Assembly: GCA_029243165.1 (NCBI GenBank)
Contig: JAQWSN010000021.1
Span: forward strand, 1-64,000
Length of the DNA stretch: 64,000 nucleotides
Direction of reading: 5' to 3'
DNA from: Flavobacteriaceae bacterium
GTDB taxonomy: Bacteria > Bacteroidota > Bacteroidia > Flavobacteriales > Flavobacteriaceae
In this document: positions 1 to 64,000 of the stretch, one piece after another
Layout of the letters: the number at the start of each line of letters is the position of its first letter
How positions within the stretch are numbered: the stretch's first letter is position 1
The notes under the pieces: model-generated
What the model saw: only the letters and a program-made list of their open reading frames with translations
Database searches by the model: none
What the model was told of the DNA's origin: nothing
Position numbers and translations under genes: made by a program

Positions 1-106
1 AAAAATAATTTTTTTCTATTTCAGGCACTTTATCAAAATCTGAATAAAGTGGAACAGTTTCAATATCGAGAAAAAGAATTTTATTTAAATCAAGGTGTGT
101 TAGCAT
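1..106 (-). CDS. 3'-5' exonuclease, DEDD/PolB-like (partial, N-terminus only)
   Basis: Reading the minus strand from an ATG at 106, the first 35 codons stay open to the window edge. They contain LFLDIET followed by V-P, the exo I motif (D-x-E) that opens the predicted PolB-like 3'-5' exonucleases common in Flavobacteriia. The start overlaps the last 17 bases of the upstream serine hydrolase gene in another frame, so the two are probably co-transcribed. The rest of the protein lies outside the window, so the other catalytic acids cannot be checked. The family call rests on this one motif and its position near the N-terminus. Confidence 0.6.
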   Translation of the reverse strand, partial: MLTHLDLNKILFLDIETVPLYSDFDKVPEIEKNYF

Positions 107-1253
107 CTGGATTAAGTTCTAGTGCAATATCCATGTAATGATAGATGTCTGGAGTAAATGGATCACTCGATATACCGTCTGGGCCTTTACTATGTCCAAG
201 TCTTACCAAGATTAAATTTTTCTTTGGAAAAGTTAAAACATACTGTCCTAAATGTCCTCGATTCATAAAAACTTGATGCCCCTTATAATTTTTTAACCAC
301 CAACTGTAGCCGTATTGAGGACTTTCTTTAAATCGTGGTGTTATAGATTTGGAGATGAATGTAGAGTCAAGTAATACTTTGCCATCCCATCGGCCATGAT
401 TTTTATAAAGCTTTGCTAAACGAGCAAAGTCTCTTGCATTAGATGCAATACAACAATAGGCTTTTTCCACTCCGTTTTCATTACTATCTAGTTGCCATAA
501 TGATTCGTGTTCTGCGCCCATGGGGTTCCAAAAGCTCTCGTAAAGGTAATCTGTAAGTGATTTTCCAGTTGCCTTGGCAATGACCATCCCTAACAGTTGT
601 GTTGTGCCGCTTTTGTATTCATACGATTTACCCGGAGCTTGGTCTATGGGTTGGTCCATGATCAGTTTACCCAAATCTTTCACAAAATAGGCAGCAGTAG
701 TAACAGAGGTAGGGGAGTAATATGCCTCATCCCATTTTTGCCCTGACGCCATACTTGCAAGATCTCCAACAGTAACCACTGAAGCAAACTCACCTTTTAG
801 TTTGGGTAAAAAATCAATTACTGGTTGATCTAAGCTTAGGATGTATCCATCCATAATTGCTTTGCCAAGAAGTGCAGCAACATAACTTTTAGCCATAGAA
901 AAAGAATTACTTTTTGAATCTATTCCATAGTCTTTATAATATTTTTCAAAATAAATACTGTCATTTTTGATCAGGAGAAAGGCAACAGTTTGATTTTCAA
1001 CTATGAGTTGTTCTTGAACTTCAGTTAAATTTGCAACATTGAATTTTGAATGAATTGGCCAAGGCTGAGGGTTACTTGACGAATTTAAGGTACGATTGTC
1101 AAAATTTTTGTAGTCAGAAAGATAGGCAGTTGTATGTCCTTTCAAATAAATTTTTGAAATGGCCGTGAGGAGATAGCTGTAATCCGATATGTAAAGTATC
1201 CCAAATAGAAAAACGAGTACCAAACCGATACTTTTAAGTATTTTTTTCATCAT
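90..1253 (-). CDS. Serine hydrolase, beta-lactamase class C/esterase family
   Basis: This 387-residue protein has the penicillin-binding fold signature. S119-M-A-K122 is the SxxK nucleophile motif, Y213-K-S215 matches the second YxN/S motif, and an HLG triplet near residue 335 fits the third KTG/HxG position. One N-terminal hydrophobic helix (about residues 5-27) is either a signal anchor or an uncleaved signal, placing the enzyme in the periplasm or on the inner membrane. Such proteins may be D-alanyl peptidases or esterases. A true beta-lactamase role is not implied. Its 3' end overlaps the start of the exonuclease gene at the window edge. Confidence 0.8.
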   Translation of the reverse strand: MMKKILKSIGLVLVFLFGILYISDYSYLLTAISKIYLKGHTTAYLSDYKNFDNRTLNSSSNPQPWPIHSKFNVANLTEVQEQLIVENQTVAFLLIKNDSIYFEKYYKDYGIDSKSNSFSMAKSYVAALLGKAIMDGYILSLDQPVIDFLPKLKGEFASVVTVGDLASMASGQKWDEAYYSPTSVTTAAYFVKDLGKLIMDQPIDQAPGKSYEYKSGTTQLLGMVIAKATGKSLTDYLYESFWNPMGAEHESLWQLDSNENGVEKAYCCIASNARDFARLAKLYKNHGRWDGKVLLDSTFISKSITPRFKESPQYGYSWWLKNYKGHQVFMNRGHLGQYVLTFPKKNLILVRLGHSKGPDGISSDPFTPDIYHYMDIALELNPDANTP

Positions 1254-1287
1254 GAAATTATTGTTTTCTATGTTTAAAGCAAGATTA

Positions 1288-1782
1288 TTACAAATCTAAT
1301 GTTTTTTGAATAGACATTCCCTCAAGGGCTAACAGCCTATTTTTTCTTTCAATACCCCCTGCGTAACCCGTCATGGAACCATCACTTCCAATAACTCTGT
1401 GGCAGGGAATAAAAATCAAGATGGGATTTTTACCTATTGCATTGGCAATAGCCCGTATGGATTTTAAATCACCGTGAGCTAGGGCTACATCTTTGTATGT
1501 TTTCGTTTTTCCATTTGGGATCTCTTTTAAGATTCCCCAGATTTTCTTTTGAAAAGGTGTCCCTGATGGGGATAGTTTTACGCTAGGTTTTAATTGCCCC
1601 TTGTTAAAATAGTGATCCAAATCATCTTTTACTGAGGAACTGAATTCATTATTATTTTCGTTCAATAAGGGAGCTGACGTAACAAATTGTAAAGAAGCCA
1701 AACCCTCTTCATTTTCAATAATTTCAATCCAACCTAAAGGACTTTTGTAGTAGTACGTTGTAAATGGAGAACATTGGGACAT
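1288..1782 (-). CDS. ogt: Methylated-DNA--protein-cysteine methyltransferase
   Basis: This DNA repair protein removes alkyl groups from O6-alkylguanine by irreversible transfer to its own cysteine. The active-site motif PCHRV is present with C127 and H128, followed by the conserved GYAGG-x-x-R-K segment. The length of 164 residues is normal for Ogt-type proteins. There is no Ada N-terminal zinc domain and no linked AraC domain, so this is the constitutive type. It lies 34 bases upstream of the serine hydrolase on the same strand and diverges from the hydroxyproline operon across a 113-base gap. Confidence 0.93.
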   Translation of the reverse strand: MSQCSPFTTYYYKSPLGWIEIIENEEGLASLQFVTSAPLLNENNNEFSSSVKDDLDHYFNKGQLKPSVKLSPSGTPFQKKIWGILKEIPNGKTKTYKDVALAHGDLKSIRAIANAIGKNPILIFIPCHRVIGSDGSMTGYAGGIERKNRLLALEGMSIQKTLDL

Positions 1783-1895
1783 AGAAAAATTGGATAAAAG
1801 CCTTACACTAAGGTAGAAATCTTTTCAATTATGTATTTTCAATTTTTAAAAAAACTTATATTCAGAGAATAAAATCGGACCTAATAAAATTTAAA

Positions 1896-2816
1896 ATGAA
1901 AAACTTTAAATGGGAAGGCGTAATGCCCGCAATTACAACCCAATTTGATGAAAGCTATCAACTGGATCTTACTGCTTTTTGCGTTAATTTAGATGCACAA
2001 ATAAACGCTGGGGTTCACGGAATTATCTTGGGAGGAACTTTGGGCGAAGCGAGTACCTTGACTGCACAGGAGAGAAGTTTGCTTTTGGCAACAACTCTAG
2101 AACGTGTAGCAGGTAAAATCCCCGTAATTATGAATATTGCCGAACAGGCAACTACTGATGCAGTTAATTTAGCGAAGCAAGCAGAGGCAGAGGGAGCAAG
2201 CGGATTAATGCTGCTTCCCCCGATGCGGTACAAGGCTACAGATGACGAAACAGTTGCGTATTTTTCTTCTGTTGCAGCCGCCACTTCTTTACCCATTATG
2301 ATTTACAATAACCCTGTGGACTACAAAATTGAGGTTACTTTAGAGATGTTTGAACAGCTTTCAAAATATGAGAATATCACTGCTGTTAAAGAATCAACAA
2401 GAGACACAACTAACGTTACGAGAATGATCAATCGATTTGGAGATCGATTTAAGATCTTATGTGGTGTAGATACCATTGCTTTGGAATGTTTAATGATGGG
2501 TGCAACAGGATGGGTGGCAGGTTTGGTTGATGCATTCCCTGAAGAGACAGTTGCTATTTACACATATTGTAAGGCGGGTAAATGGGATAAAGCAAGAGCC
2601 GTATTCCGTTGGTTTTTACCTCTTTTGGAATTGGATATTTCCCCTCAATTGGTTCAAAATATTAAGCTATGTGAAGTAGCAACAGGATTAGGGACAGGAC
2701 TAGTAAGACCTCCTAGAAAACCTTTAACGGGTGAAGCACATCAACAAGTTCAAGACATTATTGAGGCAGCTTTAAAAACGCGACCTCAAAATCTTGATTT
2801 TAAAAAACTCCTATGA
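1896..2816 (+). CDS. Dihydrodipicolinate synthase family; probable pyrroline-4-hydroxy-2-carboxylate deaminase
   Basis: This 306-residue TIM-barrel aldolase/lyase carries the family marks: GGTLGEAS near residues 46-53 (the GxTGE loop), the catalytic Tyr137 in YNNP, and the Schiff-base Lys165 in AVKEST. The family alone could be DapA, N-acetylneuraminate lyase or another class I lyase. Its neighbours are a semialdehyde dehydrogenase, a hydroxyproline epimerase and a D-amino-acid dehydrogenase, which point to the step that deaminates pyrroline-4-hydroxy-2-carboxylate to 2-oxoglutarate semialdehyde. It is the first gene of the operon, and its stop overlaps the next start (ATGA). The function is inferred from context. 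The family is certain. Confidence 0.85.
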   Translation: MKNFKWEGVMPAITTQFDESYQLDLTAFCVNLDAQINAGVHGIILGGTLGEASTLTAQERSLLLATTLERVAGKIPVIMNIAEQATTDAVNLAKQAEAEGASGLMLLPPMRYKATDDETVAYFSSVAAATSLPIMIYNNPVDYKIEVTLEMFEQLSKYENITAVKESTRDTTNVTRMINRFGDRFKILCGVDTIALECLMMGATGWVAGLVDAFPEETVAIYTYCKAGKWDKARAVFRWFLPLLELDISPQLVQNIKLCEVATGLGTGLVRPPRKPLTGEAHQQVQDIIEAALKTRPQNLDFKKLL

Positions 2817-4354
2817 TAAGTGGTAAGAATTTAGTAGCAGGAAAATGGTTGCATTCCCAAGATGCCAAACAATTTAAAACGATTGACCCAATATTGGATA
2901 AGCCTTTACCCTATGATTTTCAGGAAGCTACGTCCCATCAAATTTCAGCTGCATTAGAAGCAGCCTCTAAAAGTTTTGAATTATTTGCCCATACTAGCTT
3001 CATGCAAAGAGCTGCATTTTTGGAGTGCATTCAAGAGGAGTTAGATGTTTTACAAGAGGATATTCTAACAACTTACACCACAGAATCAGCTTTGCCTGAG
3101 GGTAGAGCAAAGGGAGAGTTTCAGCGAACTAAGGATCAAATTCAGCGGTTCATCGAATTGCTGAGTGAAGGTTCTTTTGCAACTGCAAGTATTCATACTC
3201 AAGGACCTGATTTGAGAAAAGCACTTCATCCAATCGGGCCTGTGGTTGTTTTTGGTGCAAGCAATTTTCCTTTGGCCTTTTCTACTGTTGGTGGAGATAC
3301 TATTTCAGCCTTTGCGGCAGGATGCCCCGTTGTAGTAAAAGCTCATCCCTATCATGCAGGTACCAGTGAATGGGTTGCCCAAGCCATTGCAAACGCCATT
3401 GAAAAAAGCAAACTGCCTCTAGGAATTTTTTCTCATCTTGGAGGACAATCACATGAGGTTGGGAGTCAATTGGTTTGTCACCCTTTAACCAAAGGAGTAG
3501 GATTTACTGGGAGTTTTTCTGGAGGAAAAGCACTTTATGATTTAGCTCAGAAAAGAGAAGAACCGATTCCTGTTTTTGCTGAAATGGGGAGCATCAATCC
3601 GATTTTTGTATTGGAACACAAGTTGCAATCTGATTCCGGTTTGGCAGAAGCGCTTACTCAGTCGGTAACCTTAGGGACAGGACAATTTTGTACGAATCCT
3701 GGACTGATCGTTGCTTGTAACCCTTCAGGTAAAATAGACCTTTCAAGCCAGATCAAAAAACACCTTGAAGGAATGCAGCTACCACCTATGGTGCATTCCA
3801 ATATTGAAAAACAATACAATAAACAGCTCAGTTTATTAAAATTGAATGACAAACTCAATTCAATTCATACCTCAGAAAGTTGTTTAGCCGCAGTGGCAAG
3901 TGTCAAAGCCGCTCAATTTTTAAAAGATAAAAGTTTCTCTGAAGAGGTTTTTGGTCCTTTTACCTTAGTGGTTGATTGTAAAACTGTTGATGAAGTATTT
4001 GAGGTGGCTGATTCTTTAGCTGGCCAATTAACGGCTACAATTCTAAGTGAAACTAAGGATTATGAAACATCAAAAGGTTTATTGATCAAATTACAATCAA
4101 AAGCAGGGAGAATTCTTTTTGAAGGAGTCCCTACTGGAGTGGCAGTAACCCAGTCCATGCATCACGGAGGACCCTATCCAGCATCTACTGACAGTCGATT
4201 TACTTCAGTTGGAACAGATGCTATTTATCGGTGGTTACGCCCCATAGCCTTTCAAGATTGTCCAAACGAGCTATTGCCTGATACCCTTAAAAATGAAAAC
4301 CCCTTAGGCTTACAAAGAAACATAGATGGAAAACTAACTTCAGCTGCTTTATGA
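2813..4354 (+). CDS. 2-oxoglutarate semialdehyde dehydrogenase (NADP+), aldehyde dehydrogenase family
   Basis: This 513-residue aldehyde dehydrogenase has general base Glu257 in FAEMGS and catalytic Cys293 in GTGQFCTNPG. The F-x-T-G-S turn near residues 231-234 lies in the cofactor-binding region. The EMGS-x-NP and GQFCTNPG pattern is typical of the 2,5-dioxovalerate/ketoglutarate-semialdehyde dehydrogenase branch. It would oxidise the semialdehyde made by the preceding lyase to 2-oxoglutarate for the TCA cycle. The start codon overlaps the upstream stop by four bases and its own stop overlaps the epimerase start in the same way, so translation is probably coupled. Confidence 0.88.
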   Translation: MISGKNLVAGKWLHSQDAKQFKTIDPILDKPLPYDFQEATSHQISAALEAASKSFELFAHTSFMQRAAFLECIQEELDVLQEDILTTYTTESALPEGRAKGEFQRTKDQIQRFIELLSEGSFATASIHTQGPDLRKALHPIGPVVVFGASNFPLAFSTVGGDTISAFAAGCPVVVKAHPYHAGTSEWVAQAIANAIEKSKLPLGIFSHLGGQSHEVGSQLVCHPLTKGVGFTGSFSGGKALYDLAQKREEPIPVFAEMGSINPIFVLEHKLQSDSGLAEALTQSVTLGTGQFCTNPGLIVACNPSGKIDLSSQIKKHLEGMQLPPMVHSNIEKQYNKQLSLLKLNDKLNSIHTSESCLAAVASVKAAQFLKDKSFSEEVFGPFTLVVDCKTVDEVFEVADSLAGQLTATILSETKDYETSKGLLIKLQSKAGRILFEGVPTGVAVTQSMHHGGPYPASTDSRFTSVGTDAIYRWLRPIAFQDCPNELLPDTLKNENPLGLQRNIDGKLTSAAL

Positions 4355-5361
4355 AACAGTCCGAGCGGATAGTATTTGATTGTGTGGACGGTTACACTGC
4401 GGGGAACCCAGTTCGGTTAGTGAAATCTCCAAGGCCTGAATTAAAAGGAGGGAGTATGGGCGAAAAAAGAATTCATTTTATGGAAGCTTACGATTGGATT
4501 CGAACAGGGCTGATGTTTGAGCCCCGTGGACATGACATGATGAGTGGAAGTTTTTTTTACAAACCTCAGAATCCTCAAAATGACGTTGGAATACTTTTTA
4601 TTGAGACCAGCGGTTGTTTGCCAATGTGCGGGCACGGACTGATTGGGGCATTAACGATTTTATTGGAAGAAAACTTGATCCAACCTCAATCAGAAGGGAC
4701 CTTGAGGGTTGAGACTCCAGCGGGACTTGTTGTAGCGAGTTACAAGAAGATGTACGATAAAATTCAGTCTGTCAAGTTTACCAATGTCCCCGCTTTTTTG
4801 GCCGCCGAATCTCTAAAAGTAGAATGCCAAGATTTAGGAGTCCTAAGTATTGATGTTGCTTATGGAGGAAACTTTTATGCAATTATTGATATTCAAGAAA
4901 ATTTTAAAGGAATCGAGAATTACACTGCGGGACAACTCATTGACTGGAGTAGAGAAGTTCGTTCTCAAATTAATACAAAACACCATTTTGAACATCCTTT
5001 AGATGAAAAGATCAAAGGTTGCAGCCATGTTTTGTGGGGAGGTCAACCCAAACAAAAAGGATCAACGGCAAGCAACGCTGTGTTCTATGGCGACAAAGCT
5101 ATTGACCGATCTCCTTGTGGGACGGGAACCTCTGCGCGCATGGCTCAGTGGCATGCCAAAGGAAAATTAAAGCTAGGTGATTCTTTTGTCCATGAAAGTG
5201 TCATTGGATCTGTCTTTAATGGCAAGGTAGAAGCAATAGCTCAGGTTGGAAACAAACAGGGAATCCTACCAAGCATTGAAGGTAGTGCACGCATAACAGG
5301 GTACAATCAACTCATTTTGGATCCGGAAGATCCTTATGTAAAAGGATTTCAAGTTTTGTGA
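4351..5361 (+). CDS. 4-hydroxyproline 2-epimerase, proline racemase family
   Basis: The enzyme interconverts trans-4-hydroxy-L-proline and cis-4-hydroxy-D-proline using two cysteines as acid and base. Both are present: C93 in MCGHG and C256 in SPCGTGTSARMA. Having Cys at the first site separates epimerases and racemases from trans-3-hydroxyproline dehydratases, which have Ser or Thr there. The length of 336 residues is normal. It commits imported hydroxyproline to the pathway. One base separates its stop from the FAD dehydrogenase start. Proline racemase is the alternative, but the gene neighbourhood strongly favours hydroxyproline. Confidence 0.9.
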   Translation: MKQSERIVFDCVDGYTAGNPVRLVKSPRPELKGGSMGEKRIHFMEAYDWIRTGLMFEPRGHDMMSGSFFYKPQNPQNDVGILFIETSGCLPMCGHGLIGALTILLEENLIQPQSEGTLRVETPAGLVVASYKKMYDKIQSVKFTNVPAFLAAESLKVECQDLGVLSIDVAYGGNFYAIIDIQENFKGIENYTAGQLIDWSREVRSQINTKHHFEHPLDEKIKGCSHVLWGGQPKQKGSTASNAVFYGDKAIDRSPCGTGTSARMAQWHAKGKLKLGDSFVHESVIGSVFNGKVEAIAQVGNKQGILPSIEGSARITGYNQLILDPEDPYVKGFQVL

Positions 5362-5362
5362 G

Positions 5363-6622
5363 ATGACTCAGAAAAAGATAGTTGTGATTGGAGGGGGAGT
5401 AGTGGGTTTGTGTACCGCCTATTACCTCCAACAAGAAGGTCATCAAGTTACGGTCATAGACAAAGGGAACCTTACCTCTGGGGCATCTCACGTCAATGCG
5501 GGTTATCTTACACCAAGTCACATCATTCCCATGGCAGCACCCGGAATGGTGGCAAAAGGTTTTCGTTGGATGTTTAAAGCATCAAGTCCTTTTTACATTA
5601 AGCCGCGATTGAATAAAGACCTGATTCAATGGGGATTAAAATTCATGAGGTCGTGTACTCCTGCTCATGTACAAGGCTCTATGCAAGCAATACTAGACAT
5701 CAACGTATTGAGCAAACAACTCTACCTTGAAATGCAAGGAAACGAAAACTTCGACTTCCATTTGGAAACCAAGGGACTTCTGATGGCGTACAAGACGGTT
5801 CAAGCTGAAAAAGAAGAGGCAGAAGTCGTGGTTAGGGCAAAAGAATTAGGATTAAAAATCGAACAATTAGATCAAGCAACCCTATTGAAAAAACAACCCC
5901 ATGCTCCTATGGATATTGCAGGAGCTTTTTGGTACGAAAGTGATGCGCACAGTACGCCTGAGTTGTTTATGCAAAATTTGATTGAAGTATTAAAAGGAAA
6001 AGGGGTCGATTTCATTCTAGAGCAAGCAGTCACCCAATTTACAACAGCGGCTGAAACAATAAAATCGGTAAAAACACCCATTCAGGAAATTAAGGCTGAC
6101 GAGGTAATTATTGCCTCTGGTGCTTGGTCCGAGCCTCTTTTAAAGCAACTGGGAATTCAACTCTCTGTTCAGGCGGGGAAAGGGTATCGTCTTAACGTGA
6201 ATCAAGCTACAGGAATTTCCTTGCCAGCAATACTGATGGAAGCTAAGGTTGCTGTAACACCCATGGAAGGATTTACTCGTTTTGGAGGAACTATGGAACT
6301 CTCGGGAATCAACCATAAAATTAACCCAAAGCGGGTAGCAGCAATTGCCCGAGCAGCGTCGGAGTATTATCCTGAAGTGACCATTACTCAACAAGAACAG
6401 GAAGCGGTAAGATGCGGACTGCGTCCTTTATCCCCCGACGGTTTACCTTTTATTGGGCGACATTCAAAATGCAAAAATTTGGTTTTAGCTACAGGTCACT
6501 CCATGATGGGCTGGAGCCTAGGTCCTGCTACAGGTAAATTGGTAGCAGAATTAGTTTCCAATCAAAAAAGTTCTCTTCCTCTGGGCTTTTATGCTCCGGA
6601 AAGGAAATATGGATTTAAGTAA
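5363..6622 (+). CDS. FAD-dependent D-amino acid (D-hydroxyproline) dehydrogenase, DadA-like
   Basis: This 419-residue flavoprotein opens with the Rossmann motif VVIGGGVVGL and an acidic residue at the end of the second strand (VTVID), which is diagnostic of FAD binding in the DAO/DadA superfamily. The C-terminal GLRPLSPDG-x-P-x-IG and GHSMMGW segments match DadA. In this operon it should oxidise cis-4-hydroxy-D-proline to pyrroline-4-hydroxy-2-carboxylate, passing electrons to the quinone pool at the inner membrane. Pseudomonads use a multisubunit LhpBEF enzyme for this step. Here one polypeptide would suffice. It is the last gene of the four-gene unit and converges with hemB. Confidence 0.87.
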   Translation: MTQKKIVVIGGGVVGLCTAYYLQQEGHQVTVIDKGNLTSGASHVNAGYLTPSHIIPMAAPGMVAKGFRWMFKASSPFYIKPRLNKDLIQWGLKFMRSCTPAHVQGSMQAILDINVLSKQLYLEMQGNENFDFHLETKGLLMAYKTVQAEKEEAEVVVRAKELGLKIEQLDQATLLKKQPHAPMDIAGAFWYESDAHSTPELFMQNLIEVLKGKGVDFILEQAVTQFTTAAETIKSVKTPIQEIKADEVIIASGAWSEPLLKQLGIQLSVQAGKGYRLNVNQATGISLPAILMEAKVAVTPMEGFTRFGGTMELSGINHKINPKRVAAIARAASEYYPEVTITQQEQEAVRCGLRPLSPDGLPFIGRHSKCKNLVLATGHSMMGWSLGPATGKLVAELVSNQKSSLPLGFYAPERKYGFK

Positions 6623-6628
6623 TTGTAG

Positions 6629-7603
6629 TTAAAGAAGTTCTACAGCTTCTTCGGCAAAATACGAAGCGATAAGCTGTGCTCCTGCTCGCTTAAAACAGAG
6701 GAGTTGTTCCATCATAACGGAATCATGGTCTAGCCAACCTTGAGCTGCAGCTGCTTTTAGCATTGAATATTCTCCACTGACTTGATAGGCTGCTATGGGA
6801 GCTTGAACCGTATTTTTTAAATCTCGAATGATGTCTAAATAAGCCAATCCTGGTTTTACCATGACAATATCTGCCCCCTCTTCAATATCTCGTTGAGTTT
6901 CGATCAAGGCCTCATCTCGATTTGCAAAATTCATTTGATAGATTTTTTTATCACCAAATCCTGGTGCAGAATCCAAAGCATCTCTAAAGGGACCGTAAAA
7001 AGCAGAAGCGTATTTGGCACTGTAACTCATGATCAGAGTATCGTGAAATTGTGCCTCTTCCAGTCTCTTACGTATTGCTAAGATACGTCCGTCCATCATG
7101 TCGCTGGGCGCTATCACATCGGCTCCAGCTTGCGCGTGTGAAAGAGCCATTTGGCTAAGTACTGCAACTGTAGGATCGTTTAAAATTTTTCCTTCCTCTA
7201 CAATCCCATCATGTCCAAATGAGGAATAAGGATCCAGAGCCACATCAGTCATAACAATCATTTCAGGGACTGCATTTTTAATTGTCTTGATCGTACGTTG
7301 CATCAAACCATCTGAATTCAAGGCTTCTGTTCCCTTATTATCTTTTAGTGCCTCCGGGACTTTAACAAAAACGAGAACAGCCTTCAATTCTTTTTTCCAA
7401 AGCGAAATCACTTTTTTTTCTAAACGATCTAAGGAAAGTCGAAAATAACCCGGCATGGAGGGAATGGGCTCTTCGAGTTGTTTTCCTTCAACAACAAATA
7501 AAGGAACAATAAAATCGTTAGGAGTAAGTTGGTGCTCTTGGAGTAAACTTCTCATGGGTGACGAACTTCGTAATCGTCTATTTCGATTCAGTGGATACAT
7601 CAT
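6629..7603 (-). CDS. hemB: Porphobilinogen synthase (delta-aminolevulinate dehydratase)
   Basis: The enzyme condenses two 5-aminolevulinate molecules into porphobilinogen. Both Schiff-base lysines are present: K197 in SAKYAS and K250 in MVKPG. The metal-site region reads DVALDPY with no cysteines, which is the aspartate-rich, zinc-independent (Mg/K-activated) type, unlike the three-cysteine zinc type. At 324 residues the length is standard. The gene follows the antiporter gene by only two bases and is the last gene of the minus-strand heme transcription unit. It converges with the hydroxyproline operon. Confidence 0.96.
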   Translation of the reverse strand: MMYPLNRNRRLRSSSPMRSLLQEHQLTPNDFIVPLFVVEGKQLEEPIPSMPGYFRLSLDRLEKKVISLWKKELKAVLVFVKVPEALKDNKGTEALNSDGLMQRTIKTIKNAVPEMIVMTDVALDPYSSFGHDGIVEEGKILNDPTVAVLSQMALSHAQAGADVIAPSDMMDGRILAIRKRLEEAQFHDTLIMSYSAKYASAFYGPFRDALDSAPGFGDKKIYQMNFANRDEALIETQRDIEEGADIVMVKPGLAYLDIIRDLKNTVQAPIAAYQVSGEYSMLKAAAAQGWLDHDSVMMEQLLCFKRAGAQLIASYFAEEAVELL

Positions 7604-7605
7604 TA

Positions 7606-8916
7606 TTAATTTAGTGGATCTTCGGTTTCATTTTCAGAAGATTCAGGGGAATCAATTTTCATTTCTACAGTAATAGGAATTTCTTCTTCGTCAATCAAAT
7701 CATCTTTTAGATGCGCTTGCTCGGACCTTTTTAAGGTTCCAATGAGCATGACCAACATGGAAATTAAAATTACGATCAAAAGAACCCGTTCATCAATTGG
7801 ACTTGTTGTTAAATCAATAAATTCCACTTCTTTGAGTTGGATAAACAGTAAAATGCTAATGAGTCCTCTTGGAGACATGTAGACCAGTGAACTGGGTTTG
7901 ATTTTAAATGTAGTTGCGGTAAAATACACATAACGCAAAAGCAACATAACGAGAATAATCAGTCCTCCATAAAATAGAGGCTGAATGGAATTAAAGTCGG
8001 TAAGCTGAATGGAAAAGCCAAAAAATAAAAAAAAGAAAGTTCTGACGATAAAGGTGGATTCAGCGGTAAGAATATGAAATTCGTGTAGTTCTTTTTCGGT
8101 TTGATCTAAGTCCAAATAGTTTTTTAGAAATCGAGGTAAAAGGCTCTTGACATTGCTTAAGAAAATTCCAAAAATAAAAATCGTAACCAAGGCTGGTAAA
8201 TGCAACAGTTTGCCAAATGCATAAACAAGAATGAGTAAAGCGAGGATTAAAAAGAATTTTACATGATGATCAATTTGACGAATCAGTCGAAACAAAACAT
8301 AAGTTATCGCTAAAGAAATTACAATAACGCCTAGAATTTGTAAAAATAGGGAAACTAGCGGTGTTGTTCCTATTAGATCTTGTTGGGCTTCAAATTGACG
8401 TAAGGCATAATTGAAAATCATGATGCCTAAAATATCTGAAAAAGTGGATTCGTACACTACAAATTCGCGTTCTTGATTCAGTAAGCTTGCTGCGGAAGGA
8501 ATAGCCACAGCACTACTGATAATGGCCAAAGGGATAGCTGAGAGGATAGACAATTGGGTGCTCATTTGAAAAAGGTTAGAAAAAACCCATTGTAAGGCAG
8601 CGATATTGAGAATTAAAAGAACCAGTGCAGCCAAAAACCCCTTGAGAATTAGACCGAGTTTTTCTTTGCGAATTTCTAATTCTAAGGCACCTTCCAAAAC
8701 AATTAGAATTAAACCAATTGTTCCCAGAACTGGAATCAGATTGTCCAAGAAGCCAAAGTCATCAAAACCATAAGCAGAAGTTATTGCTCTTACAATAATT
8801 CCTGTAAACATTAATAGAATAACCGAAGGGAACTTTGTTTTTCGTGCAAACGCATCAAACATGTACGAAAAAATGATCAACAGAGGAAAAACAAATAAGA
8901 TGATGAGGGTATTCAT
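7606..8916 (-). CDS. Cation:proton antiporter (CPA family)
   Basis: This 436-residue membrane protein has about 12 hydrophobic segments and belongs to the Na+(K+)/H+ exchangers. The middle of the sequence contains YESTFSDILG and then FNYA, resembling the conserved ES...D region of the NhaP/CPA1 transport core. The C-terminus is a short, acidic, cytoplasmic tail (DLIDEEEIP, ESSENETED) that could be regulatory. It would exchange cytoplasmic Na+ or K+ for protons at the inner membrane. It sits between hemF and hemB, 52 bases after hemF and two bases before hemB. It therefore probably shares their transcript, though no direct role in heme synthesis is known. Confidence 0.88.
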   Translation of the reverse strand: MNTLIILFVFPLLIIFSYMFDAFARKTKFPSVILLMFTGIIVRAITSAYGFDDFGFLDNLIPVLGTIGLILIVLEGALELEIRKEKLGLILKGFLAALVLLILNIAALQWVFSNLFQMSTQLSILSAIPLAIISSAVAIPSAASLLNQEREFVVYESTFSDILGIMIFNYALRQFEAQQDLIGTTPLVSLFLQILGVIVISLAITYVLFRLIRQIDHHVKFFLILALLILVYAFGKLLHLPALVTIFIFGIFLSNVKSLLPRFLKNYLDLDQTEKELHEFHILTAESTFIVRTFFFLFFGFSIQLTDFNSIQPLFYGGLIILVMLLLRYVYFTATTFKIKPSSLVYMSPRGLISILLFIQLKEVEFIDLTTSPIDERVLLIVILISMLVMLIGTLKRSEQAHLKDDLIDEEEIPITVEMKIDSPESSENETEDPLN

Positions 8917-8968
8917 AACTTCTATTTTGTGTTTAAATTACAAAAATTGGAGGTGAGTTTCATCTTGA

Positions 8969-9871
8969 TCATACCCATTCCTTCGGTTTTTTTAATACCT
9001 CAATAAGTAAGGCCTCTTGACTCGCTTGTTCAGGTTCAAAATCATAATGCCATTGAACATGCGGGGGAAGACTCATTAAAATACTCTCAATTCGCCCCTT
9101 TGTTTTAAGTCCGAAGAGCGTTCCCTTGTCGTGGATCAAATTAAATTCGACATAGCGGCCTCTTCTAATTTCTTGCCAATCCCTCTGAGATTTTGTGTAA
9201 TGAAGGTCTTTTCTTTTTATTAAAATGGGGAGGTAAGCATCTAAAAAAACATTTCCCACTTGGGACACAAAATCATAACGGTCTTGTATGCTAAAAGAGT
9301 CGTTAGCTTTTAGGTAATCAAAAAACAATCCTCCAATTCCTCGCGCTTCATCTCTGTGCGCATTGTAAAAATAGAGGTCACACTGAGCTTTAAAGTCTTT
9401 GTAAAAATCAGCATGATGAAGGTCACAAGCTTTTTTGCAATGTTGGTGAAAGTGAGTAGCATCTTCTTCAAAAAGGTAATAAGGAGTGAGGTCTAGTCCA
9501 CCTCCAAACCATTGGTCTATCAGCTTACCCGACTTGTCATACATTTCAAAATAGCGCCAATTTGCGTGGACTGTTGGAGCCATTGGATTTTTAGGATGAA
9601 TGACTAAGCTTAGTCCGCATGCAAAAAAATCAACTTCTCCTACTTTGAAATAAGTTTGCATGCTTTTTGGTAAGTTTCCGTGAACAGCGGAGATGTTGAT
9701 GCCTCCTTTTTCAATTGTGTCACCGTTTTCGATTACACGAGTATGACCTCCTCCACCTTCTGGACGTTCCCAAACATCTTCTTTGAATTTGGCTTTTCCG
9801 TCTATTTCTTCAAGTGCTTGTGTAATCTGGTTTTGTAAGTTTTGAATGTAAGAGTAAAATTGATTTTTCAT
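8969..9871 (-). CDS. hemF: Oxygen-dependent coproporphyrinogen III oxidase
   Basis: This enzyme oxidatively decarboxylates coproporphyrinogen III to protoporphyrinogen IX using O2. The 300-residue sequence is full length and shows family signatures: GGGGHTRV in the N-terminal part, THxHxxCK-like DATHFHQHCK, DEARGIGGLFFDY, and RRGRYVEFNL-x-x-D-x-GT near the C-terminus. It is unrelated to the radical SAM enzyme HemN, so this route needs oxygen. It lies 15 bases downstream of hemE on the same strand, as part of hemACDEF. Confidence 0.97.
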   Translation of the reverse strand: MKNQFYSYIQNLQNQITQALEEIDGKAKFKEDVWERPEGGGGHTRVIENGDTIEKGGINISAVHGNLPKSMQTYFKVGEVDFFACGLSLVIHPKNPMAPTVHANWRYFEMYDKSGKLIDQWFGGGLDLTPYYLFEEDATHFHQHCKKACDLHHADFYKDFKAQCDLYFYNAHRDEARGIGGLFFDYLKANDSFSIQDRYDFVSQVGNVFLDAYLPILIKRKDLHYTKSQRDWQEIRRGRYVEFNLIHDKGTLFGLKTKGRIESILMSLPPHVQWHYDFEPEQASQEALLIEVLKKPKEWV

Positions 9872-9886
9872 GGGGATGGTTTTGAT

Positions 9887-10909
9887 TTAATAATAGGATT
9901 TTACAGCGTCAACAAATGCTTTGGCATGGTCTACGGGGATGTTTGGTAAGATTCCGTGTCCAAGATTGACAATGTATCGATCTTTACCAAATTCATTAAT
10001 CATTTTGTAAACAGCTTCGGTTATCTCAGGGATGGGAGACAGTAAACGGGAAGGGTCAAAATTTCCTTGAAGGGTAATTTGTCCTCCAGACAGGTAACGT
10101 GCATTTCGGGCAGAACAAGTCCAATCTACCCCTAGTGCTGATGCTCCTGATTTACCCATTTCATGAAGGGCAAACCAGCATCCTTTACCAAAAACAATCA
10201 CGGGAATTTCATCTTTCAGAGCATCAATAATTTGTTGAATGTAGGGCCATGAAAACAGTTGGTAATCGTCAGGAGAAAGCAATCCTCCCCAAGAATCAAA
10301 AATCTGTACTGCATGAACTCCTGATTTTACTTTCTCTTTGAGATAAGCGATAGTCGTGTCAGTAATTTTTTGAAGTAGATTATGTGCTGCTTCAGGCTGA
10401 CTAAAACAAAATGCTTTCGCCTTGTCAAAGGTTTTTGATCCTTGACCTTGAACGGCATAACATAATAAAGTCCAAGGAGATCCTGCAAAGCCAATTAAGG
10501 GCACTCTATTGGCTAGCTCTTGCTGGGTCATTTTGATTGCATCCATTACATAGCCTAAATGTTCGTGAATATCAGGAACAATGGCTTGATCCACATCTGC
10601 TTGAGATCGAATGGGATTGGGAATCCAAGGACCGATAGTATCTTTCATTTCTACTGGAATTTGCATGGCTTGCAAGACAACTAGAATATCACTGAAAAGA
10701 ATGGCAGCATCTGGACCAATTTGGTCAATCGGCATGACCGTAATTTCTGTGGCGAGTTCAGGAGTTTGACATCGAGTAAAGAAGTCATATTTTTTTTTAA
10801 GCGCCATAAAGTCTGGTAAATAACGTCCAGCTTGACGCATCATCCAAACAGGAGGTCGAGTAACAGTTTCGCCTCTGAGGGCTTTTAAAAATAAATCATT
10901 TTTGAGCAT
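9887..10909 (-). CDS. hemE: Uroporphyrinogen decarboxylase
   Basis: The enzyme removes the four acetate carboxyls of uroporphyrinogen III to give coproporphyrinogen III. The N-terminal signature [15 protein letters not shown] is intact and includes the arginines that hold the substrate. The internal GFAGSPWTL segment and the C-terminal NLGHGI-x-P motif also match. At 340 residues it is standard length. Its start overlaps the 3' end of hemD by 14 bases, indicating a shared message. Confidence 0.97.
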
Positions 10910-11573
10910 GGTCTTGAGTGTAATAGTTACGGAGGCTCAATAGCAGTTGTGCCTCATTAGGTTGTTTAGCAATTTGGTATTTTGAAGTGTATTTTTGTAA
11001 GGCAGAAGCGGTAGTTTTTCCGATGCAAAACCCTTGGGTATTAGGATGCCATGTGTTTAGTTCAAAATAACTCTCAACAGCTGAGGGGCTGAAAAATAAA
11101 ACTCCATCAAATGTATTTTCTATTTTGTTGGGAGTTAAAAGGGTGTCATAGAGTTGATGAATCTCGAGGGGGGTGTTATTTTTTAAGAAAAGGGATTCGA
11201 TTTCGGGCCTTCTTCGTTTACCACAAAAAAATGAAAAAGCTTCATTTTTGAAGTTTTTTACTAAAAAATGAGCCAATTCAGATGAATTTTGAGTCATTTT
11301 GATCACTTTTTGCCCATTTTCTTCTAAAAGTGATTTGGTTTTTTCTCCCACACAGAAGTATTTTTTTTCTCTCAATTGAGATTTTATTTCAGGATGGGAA
11401 AAGGCAATTTTTACTGCATTTTGACTTGTAAAAATCAAGTGATCAAAGGTTGATTTGATCTGGACTGTGAGCGGTTTAATTTCAATGAACGAATATTCAA
11501 CCAATGAAAACCCATGTTGAACAAGGCGATCTTTTAGTGAAGGGGACAGTTTTTTAGTAGCTAATAACCTCAT
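10896..11573 (-). CDS. hemD: Uroporphyrinogen-III synthase
   Basis: This 225-residue protein would cyclise hydroxymethylbilane to uroporphyrinogen III with inversion of ring D. HemD is poorly conserved. The call rests on the two-lobed HemD pattern (FTSQNAV in the first half, [10 protein letters not shown] and GKTTASAL in the second) and on its position between hemC and hemE. It overlaps hemE by 14 bases and lies one base after hemC, so it belongs to a tightly packed operon. A shorter-than-average sequence is usual for this family in Bacteroidota. Confidence 0.9.
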
Positions 11574-11574
11574 C

Positions 11575-12477
11575 TTACAGTTGAAATTTGATTTGTTTCA
11601 TCAGTGAAGCTCCACCCTGATTTAGGATTTTCTTAGCGGTTAAAATTCCAAATTCTTTTGCGTTTTCCAAAGAAGTTTGATCTTCAATGGTCAGTGCTTT
11701 TTTACCATCCAGTGAATAAAGACCTCCTTTGAAATAAAGTTGCTCTTTTTCGATTTTAGAAAAAGCTCCAATCGGGGCCGTACAACCCCCTTCTAATGTA
11801 TTTAAAAAGCTACGCTCTACATAGGCGCACAAGGCGGTATGATCACAATTTATTTTTTTCAAATAAGCCTTAATCGGAGTATTTGATTCCAAACATGCAA
11901 CACCTACAATTCCTTGGGCAGGAGCTGAAACCATCCATTCCAAAGTTTCGTAAGTTAAAGAAGTAAGCCCTAGACGTTCGAGTCCTGCTTTTGCAAAAAT
12001 TGCACCTGTCCAATTTGATTGTTCCAGTTTTTGAAGTCGTTTTTGCACGTTTCCTCTCAAGTTTTCAACAGCATGTTCTGGATACTTTCTAAGCCATTGA
12101 GCTTTTCTTCTCAAACTTCCTGTTCCAATAATATTCTGACGTTCTTCTTTATTCGCATTAGAGGGGTACACAATTACATCTTGATGCGCACCACGAGTTA
12201 AAACTGCCCCGATTTCAATACCTTGAGGCATTACGGTTGGAACGTCTTTTAAGCTGTGTACTGCAAGGTCAATTCTTTTTTCTAATAAAGCGACATCTAG
12301 TGTTTTGGTAAAAATCCCTTGAATTCCCATTAGGTAAAGTGGGTCGGTAAGATTTTGATCTCCCTGGCTTTCTACCTCGACGATTTCTGTTGTTGCTCCA
12401 AGCTCATCTAACTGTTTTTTAACCTGATCCGCTTGCCAAAGTGCCAAAGCGCTTTTGCGTGTTCCGATTCGTATCAT
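11575..12477 (-). CDS. hemC: Hydroxymethylbilane synthase (porphobilinogen deaminase)
   Basis: This enzyme polymerises four porphobilinogens on a dipyrromethane cofactor. The cofactor-attaching cysteine is C232 in LEGGCTAPIGA, and the catalytic aspartate is D78 in HSLKDVP. The N-terminus MIRIGTRKSALALWQA is the classic family opening and fixes the start. At 300 residues it is standard length. Its start overlaps the end of hemA by four bases. Confidence 0.97.
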   Translation of the reverse strand: MIRIGTRKSALALWQADQVKKQLDELGATTEIVEVESQGDQNLTDPLYLMGIQGIFTKTLDVALLEKRIDLAVHSLKDVPTVMPQGIEIGAVLTRGAHQDVIVYPSNANKEERQNIIGTGSLRRKAQWLRKYPEHAVENLRGNVQKRLQKLEQSNWTGAIFAKAGLERLGLTSLTYETLEWMVSAPAQGIVGVACLESNTPIKAYLKKINCDHTALCAYVERSFLNTLEGGCTAPIGAFSKIEKEQLYFKGGLYSLDGKKALTIEDQTSLENAKEFGILTAKKILNQGGASLMKQIKFQL

Positions 12478-13712
12478 TTTTCGTTAAATCGGTCTGGGTT
12501 CAACTCAAAAACATCTTGAAGTAAATGAACGGTTTGGTCTGCTTTATCAGGGTTAGATCTAAGGTATGCAGCGACCTGCCCCATGATTTTCTGGGCCAAA
12601 TATTCGGTTTCGTTCTCAGGAATTGGTTCTAAATTGGGACTAGGAGTTTTAATTTTTTCTCTGAAAGCCTTCAAGGTAGGGACGTATTTTCTGTGAATCA
12701 GCCATTCCATAAATTCCATTTTGACCGTTTCAAGGATTTCCTCAGCTTGCGGAATAAATTTCTTTCGTTTTTCAAAAGTCGCATCTGTGATTTGTGAAAG
12801 TTCGTCAAGATGGATAACCTGTGTGTTGGGCCGTTGATTCAAGCTAGGATCTACATTTCTGGGTAATGAAAGATCAAGGATCAATAAGGGTTTGTGGTTG
12901 TGGATTAGTGCTGGAGTAACTGTTGGCTTTTGAGCACTAGTAGCCACTATGAGTACATCACTTTCTCTGATGGAAGCTACCAATTCTCCATAGGGTCTTA
13001 CCAGAACTGGGAATTTTCCAGCAATTTTTTCGGCTTTTTCTTGGGTTCTGTTGATTAGAACAATATGATCATTTTGGCTATGCTTAACTAAATTCTCACA
13101 GGTATTGGCTCCTATTTTTCCAGTTCCAAAAAGGAGAATATTTTTTTGAGCAATGTTACTCACATTTTTCATTATGTATTGGACCGAGGCAAAGGCTACC
13201 GAGGTGGCACCACTGGAAATCTGGGTTTCTGTTTTAATCCTTTTACTTGCCTGAATTACTGAGTTTGTCAAACGTTCTAGTTTACCATGTGCAAGACCCA
13301 TTTTTTTGGATCGATAAAAGCTTTGTTTGATTTGTCCAATAATTTCAAAGTCACCTAGAATCTGACTTTCCAAACCAGTACCTACGCGAAAAAAATGATG
13401 AATTCCCTTTGTGTCTTTTAGACAATAACCGAATTGTTCAAAGTCTTCTCGACTCCCTTCTGAGTGAGAGCAGAGCAATTCAATCAAGAGGTCACTGGAT
13501 GAACTCCAAGCATAGATTTCAGTTCGATTACAAGTGCTGATCAAAAGTAAATCTTGAAGACCTTTATCTTTAGCTTCTAAAAAAAGTGCGTGGAGTTGGG
13601 CGTCACTTAAACTGAAGCGACCTCGGGAATCTATTGAGGCGGTTTTATGGCTCACACCAATAGTAAAGAATTGTTTGGATCCAGTCAAAGAAACTAGTTT
13701 AAATTCAAGCAC
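12474..13712 (-). CDS. hemA: Glutamyl-tRNA reductase
   Basis: This enzyme reduces glutamyl-tRNA to glutamate-1-semialdehyde, the first committed step of C5-type heme synthesis. The catalytic cysteine lies in STCNRTEIYAW, and the NADPH-binding loop reads FGTGKIG. An ATG at 13847 would add about 45 basic, hydrophobic residues not seen in the family and would leave only 22 bases before the divergent regulator. I therefore prefer the GTG at 13712, which places 14 residues before the conserved FFTIGVSHKTA segment, as in relatives. The C-terminal dimerisation helix is complete. It is the first gene of hemACDEF. The partner aminomutase hemL is not in this window. Confidence 0.93.
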   Translation of the reverse strand: MLEFKLVSLTGSKQFFTIGVSHKTASIDSRGRFSLSDAQLHALFLEAKDKGLQDLLLISTCNRTEIYAWSSSSDLLIELLCSHSEGSREDFEQFGYCLKDTKGIHHFFRVGTGLESQILGDFEIIGQIKQSFYRSKKMGLAHGKLERLTNSVIQASKRIKTETQISSGATSVAFASVQYIMKNVSNIAQKNILLFGTGKIGANTCENLVKHSQNDHIVLINRTQEKAEKIAGKFPVLVRPYGELVASIRESDVLIVATSAQKPTVTPALIHNHKPLLILDLSLPRNVDPSLNQRPNTQVIHLDELSQITDATFEKRKKFIPQAEEILETVKMEFMEWLIHRKYVPTLKAFREKIKTPSPNLEPIPENETEYLAQKIMGQVAAYLRSNPDKADQTVHLLQDVFELNPDRFNEK

Positions 13713-13869
13713 AAAAATAAAGGAGTCAGACCTTAAAAAATAACGCTGTAAAGTTTTTAAATACCCATAAAGGTTTTTTTGAAAGAATTCTTGTAACCTC
13801 TTAAAAAGGCTTATTTTTATTGAAAATTTAAAAAACTGATGGCACAAGGTTAAACAAAATGCTAATTAA
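13713..13869. promoter_or_regulatory. Divergent control region between hemA and the AraC-type regulator
   Basis: If hemA starts at the GTG codon, 157 AT-rich bases separate two divergent transcription units. A CAAAAATA block at 13712-13719 reads TATTTTTG on the minus strand, which fits the Bacteroidota -7 consensus TAnnTTTG. It abuts the GTG itself, so it would need a later start or leaderless translation, and I treat it as weak. No clear -7 box is seen for the plus-strand regulator. The arrangement suits a regulator that controls both directions. Confidence 0.35.
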
Positions 13870-14757
13870 ATGAAAGAGAAAAATAACGAAAAAAGTTCTT
13901 TTGGTATTACCGAAATAAGTTCAGGTTGTTATGTTTTAAGAACAAAAAACGATAACGATCAGGTTCAGCGATTAAATCAAGGGGTGGCTCAAAACTTCCT
14001 ACAATTCCATTTTTGTTTAAAGGGACAGATGAATTTTAATTACAATGAGGGCAATTACACTTTTCCTTTGAACGAAGACCATTCTATGTTGCTTTACAAT
14101 CCAGCTAAGGAACTTCCGATTGACGTAGAATTGAGTCCAAACACCTGGTTGGTAAGTATTTTGGTGTCGATCACCGAATTTCATGCTTTGTTTTCGTCAG
14201 ATGCAGATCATATTCCATTTTTAAGCACGGAAAATGTGGCTAAAAAGTACTACGATAATCAAACTTTTTCATCTTCAATTGCAGTTGTATTAAGTCAAAT
14301 ACTTCAATCGAAAATACATGACAGTATTAAGGCACTTTACATCAAAGGGAAGGTTTATGAGTTGCTGAGTTTGTATTTTAATAAAAACGAAGACCCTTCT
14401 ATTGAACAGTGTCCTTTTTTGGTAGATGAAGAAAATGTTAGAAAAATAAGGCAAGCCAAAGAAATCATTTTAGAACGGATGACCAATCCTCCTTCTTTGG
14501 AAAATTTAGCTGTTGAAATTGGACTTTCATTAAAAAAATTAAAAGAAGGTTTTAAAGAATTGTATGGAGATACAGTTTACGCTTATTTATTGGATCACAA
14601 AATGGAAGAGGCATGTCGAATGCTGAGTTCTCAAAAGTACAATGTTAACGAGGTAGGTTTAAGACTGGGGTACAGCACAGCGAGTCATTTTATTGCTGCG
14701 TTTAAAAAGAAGTATGGAACCACTCCAAAGAAATATTTAGGTTCAGTATCTTCGTAA
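13870..14757 (+). CDS. AraC-family transcriptional regulator
   Basis: This 295-residue regulator has an N-terminal ligand-sensing half with a cupin-like pattern (residues about 20-130). Its C-terminal half has two helix-turn-helix motifs: the first around LAVEIGLSLKKLKEGFKE, the second around VGLRLGYSTASHFIAAFKK followed by GTTPKKY. The architecture resembles PchR-type siderophore-responsive regulators of iron genes. It diverges from hemA and lies 11 bases upstream of hemH, so heme or iron supply is the likely signal. The ligand and targets are inferred from position only. Confidence 0.88.
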   Translation: MKEKNNEKSSFGITEISSGCYVLRTKNDNDQVQRLNQGVAQNFLQFHFCLKGQMNFNYNEGNYTFPLNEDHSMLLYNPAKELPIDVELSPNTWLVSILVSITEFHALFSSDADHIPFLSTENVAKKYYDNQTFSSSIAVVLSQILQSKIHDSIKALYIKGKVYELLSLYFNKNEDPSIEQCPFLVDEENVRKIRQAKEIILERMTNPPSLENLAVEIGLSLKKLKEGFKELYGDTVYAYLLDHKMEEACRMLSSQKYNVNEVGLRLGYSTASHFIAAFKKKYGTTPKKYLGSVSS

Positions 14758-14768
14758 AAAAATTGAAA

Positions 14769-15800
14769 ATGAAAGGAGTACTTTTAGTCAATCTGGGCTC
14801 CCCAGATAGTACCGAAACGAATGACGTAAGGTCTTATTTAGACGAATTTTTAATGGATGAAAGGGTAATTGATTTACCCAAGTGGTTTCGCACTTTTTTA
14901 GTAAAAGGAATCATCCTGAATACCCGACCTAAGAAATCAGCAAAAGCATACAGAAAAATATGGTGGGAAGAAGGATCCCCACTAATTGTGTTGTCTGAGA
15001 GGTTACAAGAAAAGATTGAGAAAAAAGTTTCTACGCCGGTAGCACTAGCAATGCGCTACGGTAATCCTTCCATACACTCTGGTTTAGAGGTTTTGGCCAA
15101 ACAAGGTGTTACGGAAGTGCTTTTGGTACCTCTTTATCCCCAATATGCTATGGCCACCACCGAGACTATTCTTGTATTGGCTGAAGAAATAAGAAAAGAA
15201 CATTTTCCCCAAATGGAATTTACCTCGCTACCTCCTTTTTATGATCATCCTGATTATGTTCGTGTTTTATCTAATTCGATTCAAGAATCCTTAAAAGGAA
15301 AAAATTGGGAACATCTTTTATTCTCCTATCACGGTGTTCCAGAACGACATATCAGAAAGTCTGACATCACAAAGTCACACTGCAAAATGGATGGGAAATG
15401 TTGCTTTGAAGATTCTCCAGCACATGCGTATTGTTATCGTCACCAGTGTGAAATGACTACCCGAAACGTGGCAGAATATTTAGAACTCAAAGAAGGAACT
15501 TACTCAACAAGTTTTCAATCTCGAGTTTCCATTTTAGGATCCTGGCTAAAACCTTACACTGATAAAACGGTGGAGGCTTTTGCAAAAAACGGAACTCAAG
15601 AATTAGCAATAGCTACTCCCGCATTTGTATCAGACTGCTTAGAGACCCTGGAGGAAATTGGAATGGAGGCAGCCGAAGATTTTGAAGATAATGGAGGAAA
15701 AGAATTACATGTTATTCCATGCATTAACGATAGGGAAGATTGGGTAAATGTATTGAGCAGATGGATAGACGAGTGGGCACTTAAAGAGGCTGCTGAATGA
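14769..15800 (+). CDS. hemH: Ferrochelatase
   Basis: Ferrochelatase inserts Fe2+ into protoporphyrin IX at the inner membrane. The start is the ATG at 14769 (MKGVLLVNLGSPDS), not the TTG two codons earlier. The catalytic His188 lies in SYHGVPERH. Residues 205-227 hold five cysteines (C205, C211, C212, C222, C227) in an inserted loop, a pattern consistent with a [2Fe-2S] cluster as known in some bacterial ferrochelatases, although cluster binding here is inferred. It lies 11 bases after the AraC-type regulator, and its stop overlaps the MATE gene start. Confidence 0.96.
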   Translation: MKGVLLVNLGSPDSTETNDVRSYLDEFLMDERVIDLPKWFRTFLVKGIILNTRPKKSAKAYRKIWWEEGSPLIVLSERLQEKIEKKVSTPVALAMRYGNPSIHSGLEVLAKQGVTEVLLVPLYPQYAMATTETILVLAEEIRKEHFPQMEFTSLPPFYDHPDYVRVLSNSIQESLKGKNWEHLLFSYHGVPERHIRKSDITKSHCKMDGKCCFEDSPAHAYCYRHQCEMTTRNVAEYLELKEGTYSTSFQSRVSILGSWLKPYTDKTVEAFAKNGTQELAIATPAFVSDCLETLEEIGMEAAEDFEDNGGKELHVIPCINDREDWVNVLSRWIDEWALKEAAE

Positions 15801-17140
15801 GCTTTAAATCAACTGAAGCTTTAGGAAGCCAACCCATCCCTAAATTATTGATTCAACAGGCGGTTCCGGCCTCGATAGGAATTTTGGTCATGTCTCTGAA
15901 TATCCTCATTGACACGATATTTGTTGGACAGTGGATTGGCTCAAACGCTATTGCAGCGATCAATGTGGTACTTCCGGTTTCATTTTTTATTGCAGCACTG
16001 GGAATGTCAATCGGAGTTGGAGGTGCCTCGATTATTTCGAGAGCTTTAGGAGAGAATATGCATTCTAAAGCAGAACGAACCTTTGCCAATCAAATTACCT
16101 TAACCCTTATTTTAACCGTCTTTGTTGTCTTTTTTGGTTTGCTGTTTGTGGATCAAATTATTCCCATATTTGGCGGTAAAGGAAGTTTGTTTTCATTGGC
16201 AAAAACCTATTATGTAATTGTAATGTACGGTGTTCCTGTACTTGCTTTTTGTATGATGTCTAATAACACCATTAGGGCTGAAGGAAAACCTAAGAATGCG
16301 ATGTACGCCATGCTATTGCCTTCGGTATCCAATCTGTTTTTAGATTATGTTTTTATCCGTGTTTTTGATTGGGGCATGATGGGAGCTGCTTGGGCTACCA
16401 CACTTTCATATGGAGTATGCGCTAGTTACATTCTCTATTTTTTTCTTTCAAAAAAGTCAGTGCTCCGCCCCAAATGGGATGCCTTTTTTTTAGATTCTAC
16501 TCTTTTGAAAGAAATTACTTCTTTGGGTTCAGTAACCCTTGTAAGGCAAGCTATGGTCAGTGTAACCGTTTTGTTGGTTAATAATATTTTATTTTCATTT
16601 GGTGGCGAGTCCACCATAGCAGTTTATGCCATTCTAAGTAGAATGTTAATGTTTGCTACTTTTCCCATTTTTGGAATTACCCAGGGTTTTCTTCCCATAG
16701 CGGGTTACAATTATGGTGCAAAAAACTGGAATAGAGTTCGAAGAGTAATTAATATCTCAATCGCCTTTGCTAGTGGTTTAGCGACTCTAGTTTTGATATT
16801 TATTTTATTTTTTGCGGACCAAATCCCCATGTTGTTTTCACAAGATGCTGTGGTTAATTCTCAAACACCTGGAGCACTGAAATACGTTTTTGCTGCACTG
16901 CCCGTGGTGGGTATCCAGCTCATCGGATCCGCTTTTTTTCAAGCTATTGGAAAAGCACTACCCGCACTGTTACTCACCCTAAGTAGGCAAGGCTTGATTT
17001 TTATTCCTCTGCTGTTTCTTTTTTCACACTATTACGGTGTTGAAGGGGTATGGCTAGCTTTTCCCGTAGCGGATGTAATAGCTACCGTTGTCACCGCCTA
17101 TTTTTTAAACAAAGCCATAAGAAAAGAACTGCATAGTTGA
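15797..17140 (+). CDS. MATE family efflux transporter
   Basis: This 447-residue protein has twelve predicted membrane helices in two similar halves, as in Na+- or H+-coupled multidrug and toxin extrusion carriers. The N-terminal half shows the family pattern of a small-residue-rich helix (ISRALGE after GVGGASI), and the second half repeats it around GITQGFLPIAGYNYGAKN. It starts four bases inside the 3' end of hemH, so the two are translationally coupled. Export of porphyrins is a possibility suggested only by this coupling. Substrates of MATE proteins cannot be read from sequence. Confidence 0.9.
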   Translation: MSFKSTEALGSQPIPKLLIQQAVPASIGILVMSLNILIDTIFVGQWIGSNAIAAINVVLPVSFFIAALGMSIGVGGASIISRALGENMHSKAERTFANQITLTLILTVFVVFFGLLFVDQIIPIFGGKGSLFSLAKTYYVIVMYGVPVLAFCMMSNNTIRAEGKPKNAMYAMLLPSVSNLFLDYVFIRVFDWGMMGAAWATTLSYGVCASYILYFFLSKKSVLRPKWDAFFLDSTLLKEITSLGSVTLVRQAMVSVTVLLVNNILFSFGGESTIAVYAILSRMLMFATFPIFGITQGFLPIAGYNYGAKNWNRVRRVINISIAFASGLATLVLIFILFFADQIPMLFSQDAVVNSQTPGALKYVFAALPVVGIQLIGSAFFQAIGKALPALLLTLSRQGLIFIPLLFLFSHYYGVEGVWLAFPVADVIATVVTAYFLNKAIRKELHS

Positions 17141-17219
17141 TTAATTACCTGCCTTGGTTGAACAATACAAGAGATTAGGATTTAATTTTATACTTTTAAA
17201 TAAAAACAAACATCACTTT

Positions 17220-20200
17220 ATGATAACAACTAGATTTTCTACACCCAAATTGTTTTTAGCCGTTTTACTGATTTTTTCTGTTAGCCAATATTCAAATGGA
17301 CAGCGAAAGAAGCGGAACGTTAAAGAGTTTACTCTTAACTATCCTCAAGAGGCCTATGCTCCCCTACAGTACCGTTCCATAGGTCCACACAGAGGAGGTC
17401 GTTCAGCAGCTGTTACTGGAGTACCTGGCAAACCCAATTTATTTTATTTTGGTGCCACAGGTGGAGGTGTTTGGAAAACAGAAGACGGTGGGCAGACTTA
17501 TGAAAATATTTCTGATGGTTTTTTTGGTGGAAGTATTGGATCGGTAGCTGTATCTCATAGTGATCCAAATGTTATTTATGTAGGAGGTGGCGAAGTAACA
17601 CTGAGAGGAAATGTGTCTTCAGGTTACGGTATGTGGAAATCTGTAAATGCTGGAAAAACGTGGGAGTTTTCTGGTTTACCCAAATCAAGACATATTCCTA
17701 GGATTGTCATTCACCCTCAAAATCCAGATGTAGTCTATGCTGCGGTGTTAGGAAATATTTACAAACCTACCCCAGAAAGAGGGGTTTACAAGAGTATTGA
17801 TGGCGGTAAAAATTGGAAGAAGGTATTGTTTTCAAATTCGGACTCAGGAGCGGTGGAATTGGTTATTGATCCAACAAATCCAAGAGTATTGTACGCTTCT
17901 ACTTGGCGGGTCAATAGAACCCCATACAGTTTGAATAGCGGAGGTGCAGGTTCTGCACTTTGGAAAAGTACTGACGAAGGTGAAAATTGGGAAGAAATTA
18001 GTTTGAATGAGGGATTTGCTTCAGGCATACTTGGAATTATTGGGGTTACGGTTTCTGCTGTAAACCCACAAAAAGTTTGGGCAATTGTTGAAAACAAAGA
18101 TAAAGGAGGAGTTTACCGTTCTGACGATGGTGGAGCAACATGGCAACACATTAACGAAAGTAGAGCTTTAAGACAACGAGCATGGTATTATTCAAAAATT
18201 TATGCTGATACCCAAGACGAAGATGTTGTTTACGTCATGAATGTATCGTATCACAAGTCTAAAGACGGAGGAAAAACATTTAAAAGTAATAATGCCCCAC
18301 ACGGTGATCATCACGACTTGTGGATTGCCCCTGAAGACAATCAGCGCATGATTATTGCAGATGACGGTGGAGCACAAGTTTCTTACAATGGAGGTGAAAC
18401 ATGGAGTACCTATTACAATCAGCCAACAGCACAATTTTATCGGGTCACTACAGATAACTCTTTTCCTTATCGGATTTATGTAGCTCAACAAGATAACTCC
18501 ACATTAAGAGTTCGGCACCGTTCTAGTGGGAGTGGAATTTCTGAGGCAGATTGGGAACCAACTGCTGGAGGAGAATCCGCTCATATTGCAGTAGACCCTT
18601 TGAATAACGATATTGTTTATGGAGGAAGTTATGGGGGTTACCTAACTCGTGTCAATCACAACACAAATACGGTACGAGGTATTAATGTTTGGCCAGACAA
18701 TCCAATGGGATATGGAGCAGAGGGAATGAAGTATCGTTTTCAATGGAATTTCCCAATTCACTTTAGTAAGCACAACCCTAAAAAATTATTTACTTTTTCA
18801 AATCATGTCCACGTTTCAGAGAATGAAGGTCAAAGCTGGGAAATTATTAGTCCAGATCTGACTCGAAATGATCCTGAAAGATTAAAATCTTCTGGAGGTC
18901 CAATTACACAAGACAATACAGGAGTGGAATATTATTGCACTATTTTTGCAGCGAATGAATCTCCTTTAAAAGAAGGACTTATGTGGGTGGGTAGTGACGA
19001 TGGACTCATTCACTTGACTCAAGACGGAGGTGCTAACTGGGCAAATGTTACTCCTAGTGAAATGCCTAAATGGCTTATGATTAATAGCATAGAGCCTTCT
19101 CCTTTTGACCCTGCTGTGTGTTATGTGGCAGGAACCCTTTACAAAACGGGTGATTTTAAACCTTATTTGTACAAAACCTCTGACTACGGCAAGACATGGA
19201 AAAAAATTACTAACGGTATTGATAAGGAACACTTTACCCGAGTACTTCGAGCAGATCCAGCCCAAAAAGGGTTGCTTTACGCAGGTACAGAAACAGGGAT
19301 GTACATTTCTTTTGACGATGGGGCAAGCTGGAATCCTTTCCAAATGAATTTACCTATCGTACCTATTACAGATTTGACCATAAAAGAGAATAGCTTGATC
19401 GTGGCAACCCAAGGACGAAGTTTATGGATGTTGGATGATCTTACGGTTCTGCATCAATTGAAAAACCAAACCTTAAACAATGCTTTGACATTGTTTAAGC
19501 CGAAAGATAGTTATCGAACTCAAGGAAGATCTACCGATCCTTCCTTGACACAAGGAACTAATTTACCCAACGGTGTTGTAGTTTATTTCAATCTTAAAGA
19601 TTACGATCAAGAGAAGGATACACTTCAACTTCATTTTAAAGAAAACAACGGTTCGCTAATCAAGACCTTCAGTTCAGCTTCAGAGGAAAACCCATTGGAA
19701 GTTTCTAAAGGAGGGAATCAATTTGTTTGGGATACCCGTTATGAAGGAGCAGAAACCCTTGAAGGTATGATTTTTTGGTCGGCTTCTTTTTCTGGTGCCA
19801 AGGCTGTTCCTGGAGATTACAGTCTTGAACTTGAAGTGAATGGACAAAAGAAAACCCAAGCGTTTACCATTCTGAAAGATCCTAGAGCGGAGGTCAATAT
19901 CGATCAAATGAAAAAGCAATTTGATTTTGTAAATACGGTTAATAAAACTGTTGATGAGGCGCATAAGGCAATAAAAAACATCAGAATCATTAACAGTAAG
20001 CTTAGTGGTTTTGAAGAAAATTATGGAGAATTGGAAGAAGCAAAAGAACTTTTAGCTCAATCTAAGATTCTTAAAAACAAGTTTTCTGATATCGAAAAAG
20101 CATTGTATCAGACTCAAAATAAAAGTAACCAAGATCCATTGAACTTTCCCATACGCTTGACCAATAAATTGGGTCATTTAAACCGATTAGTTACAGTGAA

Positions 20201-20360
20201 TGATTTCCCTCCTACAGAGCAAGATGAAGCTGTTCGTATTCAGCTTACTCAAGAGGTGGAAAGCCAATTGGAGCACTACAATGAATTAATTTCAGAAGAT
20301 TTGGAATCGTTTAATTCGGTATTTGCTAAGCTCAATTTGGATTATTTAACTTTAAAATAG
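17220..20360 (+). CDS. Secreted BNR/Asp-box repeat (VPS10/sortilin-like beta-propeller) protein
   Basis: The protein has 1,046 residues from the ATG at 17220. The longer TTG-initiated reading from 17154 would bury the signal peptide. Residues about 8-26 form a Sec signal (LFLAVLLIFSVSQYSNG). At least eleven Asp-box motifs of the form S/T-x-D-x-G-x-T/S-W follow, for example KTEDGGQTY, KSIDGGKNW, RSDDGGATW and TQDGGANW, so the first two thirds should form one or two beta-propellers. A helical region occupies the C-terminal 200 residues. Annotation pipelines call such proteins glycosyl hydrolases, but I see no sialidase catalytic set, so activity is unproven. A paralogue of identical length lies at 42776. 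Confidence 0.85.
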   Translation: MITTRFSTPKLFLAVLLIFSVSQYSNGQRKKRNVKEFTLNYPQEAYAPLQYRSIGPHRGGRSAAVTGVPGKPNLFYFGATGGGVWKTEDGGQTYENISDGFFGGSIGSVAVSHSDPNVIYVGGGEVTLRGNVSSGYGMWKSVNAGKTWEFSGLPKSRHIPRIVIHPQNPDVVYAAVLGNIYKPTPERGVYKSIDGGKNWKKVLFSNSDSGAVELVIDPTNPRVLYASTWRVNRTPYSLNSGGAGSALWKSTDEGENWEEISLNEGFASGILGIIGVTVSAVNPQKVWAIVENKDKGGVYRSDDGGATWQHINESRALRQRAWYYSKIYADTQDEDVVYVMNVSYHKSKDGGKTFKSNNAPHGDHHDLWIAPEDNQRMIIADDGGAQVSYNGGETWSTYYNQPTAQFYRVTTDNSFPYRIYVAQQDNSTLRVRHRSSGSGISEADWEPTAGGESAHIAVDPLNNDIVYGGSYGGYLTRVNHNTNTVRGINVWPDNPMGYGAEGMKYRFQWNFPIHFSKHNPKKLFTFSNHVHVSENEGQSWEIISPDLTRNDPERLKSSGGPITQDNTGVEYYCTIFAANESPLKEGLMWVGSDDGLIHLTQDGGANWANVTPSEMPKWLMINSIEPSPFDPAVCYVAGTLYKTGDFKPYLYKTSDYGKTWKKITNGIDKEHFTRVLRADPAQKGLLYAGTETGMYISFDDGASWNPFQMNLPIVPITDLTIKENSLIVATQGRSLWMLDDLTVLHQLKNQTLNNALTLFKPKDSYRTQGRSTDPSLTQGTNLPNGVVVYFNLKDYDQEKDTLQLHFKENNGSLIKTFSSASEENPLEVSKGGNQFVWDTRYEGAETLEGMIFWSASFSGAKAVPGDYSLELEVNGQKKTQAFTILKDPRAEVNIDQMKKQFDFVNTVNKTVDEAHKAIKNIRIINSKLSGFEENYGELEEAKELLAQSKILKNKFSDIEKALYQTQNKSNQDPLNFPIRLTNKLGHLNRLVTVNDFPPTEQDEAVRIQLTQEVESQLEHYNELISEDLESFNSVFAKLNLDYLTLK

Positions 20361-20367
20361 AGACAGT

Positions 20368-20904
20368 TTGTATTACAACTATGTAAAAGCGTTGCATCTT
20401 ATTTTTGTAGTTACATGGTTTGCTGGGTTGTTTTATCTACCTAGGCTTTTTATCTATCATATTGAGGGTTTAAAGAAACCTAAAAATGAAGCGGATATTT
20501 TAACAACGCAATTTAAAATTATGGAAAAGCGTTTGTGGTACATTATCACGTGGCCCTCTGCAATTCTCACGGTTTTATTTGCAGCATGTTTACTTGTTTT
20601 GATGCCTGAGTGGCTCGCTCAACCCTGGATGCATTTGAAACTTTTTTTTGTTGTTTTACTGGTAATTTATCACTTGAAAACCCATAAAATGTATTTGCAA
20701 TTTCAACGTGATGAGGCCAATTACAGCAGCCTCTTTATGAGGATTTGGAACGAAGGAGCTACACTGTTTTTGTTTGCCATTGTTTTTCTGGTAATCCTTA
20801 AAGATAGTTTGCATTGGATTTCGGGAATCTTAGGGTTATTTGGTTTGGGATTGGTTCTTTTTTTGGGAATTAAGTTGTACAAAAAGACACGAAAAAACAA
20901 ATGA
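20368..20904 (+). CDS. hemJ: Protoporphyrinogen IX oxidase, HemJ family (TTG start)
   Basis: HemJ is a four-helix membrane protein that oxidises protoporphyrinogen IX to protoporphyrin IX, the step between HemF and HemH. This 178-residue sequence shows the family opening KALHLIFVVTWFAGLFYLPRLF with its conserved His, the HLKTHKMYLQFQ segment and RIWNEGATLFLFAIVFLVI near the end. No ATG or GTG exists in frame between the preceding in-frame stop and the conserved first helix, so TTG at 20368 is the likely start. It sits seven bases after the BNR gene and overlaps the histidine kinase start by four bases. Confidence 0.88.
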   Translation: MYYNYVKALHLIFVVTWFAGLFYLPRLFIYHIEGLKKPKNEADILTTQFKIMEKRLWYIITWPSAILTVLFAACLLVLMPEWLAQPWMHLKLFFVVLLVIYHLKTHKMYLQFQRDEANYSSLFMRIWNEGATLFLFAIVFLVILKDSLHWISGILGLFGLGLVLFLGIKLYKKTRKNK

Positions 20905-22367
20905 TAAAATCGTTTAAAATTCCGAAGAAATTTTCATTTCGAACCCGATTGTTTGTGGTGATGATTATCATGCTTTTTGTTGCAGGATTATTAATTCTGG
21001 GTTCTACCAGTATCCAATATGAATCGCAAAGAGAGAATTATCATTTGGGACGTCTAAATAGAAAGGAAATTCAAATTCAAAGACACATTGATTATTTGGT
21101 CAACAAACACGATTTATTCAATAGCTCTGATAGTTTGTGGGAGGTTTACGCCGTGGATTTTGAAAAAATAAATGAGATTCACAACATTCAATATTCTCTT
21201 TTTAAAACGGATGGAAGCCCATTATTTATTTATCATTCTCCCTTGGAAGTCATTGCGAACGATTATGTCCTAGACCCCATATTATTGGAAAAAATTTTTT
21301 CCAGCAAAGAGGGTCGTTATCTTGAACATTACAATTCTGATATTGATAAGTTTCACGCCTCTTACCGTTTGTTGAAAGATCGCTTTCAAAGACCCTACGC
21401 CATACTTTTCTTTCCCTATTTTGAAGATGTCTCCTTTTCTGAAAACGAGCTCAATAATTTTTTAGAAAACCTCTATCAAATTTATATTTTACTCTTGTTT
21501 GGAGTAATTTTCATTGCATATTTTTTATCTAAATTTGTTACCCGATCTCTTGAAACCATTCGAGTTAAAATGGGCAAGATGGGTTTGGAGAAGAAAAACG
21601 AAAAAATTTACCTCAAAAATGCTACACGGGAAATTGACAGTTTGGTAAATTCCTACAATAAAATGGTAGATGATCTTGCAGAAAGTGCTGAAAAGCTTGC
21701 AAAAACAGAACGGGAAAACGCTTGGCAGGAAATGGCCAGACAAGTGGCCCATGAGATCAAAAATCCTCTGACACCGATGCGGCTTACCATTCAAAGTTTT
21801 GAGCACACCTACAACCCTGATGACCCTGATAGCAAGCAAAAACTCAAAGAGTTTTCAAAGTTATTGATTCAGCAGATAGACACCATGAGTGAGGTTGCTG
21901 AGGCTTTTTCAGATTTTGCCACCTTACCCAAACCCATGATGAAAGATTGTGATTTGGTGGAGGTAACTCAGATGGCAATTAATATTTTTCAACACGATTA
22001 CATTGTGTTTTCATCTAATGAAGCGCATATTTTTCATAAAATGGATCGTACCCAATGGATACGAGTAATCACCAATTTAATTCAGAATGCTTTGCATTCG
22101 GTATCTAAAAAGAAAACGCCTCAAATTGGTGTTCAAATTGTATCGGAGCCTACTCAAACAATAGTTTCTATTACGGACAATGGAAGTGGCATACCGGACA
22201 AGCTTAAAAGTAAAATCTTTGAGCCCAAATTCACAACCAAATCAGCCGGTATGGGACTAGGTTTGGGAATTGTAAAGAATATTATCAAATCTCATAAGGG
22301 TAAAATAAGCTTTGTTTCTACTCAGAAAAAGGGGACAACGTTTTCTATTGTTCTTCCTAAAGAATAA
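20901..22367 (+). CDS. Membrane sensor histidine kinase
   Basis: This 488-residue kinase has two transmembrane helices (about 18-36 and 192-210) flanking a periplasmic sensor of about 155 residues. A HAMP-like linker follows, then the dimerisation helix with phospho-acceptor His284 in VAHEIKNPLTP. The HATPase_c domain shows the N box (NLIQNALHS), G1 (DNGSGIP) and G2 (GMGLGLGIV). The PLTPMRL sequence after the His box resembles the NtrY-like group. No response regulator gene is adjacent, so it is an orphan in this window. Its start overlaps hemJ by four bases. The signal sensed is unknown. Confidence 0.9.
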   Translation: MIKSFKIPKKFSFRTRLFVVMIIMLFVAGLLILGSTSIQYESQRENYHLGRLNRKEIQIQRHIDYLVNKHDLFNSSDSLWEVYAVDFEKINEIHNIQYSLFKTDGSPLFIYHSPLEVIANDYVLDPILLEKIFSSKEGRYLEHYNSDIDKFHASYRLLKDRFQRPYAILFFPYFEDVSFSENELNNFLENLYQIYILLLFGVIFIAYFLSKFVTRSLETIRVKMGKMGLEKKNEKIYLKNATREIDSLVNSYNKMVDDLAESAEKLAKTERENAWQEMARQVAHEIKNPLTPMRLTIQSFEHTYNPDDPDSKQKLKEFSKLLIQQIDTMSEVAEAFSDFATLPKPMMKDCDLVEVTQMAINIFQHDYIVFSSNEAHIFHKMDRTQWIRVITNLIQNALHSVSKKKTPQIGVQIVSEPTQTIVSITDNGSGIPDKLKSKIFEPKFTTKSAGMGLGLGIVKNIIKSHKGKISFVSTQKKGTTFSIVLPKE

Positions 22368-22369
22368 GA

Positions 22370-23116
22370 TTATTTTTTTTGTTTTTTTTCAACTTCCCTT
22401 TGAATGAATTTTTCAAGATGCTCTACGAATTCCTGAGGTTGTTTGTGGTCAATGATTAGGGGTTCGTGTGCAGTTATTTGAATTTTCACCCCCAAGGGCA
22501 TTGGGAAATATTTATGAGTTCCAAACTTCCAAGAATTTCCAATGCTGATTGGGACTACCAGAGCATCCGGCATCGATTTGAACAAGCAGACCAGTCCGGA
22601 TCTCTGAAACTTTTTCGTTTTTCCGTCTTTACTTCGAGTACCCTCTGGAAAAATAACAGCGCTTTGATTTTTACGATGAAGTCTTTCTCCAAACTTTTGA
22701 ATTTGTCCCAAAGCAAGTTTTGGTTTTTTTCGGTCAATCATAACCGATCCTCCATGTCGAAGATTAAATGATACACTTGGAATACCGCTTCCTAATTCTT
22801 TTTTACTAATGAATTTGGGATGAAATTTTCTCAAATACCATATGATCGGCGGAATGTCATAGGTGCTTTGATGATTGCAAACCAAAATTAAAGACCTGTT
22901 CTGGGGAAGGTTCTTCGGAAGTTTAAAATTAATTTGGGTTCCCAAGAGGTTGAGACATCTCAAAATGAAGAAGTTGAGTAAGTCTACAGAAATTTTATGC
23001 GCTTTGTAGCCTATACCATAGTAGCAAATCCATTGAAAGCCATGAAAAATAATTAGGCAGCTTCCGAAAGTAAAGTAATAAATAACACTTAAAGGATAGG
23101 CAAGTAAACTTTTCAT
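22370..23116 (-). CDS. plsC: 1-acyl-sn-glycerol-3-phosphate acyltransferase
   Basis: This inner-membrane enzyme acylates lysophosphatidate to phosphatidate in phospholipid synthesis. The family motifs are intact: NHQSTYD (the NHx4D catalytic block) and FPEGTRSKDG (the acyl-glycerophosphate binding block). Two N-terminal hydrophobic stretches within the first 40 residues anchor it. The length of 248 residues is typical. It lies 21 bases downstream of the bacilliredoxin gene on the same strand and converges with the histidine kinase gene, with two bases between stops. Confidence 0.93.
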   Translation of the reverse strand: MKSLLAYPLSVIYYFTFGSCLIIFHGFQWICYYGIGYKAHKISVDLLNFFILRCLNLLGTQINFKLPKNLPQNRSLILVCNHQSTYDIPPIIWYLRKFHPKFISKKELGSGIPSVSFNLRHGGSVMIDRKKPKLALGQIQKFGERLHRKNQSAVIFPEGTRSKDGKTKKFQRSGLVCLFKSMPDALVVPISIGNSWKFGTHKYFPMPLGVKIQITAHEPLIIDHKQPQEFVEHLEKFIQREVEKKQKK

Positions 23117-23137
23117 GCCTAGCTACAATTGGGCTAA

Positions 23138-23548
23138 TTAACAGTGATCTTGATAAGCTGCTTTTAAATTTTCAGCGATAAGATCGGCAGGGCGACCTTC
23201 AATATGGTGACGTTCAACCATATGAACCAATTCACCATCTTTAAATAAGGCAATACTTGGAGAGGAGGGGGGAAAAGGTACCATCATATCCCGAGCACTT
23301 TTGGTTGCCTCGGCATCTACCCCAGCAAAAACGGTAACGAGTTGGTCAGGGGTTTTTTCATTTTGAAGTGAATAAAAAACACCAGGACGTGCGTTGGCAG
23401 CTGCACAACCACAAACTGAGTTTACAACTACTAATGTAGTTCCCGATTTTTCAAGTGCACTGGCAACATCTTCTGAGGAATGTAACTCAACAAATCCAAT
23501 GTTGGTTAATTCTTCTCTCATGGGTTTAACTAATTCGGCTGGGTACAT
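23138..23548 (-). CDS. BrxA/BrxB family bacilliredoxin (thiol-disulfide protein)
   Basis: This thioredoxin-fold protein of 136 residues has the C46-G-C48 motif that defines the bacilliredoxin (YphP/DUF1094) family, within VNSVCGCAAANARPG. In Firmicutes these proteins remove bacillithiol from protein thiols, and a similar de-thiolation or thiol-redox role is expected here. The start is the ATG at 23548 (MYPAELVKP). An upstream ATG would add 20 residues not found in the family. A candidate promoter lies at 23563-23570. The plsC gene follows on the same strand. Confidence 0.92.
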   Translation of the reverse strand: MYPAELVKPMREELTNIGFVELHSSEDVASALEKSGTTLVVVNSVCGCAAANARPGVFYSLQNEKTPDQLVTVFAGVDAEATKSARDMMVPFPPSSPSIALFKDGELVHMVERHHIEGRPADLIAENLKAAYQDHC

Positions 23549-23562
23549 TTTTAATTTTTTTT

Positions 23563-23570
23563 CAAAGATA
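23563..23570 (-). promoter_or_regulatory. Candidate -7 box for the bacilliredoxin-plsC unit
   Basis: The plus-strand block CAAAGATA reads TATCTTTG on the minus strand, an exact match to the Bacteroidota -7 consensus TAnnTTTG. It lies 14 bases upstream of the ATG at 23548. I see no convincing -33 TTG at the usual spacing. Confidence 0.4.
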
Positions 23571-23595
23571 ATAAAGTAATAGAATCTCTTTAGGT

Positions 23596-23626
23596 TTTGA
23601 CACCCCATTTTTATTTTTCAAATTTG
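23596..23626 (+). promoter_or_regulatory. Candidate promoter for the TerB/J-domain gene
   Basis: TTTG at 23596-23599 and CAAATTTG at 23619-23626 are separated by 19 bases, matching the Bacteroidota -33/-7 arrangement except for C in place of the first T of TAnnTTTG. The start codon of the downstream gene is 20 bases further on. Confidence 0.4.
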
Positions 23627-23646
23627 CACCAATAAGCATATTTTAA

Positions 23647-24369
23647 ATGATCAAGTGGATTCTCGCTTTTTTGGGCTATTCCTTCTTCCGATTTCCTGGA
23701 GCTTTATTAGGATTTTTTGTGGGAGGTGTAATTGATAAGTTTTTTAACCCTTCAACCTCTGGATTTCAAAACCGGTTTCAAAGTCCTAACTCCGGACTCT
23801 TTCAGATGAATCTTTTGGCTTTAGCTGCAACTGTAATTAAGGCAGATGGAGCTGTGAAAAGACAAGAGCTTCAGTTTGTAAGAAACTTTTTCATTTCAAA
23901 TTACGGGCCGGAACAAGCCCATTCAATTTTCGAGAAGTTTAACGAAGAAGTTAAAAAAGAAAAACAGAATATTCCTGATTTAACTCAAATTTTCGCTCAA
24001 CGGGCTCAATACGAAACCCGACTTCAAATCCTGCATTTTTTATTTGGTGTCGCTAATGCCGACGGATCTGTTTCGCAGGCTGAACTAGGTAAAGTAGAAC
24101 AAATTGCGGCAGCTTTAAGAATTAGTCCCAATGATTTGGAAAGCATAAAAGCAATGTTTTTTAAAGCTACAGGGAGTGCCTACAAAATTTTAGAAATTCC
24201 TTCTTCTGCAACCGATGAAGAAGTGAAAAAAGCATACCGAACCATGGCAAAGAAATACCACCCCGATAAATTACGATCAAAAGACCCAGCTCTAATTAAA
24301 GGAGCTCAAGAGAAGTTTCAAAGGGTACAAGAGGCTTATGAAAATATTCAAAAAGAAAGAGGTTTGTAA
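23647..24369 (+). CDS. TerB-like and J-domain protein (DjlA-like co-chaperone)
   Basis: This 240-residue protein has an N-terminal hydrophobic segment rich in Gly and Phe (residues about 4-30). A TerB-like helical domain follows (about 50-165, including KADGAVKRQEL and ADGSVSQAEL). The C-terminal J domain carries the HPD motif in AKKYHPDKL. This is the DjlA arrangement: a membrane-anchored co-chaperone that would stimulate DnaK at the inner membrane face. Its stop codon overlaps the next start (TAATG), implying coupling to the HupE-like gene. Confidence 0.85.
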   Translation: MIKWILAFLGYSFFRFPGALLGFFVGGVIDKFFNPSTSGFQNRFQSPNSGLFQMNLLALAATVIKADGAVKRQELQFVRNFFISNYGPEQAHSIFEKFNEEVKKEKQNIPDLTQIFAQRAQYETRLQILHFLFGVANADGSVSQAELGKVEQIAAALRISPNDLESIKAMFFKATGSAYKILEIPSSATDEEVKKAYRTMAKKYHPDKLRSKDPALIKGAQEKFQRVQEAYENIQKERGL

Positions 24370-24944
24370 TGGATGTGGTTAAATTTTACACAGATTTGGG
24401 TTTTTGGCATGTCATGGATTGGGCAGGATTGGATCACTTTTTTTTCATTGTTACCTTAGCCATTCCTTTTACTTTTAGTGAAAGCAAAAAGTTACTTTGG
24501 TGGGTCACACTGTTTACTTTAGGCCACACCCTTTCTTTGGTTGGAAATTTCTATGCAGCAATTAATTTTTCTTCTTTTTGGATCGAATTGTTAATTCCAA
24601 TTACCATTGCCATGAGTGCAGGCTCTTTGTTATTCCAAAAAGGAACTTCATTCGCACCTAAAAGCAGTTGGTTTTTCCCAATTCTAACAGTCTTGTTTGG
24701 GGTGATCCATGGATTGGGTTTTGGACGATACTTTAGTATGTTGATTCCTGAAGAGGCAGTTGGTCTCTCACTTTTTTCGTTTGCTATTGGAGTAGAATTA
24801 GCTCAAATTATGATTGTTTTAGGAGTATTGATTTCTAATTTGATAGTGGTTCGTGTTATGAAATTTTCGGCTTCAAAATGGGAGTATTTTATTGGAGTAA
24901 TGATACTTTCTCAAGCTTTTGCAATGATATTTGAGCGAATTTAA
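24369..24944 (+). CDS. HupE/UreJ-like membrane protein
   Basis: This 191-residue protein has about six hydrophobic segments. The conserved first block is GLDHFFFI and the second is TLGHTLSL, with histidines inside or next to helices. A later GVIHGLGFG motif contains a further His. These are the marks of the HupE/UreJ family, whose better known members carry nickel or cobalt. No urease or hydrogenase genes are nearby, so the substrate is open. Its ATG shares one base with the stop of the TerB/J-domain gene. Confidence 0.8.
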   Translation: MDVVKFYTDLGFWHVMDWAGLDHFFFIVTLAIPFTFSESKKLLWWVTLFTLGHTLSLVGNFYAAINFSSFWIELLIPITIAMSAGSLLFQKGTSFAPKSSWFFPILTVLFGVIHGLGFGRYFSMLIPEEAVGLSLFSFAIGVELAQIMIVLGVLISNLIVVRVMKFSASKWEYFIGVMILSQAFAMIFERI

Positions 24945-24946
24945 AT

Positions 24947-24975
24947 TTTGGGTTTACCCTAATTTGGTATCTTCG
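24947..24975 (+). promoter_or_regulatory. Candidate promoter for the dCMP deaminase gene
   Basis: TTTG at 24947-24950 is followed after 17 bases by TATCTTCG at 24968-24975, a near match to TAnnTTTG. The stretch AATTTGGTATCTT in this site also occurs in front of the dGTPase gene (35790-35804). Confidence 0.35.
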
Positions 24976-24980
24976 TCATA

Positions 24981-25403
24981 ATGGTAAAAGACAAACAAAA
25001 TAAATACGATAAAGCATATCTTAAGATGGCTCAGACTTGGGGTCAGTTGTCGTATTGTGAAAGAAAAAAAGTAGGAGCTTTAATAGTAAAAGACCGAATG
25101 ATTATTTCTGACGGATACAATGGAACTCCTTCTGGATTTGAAAATGTTTGTGAAGATGAGGATCATTACACTAAATGGTATGTGCTTCATGCGGAAGCAA
25201 ATGCCATTTTAAAAGTTGCTTCATCAACCCAATCTTGTAAAGGGGCTACTTTGTACATTACTTTGTCTCCTTGCAAAGAATGTAGTAAATTAATACACCA
25301 ATCCGGTATCGTGCGAGTTGTTTATTCTAAAGCTTATAAAGATTCTAGTGGACTAGAATTTCTTAAAAAAGCAGGAGTAGAATTAACATGTGTACCTTTG
25401 TAA
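24981..25403 (+). CDS. comEB: Deoxycytidylate deaminase (dCMP/CMP deaminase family)
   Basis: This 140-residue zinc deaminase has H70-A-E72 (zinc ligand and proton shuttle) and the P-C98-K-E-C101 zinc-binding pair. The N-terminal YLKMAQTWGQLSYCERKKVGA region and the GYNGTPSGF loop are typical of dCMP deaminases rather than cytidine or tRNA deaminases. It would convert dCMP to dUMP for thymidylate synthesis in the cytoplasm. Ribonucleotide reductase and dGTPase genes lie within 12 kb downstream. The symbol follows the usual family name. No competence role is implied. Confidence 0.9.
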   Translation: MVKDKQNKYDKAYLKMAQTWGQLSYCERKKVGALIVKDRMIISDGYNGTPSGFENVCEDEDHYTKWYVLHAEANAILKVASSTQSCKGATLYITLSPCKECSKLIHQSGIVRVVYSKAYKDSSGLEFLKKAGVELTCVPL

Positions 25404-25416
25404 AAAATAATTTATT

Positions 25417-27000
25417 TTGAAAAGAAATACTTTTTTTTTATTGTTGATAGTGCTGCTGTCTTCAGCAATAGGTTTCCTTTTTGGGTCGCATCAAATCAAT
25501 CAAAATAATGCTGCTAATTTTTCGAATCCTAGCATAGAAAAACTCAATAGATTGATGAATTATTTATCGGAAGATTATGTCGATAAAATCAATACTGATA
25601 GTTTAGTAAGTGTAGTCATAGAAGATATTGTAGACGAACTGGATCCTCATTCGGTTTATATTCCTGTTCAACAGCGTCAAGCCCTTTCCGAAAGTATGCA
25701 AGGTAATTTTGAGGGCATCGGTGTTCAGTTTTTTATGAAAAACGATACCATAGCTGTTATTCGCGTTTTAGAAGGTGGACCTAGTCAAAAGGCAGGGCTA
25801 AAATCGGGAGATCGGATACTCATGGCCGATCAAGATACCCTTTATGCAAAAGGAAAAACAAATCAGGAAATAATTGCAAGACTGAAAGGTCCATCGGGAG
25901 ATCCCGTCCAATTAACGGTTTATCGCAAAAAAAATGATTCCATTTATAAATTTGACCTTAATAGAGGGCCAGTCCCTTTACCTAGTGTTTCTTCCTCTTA
26001 CATGCTAAAAGAAGGGGTAGGGTACCTTAAGATCAATCGATTTTCTCAAACCACTTATCCCGAATTTGAACAAGCTTTAAATAAACTTGTCAAGCAAGAT
26101 ATGGAACATCTGATTCTTGATTTGAGAGGTAATCCAGGAGGCTATTTGCTCCCTGCCAAACAGATTTTGGATGATTTCTTATCTTCGGGAAAGCCCATAG
26201 TTATTGTTGAGGGAAACAACGGAAGAAGAGAACGAACCATCGCATCTTCAGATGGGATGTTTGAAAAAGGAAATTTATATGTTCTTGTTGACGAAGATTC
26301 TGCCTCTGCAAGTGAGGTAATTGCAGGAGCAATTCAAGACAACGACCGAGGTTGGATCATCGGGAGAAGAACTTTTGGCAAAGGTCTTGTCCAACAACAA
26401 ATGCCTTTAGGGCAGGGAGATCAAATTCGACTTACTACAGCCAGATATTACACCCCAACGGGTAGATCCATTCAGCGTCCCTATGACAGCACCACAAAGT
26501 CCGACTATTATGCTGAAGTTAATCAACGATACGGATCAGGCGAAATGGAAGATCCTATCAATATTCCTACGAACGACAGTCTAGAATTCACTACACCAAG
26601 TGGAAGAAAAGTATATGGAGGTGGTGGAATTACGCCTGATATTTACATGCCTAACATGGAAAAACCAGAAGAGATTTGGAATTCTTATTTATTGCGATCT
26701 AACCTGGTTGATCGCTTTGTGTTTTTAGAATTAGACAAAAATGTTCGTAAGTATAATTTTACAAATGCACCCCATTTTTTCAATGAAGAACTCCCATTTA
26801 AAGATGATTTTATTGAGGCCTTTTTACAATATTGTGAAGAGAATAACTACCCGATCAAGGTTAAGGATGAAGAAAGTTTAATCAATTCAATAAAAGCTTA
26901 CATTGCTATCCAGTTATTTGATGAAAATTTATTCACACGAATTATTAACAAGGAAGATCCATTCATCAAAAGGGCACTCAACGAAGTTGATGCTGAATAA
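25417..27000 (+). CDS. S41 family C-terminal processing peptidase (TTG start)
   Basis: This 527-residue protease has an N-terminal signal or anchor (about residues 4-22), a PDZ domain around residues 85-170 (GIGVQFFMKND, GGPSQKAGLKSGDRI), and an S41 catalytic domain. The catalytic Ser lies in DEDSASASE and the Lys in GRRTFGKGLVQ, giving the Ser/Lys dyad of Ctp (tail-specific) proteases. It acts in the periplasm. No ATG precedes the signal sequence, and the first in-frame ATG falls inside the mature domain, so TTG at 25417 is the probable start. It lies 13 bases after the dCMP deaminase gene. Confidence 0.9.
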   Translation: MKRNTFFLLLIVLLSSAIGFLFGSHQINQNNAANFSNPSIEKLNRLMNYLSEDYVDKINTDSLVSVVIEDIVDELDPHSVYIPVQQRQALSESMQGNFEGIGVQFFMKNDTIAVIRVLEGGPSQKAGLKSGDRILMADQDTLYAKGKTNQEIIARLKGPSGDPVQLTVYRKKNDSIYKFDLNRGPVPLPSVSSSYMLKEGVGYLKINRFSQTTYPEFEQALNKLVKQDMEHLILDLRGNPGGYLLPAKQILDDFLSSGKPIVIVEGNNGRRERTIASSDGMFEKGNLYVLVDEDSASASEVIAGAIQDNDRGWIIGRRTFGKGLVQQQMPLGQGDQIRLTTARYYTPTGRSIQRPYDSTTKSDYYAEVNQRYGSGEMEDPINIPTNDSLEFTTPSGRKVYGGGGITPDIYMPNMEKPEEIWNSYLLRSNLVDRFVFLELDKNVRKYNFTNAPHFFNEELPFKDDFIEAFLQYCEENNYPIKVKDEESLINSIKAYIAIQLFDENLFTRIINKEDPFIKRALNEVDAE

Positions 27001-27001
27001 T

Positions 27002-27199
27002 CTATTTTTTGATCTTTGATGCAATTTTTTTCGAAAGCATCAAAATAGAAATAAGCAAAAAAGCACTGGCAGAAGCCATAGTACCAATAAGCGCTATGCC
27101 ACTTTTCCCTTCAAAGGGTGTTGCCCAATCAACCTGGGTTAGATTGAAGATACACATTGCAAGTGCTAAAATCAATAAAACGGGTAATGCTATTTTCAT
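27002..27199 (-). CDS. Small two-helix membrane protein of unknown function
   Basis: This 65-residue protein has two hydrophobic helices (about 2-21 and 34-55) joined by a short loop and ends in a lysine-rich tail. I do not recognise a named family. The ATG, the membrane topology (positive-inside tail) and its position 17 bases downstream of the MarC gene on the same strand support a real gene. An overlapping plus-strand reading frame of similar length has no such features. Confidence 0.6.
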   Translation of the reverse strand: MKIALPVLLILALAMCIFNLTQVDWATPFEGKSGIALIGTMASASAFLLISILMLSKKIASKIKK

Positions 27200-27216
27200 A
27201 GAATAAAAGTAAGTAT

Positions 27217-27786
27217 TTAAATGAGTTGTCCAATATTAGTGGTGAAAAGTTTTACCGCAATAGCAAGAAGAACAATACCAAAAACTTTACGGATGATATT
27301 TATTCCTGAGGTACCTAAAAAGCGTTCAATATGTTTGGACGATTTAAGGACAATGTAAACAAACAGAATATTGATTAGGATTGCTAAAATGATATTGAGT
27401 AACTGATACTCTGCCCTAAGTGATAATAAAGAGGTCATTGTTCCTGCACCCGCAATCATTGGAAATGCTAAAGGAACGATGGAGGCGGTTTCGGGAATAT
27501 CGTCCTTGTAGAGTGTGATTCCCAAAATCATTTCCAGAGCTAAAAAAAGAATTACAAAGGAACCAGCTACAGCAAACGAATTGATATCAATTCCAATTAA
27601 CTTTAGAATTTCTTCTCCTAAAAATAAAAATCCAATCATGATCAAGGCAGCCACTAACGAGGCTTTTTCAGACTGAATATGCCCTACTTTACCTCTTAAG
27701 CTAATAATTAGAGGGATGTTTCCTATGATATCAATAACTGCGAATAAGACTAGACTTGCCGAAAATATCTCTTTTAAATTCAACAT
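27217..27786 (-). CDS. MarC family integral membrane protein
   Basis: From the ATG at 27786 this is a 189-residue protein with six predicted membrane helices. The opening FSASLVLFAVIDIIGNIPL and the later FPMIAGAGTMTSLL are the hallmark blocks of the MarC/UPF0056 family. Despite the name, a role in antibiotic resistance was not upheld for E. coli MarC, and the function is unknown. An earlier ATG at 27816 would add ten residues outside the family pattern. It diverges from the DUF3109 gene and is followed by the small membrane protein. Confidence 0.88.
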   Translation of the reverse strand: MLNLKEIFSASLVLFAVIDIIGNIPLIISLRGKVGHIQSEKASLVAALIMIGFLFLGEEILKLIGIDINSFAVAGSFVILFLALEMILGITLYKDDIPETASIVPLAFPMIAGAGTMTSLLSLRAEYQLLNIILAILINILFVYIVLKSSKHIERFLGTSGINIIRKVFGIVLLAIAVKLFTTNIGQLI

Positions 27787-27866
27787 TGAACAAATTTTTT
27801 GCAAATGTAATTTCATTCTTACAAATGAAATGTGATTTATCCTTATTTTTAAGAAAAAATTGCAAA

Positions 27867-28436
27867 ATGCTATCTATCGAAAATACCCTAATCTCAGATG
27901 AACTAATTTCTGAAGATTTTGTTTGTAATATTTCTAAATGTAAAGGCGAATGTTGTGTAGCAGGTCAAGCCGGGGCTCCATTGGATAAAGAAGAAACAAC
28001 TTACTTAGAAAAAAACTTTTTAAAAATAAAGCCTTATCTAAATGCTAAGGGAATAAAATCTATTGAAGAGCAAGGGGTTTATGTAAAAGGTTCGGACGGT
28101 GATTTTGAAACCCCTTTGGTAGGTGGTCAAGAATGTGCCTACACCGTTTTTTCAGAAACCGGTGTTGCTTCCTGTGGAATTGAAAATGCTTACAAACAAG
28201 GAGCGATTGATTTTCAAAAACCCATTTCGTGCCATTTGTATCCTGTTCGGATTCAAAACTATGAAAATATGGTTGCAGTAAATTATCACAGTTGGTCCAT
28301 TTGCTCTGATGCTTGTGATTTTGGAAATGCATTAAAAATCCCAGTTTATCAATTTGTAAAAACCGCACTAATTCGAAAATTTGGAAAAGTGTGGTTTGAA
28401 GCCTTGGAAGAATATGCAAAAAAGACGTCCACGTGA
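27867..28436 (+). CDS. DUF3109 family cysteine-rich protein
   Basis: From the ATG at 27867 this is a 189-residue protein. The N-terminal cluster C20, C25, C29, C30 (VCNISKCKGECCV) resembles the metal or Fe-S binding cysteine clusters of YkgJ-like proteins. Further cysteines occur in ECAYTVF, SCGIENAY, ISCHLYPVRI and ICSDACDFG. The family is widespread in Bacteroidota and has no established function. Binding of zinc or an iron-sulfur cluster is a reasonable inference from the pattern. It is a monocistronic gene between divergent MarC and the nrdBA promoter region. Confidence 0.8.
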   Translation: MLSIENTLISDELISEDFVCNISKCKGECCVAGQAGAPLDKEETTYLEKNFLKIKPYLNAKGIKSIEEQGVYVKGSDGDFETPLVGGQECAYTVFSETGVASCGIENAYKQGAIDFQKPISCHLYPVRIQNYENMVAVNYHSWSICSDACDFGNALKIPVYQFVKTALIRKFGKVWFEALEEYAKKTST

Positions 28437-28512
28437 AATACTGGTGTTTAAAAGGGATTGAGAAAATAACGTCTTGTAAAAACTTGAATTACAGATAATT
28501 ACAAAAAAGACC

Positions 28513-28553
28513 TTTTTGACAAAATTGACAAAAAACTTCAATTTTGTTAAAAA
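28513..28553. repeat. 16-bp inverted repeat with tandem TTGACAAAA units upstream of nrdB
   Basis: The arms TTTTTGACAAAATTGA (28513-28528) and TCAATTTTGTTAAAAA (28538-28553) pair at 15 of 16 positions, plus one G-T wobble, around a 9-base loop. Inside it, TTGACAAAA occurs twice in tandem (28516-28524 and 28525-28533) and once inverted with one mismatch (28542-28550). It lies 77 bases after the DUF3109 stop and about 50 bases upstream of the candidate nrdB -7 box. It could be an operator. No T-run follows on the plus strand, so it is not a standard terminator for the upstream gene. Confidence 0.6.
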
Positions 28554-28580
28554 CTAACCCCCATTGTGGAAAAGTTCACC

Positions 28581-28611
28581 TTTCAAATCTGAGTTCATTT
28601 TAGAATCTTTG
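28581..28611 (+). promoter_or_regulatory. Candidate promoter for nrdB-nrdA
   Basis: AATCTTTG at 28604-28611 matches the TAnnTTTG -7 consensus except at the first base. It is preceded after 20 bases by TTT at 28581-28583 in the -33 position. The nrdB ATG lies 49 bases downstream. The 28437-28660 gap holds no gene. Confidence 0.35.
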
Positions 28612-28660
28612 TAAGACAAATAATCAATCAACTTTAATTCTAAAATAAACACTAATCAAG

Positions 28661-29638
28661 ATGGCAGCTGTAGAACCTATTCTCCAAGAAAATGAAAATC
28701 GATTTGTAATTTTTCCAATCCAACACCACGATATTTGGGAATGGTACAAAAAAATGGAGGCTAGCTTTTGGACGGCTGAGGAAATTGATCTGCACCAAGA
28801 TCTTACTGACTGGGAAACAAAGCTAAACGACGATGAAAAATACTTCATCAAACACATTCTTGCTTTTTTCGCAGCTTCTGATGGTATTGTGAATGAAAAC
28901 TTGGCAGAAAACTTTGTGAATGAAGTACAATACTCAGAAGCAAAATTTTTCTACGGGTTTCAAATTATGATGGAGAATATCCACTCGGAAACATATTCGC
29001 TATTGATTGATACTTATGTTAAAGACGACGCAGAAAAGAATAATTTATTCAAAGCCATTGAAGTTTTTCCAGCCATTAAGAAAAAAGCAGATTGGGCTTT
29101 ACGTTGGATCGATTCCGACTCGTTTGCTGAAAGACTAATTGCGTTTGCAGCTGTCGAAGGAATTTTCTTTTCTGGAGCATTTTGTTCGATCTACTGGTTG
29201 AAAAAAAGGGGACTTATGCCCGGACTAACCTTCTCAAATGAATTAATTTCAAGAGACGAAGGAGTACATTGTGATTTTGCCGTACATCTGCACAATAATC
29301 ATCTAGTCAACAAAGTTCCTCCTGCACGAATCAAGGAAATTCTTCTAGATGCCTTGAAAATTGAGCGTGAGTTCATAACAGAATCGTTGCCCATAAGCCT
29401 GATTGGAATGAATGCGAAATTGATGACACAGTACCTTGAGTTTGTAACAGATCGTCTGTTGGTTGAGCTAGGTCTTGAAAAAGAATTTAACGTGTCCAAT
29501 CCCTTTGATTTCATGGATATGATTTCGTTGCAAGGAAAAACCAATTTCTTTGAAAAACGTGTTGGGGAATACCAAAAAGCAGGAGTACTCAACAACGAAA
29601 ATAACGAGACCAAAATCAGTTTTGACGCAGACTTTTAA
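28661..29638 (+). CDS. nrdB: Ribonucleoside-diphosphate reductase, small (beta) subunit, class Ia
   Basis: This subunit houses the diiron-tyrosyl radical cofactor needed by NrdA. The ligand set is complete: D74 in ASDG, E105 and H108 in ENIHSETY, a further Glu in EGIFFSGAF, and the E-x-x-H pair in DEGVHCDF. The radical tyrosine Y112 is retained four residues after H108, matching Tyr122 of E. coli. The length of 325 residues is normal. It precedes nrdA by 69 bases. A striking inverted repeat lies upstream at 28513-28553. Confidence 0.97.
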
Positions 29639-29707
29639 ATTCATCTGCTTCTGACTAACCATAAGTCCAAAGAAACCGAATTAATAAAAATCAATAAAGA
29701 CTAAAAT

Positions 29708-32143
29708 ATGTTTGTAGTAAAAAGAGATGGCCGAAAAGAGCCCATCATGTTCGATAAAATTACAGCGAGAATCCGAAAGCTAAACTATGGATTGAATCCA
29801 CTGGTTGACCCAGTAAGGGTTGCTATGCGTGTAATTGAAGGATTGTATGATGGCGTTACCACCTCTGAACTGGATAATTTGGCAGCAGAAATTGCAGCCA
29901 CCATGACTACAACACATCCAGATTACGCAAAGCTTGCAGCGAGAATATCGGTCTCAAACCTTCATAAAAACACCAAAAAATCTTTTTCTGAGACCATGAC
30001 CGATCTCTATGAGTATGTCAATCCGAGAACAGGAAAAAAAGCACCGTTACTTTCAGATGAGGTGTACAAAATCATTCAAAAAAATGCAGATAAATTAGAC
30101 TCCAGCATTATTTACAATCGTGATTTTGGGTATGATTTTTTTGGATTTAAGACGTTAGAGCGCTCCTATTTATTAAAACTTAATGGGAATATTGTTGAAC
30201 GCCCCCAGCACATGCTGATGCGGGTTTCTATCGGAATTCATTTAGACGATATTGAGTCGGCATTGGAAACGTATGAGTTAATGTCAAAGCGGTATTTTAC
30301 CCATGCAACTCCCACTCTGTTTAACTCAGGAACTCCCAAACCACAAATGTCATCCTGCTTTCTTCTGACCATGAAAGATGACAGTATCGACGGAATTTAC
30401 GACACACTGAAGCAAACTGCAAAAATTTCTCAGTCTGCCGGTGGGATCGGTTTGTCAATACATAATATTAGAGCTACAGGCTCCTACATAGCTGGGACAA
30501 ACGGAACCTCTAACGGAATCGTACCCATGCTTCGTGTATTCAACGACACGGCCCGTTATGTTGATCAGGGAGGTGGAAAACGAAAAGGATCTTTTGCCAT
30601 TTATGTAGAACCTTGGCATGCCGACATATTTGCTTTTTTAGAGTTAAAAAAGAATCACGGTAAAGAGGAGATGCGTGCACGCGATCTTTTTTATGCAATG
30701 TGGACACCGGATCTATTTATGAAACGTGTCGAAGAAAATGCAGATTGGACCTTGATGTGCCCCAACGAATGTCCCAATTTATACGACGTCCATGGGGATG
30801 AATTTGAAGCACTTTACCTCCAGTATGAAAAAGAGGGTAAAGGACGTAAAACAATTAAAGCACGTGATCTTTGGGAAAAGATTTTAGAATCTCAAATTGA
30901 AACGGGCACACCCTACATGCTTTACAAAGATTCTGCAAATCGAAAATCCAATCAAAAAAACTTGGGAACCATTCGATCTTCAAATCTATGTACCGAGATA
31001 CTTGAGTACACATCACCAGACGAAGTTGCGGTATGTAATTTAGCATCCATAGCCTTGCCGATGTTTATCAAAGACGGCACTTTTGATCATCAGGCTTTAT
31101 TTGATGTTACGGTCCGAGTTACTAAAAACTTGAATCGTGTGATCGACCGAAATTATTATCCTGTAAAAGAGGCTGAAAATTCAAACTTCAGACACCGTCC
31201 AGTAGGACTAGGTGTTCAAGGTTTGGCAGATGCTTTCATCATGTTGAGACTTCCTTTTACTTCTGAAGAAGCCAAGCAACTCAACCAGGATATTTTCGAA
31301 ACCTTGTACTTTGCTGCTGTTACAGCTTCTGCTGAGGAAGCTAAAAAAGACGGTCCTTACCAAACCTACAAGGGCTCGCCAATGTCCAAAGGTGAATTCC
31401 AACATAACCTTTGGGGAATCAAAGATGATGAGCTTAGCGGAAGATGGGATTGGGCAACACTCCGAAAAACAGTTAAAAAACAAGGGGTTCGAAACTCTTT
31501 GTTGGTTGCACCGATGCCCACAGCTAGCACTTCACAAATCTTGGGAAATAACGAATGTTTTGAACCCTACACCTCCAATATTTACACACGAAGAGTACTT
31601 TCAGGAGAATTTATTGTAGTAAACAAACATTTACTAGAAGATTTGGTAGATCGAGGCCTTTGGAATGAAGACATGAAGCAAGAATTGATGCGTAATAACG
31701 GATCTGTTCAAAGTATTGAAGGTATTCCAGACGATTTAAAGGAACTGTACCGAACTGTTTGGGAGATGAGTATGAAAGATATTATTGATATGTCACGCCA
31801 AAGAGGTTATTTTATTGATCAATCTCAATCGTTGAACCTCTTTATGGAGGGAGCAACCATGGCTAAACTAACTTCGATGCATTTCTACGGATGGAAATCA
31901 GGTTTGAAAACGGGAATGTATTACTTAAGAACAAAGTCTGCCGTAGATGCAATTAAATTTACTCTAGACACTAAGGCCAAGCCTGAGGCAGTTCCAGAAG
32001 CTACAAGTAAGGCAACAGTCACAGCCACAGCAGCTTCTCAAAATACGGTTCCAGTAGAGCCTCTGAGCCCTCAAGAGCTCAAGCAAATGCTAGCACAAGC
32101 CAAGGATAATGAAGATGACGATTGCTTAATGTGTGGGTCATAA
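29708..32143 (+). CDS. nrdA: Ribonucleoside-diphosphate reductase, large (alpha) subunit
   Basis: The large subunit reduces ribonucleoside diphosphates to deoxy forms. An ATP-cone regulatory domain occupies residues 1-90 ([16 protein letters not shown]). The active-site barrel shows SSCFLLT, NLCTEI, and the [19 protein letters not shown] segment. The C-terminal thiol pair C806-L-M-C809 delivers reducing equivalents. Before it is an Ala/Thr/Pro-rich flexible linker of about 45 residues. The length is 811 residues. The porin gene begins one base after its stop, so read-through is likely. Confidence 0.97.
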
Positions 32144-32144
32144 A

Positions 32145-33350
32145 ATGAAGAACACTCATTTAGTTAGTTTATTTTTTCTTACTTCAATAAATCTACTTTT
32201 CTCTCAACAAATTAGTGACACTAAGTTTGGGAAAGGAATGATCAATTTCGTTGCCAAAGACAGCTCGTTTAGTGTAAAATTTGCTCCTCGTTTTCAAACG
32301 CGATATCAGAGCCAATGGGATCACGATGATTATGAATATGCCCCAGCTGAATACAATTTCTTGGTTCGCAGAGCACGATTAAAATTTGATGGATTCGCTT
32401 TTTCTCCGAAGCTTGTTTACAAGATTGAACTTGGTCTTTCCAATCGAGATATCTCTGGAGCAAATATGTACAACCGAAATACCCCCCGTTACATTTTAGA
32501 TGCAGTACTGAAATGGAAGTTCCATGAAAATTTTGAGTTGTGGGCAGGTCAAACAAAATTGCCAGGGAATATTGAGCGCGTAGTTTCTTCCGCAAACCTC
32601 CAATTGATAGATCGTTCCTTACTGAATAGTAAATTCAACATCGACCGTGATATTGGAATACAGTTAAGGCATAAATCAAGACTTGGAGGTCGTTGGATTA
32701 GCAGAGAAAAATTCTCTATTGCTCAGGGAGAAGGAAGAAATATTACAGAAGGAAATATTGGAGGACTTCAATACACCAGCCGAATTGAGTTGTTACCCTT
32801 TGGGGAATTTAGTTCTAAAGGAGACTATTCTCAAGCCGATTTAGTGCGTGAAAAATCGGTTAAAGCAATGTTTAGTTTTACGTATGATTACAACCAGGAT
32901 GCAGTCAAAACTAGAAGTAATATGGGTTCGTACATGACACAATCTAGTGGAGGATTATTTGAAACAGATATTGTAACCGTTTTTATTGATGGGGTTGTTA
33001 AATACAAAGGTTTTTCACTGACCGGAGAATACGCTAAAAGAACTGCCGATGCAATAGAAGCTTTGGAGATTGACGGAAAAACAAAAACAGGTGCTGTTGT
33101 TGGAGCAGGGAATGCAATCAATTTTCAAGGAAGCTATTTGTTTAAAAATAATTTTGAGATGACAATACGCTACACCAACTTAGACTTTAAGGAGGTCACA
33201 GGTCTTTCAGATCTTCGACAGATTACCTACGGGCTGTCTAGATACATCGTAGGGCATAAATTAAAAATACAAGTAGATCTCAGTTTTTCTCAATCCAATG
33301 GCGCAAAAGATTATGTCCTTTTTAGAACAGGATTTGATCTGCATTTTTAA
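32145..33350 (+). CDS. Outer-membrane porin, phosphate-selective porin O/P family
   Basis: From the ATG at 32145, 401 residues begin with a Sec signal (MKNTHLVSLFFLTSINLLFSQ). Alternating hydrophobic and polar strands, many aromatic residues at strand ends and the closing aromatic residue (FDLHF) indicate a beta-barrel. The N-terminal FAPRFQTRYQ and VRRARLKFDGF blocks are typical of the OprP/OprO family. A phosphate or anion channel in the outer membrane is expected. It follows nrdA by one base and precedes a PiT phosphate transporter by 59 bases, which supports phosphate uptake. Confidence 0.85.
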   Translation: MKNTHLVSLFFLTSINLLFSQQISDTKFGKGMINFVAKDSSFSVKFAPRFQTRYQSQWDHDDYEYAPAEYNFLVRRARLKFDGFAFSPKLVYKIELGLSNRDISGANMYNRNTPRYILDAVLKWKFHENFELWAGQTKLPGNIERVVSSANLQLIDRSLLNSKFNIDRDIGIQLRHKSRLGGRWISREKFSIAQGEGRNITEGNIGGLQYTSRIELLPFGEFSSKGDYSQADLVREKSVKAMFSFTYDYNQDAVKTRSNMGSYMTQSSGGLFETDIVTVFIDGVVKYKGFSLTGEYAKRTADAIEALEIDGKTKTGAVVGAGNAINFQGSYLFKNNFEMTIRYTNLDFKEVTGLSDLRQITYGLSRYIVGHKLKIQVDLSFSQSNGAKDYVLFRTGFDLHF

Positions 33351-33409
33351 AGTTTAGATAACATTAGAATTCAAAATAAAACGCACCTTTAAACTAAAAA
33401 AATTAAGTG

Positions 33410-35650
33410 ATGGATAATATTTATTTATTTATGTTGGTTGCCCTTGCGGTACTAGCTGTATTGGACATTATTGTTGGTGTTAGCAACGATGCCATTAACT
33501 TTTTAAACTCAGCTATTGGGTCCAAAGCAATTTCACTGCGCACCATAATGATTGTTGCAAGTTTAGGAATTTTCATAGGAGCGGTATTTTCAAGCGGAAT
33601 GATGGAAGTAGCCCGAAAAGGAATCTTTAATCCCAGTGAATTTTATTTTGATGAAATCATGATCATTTTCATGGCAGTAATTATTACCGATATCTTATTG
33701 CTTGATTTTTTTAACACGCTGGGATTACCCACTTCTACTACGGTTTCCATAGTTTTTAACCTTTTAGGGGCATCAGTTGTGATGTCTGTTTTTAAAATTC
33801 TGGGTTCAGAATCGCAGACTTTAGCTGATCTGGGAGTCTACATCAACACTGAAAAAGCCATAACCATAATTAGCGGAATACTGTTGTCTGTATTGATTTC
33901 CTTTTCTGTAGGAGCCTTAGTGCAATGGATGTCAAGAATTATTTTCACTTTTCAATTTGAAAAGAAAATCAAAAATTTTGGAGCCCTTTTTGGTGGAGTT
34001 GCTCTAACTTCAATAACCTATTTTATCTTTATTAAAGGGTTAAAAGGGACTCCATACTACGGTGAGCTATCCGGGTTTTTAAAAAACAACGAACTCCTTA
34101 TTATCGCCTTAGCTTTTGTTATTTTGACTGGGTTTTCATATCTCTTTCAAAAAATATCCGATAAGAGTATTTTAATCGTCATAATTCTGGTGGGGACTTT
34201 CGGTTTGGCCTTAGCCTTTGCAGGAAACGATTTGGTTAATTTTATCGGAGTGTCTATGGCTGCCTATCATTCTTATGAGGCATGGAGTGTTTCTGGAATT
34301 GACGCCTCTCTCTTTTCCATGGAGTCTTTAGATAAAAAAGTTCCAGCCGAACCTTTTTTGTTATTCCTTGCCGGTGGAATTATGGTGGTTACCTTATGGT
34401 TTTCTAAAAAAGCAAGAAATGTGGCTGAAACAGAGATCAGTCTGTCAAGACAGTACGACACGCATGAAAAATTTAACCCCAACTTTTTCTCAAGGGTAAT
34501 TGTAAATCTTTTCTTTAAAAGTTCTTCGGGTCTAGGGGCATTATTGCCGAACACAGTACATCAAAAAATTGAAAAGAGTTTTGAACGTAATAATACTTCT
34601 CTAGTAAATAAGGATCAAAGTATTGATGCACCTGCATTTGATATGATCAGGGCATCTGTAAACCTTATGGTTGCCGGAGTCTTAATCTCAATCGCTACAG
34701 CTATGAAACTACCGCTATCTACTACTTACGTAACCTTTATGGTTGCCATGGGGACTTCATTGGCAGATCGGGCTTGGGGTAGAGAAAGTGCAGTCTATCG
34801 TGTTGCAGGTGTAGTGAATGTTATTGGAGGATGGTTTCTTACTGCTATTGGTGCTTTTATGGCCTCGGGTGTTGTTGTTTTTCTAATTCGTTGGGACAAG
34901 AAAACAATGATTCCCGCTTTATTACTTTTAACCCTCATATTGCTGGCACGAAACTTCTTGAAACACCGAAATAAAGAATCCCAAGTAAATCATAAAGAAC
35001 TAAAAAAATCAGAAAGTAGTACTGTACAGGGAATCATCTCAGAATCTGCCGATAACATTGTGAATGTTATTTCTAGAACAAGTAAGATTTATTCTAATTT
35101 CCTAAATGGACTTTCAACCCAAAATTCAGATTTGCTCAAAAAGAGTAAAAAGGGAGTAGCAAAATTGGACAGCGAAATCGAAGAACTTCGGGATAATATT
35201 TTCTTCCTTATCAAAAGTCTAGATGAGACCAGTGTTCGTGGGAGTAACTTCTACATTATTATTTTAGCTTATCTTACTGATATTGCCCAATCGCTTGATT
35301 TTATTTCTAAAAAGAGCTACAAACATGTAAACAATCAACATCAAAAACTAAAGTTTAACCAGTTTAAAGATCTTAAAGAAATAGACGACCGATTGAACCT
35401 TATGTACAATGAGATTATTGAGATTTTTAACAGTAGAAAATTTGAAAGAGTTTCACTTATCCTCGCTCAAAAGCAAGAAATAATAGATTTTCTCACAGAT
35501 AAAATCAACACTCAAATTGAACGTACACGGTTGGAAGAATCCAGTCCAAAAAACACTACTTTGTATTTTAATATTTTAATGGAAACAAAAGACTTGGTGA
35601 ACAGTATTATGAACTTAATGGACGAATATTTTACGAGTTACAAAAAGTAA
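33410..35650 (+). CDS. Inorganic phosphate transporter, PiT family, with C-terminal PhoU-like domain
   Basis: This 746-residue protein (ATG at 33410, preceded in frame by a GTG) has two PiT signature repeats: GVSNDAINFLNSAIGSKA near the N-terminus and GNDLVNFIGVSMAAYHS in the middle. Two matching LPTSTT/LPLSTTYV blocks also occur. About ten to twelve helices end near residue 525. The last 200 residues are soluble, charged and helical and resemble PhoU/DUF47 proteins, which regulate phosphate transporters. The fusion suggests self-regulated low-affinity symport of phosphate into the cytoplasm. It follows the phosphate-type porin. Confidence 0.88.
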   Translation: MDNIYLFMLVALAVLAVLDIIVGVSNDAINFLNSAIGSKAISLRTIMIVASLGIFIGAVFSSGMMEVARKGIFNPSEFYFDEIMIIFMAVIITDILLLDFFNTLGLPTSTTVSIVFNLLGASVVMSVFKILGSESQTLADLGVYINTEKAITIISGILLSVLISFSVGALVQWMSRIIFTFQFEKKIKNFGALFGGVALTSITYFIFIKGLKGTPYYGELSGFLKNNELLIIALAFVILTGFSYLFQKISDKSILIVIILVGTFGLALAFAGNDLVNFIGVSMAAYHSYEAWSVSGIDASLFSMESLDKKVPAEPFLLFLAGGIMVVTLWFSKKARNVAETEISLSRQYDTHEKFNPNFFSRVIVNLFFKSSSGLGALLPNTVHQKIEKSFERNNTSLVNKDQSIDAPAFDMIRASVNLMVAGVLISIATAMKLPLSTTYVTFMVAMGTSLADRAWGRESAVYRVAGVVNVIGGWFLTAIGAFMASGVVVFLIRWDKKTMIPALLLLTLILLARNFLKHRNKESQVNHKELKKSESSTVQGIISESADNIVNVISRTSKIYSNFLNGLSTQNSDLLKKSKKGVAKLDSEIEELRDNIFFLIKSLDETSVRGSNFYIIILAYLTDIAQSLDFISKKSYKHVNNQHQKLKFNQFKDLKEIDDRLNLMYNEIIEIFNSRKFERVSLILAQKQEIIDFLTDKINTQIERTRLEESSPKNTTLYFNILMETKDLVNSIMNLMDEYFTSYKK

Positions 35651-35796
35651 TTTGGCATAAAAAATCACAAACCCATCTGTATTTAAAGTGCTGATTTTCA
35701 TAGGGGGTAACCTTACAAACAAGTTTTCCCTTTTATTCACCAACTGCTCAGCGATTTATCTAAGGCTGTAGTGCTTTCAAATAACCCTCAATTTGG

Positions 35797-35804
35797 TATC
35801 TTTG
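35797..35804 (+). promoter_or_regulatory. Candidate -7 box for the dGTPase gene
   Basis: TATCTTTG is an exact match to TAnnTTTG, with TTTC at 35775-35778 about 19 bases upstream in the -33 position. Short arms CTCAA and TTGAG flank the box and could form an operator. The predicted leader would be about 110 bases, longer than usual, and contains a hairpin. The 35651-35921 gap holds no gene. Confidence 0.45.
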
Positions 35805-35855
35805 AGAGTTGATGGATTATTAGAAATTAGATTCATAAACCACATTTTTTGATTT

Positions 35856-35886
35856 CAAATATCAGGAAGCTTACTTCCGATATTTG
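35856..35886 (+). other. Stem-loop in the dGTPase leader
   Basis: CAAATATCAGGAAG (35856-35869) can pair with CTTCCGATATTTG (35874-35886), giving 13 base pairs with one bulged A and a four-base loop. It is followed by only a short T-poor stretch and lies 35 bases before the start codon. A regulatory leader structure is more likely than a terminator. No riboswitch class is recognised. Confidence 0.5.
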
Positions 35887-35921
35887 TTCTAACTGTTGCA
35901 CTTATTGTTTGAACTTAACAT

Positions 35922-37241
35922 ATGAAATGGGAATCTTTATTGTCTTTAAAGCGTTTTGGTGATACCAACAAACGTCTCAGAGTAGAACAAGACAATCTAC
36001 GTTTGGGTTTTGAGGTCGATTACGATCGCATCGTTTTTTCAAATGCTTTTCGAAGCTTGCAAGACAAAACTCAGGTCATTCCTTTTTCGAAAACTGATTT
36101 TGTTCATACCCGACTCACGCATAGTTTGGAAGTTTCCGTTGTAGGCCGAAGTATTGGGCGGATTGCAGGAAAAGCAATCTTAGACAAGCATCCCCATTTG
36201 CAAAACGTTTTGGGGTATCAGCCTAATGACTTTGGAGCCATAACTGCAGCAGCGTCTTTGGCTCATGATATCGGGAATCCTCCTTTTGGTCATAGTGGAG
36301 AAAAAGCCATTGGACATTTCTTTTCTTCAGGTAAAGGAGCTCAATTTCAATCCGAACTTACCCAACTTGAATATCAAGACTTATGTGATTTTGAAGGAAA
36401 TGCTAACGGATTGAAAATTTTAACAGATTCTTTACCTGGAACATTGGGAGGTCTTCGATTGAGTTATGCCACTTTAGGAACCTTTGTGAAATATCCTAAA
36501 GCAAGTCTTCCCCTAAAGCCAACAAGTCATGTAGCAGACAAAAAATACGGCTATTTCCAAGCGCAAGCTTCCTTTTTTAAGGATTTAGCAGACGAACTTA
36601 CTTTATCGGATCAGAACAAGTACTTGCGTCATCCCTTAGCCTATTTGGTCGAAGCAGCCGATGATATTTGCTACACCATCATTGATTTTGAAGATGGTAT
36701 TAATTTAGGATGGATCTCTGAAGATTATGCTTTGGAGTATCTAATCAATTTAGTTCGCGACCGTATTGACTCCAAAAAATACGCCCAATTGGTTCACAAG
36801 CCCCAACGACTCAGTTACCTCAGAGCCTTAGCAATCAATAGCTTAATTCAAGATGCTGTTCGAATTTTCTTAGAGAATGAGCCTGCTATTTTAGCTGGAA
36901 GTTTTAAGAATGCCCTATTGGATAAAAGTCAGTACAAAGCCCAAATTGAAGATATTATTAACTTGAGTATCCGCAATATTTATCAATCCAAGGAGGTTGT
37001 ACAAAAAGAGGTAATTGGTCATCGAGCCATTACCGTTTTATTAGAACACTATGCCGATGCTGCTGTAAGAAAATGGCAAGGAAATGCACGGACTTTTGAT
37101 AAATTAATCCTTTCATTAGTTCCTGAGGGTACCCCAATAGAAGGTAAAAGCCTTTATGAAACACTTTTAAATGTGAGTTGTTTTGTAGCCAGTCTTTCAG
37201 ACGGTAAGGCATTACGAATGGCTCAAGACATAGGGAGCTAA
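35922..37241 (+). CDS. dgt: Deoxyguanosinetriphosphate triphosphohydrolase (HD domain)
   Basis: This 439-residue HD-domain enzyme hydrolyses dGTP to deoxyguanosine and tripolyphosphate, trimming dNTP pools. The metal-binding His and HD doublet are visible in HTRLTHSLEVS and SLAHDIGNPPFGHSGE, and a later D (AADDICYTIIDFED) completes the HD set. The opening RTxFERDxxR-like region is present as FEVDYDRIVFSNAFRSL followed by QDKTQV. It follows a predicted promoter and hairpin and is near nrdBA and the dCMP deaminase gene. Confidence 0.93.
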   Translation: MKWESLLSLKRFGDTNKRLRVEQDNLRLGFEVDYDRIVFSNAFRSLQDKTQVIPFSKTDFVHTRLTHSLEVSVVGRSIGRIAGKAILDKHPHLQNVLGYQPNDFGAITAAASLAHDIGNPPFGHSGEKAIGHFFSSGKGAQFQSELTQLEYQDLCDFEGNANGLKILTDSLPGTLGGLRLSYATLGTFVKYPKASLPLKPTSHVADKKYGYFQAQASFFKDLADELTLSDQNKYLRHPLAYLVEAADDICYTIIDFEDGINLGWISEDYALEYLINLVRDRIDSKKYAQLVHKPQRLSYLRALAINSLIQDAVRIFLENEPAILAGSFKNALLDKSQYKAQIEDIINLSIRNIYQSKEVVQKEVIGHRAITVLLEHYADAAVRKWQGNARTFDKLILSLVPEGTPIEGKSLYETLLNVSCFVASLSDGKALRMAQDIGS

Positions 37242-37270
37242 GACCGTTAGCTACTTCAGAATAAACGGAT

Positions 37271-37278
37271 TATCTTTA
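37271..37278 (+). promoter_or_regulatory. Weak -7 box before the metallophosphoesterase gene
   Basis: TATCTTTA differs from TAnnTTTG only at the last base and lies 12 bases upstream of the ATG at 37291. No clear -33 element is visible. Confidence 0.28.
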
Positions 37279-37290
37279 CGCAAAAAAAAC

Positions 37291-38517
37291 ATGAGATGGA
37301 TCTTTACCATATTACTGTTGTTGGTCTTCCAGTGGTACGGCTTTCAGGGGTTTAAAACCGTTACTTCTAATAAATGGATCTGGTTTGCCTATTTCGCTGT
37401 GGTGGTTATGGTAATTGGCAACCTTCTAGTTCATACCTTTTATTTTGAAAGAAGCCCTACAACTGAACCCCGATTGATGTACGCCATAGGGTTCTTTATT
37501 TCTTTATTTGTTTTTCAAACAGTGATCAGTCTTGTTCTCCTAAGCGAGGATATTTTTCGAATACCTCAAGCGATTTACACCTACCTTACCAGAGTGCCAG
37601 GCGAAATGCAGTTCCTCCCCTCTAGGCGAGCATTTGTCTCTAAAATAGCCCTAGGACTAGCAGCAATTCCATTGACATCTTTACTTTATGGGATGTATCG
37701 TGGGAAGTACAATTTTAAGGTTTTGAATTATGAACTCGAATACGATGATTTGCCAAAAGCTTTTGATGGATTTACAATTACTCAAATCTCGGATATTCAC
37801 AGTGGAAGTTTTGACAGCGTAGAAAAAGTAAACTATGGAATTGATTTAATCAATAAACAAAAAAGTGATGTCATTCTTTTTACAGGTGATTTGGTAAATA
37901 ATACAGCAGCGGAAGTACTTCCTTGGATTCCACATTTCAGCAAAATTTCTGCCCCTCACGGTGTGTTTTCAGTTTTGGGAAATCACGATTATGGAGACTA
38001 CATGCGCTGGGAAAGTCCAGAACAAAAAGTTGAAAATATTAAAGCGTTGTACCAAGCACAAAAAGATATGGGCTGGGATCTCCTTTTGAATGAATCGAGA
38101 TTTATTGAAAAAGAGGGTCAACGATTGGCTATTATGGGTGTTGAAAATTGGGGAAGTGGATTCAAACAAGCAGGAGATTTGGACAAAGCCATGGAAAATG
38201 TTGGAGCAAATGATTTTAAGGTTTTATTGTCACATGATCCTTCTCATTGGGAGGCTAAGGTCTTACCCCATCCCAATACAATTCATTTAACTTTGAGTGG
38301 ACATACTCACGGCATGCAATTTGGAATTGAAATTCCAGGATGGTTTAAGTGGAGCCCAGTAAAATGGAGATACAAACAATGGGCTGGAATTTACGAGCAA
38401 GCCAAACAGCGATTGAATGTCAATCGAGGATTCGGATATCTGGCTTATCCTGGACGTGTTGGGATGTGGCCAGAGATTAGTGTAATTACTTTAAAAAAGT
38501 CAAAACCTGCGGTTTAA
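37291..38517 (+). CDS. Membrane-anchored metallophosphoesterase
   Basis: This 408-residue protein has three or four N-terminal hydrophobic helices (residues about 2-135) followed by a calcineurin-like phosphoesterase domain. The metal-ligand motifs are complete and in order: SDIHSG, GDLVNN, GNHDYG, LLSHDP and SGHTHGMQ. The layout resembles YkuE-type enzymes, which bind two metal ions and hydrolyse phosphoesters, in some cases in the cell envelope. The substrate is not known. It lies 49 bases after dgt. Confidence 0.88.
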   Translation: MRWIFTILLLLVFQWYGFQGFKTVTSNKWIWFAYFAVVVMVIGNLLVHTFYFERSPTTEPRLMYAIGFFISLFVFQTVISLVLLSEDIFRIPQAIYTYLTRVPGEMQFLPSRRAFVSKIALGLAAIPLTSLLYGMYRGKYNFKVLNYELEYDDLPKAFDGFTITQISDIHSGSFDSVEKVNYGIDLINKQKSDVILFTGDLVNNTAAEVLPWIPHFSKISAPHGVFSVLGNHDYGDYMRWESPEQKVENIKALYQAQKDMGWDLLLNESRFIEKEGQRLAIMGVENWGSGFKQAGDLDKAMENVGANDFKVLLSHDPSHWEAKVLPHPNTIHLTLSGHTHGMQFGIEIPGWFKWSPVKWRYKQWAGIYEQAKQRLNVNRGFGYLAYPGRVGMWPEISVITLKKSKPAV

Positions 38518-38528
38518 TCATTTTCTTT

Positions 38529-38536
38529 TACATTTG
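38529..38536 (+). promoter_or_regulatory. Candidate -7 box for the thioredoxin-fold gene
   Basis: TACATTTG fits TAnnTTTG exactly and lies 20 bases before the ATG at 38557. No convincing -33 TTG is seen. Confidence 0.4.
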
Positions 38537-38556
38537 TTTAATAAATCTAAGCGATC

Positions 38557-38859
38557 ATGTCCAAATTTGGTGAATTATTAGATGAAAAAAAGCCCATTCT
38601 CCTAGCCTTTTACCAGCAAGAAGGAAACGGTTTATTTGATATGGATGGAACCCTAAAAGACGTTGCTGCTGCACTTGGCGATAAGGGTAAAGTTATTAAA
38701 ATTGATATTGATAAAAATCAGAAGTTATCCGAAGCATTACGCGTAAGGGTATTGCCTACATTTATGATTTACAAGCTGAGTGAAATGGTATGGCGGCAAA
38801 GTGGTATTCAGGACGCGAATACATTAATTAGTTTGCTCCAAGATCACCTCAACGCTTAA
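38557..38859 (+). CDS. Thioredoxin-fold protein lacking the CxxC motif
   Basis: This 100-residue protein has the thioredoxin beta-alpha-beta pattern. The first strand (PILLAFYQQE) is followed where CxxC should be by GNGLFDMDG, with no cysteine at all in the protein. The VIKIDIDKN strand and the cis-proline segment VLPTFMIYK are retained. It therefore cannot do thiol-disulfide exchange and may act as a binding or scaffolding domain. The last 11 bases overlap the 3' end of the DUF2723 gene on the other strand. Confidence 0.8.
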   Translation: MSKFGELLDEKKPILLAFYQQEGNGLFDMDGTLKDVAAALGDKGKVIKIDIDKNQKLSEALRVRVLPTFMIYKLSEMVWRQSGIQDANTLISLLQDHLNA

Positions 38860-41800
38860 TTTCTTCTTCTTCTTCAGTAGAAAAAGCTTCTGCAAACAAT
38901 TCCAAGTTTTTAGTGTAAAGAGCCTCAATTTCTTCCCCAAATTTAGTGCTGTCATAGGCCTTTACGATTTGTACAACATAATTGAAATTGTTGAGTTCTC
39001 TTTGAATTCTTGAAATAAGCTGACGTTGGCTATCCAATGAAACTTGACTGTACAATCCTAATCGTTCGTTGTATTCTGCACTTATTTTATTACTTAATTC
39101 TCGTGCTAAATCGAGTTGTTCATCTAAGAAATAACCCTCTGCAACATCAATCAACTCTGTGTAAAATTCGTAATCACCATACAAATATTTGAAAGGTTCA
39201 ATGGATTCCATAAACTGATTAAGGACAGGGCTAAGCTCAATGTTTTCTCCATGTTTAAGATCGGCTTCAACCAAGGTGCGATAACGTTCAATTTCAGTGA
39301 TGATTTCTTCTCCCATATTGTACTGCAAAGCTGCATCTAAACTTGAGAAATAACGCAATCTATCACTGTACTTCGAGGCAATTTTTTGAGACAGTTTTTG
39401 TGCTTTTTCTATTTCGTTAATCCGATAATATCCATCTACAAAGGGAACCAAAAGACTGTAGTAACCAAAATAATCCAAAGGCATTTTTTCCAAAGCCAAG
39501 TCCAAAACATCCTTGGCTTTTTCAAACTTACCTTCATTGATCAATGTTTCAGCTAGACGAACCATATTACTTCTGAATGAAATGCTGTTTTTTCGTGTTT
39601 CAGGATCGTGATAAATATCTGTCCGTTCTGAATTTCCCCACTCCCATTGCATCACAATATCATACATTAAATCACTGTCAATCCTTCCCATCAAATAGGG
39701 GTTTTCATCGCCCAAGTCAGTTTCAATAGGGACCAATTTGTAAACCAATCCTTCAAGTTGTAAGTACTTTTTCATCCACAAGTATTCGGATTCAGAATAA
39801 CTTCCACCTGTAAAATAGATAGGTCGTTCCCAGTCATTATTTGCTAAAATATCCAGCATCATCATCTGGTTTTTGTAAAGTGCGGTATCGGGAATATCAA
39901 TATCAATGTACGGCACAATTTTATCTGAATCTTCAGGTTTTACAATACCACTTTTCAAAACGTTTTCTTTATTGACAGGGACTCTTATTTTACGTGTTGG
40001 ATAAAAAACACCTTCTTGTTGACTCTCTGGAAGCTGATTGGGATCTTGGCCAGAATTTGCCAGTAAATCTTTGATTTTAGTCCGCGGATGGTCACTAGAA
40101 ATCCAGTTTATTAAATCTTTAATATCCCATCGAACGGAATCCAAAACCGGTTGGTATCGAATCACATCCCGAACTCCGTAGGCATACAAGTTGTGAGTCA
40201 TTTGAGAAGGAATCGGACTGCTTTCATACGTTTTTCGTTTCATCTGATCGATGTACCAATCGGTTCCCAACAAGCTGGAATTAATCGTGCGAACATCGGT
40301 TCGAAAACCTTCAATTTCTTGGGCATACCAAAGGGCAAAGGTATCGTTATCACCAATGGTAAAAATGATTGCGTCTTTATCTTTTTGGATGGATTGTAGA
40401 TAGGATTTTGCTATGGATTGAGCCGTGTATCTGTTAGATCGGTCGTGGTCATCCCAATTTTGAGAGGCCATAAGGATAGGGACACAAAGCAAGCAAATAC
40501 CTACTGTTAAGGGAGCGATGATTTTATTGGATAAAGTTTCTTTTAATTTTTGAATTAAGGCATAACTTCCCAACCCAATCCAAATTGCAAAAACATAAAA
40601 AGAGCCGACCAAGGCATAATCTCGTTCTCGTGGTTCGAATGGACGTTCGTTCAGGTAAACCTTTAATGCCAATCCCGTAAAGAGAAAGAAAAGAAGAAGG
40701 ACCCAAAAACGTTTGGGATCTTGCTGATAAATAAAATACAGCCCAATCAAACCAAGAATGAAAGGAAGGAAAAAATAGGTGTTTCTCGCTTTGTTGTTTA
40801 AAGCATCTTGATGCAGTTCAGATTGATTGCCTAAACGCAATTCGTCTAGGAAAGGAATTCCACTGATCCAATTTCCATCAAGTATGTTGTACTCTCCTTG
40901 CTCGTCATTTTGCCTTCCTGTAAAATTCCACATCAAATACCTCCAATACATGTAACCGATCTGATATTCAAAAAAGAACTTTAGGTTAGATAAAAAACTG
41001 GGTTTTTCAATAGTAATGTAGGGACTGAAAGTTTTAAAAAAGTCATGGTATTGATCGCCAGAGACCAACCCTTCCTGAACATCTTCTCTAAATTTTTGAA
41101 TCCTTGATTGCAGTTGTGCGTTGGATCGGTAACTGGACTTAATTGAAAATTCTAAAGGTTTGGTAAAGTTCATGTAATTCGCCGCATGCTCACTGCTCCA
41201 AAGGCGGGGTAGAATTCCATCGTGATTAGAGTTTGAATTAAAACGGGCATCTTTCCAATAATTCACAATTTTGTAGCGACCCGTTTTGTAATCTCTTTCG
41301 TATTTTGGTTTGTCGTCAATAAAGGGTTCTACTGGATCTTGACCTGCATAGACATCTGAAAACATGGGCCCATAAAACAGCTTGGTTTCGGGATATTGTT
41401 CCAAATTGTAATAGGCTAAAAGCAGCCGTGCATCCGAGGGTGAATTTTCATTAATTACGGTATTGGCGTTTGCTCGAATTGGGATCATGATCCAAGAAGA
41501 AAATCCGACAAGCACAAAAAGAATGGCGAGTACACCTGTATTGAGATTGATCCAGTTTTTGCTTCGCGTGAATTTTAAGCTGAAATAGAAAAACCCAATA
41601 AAAACTAGGGCAGCGATAAGGGTCCCGCTGTTAAAAGGAAGCCCCATGGAATTGACAAAAAACACTTCCGCATTTCCAAAAAACGAAAGAGTAAGCGGAA
41701 GTAATAGTTTAAAAATAAAGAGCAGTACAGCAACCGAAATTAGGTTGGCATAGATAAACCCTTTAACGGTTACTTTCTTGTAATTTTTGAAGTAATAGAT

Positions 41801-42412
41801 CATCCCCAAAGCCGGAATGGTGAGCAAGCCCATAAAGTGAACACCAAAAGAAAGACCAATCACAAATGCAATCATCAGTAACCAACGATCGCCTCTGGCC
41901 GTATTCATTTCTTGTTCCCAACGCAGTCCCATCCAAAAAAGTACTGACAAAATCAGAGTTGCCATTGCATAAACTTCAGTTTCAACCGCATTGAACCAAA
42001 AGCTATCGGAAAAACAAAACGCCAAAGCACCCACAGCTGCACTCCCAAATACACCAATCTTATCAGAAAGGGTTTCTAGATTTTTAAAACTGGGAAGCCT
42101 TTTTAACAATAAGGTAAGTGTCCAAAAGAGGAATAGTACGGTGAATGCAGAAGAAAAAACGGACATAAAATTCACCATTAAAGCTACTTTTTGAGCACTG
42201 GTTGCAAAAAGGGCAAAAAAAGCACCAATCATCTGGAACAAAGGAGCCCCTGGAGGGTGACCCACTTGAAGTTTTGCCGAGGTAGAAATGTATTCTCCCG
42301 CATCCCAAAAACTCGCAGTAGGTTCAACGGTACTTCCAAAGGTTAGTAAAGCGATTGTAAAAACTGTCCAGCCGATGCTGCGATTCCAAAAGCGAAACGT
42401 TTTGTCGTCCAT
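38849..42412 (-). CDS. DUF2723 multipass membrane protein, GT-C/TMEM260-like, with C-terminal TPR region
   Basis: From the ATG at 42412 the protein has 1,187 residues. An upstream ATG at 42469 adds 19 residues outside the family pattern. The first 350 residues hold about ten helices and the conserved block PTASFWDAGEYI followed by QVGHPPGAPLF, whose acidic residues resemble the catalytic loop of GT-C glycosyltransferases. More helices lie near 560-700. The last 250 residues look like TPR helices (INEGKFEKAKDVLDLALE). Human TMEM260 of this family is a protein O-mannosyltransferase. A similar envelope glycosylation role here is an inference. Confidence 0.82.
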   Translation of the reverse strand: MDDKTFRFWNRSIGWTVFTIALLTFGSTVEPTASFWDAGEYISTSAKLQVGHPPGAPLFQMIGAFFALFATSAQKVALMVNFMSVFSSAFTVLFLFWTLTLLLKRLPSFKNLETLSDKIGVFGSAAVGALAFCFSDSFWFNAVETEVYAMATLILSVLFWMGLRWEQEMNTARGDRWLLMIAFVIGLSFGVHFMGLLTIPALGMIYYFKNYKKVTVKGFIYANLISVAVLLFIFKLLLPLTLSFFGNAEVFFVNSMGLPFNSGTLIAALVFIGFFYFSLKFTRSKNWINLNTGVLAILFVLVGFSSWIMIPIRANANTVINENSPSDARLLLAYYNLEQYPETKLFYGPMFSDVYAGQDPVEPFIDDKPKYERDYKTGRYKIVNYWKDARFNSNSNHDGILPRLWSSEHAANYMNFTKPLEFSIKSSYRSNAQLQSRIQKFREDVQEGLVSGDQYHDFFKTFSPYITIEKPSFLSNLKFFFEYQIGYMYWRYLMWNFTGRQNDEQGEYNILDGNWISGIPFLDELRLGNQSELHQDALNNKARNTYFFLPFILGLIGLYFIYQQDPKRFWVLLLFFLFTGLALKVYLNERPFEPRERDYALVGSFYVFAIWIGLGSYALIQKLKETLSNKIIAPLTVGICLLCVPILMASQNWDDHDRSNRYTAQSIAKSYLQSIQKDKDAIIFTIGDNDTFALWYAQEIEGFRTDVRTINSSLLGTDWYIDQMKRKTYESSPIPSQMTHNLYAYGVRDVIRYQPVLDSVRWDIKDLINWISSDHPRTKIKDLLANSGQDPNQLPESQQEGVFYPTRKIRVPVNKENVLKSGIVKPEDSDKIVPYIDIDIPDTALYKNQMMMLDILANNDWERPIYFTGGSYSESEYLWMKKYLQLEGLVYKLVPIETDLGDENPYLMGRIDSDLMYDIVMQWEWGNSERTDIYHDPETRKNSISFRSNMVRLAETLINEGKFEKAKDVLDLALEKMPLDYFGYYSLLVPFVDGYYRINEIEKAQKLSQKIASKYSDRLRYFSSLDAALQYNMGEEIITEIERYRTLVEADLKHGENIELSPVLNQFMESIEPFKYLYGDYEFYTELIDVAEGYFLDEQLDLARELSNKISAEYNERLGLYSQVSLDSQRQLISRIQRELNNFNYVVQIVKAYDSTKFGEEIEALYTKNLELFAEAFSTEEEEEIKR

Positions 42413-42526
42413 AGTTTGATTTAAATTTGAGCAACGAATGTAAGCATAAATCAAAGAAGAGAAAACCATTCCCGGTCTATTAACATAGCCTTTAACAATG
42501 TAACAGGTAAGAAAATTCAGGAAAAG

Positions 42527-42557
42527 TTGGTCTACAAAAAACTTTCGTTTAAATTTG
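42527..42557 (+). promoter_or_regulatory. Promoter of the tRNA-Gln gene
   Basis: TTG at 42527-42529 and TAAATTTG at 42550-42557 are spaced by 20 bases, an excellent fit to the Bacteroidota -33/-7 arrangement. The mature tRNA begins nine bases after the -7 box, which fits transcription starting at or just before the tRNA. This is the clearest promoter in the window. Confidence 0.65.
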
Positions 42558-42566
42558 CACCACTTT

Positions 42567-42639
42567 TGGCCTATGGTGTAACTGGCAACACGTCTGATTT
42601 TGGTTCAGAAGAGTCTAGGTTCGAGCCCTAGTAGGCCAA
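42567..42639 (+). tRNA. tRNA-Gln (anticodon TTG)
   Basis: The 73-base sequence folds as a standard cloverleaf. The acceptor stem is TGGCCTA with TAGGCCA. The anticodon stem is TCTGA with TCAGA around loop TTTTGGT, giving anticodon TTG. The T arm is CTAGG-TTCGAGC-CCTAG. The discriminator base is A, and CCA is not encoded. It is flanked by a strong promoter and a terminator, so it is a single-gene transcript. Confidence 0.95.
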
Positions 42640-42650
42640 CTCGATTTTAA

Positions 42651-42679
42651 AAAACCCTCTGTTTAAAGAGGGTTTTTTT
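42651..42679 (+). terminator. Rho-independent terminator after tRNA-Gln
   Basis: AAAACCCTCT (42651-42660) pairs with AGAGGGTTTT (42667-42676) around a six-base loop, with a run of T to 42679. It begins 11 bases after the end of the tRNA. The region from here to 42775 holds no further gene. Confidence 0.9.
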
Positions 42680-42775
42680 GTTCTAATTTTAAATTTATTG
42701 AAAAGTAAAAATCATCAAAAACAGTTTGAGTAAACAGCTGCTCTTTTTTTTGTAATTTCCCAAAAATTGATTTTC

Positions 42776-45700
42776 ATGAAAAAAACAGCACTTTATTTAT
42801 TTCTTGTTTGTACCCAAGCACTTTTAGCTCAAGACATCAACCCCAAATGGATGAAAGGAATTTCTCCAAGGAATGTAGGACCGGGCGGGATGAGTGGTCG
42901 TATTACTGCGATTGATGTAGTGAATAATAACAGAGCAACTATTTATGTAGGGACAGCTTCTGGAGGAATATGGAAATCTACTAGTGGTGGGGTAAATTGG
43001 ATCCCCCTATTCGAAGATCAGTTGACTGCTTCTATTGGCGCCTTAGCCATACAACAGTCGAACCCTGACGTGATTTGGGCAGGGACAGGAGAAGGAAACC
43101 CAAGAAACAGTTTGAACGGTGGATATGGAGTTTACCGATCCTTAGATGCAGGAAAAACGTGGACTTCGATGGGATTAGAGAAAACTCGTCATATTCATAG
43201 AATTATCATAGACCCTACCAATCCTGATGTGGTTTTTGTTGCTGCAATTGGTTCCCCTTGGGGAGCGCACCCAGATCGAGGAATTTTTAAAACTACTGAC
43301 GGAGGATTGAGTTGGGAAAAAATATTGTACGCCAATCCTAAAACAGGAGCAGCAGACCTAATCATGGATCCCACAAATCCAAACAAATTGGTTGCAGCCC
43401 TGTGGGAACACAAAAGAGATCCTTGGTTTTTTAAATCAGGAGGAAAAGGAAGTGGTTTGTTTATTACCGTAGATGGTGGTAAAAATTGGACAAAAAAAAC
43501 AAATGATGACGGCCTTCCAGAAGGAGATTTAGGAAGAATAGGTTTAGCTATGGCTCACAACAAACCCAACATCATTTATGCTTTGATTGAAGCAAAAAAG
43601 AATGCTCTTTACAAATCTGTTGATGGGGGTGACCATTGGATAAAAGTTAATGACAAACCTGAAATCGGTAATAGGCCCTTTTATTATTCCGACCTTTTTG
43701 TTGATCCTCAAAATGAAAACAGAGTCTATTCAGTTTTTACTTATGTTAATGTTTCAGAAGACGGAGGAAAAAGCTTTAAAGAATTAATGCCAGCGTACAA
43801 TGCAAACAATGGAGTGCATCCGGACCACCACGCTTGGTGGATTCATCCAGAAGACGGTTCATTCATGATTGACGGCAACGATGGGGGGCTAAATATCACT
43901 CGTGACGGTGGAGCTTCTTGGCGTTTTGTAGGTAATATTCCCGTAGGACAATTTTATCATATCAGTGTGGATAATGAATATCCATACAATGTTTATGGAG
44001 GAATGCAAGACAATGGATCTTGGAGAGGACCAGCCTATGTTTGGAAAACTCAAGGGATTCGGAATTCTTATTGGCAAGAAATTGCATTCGGTGATGGTTT
44101 TGATGTAGTTCCAGACAAAGACGATTCTCGTTTTGGATATGCCATGAGCCAACAAGGAAATGTTTCTCGTTACGATTGGAAAACAGGGAATAATTATGGA
44201 GTAAGACCCACTCATCCCGATCCAGATGTGATGTTAAGATTTAATTGGAATGCAGCTATTGGACAAGATCCTTTTGATAACAGTACGGTTTATTTCGGAA
44301 GTCAATTTGTTCACAAAAGCTCAGATAAAGGGTTGACTTGGGAGGTAATTTCTCCTGATTTAACTACCAACGATCCCGAAAAACAAAAGCAAAGCGAAAG
44401 TGGAGGACTGACTTTAGACGCTACAGGAGCAGAAAACCATTGTACACTTCTGGTTATTGAACCCTCACCACTACAAAAAGATTTGATCTGGACAGGATCA
44501 GATGACGGTAGAGTCCACATCACCCAAGACGGAGGTAAAAGCTGGATAGAGCTAACCAAAAACCTGAAACAATTGCCTGAAGGAAGTTGGATTGCTCAAA
44601 TAAAAGCATCAAATAAACAAGCTGGAACCGCCCTTTTAGTGGCTAACGATTACCGAAGGTATGACTATGCTCCTTATGTTTTTAAAACAACCAATTACGG
44701 AAAATCATGGGAGCGTTTAGTCGATGAAAAAGATGTGTTTGGTTATGCATTGAGTATTGTTGAAGATATCGAAACAGATCGTTTGTTATTTTTAGGAACA
44801 GATGATGGGTTGTATTATTCAACGGATGCAGGGAGCAACTGGACTAAATTTGATTCGAAAGTATTTCCAACAGTATCTACTAAAGACCTTGTGATTCATC
44901 CAAGGGAACACGATTTGGTAATAGGTACTTTTGGAAGAGCTGCTTGGGTTATGGATGACATAAGACCCTTACGTGCAATTGCCAAAAACAAAGAGCTTAG
45001 CTCAAAGGCAGTTCATATTTTTGAGCCACCAACAGCTTACCTGGCTGCCTATCAGCAACCTACTGGGTCTCGGTTTGGTGGAGATGCTCTTTACAATGCC
45101 GAAAACAGAAAATACGGAAGTATGTTAACCTATTTTTACAATAAATCCAATAAGGGAGAAAAGGATTCATTGACTTTAAAAATTTACGATGGAGAACGGC
45201 ACATAAGAACATTGAAGAAAAAGGCTCCTAAAGAAACAGGGTTTCATCGTTGGTATTGGCCTTTAAATGAAAAAGGGGTCAATCGTCCTAGTCGTTCTGA
45301 GCAAAAAAGAAAGACCGAGCCAGGAGGGGTAAGGGTAAAACCCGGAATTTACAAGGTTGTATTGGAACATAAAGAAGGACAATCTGAAACAGAAGTTACT
45401 GTCTTGACTGATCCACGAATCGAAATATCGGAACGGGCTATCAAAGATCGATACAGTTATGCAAAAACGCTAGAGGGTAACATGGCCAAGGCCTTGGCAG
45501 CTGTAAATCAATTAAAAGCGGGTAAAAAGACCTTATCCACCTACAAGAAAAGGATAGAGGTAAAAGACAAAGAGGAAAATAAAGATTTACTTGAATCGAT
45601 AAAAGAGCACATTGAGAAGATGGATCTGATTCTCAATGGCTTTATCGGAAAAGAAGACAAAAGACAAGGAATCGTAAGGAATCCTGAAAACAGTGTCATG

Positions 45701-45916
45701 AAAAGAATTTACAGTGCGAATCGTTATGTAAGATCCAGGCCTTCAGGTATTACAGCTACCGAAACAAAACTTTTAGAACATGTACAAAATGATTTAAAAG
45801 TTGCCCTAGAGCAAACGAATACCTTTTATGATGAGCATTGGGATAAGCTCAAAGCCAAAATAGAAGCGGTTGAGCTTTCAGAGTTTGAAGCGATCAAACG
45901 TTTTAAACTAGATTAA
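42776..45916 (+). CDS. Secreted BNR/Asp-box repeat (VPS10/sortilin-like beta-propeller) protein, second copy
   Basis: From the ATG at 42776 this is a 1,046-residue protein, exactly the length of the paralogue at 17220. A Sec signal (KKTALYLFLVCTQALLAQ) ends near residue 19. About eleven Asp-box repeats occur, for example RSLDAGKTW, KTTDGGLSW, TVDGGKNW, KSVDGGDHW, TRDGGASW and TQDGGKSW. They are followed by an Ig-like/helical C-terminal region rich in Lys and Glu. The two copies share architecture and opening (SPRNVGPGGMSGR here, RSIGPHRGGRSAA there) but are clearly diverged. The biochemical activity is unknown. A strong terminator follows. Confidence 0.85.
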   Translation: MKKTALYLFLVCTQALLAQDINPKWMKGISPRNVGPGGMSGRITAIDVVNNNRATIYVGTASGGIWKSTSGGVNWIPLFEDQLTASIGALAIQQSNPDVIWAGTGEGNPRNSLNGGYGVYRSLDAGKTWTSMGLEKTRHIHRIIIDPTNPDVVFVAAIGSPWGAHPDRGIFKTTDGGLSWEKILYANPKTGAADLIMDPTNPNKLVAALWEHKRDPWFFKSGGKGSGLFITVDGGKNWTKKTNDDGLPEGDLGRIGLAMAHNKPNIIYALIEAKKNALYKSVDGGDHWIKVNDKPEIGNRPFYYSDLFVDPQNENRVYSVFTYVNVSEDGGKSFKELMPAYNANNGVHPDHHAWWIHPEDGSFMIDGNDGGLNITRDGGASWRFVGNIPVGQFYHISVDNEYPYNVYGGMQDNGSWRGPAYVWKTQGIRNSYWQEIAFGDGFDVVPDKDDSRFGYAMSQQGNVSRYDWKTGNNYGVRPTHPDPDVMLRFNWNAAIGQDPFDNSTVYFGSQFVHKSSDKGLTWEVISPDLTTNDPEKQKQSESGGLTLDATGAENHCTLLVIEPSPLQKDLIWTGSDDGRVHITQDGGKSWIELTKNLKQLPEGSWIAQIKASNKQAGTALLVANDYRRYDYAPYVFKTTNYGKSWERLVDEKDVFGYALSIVEDIETDRLLFLGTDDGLYYSTDAGSNWTKFDSKVFPTVSTKDLVIHPREHDLVIGTFGRAAWVMDDIRPLRAIAKNKELSSKAVHIFEPPTAYLAAYQQPTGSRFGGDALYNAENRKYGSMLTYFYNKSNKGEKDSLTLKIYDGERHIRTLKKKAPKETGFHRWYWPLNEKGVNRPSRSEQKRKTEPGGVRVKPGIYKVVLEHKEGQSETEVTVLTDPRIEISERAIKDRYSYAKTLEGNMAKALAAVNQLKAGKKTLSTYKKRIEVKDKEENKDLLESIKEHIEKMDLILNGFIGKEDKRQGIVRNPENSVMKRIYSANRYVRSRPSGITATETKLLEHVQNDLKVALEQTNTFYDEHWDKLKAKIEAVELSEFEAIKRFKLD

Positions 45917-45920
45917 ATTT

Positions 45921-45946
45921 AAAAACCCTCCTTTTGGAGGGTTTTT
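45921..45946. terminator. Bidirectional terminator between convergent genes
   Basis: AAAAACCCTCC (45921-45931) pairs perfectly with GGAGGGTTTTT (45936-45946) around a TTTT loop. A-runs and T-runs on both sides allow termination on either strand. It lies between the BNR-protein gene (plus) and the AAA+ ATPase gene (minus). Confidence 0.92.
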
Positions 45947-45967
45947 AATTGGAAAAAGATTCAACAA

Positions 45968-47431
45968 CTAAAGTCTGCTGATGTAACTTCCGAGGGTGTC
46001 TTTAAATTGAAACCCCTCTAAAGTTCTGTACTTGTTTAATTTTTTATTCGATTCAAGTCCCCAAAGTAAAAATTCAATTAAGAAATAGCGATCTTCAGCA
46101 AAACTATCTGGCTGATGCGTCTTTAAAAGGGTATCTACACCGGGCAGCTTATCCAATAATGTTCGGTAATCAGTATCCTTTAAAGTATCGTCTAAGAACA
46201 ATTCGTTGTCTTTAAAAAACCAGCCCAAAAGATCGTCATAGGGTCCAATCTCATCTGCCTTTTCGAGTTTTTTAACTTCGGGGAAATAGGTTGGGAACAA
46301 GGTTTTTACCGCTTGTGTGATCAGGTAGTAAGAGATTTGTTCTGCTCCTTCTTGTTCGCCTTCATAAACCAGTTCAATTTTTCCATTGATTGCAGAAATG
46401 ACCCCTAAAAAGTCTGCCATTCTCAAACATGTTTTTTCTTCACCACACATCAACATTCTCCGTTCTGCTGTTGAAAGGAGGTTCTCAAATGCAGTGATGC
46501 TCATTCGGGCACTAACCCCGCTTTTAGCATCAACATAATCACTTTTTCGCGCTTCAAAACTGATTTGTTCTAGAACATCTCTTGCCAGTTCGGGTATGTG
46601 AATATTTGGGTTATGTTGTTCAGCAGTTTGTGCTTCTTGTTTTGTAATCTGTTTTGCAATTTCTCTATTGTGGGGGTAGTGGGTTAAAATTTGAGACCCG
46701 ATACGGTCTTTTAGTGGAGTAACAATACTCCCTCGGTTTGTGTAGTCTTCTGGGTTTGCAGTAAAAATCAAAAGGGGTTGAACGGGAAAGCGAAGTTTAA
46801 ACCCTCTGATTTGGATTTCTTTTTCTTGTAAAATTGAGAAAAGAGCCACTTGAATACGCGCTTGCAAATCAGGTAATTCATTGAGCACAAAAATACATCG
46901 GTGTGCACGGGGAATCATACCAAAGTGGATGACGCGTTCATCAGCATAAGAGAGTTTTAGGTTTGAGGCTTTGATGGGGTCTACATCGCCAATCAAATCG
47001 GCTACCGTAACATCGGGGGTAGCTAGTTTTTCATAAAACCGTTCACTTTGATGAAGCCAAAAAATAGGGGTTTCATCTCCTTTTTCAGCGATTAAAACTT
47101 TGGCTTCTCTGCTGATGGGGTCCAGTGGATCATCATTGATTTCAGATCCATCAACCACGGGAATCCACTCGTCCAGTAATGAAGTGAGTTGTCTTGCCAG
47201 TCTTGTTTTTGCCTGGCCTCTTAAGCCTAGTAAATTCATATTATGCCCTGAGAGCAGTGCGCGCTCAACATCTGGGATAACGGTATTTTCATATCCGATT
47301 AGTCCCTCAAAGCTAGGCAAACCGTTTTGGAGGCGATGCCTTAAATTTTGCGCAAGTTCTTGCTGAATAGTTTTGGGTTGATATCCGGACTTTTTTAATG
47401 CTCCAAGGGTAGTAATTTTTTCTCTTTTCAT
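45968..47431 (-). CDS. MoxR/ChlI-type AAA+ ATPase
   Basis: This 487-residue ATPase has Walker A at residues 69-76 (GLRGQAKT, with Ala replacing the last Gly), Walker B in CIFVLNELPDL and a sensor 1 segment around LLIFTANPEDYT. The fold is that of magnesium-chelatase subunit I and MoxR proteins. The VWA protein gene is encoded seven bases upstream on the same strand, which is the usual AAA+/VWA pairing in which the ATPase remodels or loads metals into a client. No chlorophyll or cobalamin genes lie nearby, so a chelatase role is not supported. The client is unknown. Confidence 0.85.
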   Translation of the reverse strand: MKREKITTLGALKKSGYQPKTIQQELAQNLRHRLQNGLPSFEGLIGYENTVIPDVERALLSGHNMNLLGLRGQAKTRLARQLTSLLDEWIPVVDGSEINDDPLDPISREAKVLIAEKGDETPIFWLHQSERFYEKLATPDVTVADLIGDVDPIKASNLKLSYADERVIHFGMIPRAHRCIFVLNELPDLQARIQVALFSILQEKEIQIRGFKLRFPVQPLLIFTANPEDYTNRGSIVTPLKDRIGSQILTHYPHNREIAKQITKQEAQTAEQHNPNIHIPELARDVLEQISFEARKSDYVDAKSGVSARMSITAFENLLSTAERRMLMCGEEKTCLRMADFLGVISAINGKIELVYEGEQEGAEQISYYLITQAVKTLFPTYFPEVKKLEKADEIGPYDDLLGWFFKDNELFLDDTLKDTDYRTLLDKLPGVDTLLKTHQPDSFAEDRYFLIEFLLWGLESNKKLNKYRTLEGFQFKDTLGSYISRL

Positions 47432-47437
47432 TTGCCT

Positions 47438-48568
47438 TTATTCTAAGCGTTTTTTTCTATTTTTTTCATAATCTTCAAAAATCATTTCTCCCAATCCTTT
47501 CAATCCTGTAAAAAAGGCTTTCCCTCTATTTGCTTCGGTAAAAGTCCGAATAAATTGCTGTAAATAGGGGTCTTGAGCAATCATAAAGGTGGTTATTGGG
47601 ATGTGTAATTTTTTGGCCTGACGTGCCATATTGTAACATTTTTCTACAATCGTTTCATCAAGACCTACACTGTTTTTGTAATAAGTTCCATCAGGTAATT
47701 TAAGACAGCTGGGTTTGCCGTCTGTAATCATAAAAATTTGTTTGTTCGTATTTTTCTTTCTTCGGAGTAAATCCATCGCAAGTTCAAGACCTGCAACAGT
47801 GTTTGTATGGTAGGGACCTACTTCCAAATAGGGGAGGTCTTTCAGTAAAATTTGTGAGGCATCGTTACCAAAAACAAGAATATCTAAGGTGTCTTTGGGG
47901 TAGCGTGTAGTGATGAGTTCTGCCAAAGCCATAGCTACTTTTTTTGCGGGTGTAATTCGATCTTCACCATACAAGATCATGCTGTGACTGATGTCAATCA
48001 TCAGTACGGTACTCATCTGGGTTTTGTAGAAGGAATCTTCTACAACTAAGTCTTGATCTTGTAATGTAAAATCGTTTTCAAGGTTGCGTATCTGAGCATT
48101 TTTAATACTTTCTGTCATGGAAATTTTTTCCAAAGGATCGCCAAATTGATACGATTTAAATTCACCTGTGCTTTCTTGACCTGCCCCTGTATTTTTGGTT
48201 TTATGATTTCCAGCAGCTGTCTTTTTTAGATTTCCAAAAATTTGTTTGAGCGCATATTCTCGAAGTAGTTTTTCTGTTTTAGGGGTCAGAGCAAACCCTT
48301 CCCCTTTTCCGTCTCCTGTTTGATTGGGTTTGGGTTTTATGTAGGCTTTTTGTTTTAGGTCTTCAATAAAGTCATCAATGGTGTAGTTTTCGTCAGTGAG
48401 TTGATATTCTCTATCCAACTCTCTGAGCCAATCTATGGCTTCGTCAAAATCACCAGAAGTATGGGTGATCAGTTCTTTGAAAATTTCAAAGAGTTTTTCA
48501 AAGGGAGTTTGCGCCTTGAGGACGTGTTTTTTAAATAAAAACCCCGATCGGAGGAAATTATTTGACAT
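47438..48568 (-). CDS. VWA-domain protein (partner of the MoxR-type ATPase)
   Basis: This 376-residue protein has a charged helical N-terminal half and a C-terminal von Willebrand factor A domain. The MIDAS metal site is complete: D192-I-S194-H-S196 in MIDISHSM, a later Thr region, and the TDGKPS block. No signal peptide or membrane helix is seen, so it is cytoplasmic. It resembles ChlD- and CoxE-like partners of MoxR ATPases, and the ATPase gene follows by six bases. The function of this pair in Bacteroidota is not established. Confidence 0.83.
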   Translation of the reverse strand: MSNNFLRSGFLFKKHVLKAQTPFEKLFEIFKELITHTSGDFDEAIDWLRELDREYQLTDENYTIDDFIEDLKQKAYIKPKPNQTGDGKGEGFALTPKTEKLLREYALKQIFGNLKKTAAGNHKTKNTGAGQESTGEFKSYQFGDPLEKISMTESIKNAQIRNLENDFTLQDQDLVVEDSFYKTQMSTVLMIDISHSMILYGEDRITPAKKVAMALAELITTRYPKDTLDILVFGNDASQILLKDLPYLEVGPYHTNTVAGLELAMDLLRRKKNTNKQIFMITDGKPSCLKLPDGTYYKNSVGLDETIVEKCYNMARQAKKLHIPITTFMIAQDPYLQQFIRTFTEANRGKAFFTGLKGLGEMIFEDYEKNRKKRLE

Positions 48569-48637
48569 TTGTTTTCTTTTTTAGCAAGGAATCAAAGATA
48601 GATGAAAAGGTGTTAATCTAAAAGAGGAATCAGAAAA

Positions 48638-49756
48638 TCAATGGTCAGCTAGTGACCGAATGTATTGTTCGATCAGTGCGATTCCTTCTTTATGAGCACT
48701 TACTCGTCCTATTTCGGGCATTCGTATGGCAGGATCGTTATTTTTCATTCGATAAATTAAAATGGATTCTTCAGGATTTCCCGGTACAATACTGTATTCT
48801 AAATTTCCAGATCCTTTTCCAGCGGCAACAGGAGGTTTAAAAACCCCTCTTCTTCTCATGTTGGTTTCATTGTAGGTAAGATAAAGTCCTGAATTTTTTG
48901 CACTTCCTTGTTCTCGATGACAATGAGCACAATTGGCATCTAAATAGGCATTTGCCCGTAGTTTGATTGATCCTGTTTTGGGATCATCCCAAATGGGTAG
49001 TTTGGGTAGGGAAGGGTGGGAGTCTGGTAAATCAAGAATGCCTAAATTTTGAAAACGTTCCAATTGATTTTGAGCACTTTTTATTGCACTGTATTTTTTG
49101 TTGAGTTGTGCCACAGTGGGTCCAATGGGGGTGATTTCACTTCCTTTAAAATGACAATTTTTACATTCATTTAAATTAGGAATCCCGTAGGAGATGCTTT
49201 TGTGCACTTGATTTTCATTTTTCCAGCTGACTGGCACTTCTCCGCCCACGTAGTTTAACTTTGCATCACTTTGACTTTCATTCCAAACATAGTTTAGGGG
49301 TTTCCATCCATCGACTTCTTTAATCAACAATCGAGTTTCAATGATTTTTATTTCATCCATAGGTTTATTGAAGTCCTTTGGATAATAAAAATTTTTAATG
49401 AGAATACTTCCGATTTCAAAATCCAGAACTCCCTCATTTTGGTAAGTCATTTTTTTGCCGTCGGGCAGGAAAATAAACCTTTTTTTAAAGGCATAGTCTG
49501 TAAACAAAGCATTATTCAAATCGTATGCAAATACACCTTTTTTGGGTTGCAGATCAGAAAGCGGTTTTTTGAAAAAATTGTATTCAGACAACCATTCTTT
49601 TTCACTGAGCTTAGAATTACTGATCCTTTTTTTTGAGCTTACTTTAATGGCTTTAGGAATTTGTTTTTTAGAATCAGAAGAACAGCCTAAGCTAAAAGCT
49701 AAGGCACCCAAACAAAATAGAATTTTAAATAAGTGAGTGGTTAATCCTTTTGTCAT
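48638..49756 (-). CDS. SO2930-family diheme c-type cytochrome lipoprotein
   Basis: From the ATG at 49756 this is a 372-residue protein. The signal peptide ends in a lipobox, SLGC with C25, so it is a membrane-anchored lipoprotein. Two heme c motifs are visible: C198-K-N-C-H202 and C276-A-H-C-H280. RMPEIGR near the C-terminus can supply an axial Met. The family is a recognised diheme group typically paired with a beta-helix protein, as here, where the start overlaps the upstream stop (ATGA). It probably carries electrons in the cell envelope. The partner reaction is unknown. Confidence 0.8.
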   Translation of the reverse strand: MTKGLTTHLFKILFCLGALAFSLGCSSDSKKQIPKAIKVSSKKRISNSKLSEKEWLSEYNFFKKPLSDLQPKKGVFAYDLNNALFTDYAFKKRFIFLPDGKKMTYQNEGVLDFEIGSILIKNFYYPKDFNKPMDEIKIIETRLLIKEVDGWKPLNYVWNESQSDAKLNYVGGEVPVSWKNENQVHKSISYGIPNLNECKNCHFKGSEITPIGPTVAQLNKKYSAIKSAQNQLERFQNLGILDLPDSHPSLPKLPIWDDPKTGSIKLRANAYLDANCAHCHREQGSAKNSGLYLTYNETNMRRRGVFKPPVAAGKGSGNLEYSIVPGNPEESILIYRMKNNDPAIRMPEIGRVSAHKEGIALIEQYIRSLADH

Positions 49757-51048
49757 TGTCGGGTCATGTTCATTTTTAATTTGCAATTAAATGGCTCTAG
49801 ATCATTGGAAAAATTCTCAAATTCGTTTGCTGCATCCATGTAGACAAAGTTAATTTCCCCGTTGTCTTCAAGGCATATTTTGTGTTGATCATCTTGAAGT
49901 TTTGCTCCTTTTGGTAAAATACCATCGTACACAACATCTGGAATGATTCTTTTGTTTTTGAGCAACATCAAAATTCCATATTCGTTGGTTAACGTGGGAA
50001 AGCCATAACTATTTTCAAATTGATTTTGAGAAATTTGAATTCTTCCTGGATAAGGATTGTAAAGGCTATCCTTTCTGAAATCCGAATCAACCGAACGAAT
50101 TCCTTGGAGTTGTGCTTCATCTGTTAGTTCCTCTTCACGGGCATCTTCATCTGCTGCAAATATTTCATAACTCACAACAGATAAGTTTGAGGTTTTGTGA
50201 TTTTTAATCGTGTTGTCATAAAATGCAACATCTTGTGTAGCCATGATGACTACTCCAGTGCCTTTGGGTACGGAACTGACAATGGATCCCTTGACTCCAA
50301 AATTTGGGGTGTTATTATTGTAAATGGTGTTTTTGTAAGCTTTTATTTTGCTTCCGTAACGTGTCAATTTGGGGAGATTGAAAATCAGTAGTCCACTGGT
50401 ATTTTCGTAAACTTCGTTGTTGTAGATTTCTACATCTTTACTGTTTTCACTTTCAATTCCTGCAACATTGTAAAATGCTTTGTTATTTCGGATAATTACT
50501 TGATCGGATTGACCCACGTAGATACCTGCATCGGACGCACCAATAGCAACACAATTTTCAATCAAAACGTTATTACTTAAAACGGGATAAATACCATAAG
50601 CACCGTTTTCAGTGGATGCCTTCCCTGTCCATGCAGAACGGATATTTCTTAGGACTACGGTATCACAATCTGTGATTTTAAGATTGTCGCCTGTGGCATC
50701 TTCAATAGTCATATTGGCGAGGGTAATATTTTGGCTATTGGAGACCAGTAAGCCTTGTGCACCCTTTGTTTGACCTTTGAAAGAAAGAACGGTCTTGTCC
50801 ATTCCCATTCCTTTGATCGTAAGGTGTTTTTTTCCATTGATACTCAGCTCTTGAGAAAACAAATAATGTCCTTCGGGTAATTGGATGGTTGAGCTGTCTT
50901 TGGCAAGAATAAAAGCTTCTAAAATTGCTTCTTCCATATTCAGATAGGTCCGTTCTGGATTGTATTCAGGCATTTTTGTCAGATTTACTTTGATTAATAG
51001 TAATGTGAAAATGCCTAGGAATATTAAGCCAATTAATTTTTTCTTCAC
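49753..51048 (-). CDS. Parallel beta-helix repeat protein, partner of the diheme cytochrome
   Basis: This 431-residue protein has an N-terminal signal or anchor (IGLIFLGIFTLLLI) and then a run of right-handed parallel beta-helix turns. Repeats have the form x-V-x-I-x-x-N and cover about residues 70-290, for example NVLIENCVAIG, QVIIRNNKAFYN and DVEIYNNEVYEN. The fold is that of pectate lyases and carbohydrate-active or surface proteins, but I see no catalytic Asp/Arg set. It is coupled to the diheme cytochrome gene by a four-base overlap, a conserved pairing. Confidence 0.82.
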   Translation of the reverse strand: MKKKLIGLIFLGIFTLLLIKVNLTKMPEYNPERTYLNMEEAILEAFILAKDSSTIQLPEGHYLFSQELSINGKKHLTIKGMGMDKTVLSFKGQTKGAQGLLVSNSQNITLANMTIEDATGDNLKITDCDTVVLRNIRSAWTGKASTENGAYGIYPVLSNNVLIENCVAIGASDAGIYVGQSDQVIIRNNKAFYNVAGIESENSKDVEIYNNEVYENTSGLLIFNLPKLTRYGSKIKAYKNTIYNNNTPNFGVKGSIVSSVPKGTGVVIMATQDVAFYDNTIKNHKTSNLSVVSYEIFAADEDAREEELTDEAQLQGIRSVDSDFRKDSLYNPYPGRIQISQNQFENSYGFPTLTNEYGILMLLKNKRIIPDVVYDGILPKGAKLQDDQHKICLEDNGEINFVYMDAANEFENFSNDLEPFNCKLKMNMTRQ

Positions 51049-51190
51049 GAGTTTAAATTTTTTGAAGTCTCTGTTAATAAAGTTAATTAAATAATTGAGA
51101 ATTTAGTTGTTGCTGGTTTTGTTGTCAAGCTTACTTTTACTCAAGATTTAATTTAAAAACAAAAACCGCAATGATCTATTTGTTTTTTTT

Positions 51191-51198
51191 TATATTTG
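51191..51198 (+). promoter_or_regulatory. Candidate -7 box for rimP-nusA-infB
   Basis: TATATTTG matches TAnnTTTG exactly and is preceded by a T-rich tract. Transcription would start near 51205, giving a leader of about 45 bases that consists largely of a terminator-like hairpin. No good -33 TTG is seen at 19-20 bases. Confidence 0.45.
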
Positions 51199-51221
51199 CG
51201 GACATTCTGAACAAAAACCAG

Positions 51222-51248
51222 AGGAGACTTTAAGTCCCCTTTTTTTTT
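51222..51248 (+). terminator. Terminator-like attenuator hairpin directly before rimP
   Basis: GGAGACTT can pair with AAGTCCCC across a short loop, with one A-C mismatch in the stem. A run of nine T (51240-51248) follows, ending two bases before the rimP ATG at 51251. This has the form of an intrinsic terminator placed between the promoter and the first codon, so it probably acts as an attenuator of the operon. Confidence 0.6.
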
Positions 51249-51250
51249 AG

Positions 51251-51715
51251 ATGACATTTAAAGATCAAGTTAATGAATTAGTACAGGTCGCTTTAGACAG
51301 TAGGCCTGATTTGTTTTTGATAGCGTGTAAGATTTCAACAGACAACCACATTAGCATACTTTTGGATGGGGATGAGGGGGTCAATCTGCAGTCTTGTGTA
51401 GAAGTAAGTAGACAAATCGAACACAACTTAGACCGAGAGCAGCATGATTTTTCACTTGAAGTTGCTTCGGCAGGTGTTGGAAGTCCTCTTAAAAAAACAA
51501 GACAGTATGTGAAAAATGTAGGTCGGAAGCTACGGATAGAGCGCAACGAAGCTCCTACAATTGAAGGGACTCTGGTTGATGCAAATGAGGAAAAAGTCAC
51601 CCTCGAGTGGAAACAAAGAGAGCCCAAACCAGTAGGTAAGGGTAAAGTAACAATAACAAAACAAGAAACCCTTTCGTACCAAGAAATAGTCAGTGCGAAA
51701 GTTTTAGTGAAATAA
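51251..51715 (+). CDS. rimP: Ribosome maturation factor RimP
   Basis: RimP assists 30S subunit assembly. The 154-residue protein has the N-terminal alpha/beta domain (DQVNELVQVALDSRPDL, VEVSRQIEHNLDRE, FSLEVASAGVGSPLK) with the conserved EVASxGxxxPL core. The C-terminal SH3-like domain contains GTLVDANEEKVTLEW. It is first in the rimP-nusA-infB operon, an order conserved across bacteria. A terminator-like hairpin lies just before the start, and nusA follows after 15 bases. Confidence 0.93.
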   Translation: MTFKDQVNELVQVALDSRPDLFLIACKISTDNHISILLDGDEGVNLQSCVEVSRQIEHNLDREQHDFSLEVASAGVGSPLKKTRQYVKNVGRKLRIERNEAPTIEGTLVDANEEKVTLEWKQREPKPVGKGKVTITKQETLSYQEIVSAKVLVK

Positions 51716-51730
51716 TTAATTGAAAGTAAA

Positions 51731-52963
51731 ATGGAAAATTTAGCCTTAATTGATTCTTTTTCGGAATTTAAAGATGATAAACTTATTGATCGAGTTACCT
51801 TGATGGTTATTTTGGAAGATGTATTTAAGAATACATTGAAACGTAAGTTCGGGTCGGATGAAAACTTCGATATTATCATTAATCCAGACAAGGGAGATCT
51901 TGAAATCTGGAGAAATAGAGTAGTAGTTGAAGACGGAAATGTTGAGGATTCAAATCAAGAAATTACACTTACAGAGGCACGAAAAATAGAGCCTGATTTT
52001 GAAGTTGGAGAAGATGTTTCTGAAGAAGTAAAACTTGTGGATCTAGGAAGAAGATCGATACAATACCTTAGGCAAAATCTTGTTGCAAAGATTTTTGAGC
52101 ACGACAGTACAAATATCTTCAAGCAGTTTAAAGACCGTGAAGGAGATTTGTACACAGCAGAAGTTCATCATATTAGAAGCCGAGAAATCATTTTATTAGA
52201 TGACGATGGCAATGAGATCATTTTACCTAAAGACAGACAAATTCCTAGTGACTTTTTTAGAAAAGGAGACAATGTAAGAGGGATTATTGAAACAGTTGAA
52301 TTGAGAGGCAATAAACCTCGAATCATTCTTTCGAGAACCTCACCAATTTTCTTAGAAAAATTATTTGAACAAGAAATTCCTGAAGTTTTTGATGGACTTA
52401 TCACGATTAAAAAGGCAGTTAGAATTCCAGGAGAAAAAGCAAAGGTTGCTGTAGATTCTTATGATGATCGTATTGATCCAGTTGGGGCTTGTGTGGGTAT
52501 GAAAGGTTCAAGAATTCATGGAATTGTACGTGAACTTGGAAATGAAAACATTGACGTTATCAATTACACCAACAACTTGCAACTGTTTATTTCAAGAGCA
52601 CTAAGTCCAGCTAAAGTTAATTCTCTCAAAATTGATGAAGAAAACAAACGTGTGGAAGTGATCCTCAATCCAGAGGAGGTCTCTAAGGCTATTGGAAAAG
52701 GAGGAACGAATATTCGACTTGCAGGAAAGTTGACAGGATATGAAATAGACGTTTTCCGCGAAGGTGTGGAAGAAGACATTGAGCTCAAAGAATTCAGTGA
52801 TGAGATAGAGCAGTGGATTATTGATGAATTTAAAAAGGTAGGTTTAGATACAGCAAAAAGTATTTTAGAGCTAGATAAAACCGACTTAATTAAACGTACT
52901 GACCTTGAAGAGGAAACGATTCAAGAGGTTTTACAAATATTGAAAGCAGAATTTGAAGAATAG
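51731..52963 (+). CDS. nusA: Transcription termination/antitermination factor NusA
   Basis: NusA binds RNA polymerase and modulates pausing, termination and antitermination. The 410-residue protein has an N-terminal RNAP-binding domain (1-130), an S1 domain near 135-200, and two KH domains, with VGACVGMKGSRIHGI in KH1 and KAIGKGGTNIRLA in KH2. It ends after a short acidic region. The E. coli-type C-terminal acidic repeats are absent, as in most Bacteroidota. It is coupled to rimP and is followed by infB after 42 bases. Confidence 0.96.
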   Translation: MENLALIDSFSEFKDDKLIDRVTLMVILEDVFKNTLKRKFGSDENFDIIINPDKGDLEIWRNRVVVEDGNVEDSNQEITLTEARKIEPDFEVGEDVSEEVKLVDLGRRSIQYLRQNLVAKIFEHDSTNIFKQFKDREGDLYTAEVHHIRSREIILLDDDGNEIILPKDRQIPSDFFRKGDNVRGIIETVELRGNKPRIILSRTSPIFLEKLFEQEIPEVFDGLITIKKAVRIPGEKAKVAVDSYDDRIDPVGACVGMKGSRIHGIVRELGNENIDVINYTNNLQLFISRALSPAKVNSLKIDEENKRVEVILNPEEVSKAIGKGGTNIRLAGKLTGYEIDVFREGVEEDIELKEFSDEIEQWIIDEFKKVGLDTAKSILELDKTDLIKRTDLEEETIQEVLQILKAEFEE

Positions 52964-52980
52964 ACTGCGAAAATAATTCC

Positions 52981-52988
52981 TATTTTTG
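52981..52988 (+). promoter_or_regulatory. Candidate internal promoter for infB
   Basis: TATTTTTG matches TAnnTTTG and lies 17 bases before the infB ATG at 53006. It would allow infB to be expressed separately from rimP and nusA. A TTTG at 52952-52955 is spaced too far away (25 bases) to be a normal -33 element. Confidence 0.35.
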
Positions 52989-53005
52989 CAAATAGATTTA
53001 ATTAT

Positions 53006-55690
53006 ATGGCTGATCAACCCAGCGTTCGACTAAATAAAGTGTTAAGGGAACTCAACATATCCCTTGACCGAGCTGTTGAATTTCTGAATCAAAAGGGAAT
53101 TGAAGTAGACGCACGTCCCACAACAAAAATTACCACTGAGGTGTACAAGACCCTTTTGGATGAATTCGAGACGGATAAATCCAAAAAAGTAGCCTCTCAT
53201 GAAATTAGTGAGGAGAAGCGAAAGGAAAAGGAAACTTTGAGGATTATTCAGGAAAAGAAAGAACAAGAACGCTTAGATCAAATTGCCGAAAGAGAGGCGC
53301 TGAAAACAAATAGGGTCGCGTTAGAAAAACCCAAAACTTTAGGAAAGATTGATTTGGACTCTTTAAACAAGCCTTCCCCACCAGCCAAAGAGGAGGTGAA
53401 GCCTGTTGAAAAGAAAGAAGAGGTCGTTGCACCCAAAATAGAAGCTGAAAAAGTGGAAGAAAAACAAACTCCACCTGCAACTCCTGATGAACCTGCTGTT
53501 AAAGTATCAGCCGAAAAAGAAGAGGGTTCTAAAAATGCCTCAGATAACGAAAGCGAAACTTTAAAAACAAAATACACAAAGTTAACCGGTCCTAAGAAAA
53601 CCGGTCAAACAATTAACTTGGATGAGGTCAATAAAAAAGAAAAAACGGTAGAAGACGCACGTAAGAGAAAGCGAAAAAGAATAAGTAAAGACGTTAAGCC
53701 CTCAGCCAATAAAAACAATAACTCCAACAATCGAGGTGGAGGACAAAGGAAAGGAAGACCAAACAATACAGTCAAGAAGGAAGAGCCTACAGAAGAAGAA
53801 GTTCAAAAACAAATTAGAGAAACTTTAGAAAAACTTCAAGGTAAATCCAATAAATCTAAAGGAGCCAAATACAGAAGAGATAAAAGAGTTCAACACCGAC
53901 AAAAATCGGAAGAGGAATTGGCTCAGATTGAGGCGGAAAGTAAAGTATTAAAAGTAACCGAATTCATCACGGTGGGAGAAGTAGCAACCATGATGAATAT
54001 TACCTCCACAGAAATTATTTCTGCATGTATGAGTTTGGGTATCATGGTAACGATGAACCAAAGATTAGATGCGGAAACCTTAAGTATCGTAGCTGACGAA
54101 TTTGGTTATGAAGTGACCTTTGAAAAAGCTGAGCTTGAGGAGAATATTGAAGAGGTAGAAGACCTTGAGGAAGATTTGGCTCCACGAGCTCCTATTGTAA
54201 CTGTGATGGGACATGTTGATCACGGAAAAACTTCACTATTGGATTACATACGAGAAGAAAATGTGATCGCTGGAGAATCAGGTGGAATAACCCAGCACAT
54301 TGGTGCTTATGGAGTAACCTTAGATGGCGGACAGAAAATAACTTTCTTAGATACCCCCGGTCACGAAGCTTTTACCGCTATGCGTGCAAGAGGAGCCCAA
54401 GTTACTGACATTGCCATTATTGTTGTAGCTGCAGATGATGACATCATGCCTCAAACCAAAGAAGCTATTAGTCATGCACAAGCAGCAAATGTTCCCATAG
54501 TATTTGCAATAAACAAAATCGATAAAGAAAGTGCTAATCCAGATAAAATCAAGGAAGCACTTGCGGGAATGAATCTTATGGTAGAAGATTGGGGTGGAAA
54601 AGTCCAGTCTCACGATGTGTCTGCTTTAAAAGGTACGGGTGTCAAAGAATTACTTGAAAAGGTACTTCTGGAAGCAGAACTTCTTGAACTCAAGGCAAAC
54701 CCAAATCGGGCTGCTAAAGGAACCGTTGTTGAGGCCTTCCTAGATAAAGGAAGAGGATATGTTTCTACTATCCTTGTGCAAAATGGTACTCTTAAAATGG
54801 GGGATTATTTACTAGCGGGTAAACATAGCGGAAAAGTAAAAGCAATTTTTAATGAAAGAGGAGTAAGCCTTGAAGAAGCACCCCCTTCAACACCGGTCTC
54901 TATTCTTGGTTTAGATGGAGCTCCGCAGGCAGGAGACTCTTTTTATATTTTGGAGGACGAACGTGAAGCAAAACAAATTGCAGCCAAAAGAACCCAGTTG
55001 CTTAGAGAACAAAGTGTAAGAACACAACGACATATTACATTAGACGAGATCGGTAGACGAATTGCTCTTGGTGATTTCAAAGAATTGAATATCATCTTAA
55101 AAGGAGATGTTGACGGTTCTGTCGAAGCGCTTACCGATTCATTACAAAAACTCTCTACAGGAGAAATTGAAATTAAGATCATTCACAAAGGTGTAGGAGC
55201 TATCACAGAATCAGATGTGCTTTTAGCCTCTGCTTCGGATGCTATTGTGATCGGGTTTAACGTAAGACCGATGGGGAATGCCCGTGCCATTGCCGAAAAA
55301 GAAGAAATCGACATTCGTTCGTATTCCATTATTTATGATGCAATCAATGACATCAAAGATGCGATGGAAGGAATGCTGTCTCCAGAAATGCGTGAAGAGA
55401 TTACTGGAAATGCTGAGATCCGAGAAACATTCAAGATTTCTAAAATTGGAACCATTGCAGGTTGTATGGTTACCACAGGTAAAATCTACAGAAACTCTGG
55501 AATACGAATTATTCGAGAAGGCGTTGTGATTTTCACAGGACAACTTACCTCTTTAAAACGGTTTAAAGACGATGTTAAAGAAGTCTCTAAAGGCTATGAT
55601 TGTGGTTTGCAGGTTAAAAACTACAACGATATCAAAGTAGGTGATGTTTTAGAATGTTTCCAAGAAGTAGCGATTAAAAAATCACTTTAA
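53006..55690 (+). CDS. infB: Translation initiation factor IF-2
   Basis: IF-2 is the GTPase that positions initiator tRNA on the 30S subunit. The 894-residue protein has an IF2_N domain ([20 protein letters not shown]), a long charged, low-complexity linker rich in Lys, Glu and Pro (about residues 60-310), and a second N-terminal domain near 315-370. The G domain follows with G1 [10 protein letters not shown]3 DTPGHEAF and G4 NKID. Domains II to IV complete the protein. Its last nine bases overlap the convergent SPOR gene. Confidence 0.97.
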
Positions 55691-56077
55691 GGACTCTATT
55701 TTTCGAGTTAAAAGAAACGCTGAAGGAAAATCTTTTTTTAAGGTGTCGAGCGTTTTGAGCCCTGCAATTTTATCTTTAAATCGTCCCGCTTGTACTTTGT
55801 AATTTGGAGTTTCAAAACTTAATTCAACAGGGATATGGGGATAAATTTCTTTTGCGTTTTCCAGTGTCTCTGTGGCGGTTTCAAGAGTACCGTAATACAA
55901 TTGTAAAGTAAAATAGGTGTTTGTAAAGCGTTCCCGATCTAACTCAATTTTTTTGTTTAATAAACTGTCTAGTTTTGGATCTTGTTTAACAAATAGATCA
56001 ATGCTTTGGGAATGGCTTAAAGAACAAATCCCAAAGACAAGTACTAAAAACAGGGGTTTACGAGCTGAATTTTTCAT
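55682..56077 (-). CDS. SPOR-domain protein, secreted
   Basis: From the ATG at 56077 this is a 131-residue protein. It has a Sec signal ([20 protein letters not shown]), a short linker and a C-terminal SPOR domain of about 70 residues ([29 protein letters not shown]). SPOR domains bind denuded septal peptidoglycan, so this small periplasmic protein may mark division sites. It converges on infB with a nine-base overlap, and its promoter region is divergent from the complex III operon. Confidence 0.85.
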
Positions 56078-56201
56078 AATGCAAAAAAACAACTTTTTAT
56101 TTTTACTACGCATTAATTTAACAAATCAGACAAGTTATTTAGAATGGTTATAAATTATTAAAATCTTAATTTATTAGGTATTTTAAAAGCTCGCTATGGT
56201 T

Positions 56202-56209
56202 TAAATTTG
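56202..56209 (+). promoter_or_regulatory. Candidate -7 box of the alternative complex III operon
   Basis: TAAATTTG fits TAnnTTTG exactly and lies 22 bases before the proposed TTG start of actA. The T-rich -33 position (TTTT at 56181-56184) has suitable spacing. Confidence 0.5.
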
Positions 56210-56231
56210 TGCTGGATTTTAGAACAACACT

Positions 56232-57542
56232 TTGGACATAAGAATAAATTTATTTGAAAGAATAAAGATCAAGGAATACTTAAGATTCCTTTTTCCAGCC
56301 CTAGTTATCTTAATAAGCTTTTTCTCTTCCTTTAACGCCTTAGCTCAAGAAGATGAAGCGATTCAAGCGGGGAAAAAACTATTTAATGCCAATTGTGCCG
56401 CCTGTCACAAGCTCAACAAAAGAGCCGTAGGTCCAGCACTTAAAGGCGTTTCTGCTAAATACGACAAAGAATGGTTGTACAGTTGGATTAAGAACAGTAC
56501 CGCAATGGTCAAGTCAGGAGATGCGCAAGCTGTTGCCATTTACGAAGAATACAACGGCTCGGTGATGACTTCTTTTCCTCAGCTCTCAAATGAAGACATC
56601 GATAACATTCTTGTTTACACAGACTACACCCCACCAGCGCCAGTTGCCTCAGCAGCTGCACCTGCGGCTGGGACTGCTGGTCAAAATTCAGGATTGAGCA
56701 ACAATATCATATTATTTGCTCTTGTTCTGGTATTTGTCATTCTCGTTGTAATGCTGTTTTTGGTTCAAAAAACATTGATGAAAATCGCTGCCGCTAGTGG
56801 TGTAGATATTTCTCCCGAACCCAAACCAAAAAGAACTCCTATTTGGCTTGCTTTTGTTCAAAACCAATTCTTGGTAATGGTAAGTGTAATTCTTTTATTA
56901 CTAAGTAGCGCTTACTTTGTTTATGGATATTTTATGCAAGTTGGTGTAGATCAAGGATACATGCCTGTTCAACCGATTCATTATTCTCACAAAATCCACG
57001 CTGGAGCAAACCAAATTGAGTGTAAATACTGCCACTCTTCAGCGCGTGTTTCCAAACATTCAGGAATTCCTTCTTTGAATGTTTGTATGAACTGCCATAG
57101 AAATATTGCAGAATACAATGGAGAGGAAGATCTTGAAAATGGCTACACCAAAGATTTTTACACTAAAGAAATAAAGAAACTTTACGCAGCTGTAGGATGG
57201 GATGAAACGAATCAGCAATACACAGGGGAGACACAACCTGTGAAGTGGGTTAGAATTCACAACCTTCCTGATTTTGTGTATTTCAATCATGCTCAACACG
57301 TTGAGGTAGGGGAAATCGCTTGTCAGAAATGTCACGGACCTGTCGAAGAGATGGAGATCATGTATCAGTATTCACCACTTACTATGGGTTGGTGTATCAA
57401 TTGTCACCGAGAAACAAATGTTAAAATAGAAAACAACGAGTATTACGCTAAAATACACGAAGAACTTTCTAAGAAATACGGTGTAGAAAAATTAACAGTT
57501 GCCCAGATGGGTGGACTTGAATGTGGAAAATGTCACTATTAA
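56232..57542 (+). CDS. actA: Alternative complex III subunit ActA, hexaheme cytochrome c (TTG start)
   Basis: The protein of 436 residues is read from TTG at 56232. No ATG precedes the signal sequence in this frame, and a matching promoter lies just upstream. A signal helix (about 17-38) is followed by a monoheme domain with C55-A-A-C-H59, a Pro/Ala linker, and two membrane helices. A five-heme domain follows, with CxxCH at 264, 285, 364, 388 and 431. The last CxxCH ends one residue before the C-terminus. ActA passes electrons within the quinol:cytochrome c/oxygen-reductase complex. The extra N-terminal heme domain makes six motifs. Confidence 0.92.
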   Translation: MDIRINLFERIKIKEYLRFLFPALVILISFFSSFNALAQEDEAIQAGKKLFNANCAACHKLNKRAVGPALKGVSAKYDKEWLYSWIKNSTAMVKSGDAQAVAIYEEYNGSVMTSFPQLSNEDIDNILVYTDYTPPAPVASAAAPAAGTAGQNSGLSNNIILFALVLVFVILVVMLFLVQKTLMKIAAASGVDISPEPKPKRTPIWLAFVQNQFLVMVSVILLLLSSAYFVYGYFMQVGVDQGYMPVQPIHYSHKIHAGANQIECKYCHSSARVSKHSGIPSLNVCMNCHRNIAEYNGEEDLENGYTKDFYTKEIKKLYAAVGWDETNQQYTGETQPVKWVRIHNLPDFVYFNHAQHVEVGEIACQKCHGPVEEMEIMYQYSPLTMGWCINCHRETNVKIENNEYYAKIHEELSKKYGVEKLTVAQMGGLECGKCHY

Positions 57543-57562
57543 AAGGCGATCAAGAAAAGCAT

Positions 57563-60500
57563 ATGGCATCAAATAAAACTTATTGGAAAAACATTGCTCA
57601 GCTAGACCCATCTGATGAAGCAGTAAAAAAATTGGAACAAAATGAGTTTGTTTCCAAGCTTCCTGAAGATTTTTTAAGTGATGAAAAAACACTAGAAGAC
57701 AGCAGTACTTCCCGAAGAGACTTCTTGAAATACGTAGGTTTTAGCACTGCAGCAGCTACAATAGCTGCCTGTGAGGGGCCTGTGATAAAGTCAGTTCCGT
57801 ACGTAGTTCAGCCGGAGCAAATCAGACCAGGTGTTGCAAATTATTATGCCACCAGTATTGCAGACGGATTTGATTTTGGTAGTATTTTAATTAAAACAAG
57901 AGAAGGAAGACCGATCAAGGTAGAAAGTAATCCAGATGCTCCTATCTTAGGTTCAGCTAATGCTAGAGTACATGCATCCGTTCTTTCGCTTTATGATACT
58001 TTACGTTTACAAGGACCTTTAGCTAACGGCGAAGATGTGTCATGGGATGATTTTTATCTCCGATCACAGGCAATGTTAAAAGCCCTAGCTGCTACAGGTA
58101 AAGAGATCATTCTTTTGACTCCCACTTTACCTAGTCCAACGACACAAAAAATTATTGCAGATTTTACCACTGCCTTCCCAAATGTTAGATCTGTGGTGTA
58201 TGACACCATTTCTTCAGATGCAGCTTTAAATGCATTTGAAATGCATTATGGAAAGAGAGCTTTAGCGGATTATGATTTCTCTAAGGCAAAGGCCATCGTT
58301 TCCATCGGAGCAGATTTCTTAGGAGATTGGCAAGGAGGAGGTTATGATGAGGGGTATGCTGCATCCAGAATACCCCATAGTGATCATGGTCATGCTGAAA
58401 TGTCTCAACACTTCCAGTTTGAGTCCAACATGTCACTTTCAGGTGCTAATGCCGATCATCGAGTACCTTGTACACCTGCGGATCAAAAAAATATTTTAGC
58501 TTACATTCACGATCGTTTGATCGGAGGCTCTGAAGGATCCTTATCTGATGAATTAAAGCCCGTTGCAGATAAAGCAATTTCAGCCCTCAAGGACTCAGGC
58601 TCAAAAGGAGTCTTAGTTTCTGGAATTGAGGATACTACTGCACAAGTAGCTGTATTGGCTATTAACGCTCACCTTAACAGTGAAGCTTTCCAACCCGATC
58701 AACCCAAATTAATCCGTCAAGGAAGTAAGCAAGAGGTTGTCAAAGCTTTTGATGCTATCCAGGCAGGTACCGTAGGAGGTTTAATTTCAGTAGGAGTTAA
58801 TCCTGTATTTTCTTCAATGAACGGTAAAGCCCTAGGTGAAGCGATTGAAAAACTTGAATTTTCACTGAGTTTTACTTCTAAAATGGATGAAACAGCTGCA
58901 GTTTCTCAGTTTGTTGCAGCTACTCCCCATTATCTAGAGTCTTGGGGAGATTACGAATTTAAGTCTGGACATTTTGCTTTAGCTCAACCTACCATACGTC
59001 CATTATTTGATACACAACAATTTCAAGATGTTCTACTGAGATTGGCTGGAAAAAATTCAAAATACTACGACGAGATAAAAGTATTTTGGAACGAGACTAT
59101 TTTAGGAGCAAGCTCTTGGAGTAAAACGTTACATGACGGGTATTTTTCTTTAGAAAGTTCATTGGAGGTTTCAAGTCCAGATTTTTCAGAGTTAAATCTT
59201 GAGGAATTAAGGGGTGCTTCTGCTAGTGGAATGACTCTAGTTTTGTACACCAAAACGGGTATGGGTGACGGACAGCAAGCCAATAATCCTTGGTTGCAAG
59301 AATTTCCTGATCCAATTACTCGGGTAAGTTGGGACAATTACCTCACAATTTCCATGAGCGATGCAAAAGCACTTGGTTTAAAAAACACGAATACGGCAGA
59401 TGGAGCACTCAATGGAAGTTATGCCTCTGTTACGGTTGGATCTCAATCGTTAAAAGTTCCAATTATTATTCAGCCTGGTCAAGCGCCAGGAACTGTTGGC
59501 CTTTCCTTTGGTTATGGCAAGCGAATGGGACTTAAAGATGAAATGCAAACGGGAGTAAATGCTTATGCATTGTACCAAAATTTTGAAAGTGTTCAGGAAG
59601 CTACTGTAGCGCTTGTTTCTGGAGAGCACGAGTTTGCTTGCGTTCAGTTGCACAATACCCTGATGGGTCGTGGAGATATCGTTAAGGAAACTACATTGGA
59701 AGTTTTTAATTCCAAAGATAAAGCACACTGGAACCCAATGCCTCAAGTTTCTAAGAATCATATTGAATTTGATGTTACTTCACCAGAGGTTGACATGTGG
59801 ACTGAATTTGATCGAAGTATTGGACATCATTTTAATTTATCCATTGATCTGAATTCGTGTACTGGATGTGGAGCCTGTGTTATTGCTTGTAGTGCAGAAA
59901 ATAATGTTCCAGTAGTAGGAAAACGTGAGGTTCGAAAATCTCGTGATATGCACTGGTTACGAATTGATCGTTACTATTCTTCATCAACAACTTTTGAAGG
60001 AGATAATGAAACAAAAGACGCAATCTCAGGAATTGGAGATTCGTTGAATACTTTTGGTGAAATGGAGAAGGCTGCTGCCAATCCACAAGTGGCTTTCCAG
60101 CCCGTTATGTGCCAACATTGTAATCATGCTCCTTGTGAAACAGTTTGTCCAGTGGCAGCTACATCGCACGGAAGACAAGGACAGAATCAAATGGCCTACA
60201 ACCGATGTGTTGGGACGCGTTACTGTGCCAATAACTGCCCTTACAAAGTGCGTCGTTTTAACTGGTTTTTATACAGTAAGAATGATGAATTTGATTATCA
60301 TATGAATAATGATTTAGGGCGTATGGTACTGAATCCAGATGTTGTTGTTCGATCAAGAGGAGTAATGGAGAAATGTTCTATGTGTATTCAGATGACACAG
60401 AAAACAATATTGGACGCCAAACTTAAAGGAGAAGAAATTAAAGATGGGATGTTCCAAACAGCCTGTTCCAATGCTTGTACTTCAGGAGCAATGGTTTTTG

Positions 60501-60634
60501 GAGATCTTAACGATAAAGAAAGTAAAGTTGCTGCATTGCATCAAGACGACCGTATGTATCATTTGTTAGAGCATGTCGGTACGAAGCCCAATGTTATGTA
60601 TCAAGTAAAAGTTAGAAATACCGATGAGGTATAA
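57563..60634 (+). CDS. actB: Alternative complex III subunit ActB (molybdopterin-oxidoreductase-like, Fe-S)
   Basis: From the ATG at 57563 this has 1,023 residues. R51-R52 with DFLK and a following hydrophobic stretch form the internal Tat-type signal seen in this family. The molybdopterin-oxidoreductase-like part occupies roughly 60-740 but lacks an obvious Mo ligand, as in other ActB proteins. The C-terminal ferredoxin-like part has four cysteine clusters, including SCTGCGACVIAC, CQHCNHAPCETVCP and CVGTRYCANNCP, for one [3Fe-4S] and three [4Fe-4S]-type centres. It faces the periplasm and receives electrons from quinol through the complex. Confidence 0.95.
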   Translation: MASNKTYWKNIAQLDPSDEAVKKLEQNEFVSKLPEDFLSDEKTLEDSSTSRRDFLKYVGFSTAAATIAACEGPVIKSVPYVVQPEQIRPGVANYYATSIADGFDFGSILIKTREGRPIKVESNPDAPILGSANARVHASVLSLYDTLRLQGPLANGEDVSWDDFYLRSQAMLKALAATGKEIILLTPTLPSPTTQKIIADFTTAFPNVRSVVYDTISSDAALNAFEMHYGKRALADYDFSKAKAIVSIGADFLGDWQGGGYDEGYAASRIPHSDHGHAEMSQHFQFESNMSLSGANADHRVPCTPADQKNILAYIHDRLIGGSEGSLSDELKPVADKAISALKDSGSKGVLVSGIEDTTAQVAVLAINAHLNSEAFQPDQPKLIRQGSKQEVVKAFDAIQAGTVGGLISVGVNPVFSSMNGKALGEAIEKLEFSLSFTSKMDETAAVSQFVAATPHYLESWGDYEFKSGHFALAQPTIRPLFDTQQFQDVLLRLAGKNSKYYDEIKVFWNETILGASSWSKTLHDGYFSLESSLEVSSPDFSELNLEELRGASASGMTLVLYTKTGMGDGQQANNPWLQEFPDPITRVSWDNYLTISMSDAKALGLKNTNTADGALNGSYASVTVGSQSLKVPIIIQPGQAPGTVGLSFGYGKRMGLKDEMQTGVNAYALYQNFESVQEATVALVSGEHEFACVQLHNTLMGRGDIVKETTLEVFNSKDKAHWNPMPQVSKNHIEFDVTSPEVDMWTEFDRSIGHHFNLSIDLNSCTGCGACVIACSAENNVPVVGKREVRKSRDMHWLRIDRYYSSSTTFEGDNETKDAISGIGDSLNTFGEMEKAAANPQVAFQPVMCQHCNHAPCETVCPVAATSHGRQGQNQMAYNRCVGTRYCANNCPYKVRRFNWFLYSKNDEFDYHMNNDLGRMVLNPDVVVRSRGVMEKCSMCIQMTQKTILDAKLKGEEIKDGMFQTACSNACTSGAMVFGDLNDKESKVAALHQDDRMYHLLEHVGTKPNVMYQVKVRNTDEV

Positions 60635-60651
60635 TTTAGAAAAATAGATCT

Positions 60652-62040
60652 ATGGCATCGCATTACGAAGCACCAATTAGAAAACCACTTGTAACAGGAG
60701 ACAAAACCTACCATGATGTTACAGTAGATGTTGCTGCGCCCGTTGAAGGAGTTGCTAACAAGCAATGGTGGATTGTTTTTGGTATTGCATTGACTGCTTT
60801 CTTATGGGGAGTAGGATGTATCATTTACACCATTTCCACAGGTATTGGTACTTGGGGATTGAACAAGACCGTAGGTTGGGCTTGGGACATCACAAACTTT
60901 GTATGGTGGGTTGGTATTGGTCACGCAGGTACGCTTATTTCTGCGGTACTGTTATTGTTTAGGCAAAAATGGAGAATGGCTATCAACCGTTCTGCAGAGG
61001 CCATGACCATTTTTTCGGTTATTCAGGCGGGATTATTTCCGATCATTCACATGGGTCGTCCTTGGTTGGCGTATTGGGTACTCCCAATTCCAAACGGATT
61101 TGGTTCACTGTGGGTTAATTTTAATTCTCCTTTACTCTGGGATGTATTTGCAATCTCGACTTACCTTTCGGTTTCATTGGTATTCTGGTGGACAGGATTA
61201 CTTCCTGATTTTGCTATGATTCGAGATCGAGCGGTTTTACCTTTTCAGAAAAAAATCTACAGTTTATTAAGTTTTGGTTGGTCAGGTAGAGCGAAAGATT
61301 GGCAGCGTTTCGAAGAAGTTTCGCTGGTTCTTGCTGGTTTGGCTACGCCTCTGGTACTCTCGGTACACACCATCGTATCTTTCGATTTTGCCACTTCAGT
61401 AATTCCCGGTTGGCACACCACTATTTTCCCACCCTATTTTGTTGCGGGTGCAATCTTCTCAGGGTTTGCAATGGTAAACACCTTACTCATTATTATGCGT
61501 AAAGTATCCAATCTGGAAAACTACATTACAGTTCAACATATTGAACTTATGAATATCGTGATTATGATCACTGGTTCTATTGTAGGAGTAGCCTACATTA
61601 CTGAGCTCTTCATTGCATGGTATTCGGGTGTTGAATATGAGCAGTATGCATTCTTAAACAGAGCAACAGGACCTTATTGGTGGGCATATTGGTCAATGAT
61701 GACCTGTAACGTATTTTCACCTCAGTTTATGTGGTTTAAAAAATTAAGAACCAGTATTATGTTCTCATTTATTATTTCAATAGTGGTGAATATTGGAATG
61801 TGGTTTGAGCGATTTGTAATCATTGTAACTTCATTACACAGAGATTACCTTCCCTCCTCATGGACTATGTTCTCTCCAACTTTTGTAGATATTGGTATTT
61901 TCATAGGAACCATAGGCTTCTTTTTTGTGTTGTTCCTATTGTACGCGCGAACCTTCCCTGTAATTGCTCAGGCGGAAGTGAAAACAATATTAAAAGCTTC
62001 GGGTGCGAAGTATAAAAAACTAAGAGACGGTAAATCATGA
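60652..62040 (+). CDS. actC: Alternative complex III subunit ActC (NrfD/PsrC-like membrane subunit)
   Basis: This 462-residue protein has about ten membrane helices and belongs to the NrfD/PsrC superfamily, which holds the quinol-binding site. Family marks include GHAGTLISAVLLL and HTIVSFDFA-x-x-x-x-PGWH in the middle helices, and the WFERF segment near the end. It sits 17 bases after actB, and its stop overlaps actD by four bases (ATGA). Confidence 0.95.
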   Translation: MASHYEAPIRKPLVTGDKTYHDVTVDVAAPVEGVANKQWWIVFGIALTAFLWGVGCIIYTISTGIGTWGLNKTVGWAWDITNFVWWVGIGHAGTLISAVLLLFRQKWRMAINRSAEAMTIFSVIQAGLFPIIHMGRPWLAYWVLPIPNGFGSLWVNFNSPLLWDVFAISTYLSVSLVFWWTGLLPDFAMIRDRAVLPFQKKIYSLLSFGWSGRAKDWQRFEEVSLVLAGLATPLVLSVHTIVSFDFATSVIPGWHTTIFPPYFVAGAIFSGFAMVNTLLIIMRKVSNLENYITVQHIELMNIVIMITGSIVGVAYITELFIAWYSGVEYEQYAFLNRATGPYWWAYWSMMTCNVFSPQFMWFKKLRTSIMFSFIISIVVNIGMWFERFVIIVTSLHRDYLPSSWTMFSPTFVDIGIFIGTIGFFFVLFLLYARTFPVIAQAEVKTILKASGAKYKKLRDGKS

Positions 62041-62564
62041 GTGATAAAGTAGTACATGCCCTTTACGACGACGACGATGTGCTTTTAAGTGCTGTTAAAA
62101 TGATTCGTTCTGAGAAGCACCACATTGAAGAAGTTTACACTCCATTTCCTGTACACGGGCTAGATAAAGCTATGGGACTTGAGGAGACCCGAATTGCTAT
62201 CATGGCATTTATTTATGGATGTATTGGTTTGTGTGTAGCTGTAGCCATGATGAATTTTATTATGATTGAAGATTGGCCTCAGGATATTGGAGGAAAACCA
62301 AGTTTTTCTTATTTGGAGAATATGCCAGCTTTTGTACCTATCATGTTTGAAATGACGGTATTTTTCGCAGCCCACTTAATGGTGATCACCTTTTACATGA
62401 GAAGTAAGTTGTGGCCCTTCAAAAAAGCTGAAAATCCAAACCCATTGACTACAGATGATAAATTTCTTGTAGAGATCGGGATTCATGACAATGAAAAAGA
62501 GCTCGAAAAACTCTTAAAAAAGTCAGGAGCAATAGATGTTTCAATAATAGAAAAGCCAGAATAG
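62037..62564 (+). CDS. actD: Alternative complex III subunit ActD (DUF3341)
   Basis: This 175-residue protein has the DUF3341 pattern: a cytoplasmic N-terminal part with TPFPVHGLDKAMGL, then two membrane helices (about 53-75 and 95-120), and a charged C-terminal tail. ActD stabilises the membrane part of alternative complex III. The start overlaps the actC stop, and actE starts directly after its stop codon. Confidence 0.93.
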   Translation: MSDKVVHALYDDDDVLLSAVKMIRSEKHHIEEVYTPFPVHGLDKAMGLEETRIAIMAFIYGCIGLCVAVAMMNFIMIEDWPQDIGGKPSFSYLENMPAFVPIMFEMTVFFAAHLMVITFYMRSKLWPFKKAENPNPLTTDDKFLVEIGIHDNEKELEKLLKKSGAIDVSIIEKPE

Positions 62565-63113
62565 ATGAGTTATAAAAGTCTGTTAGTTTGTGTAATTGTA
62601 GCGTTAGGAATGCAGTCTTGTTTTGATCCTTCCAAACCCAATTACCAGTATTTTCCCAACATGTACGAACCGGTAGGTTATGAAACTTACGCTGATACAG
62701 ACGCTTTTGCAAATGGAATTGAGGCGCAAATACCTGTTGAGGGTTCCGTAGCTAGAGGATGGGAACCTTATGATTATCCCGATACAAACGAAGGATATGA
62801 AGCTGCAAAAGCAGAATTAAATTCACCACTTTTAGCCACAGAAGAAAACTTAGCCAATGGCAAAGAACTTTATGGTATTTATTGTGCCGTTTGCCATGGG
62901 AATAAAGGAGATGGACAAGGAATTTTAATGACAAGAGAGAAATTTTTAGGGGTTCCTAGTTATGCGGATAGAGAAATTACACCAGGCAGTATTTACCATG
63001 TATTGATGTATGGTAAAAACGCGATGGGATCCCATGCTGGTCAAGTCAATGCTGAAGAGCGATGGCAAATTGCCCAGCACGTGATGGAATTAAGAAATAA
63101 GTTAGTTAAATAA
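62565..63113 (+). CDS. actE: Alternative complex III subunit ActE, monoheme cytochrome c lipoprotein
   Basis: This 182-residue protein starts with a signal peptide ending in a lipobox-like MQSC with C19, so it is a membrane-anchored lipoprotein. One heme c site is present, C107-A-V-C-H111 in IYCAVCHGNKGDGQG, with a possible axial Met near the C-terminal half (NAMGSHAGQV). ActE is the electron exit cytochrome of the complex. It starts directly after the actD stop and precedes actF by 15 bases. Confidence 0.93.
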   Translation: MSYKSLLVCVIVALGMQSCFDPSKPNYQYFPNMYEPVGYETYADTDAFANGIEAQIPVEGSVARGWEPYDYPDTNEGYEAAKAELNSPLLATEENLANGKELYGIYCAVCHGNKGDGQGILMTREKFLGVPSYADREITPGSIYHVLMYGKNAMGSHAGQVNAEERWQIAQHVMELRNKLVK

Positions 63114-63128
63114 CATTAAGGCAAACAA

Positions 63129-64000
63129 ATGATGTACACCTTTCCAAACAAACTTAGAAATTTAGCCTTTGTGTTTATGGCTGTCGGTTTCATAGGACTC
63201 GTCTATGGTTTTATTACGACACCTAACACAGTTGAAGAAGCTAAAGCTATTGCTGCCGCAAATCATGGAGAGGGACACGGGACTTCTCATGAATCATCTG
63301 ATACGCATTCAACACCTGATGCAGAGACTGCAACTGCTTCTGATGAGGCTCACGCAGAGGATAATCACACTACCGTTGATCATGGTGAATCACATGATGC
63401 AGAACACGATTTACATGTTTATCACCAATTAAAAAATAAACCTTGGGCTGCATTGTACGTAGCTGCTTTTTTCTTTTTTATGATTTCCCTCGGCGTACTA
63501 GCATTTTATGCGATTCAACGTGCAGCACAAGCCGGTTGGTCTCCAGTACTTTACAGAGTCATGGAGGGAATTACAGCCTACCTTCTACCAGGGGGTATTA
63601 TTGTCATAGTAATTTTAGCTCTTTCAGGAATGCACCTGAATCATCTTTTTATCTGGATGGATCCTGAAGTAGTGGCTCACGATAAATTAATTGCAGGGAA
63701 AACGGGATTCTTGAATGTACCTTTCTTCCTAACTAGAGCAGTGATATTTCTATCAGGCTGGAGTTTGTATCGTTATTTCTCAAGAAAATTTTCTCTTGCC
63801 CAAGATTTGGCAGACGACATTTCTAACCACAAGAAGAATTTTAGAATCTCAGCTGGATTTTTAGTTTTCTACATCGTTACTGAATCCATCATGTCTTGGG
63901 ATTGGATCATGTCCATAGACCCTCACTGGTTCAGTACTTTATTTGGGTGGTATGTTTTTGCCAGTATGTTTGTGTCAGGGATAACAGCAATTGCACTCAT
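63129..64000 (+). CDS. actF: Alternative complex III subunit ActF (partial, runs off the window)
   Basis: From the ATG ATG pair at 63129 the frame stays open for 290 codons to the window end. ActF is a second membrane subunit structurally related to ActC. The visible part has one N-terminal helix, then a His/Asp/Glu-rich loop of about 60 residues (roughly 50-110) with about eleven histidines, and then several helices. Segments such as ALYVAAFFFFMISLGVLAFY and RVMEGITAYLLPGG are typical of flavobacterial ActF. The C-terminus is outside the window. Confidence 0.92.
   Translation, partial: MMYTFPNKLRNLAFVFMAVGFIGLVYGFITTPNTVEEAKAIAAANHGEGHGTSHESSDTHSTPDAETATASDEAHAEDNHTTVDHGESHDAEHDLHVYHQLKNKPWAALYVAAFFFFMISLGVLAFYAIQRAAQAGWSPVLYRVMEGITAYLLPGGIIVIVILALSGMHLNHLFIWMDPEVVAHDKLIAGKTGFLNVPFFLTRAVIFLSGWSLYRYFSRKFSLAQDLADDISNHKKNFRISAGFLVFYIVTESIMSWDWIMSIDPHWFSTLFGWYVFASMFVSGITAIAL

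Follow-up and report, generated by a model that had tools for sequence, protein, structure and literature searches.

The 5' leader of the rimP-nusA-infB operon in this genome is probably an ultra-short attenuator, in which some transcripts end about 45 nt from the transcription start and NusA raises this partial termination. As judged from sequence, the element appears to be the form that the published rimP-leader attenuator takes in Bacteroidota. The kind is already known; what appears to be new is that, in this phylum, the stems are specific to clades and the leader is ultra-short. We found the element in a 64,000-nucleotide stretch of contig JAQWSN010000021.1 (the window).

All parts of the locus lie on the + strand. 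A promoter -7 box that fits the Bacteroidota pattern TAnnTTTG (TATATTTG) occupies positions 51191-51198. We infer a start site about 5 nt after this box, which gives a short 5' leader (51203-51220) ahead of a terminator-like hairpin, GAGGAGACTTTAAGTCCCCTT (51221-51241; arms GAGGAGAC-TTTAA-GTCCCCTT). The stem is imperfect, with A.C at one position. A run of nine Ts, the predicted U tract and termination zone, spans 51240-51248, and the ATG of rimP (51251-51715; Pfam PF02576 and PF17384) comes two bases after the run ends. The box, the hairpin, the run of nine Ts and the two-base gap are as the preliminary description had them. Downstream are nusA (51731-52963; PF08529, PF13184 and PF23095) and infB, which encodes IF-2 (53006-55690; PF11987, PF04760 and others). 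(The N-terminal and KH domains of NusA were matched; an S1 model was absent among its Pfam matches at E 0.001.)

The upstream neighbor (49753-51048) is transcribed from the other strand, away from rimP, so we reject the idea that the hairpin is that gene's terminator. Comparable hairpins lie within 110 nt upstream of 4 of the window's 49 genes, and only at rimP is such a hairpin preceded, within 35 nt, by a TAnnTTTG box. A second hairpin with a T-rich tail (-9.1 kcal/mol; about 51671-51701 on the + strand) is inside the operon, at the end of rimP and upstream of nusA.

Taken alone, the window's hairpin is weak and its folding energy is unexceptional. It folds at -7.9 kcal/mol (z = -1.04), and 37 of 200 shuffled sequences are equally stable. 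For a longer leader, z is -1.09 and 27 of 200 shuffles are as stable. A simple hairpin scanner reported the rimP-leader hairpin on the - strand only. Because the lone sequence folds no better than its shuffles, the case rests on comparison. Folding alone (z of about -1) does not exclude a chance hairpin, which is instead ruled out by the comparison across the phylum. It is the conservation and the position of the hairpin that exceed chance.

For this comparison, we searched the 110 nt upstream of rimP for hairpins that have a T-rich tail and a folding energy of at most -5 kcal/mol. (Any N counted as A in these scans.) Across the phylum, 170 of the 172 leaders scanned have such a hairpin, with related sequences counted as separate. 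The corresponding counts are 94/860 for shuffled leaders and 20/172 for the adjacent 110 nt further upstream. By set, hairpins were found in 30/30 leaders from the window's genus, 43/43 from public genome contigs, 14/14 from the order, 19/19 from the class, 36/37 from the rest of the phylum, and 28/29 of the first loci of the phylum draw. A caveat is that in the most distant set, shuffles also score often (41/185), and some of the hairpins may belong to the upstream gene.

The phylum search found RimP in 192 genomes. Besides the window's own, 85 of these were read: 29 were fetched by search and 56 were hand-picked for spread among families. The order set holds 14 leaders fetched from 17 order-level matches. 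We dropped L031, which shares a contig with L002, and L074, for which no start was found; the pattern-found loci L076-L135 are outside the 172. There is some overlap of species between sets: L303, which shares its genome with L162, has a RimP 100% identical to the RimP of L060.

The stems are specific to clades. Examples are GAGGGGAC/GTCCCCTC, GAGGGAAC/GTTCCCTC, GAGGCACGC/GCGTGCCTC, AAGTGGGG/CCCCACTT, and AAAGTCCCGC/GCGGGACTTT. Overall, the 5' arm contains GGG in 110 of 170 leaders and CCC in 14 of 170; in the most distant set, 13 of 36 hairpins have CCC in this arm. L036, L037, L145, L169, and L289 have very different stems in the same place, such as AAAAGAGC/GCTCTTTT and TTTGGGGAGC/GCTCCCCAAG. 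From their sequences, these appear to be lineages with turnover of the stem.

Within the window's genus, RimP was detected in 33 of 37 genomes, and we read 30 leaders, including the window's own. The preliminary description had held that absence of the hairpin from close relatives would speak against attenuation. The hairpin is present in all 30, and attenuation is not refuted. The TAnnTTTG box before it is strict in 29 of them and has one mismatch in L018. (The leader ahead of the hairpin has a median length of 19 nt among 29 genus leaders.) In the genus hairpin, AGGAGAC faces GTCCC(C), and the T run stops 1-3 bases before the ATG. All 30 leaders have an A instead of a G in the 5' arm. Opposite is GTCCCC (23 leaders) or GTCCC (7 leaders), which leaves an A.C mismatch (23) or a bulged A (7) without a compensating change. 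The genus hairpins are weaker than those of the other sets (median of -7.5 versus -12.7 to -16.4 kcal/mol), and their T runs are longer (median of 9 versus 3-7). Over the whole set, hairpin energy trades off against T-run length (rho = 0.48), but this is not significant within any single group.

A strict pattern for the genus element has one match in the window's own genome (2.09 Mb). Of 38 genus genomes, 33 have a match, and every one of the 33 has it at rimP. Four of the five genomes with no match also have no detectable RimP (their completeness is 54-75%), and the fifth, G011, has RimP. Two genomes, G008 and G026, each have one additional palindromic site that matches the pattern. These extra copies (G026:C90:21066-21092 and G008:C31:42834-42861) match on both strands and are probably ordinary two-way terminators. 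RimP was not found in the stretch fetched around the G026 copy (L095).

We also compared the distances from the hairpin to the promoter and to the start codon. Of 170 leaders, 141 carry a strict TAnnTTTG box in the 60 nt that precede the hairpin; in the most distant set, this share drops to 12 of 36. The box-to-hairpin distance has set medians of 12 to 26.5 nt (six sets) and a range of 5-30 nt. Hairpin-to-start distances span 6-81 nt over all sets, but start codons were chosen by a script and some distances may be wrong. Within the genus, the hairpin is 6-10 nt from the start (interquartile range 9-9) and 18-29 nt from the box; in the order set, these distances are 11-25 and 13-28 nt. The tighter distance to the ATG in these two sets would suit an element that acts on translation or mRNA stability. 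That is, a 5' hairpin might protect the mRNA or gate ribosomes, with the T run as a U-rich landing site for ribosomes. But over all sets it is the distance to the start that varies more (6-81 versus 5-30 nt), and in one Flavobacteriales group the hairpin is up to about 40 nt from the start, so we consider a translational element improbable. Because the start distance is the tighter one in the genus and the order, distance alone cannot tell a role in transcription from one in translation.

The preliminary description had also pointed to GAGGAGA as a sequence like a Shine-Dalgarno site. This motif is the 5' arm of the hairpin. Its distance to the ATG is 28-32 nt within the genus and reaches 61 nt in other leaders. 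Given this long and variable distance, we reject a Shine-Dalgarno role.

Nor did we find an antiterminator, for which so short a leader leaves little space. Among the 138 leaders with a strict box, there are none (0/138) in which pairing between the pre-hairpin sequence and the 5' arm is as strong as the hairpin, and we reject an antiterminator inside the leader. The earlier suggestion that the hairpin cuts most transcripts unless antiterminated was therefore too strong: the hairpin is weak, no antiterminator was found, and partial termination would be enough. The lack of an antiterminator and the very small size of the leader would also fit a plain constitutive damper or pause site, which would reduce output by a fixed amount with no sensor. 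However, a weaker promoter would be a simpler route to the same end. Also, conservation throughout the sample and a near-invariant stem within the family (see below) would suggest regulation or recognition. A fixed damper thus seems rather unlikely.

In the family, the stem is conserved in sequence as well as in pairing. The pattern AGGGGACN{2,8}GTCCCCTCTTTT matched in 85 of 120 family genomes (one per genus), once each, while a reversed control of the pattern had no matches in these 120 genomes. Of the 85 matches, 30 were fetched, and rimP is directly downstream in all 30. (The window's own stem form fails this stricter pattern.) As a matched control, we used the 3' hairpins of one gene, rpsT, from 30 family genomes (one per genus; RimP was found in 29). 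On average, the arms of the rimP leaders are 94% (5') and 92% (3') alike, with 4 distinct 5' cores among 29 genera. The arms of the rpsT terminators are 51% and 50% alike, with 25 distinct cores among 30. Similarly, GGG is in the 5' arm of 28/29 rimP leaders and 0/30 rpsT hairpins from the same genomes. As the rpsT arms diverge and the rimP arms are near-identical, the rimP stem seems to be kept by sequence and not by pairing alone. In this comparison with one control gene, the family stem appears to be conserved beyond other terminators. A near-invariant stem in one family exceeds the needs of plain termination, which is a point against the attenuator reading.

Arms that are conserved and symmetric could also act at the DNA rather than the RNA level, as a palindromic operator to which a dimeric repressor binds. 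But the spacing between the half-sites varies, with loops of 3-6 nt among the 29 family genera and 3-7 nt in the matches to the family pattern. Furthermore, the stems differ between clades while pairing is kept, and the window's genus has the A.C mismatch or the bulged A in 30/30 leaders. We reject the operator on account of the variable loop length and consider it highly improbable. The family stem of the attenuator might double as a sequence-specific recognition element, in which NusA or another factor reads GAGGGGAC/GUCCCCUC, or the released leader RNA (about 45 nt) might have a role in trans. We think this addition is possible but doubtful. If it is true, then the code would have diverged in the window's genus, where the A.C mismatch or the bulged A is fixed and the U tract is longer.

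The preliminary description had proposed a search for compensatory changes in other Bacteroidota. Stems from different clades do keep their pairing, but the support is weaker on an alignment made from sequence. Among 75 distinct hairpins from outside the genus (L032-L197), each of pairs 1-7, counted outward from the loop, shows four or five standard pair types, but these hairpins had been selected by their pairing, and their registers differ. A MAFFT alignment of 48 leaders, made from sequence, has two-sided change at all 8 pairs. It has 22 two-sided cells versus 11.2 in shuffles, and 74.1% of cells are paired versus 71.3%. When the structure is slid along this alignment, it has 25, 23, and 21 two-sided cells (for slides of -1, -2, and +1) versus 22 in the true register; the covariation score is 0.255 in the true register versus 0.230 for the +1 slide. 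Because the pair counts come from hairpins chosen for pairing and slid structures score similarly, the covariation seems supportive but not decisive.

A covariance model (R2) built from 19 leaders gave 99 matches in 86 of 149 class genomes at E of 0.01 or better. Its match in the window (51191-51248, E = 7.1e-8) is the only one in that genome. In all of the 30 best matches (of 99), rimP is just downstream, although the scores of the window and at least two others of these 30 are not independent because they are training sequences. Some genomes have second matches elsewhere or on the other strand. Overall, the element appears to be single-copy and specific to rimP in the window's genome and in the best class-wide matches.

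The published system that this most concerns is described in passages of Naville and Gautheret 2010 (PMC2965389), where the rimP leader is the most ubiquitous attenuator and NusA is suggested as its partner. As described there, that attenuator shares several features with ours: a short terminator hairpin ahead of rimP in the rimP-nusA-infB operon, no antiterminator, unusual conservation of the stem sequence, and a 5' arm richer in G than in C (here in most leaders of the class). Its stem, given in that text as GGGc/gCCC, can be compared with the family stem GAGGGGAC/GTCCCCTC. Unlike the stem in that text, the window's 5' arm (GAGGAGAC) has no GGG. All 30 genus leaders have CCC in the 3' arm and none of the 30 has GGG in the 5' arm; in the other terminator-like hairpins of the window, the 5' arm has GGG in 8/31 and CCC in 5/31. 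The leader also differs in size from that of B. subtilis: the hairpin here would begin about 18 nt after the start, while the B. subtilis rimP leader is given as 180 nt (PMC2965389). The main text of PMC2965389 contains no word starting with "bacteroid".

Rfam's rimP family from gammaproteobacteria (RF01770) has the same position relative to the gene, but its covariance model did not reach the gathering cut-off in any of 31 genomes, including the window's. Five of the 31 have weaker matches, none of them at rimP. (The E. coli control was matched.) In searches with Rfam families, only tRNAs were over the cut-off; 15 weak matches in 151 nt were below it, and RF01770 was not among them.

Other reports also bear on the element. 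In S. agalactiae, according to a section of PMC4448216, transcription of the same operon terminates 31 nt after the start, with short and long RNAs seen by RNA-seq. This is a similarly early stop, in a different phylum. A transcriptome of F. psychrophilum lists rimP among structured 5' elements, which occur in other Flavobacteriaceae genera and have no Rfam matches (PMC9723704). The rimP leader is also named, in an excerpt of PMC5391140, among ProQ-associated RNAs that derive from attenuators. Our literature search, which most subscription journals lay outside, found no description of the element across Bacteroidota, and the main texts of two B. thetaiotaomicron transcriptome papers do not mention rimP, nusA, or infB.

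In the mechanism that we propose, RNA polymerase would start about 5 nt after TATATTTG and transcribe about 18 nt before the hairpin and the U9 tract form. Some of the complexes would then stop and release about 45 nt of RNA, while the others would read through into rimP-nusA-infB. Because there is no built-in antiterminator, the fraction that stops would depend on factors that ride on the polymerase. We consider NusA, which the second gene encodes, the likeliest of these: high free NusA would give more termination and low NusA more read-through. Among genus leaders, 10 of 29 have the motif GAAC ahead of the hairpin versus 1.6 expected from shuffling, and beyond the genus the counts are 16/100 versus 5.5 and 1/9 versus 0.3 (related sequences are counted apart in all of these). 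The motif resembles a mycobacterial NusA site and may be a NusA contact. NusA is a natural candidate because it is encoded in the operon, because it assists suboptimal hairpins in the model of PMC8060035 (in the portion of that paper that we cite), and because it is reported to be autoregulated in B. subtilis. There, as a passage of a review has it (PMC12288461, citing Mondal 2016), NusA stimulates termination in its own leader. In both cases, a terminator or terminator-like hairpin sits in the leader of an operon that encodes NusA, although here it is predicted from the DNA. NusA autoregulation in this organism, carried over from other phyla, is plausible. As for attenuation in the leader as first proposed, the 170 conserved hairpins, the pairing kept in changing stems, and the specificity for rimP all support it; termination itself, and NusA as the sensor, are what we infer.

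The attenuator might instead be sensed by NusG or by cold-shock (Csp) proteins, with the latter melting the hairpin and causing read-through in the cold. Csp proteins act in antitermination at the E. coli rimP-nusA-infB operon. The window's genome encodes one cold-shock-domain protein. In E. coli, two terminators lie upstream of rimP in the operon, and its transcripts go up on cold stress (PMC6511841). In B. subtilis, only 12% of identified intrinsic terminators work without both NusA and NusG, as a passage of PMC8060035 reports. However, a control genome, Bacteroides ihuae, had no match to the cold-shock family, while the hairpin is in the phylum's leaders (those of other genomes). Overall, we consider sensing by NusG or Csp proteins unlikely.

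Transcription and translation take their pace from NusA and IF-2. If the leader is an attenuator that responds to NusA, then this leader, which spans about 45 nt, has no sensor domain and is kept throughout the phylum, would act as a minimal feedback brake. It would also offer a clean way to ask whether widely separated bacteria share NusA autoregulation. A further product of the comparison is a covariance model of this element, which the Rfam rimP family misses in these genomes.
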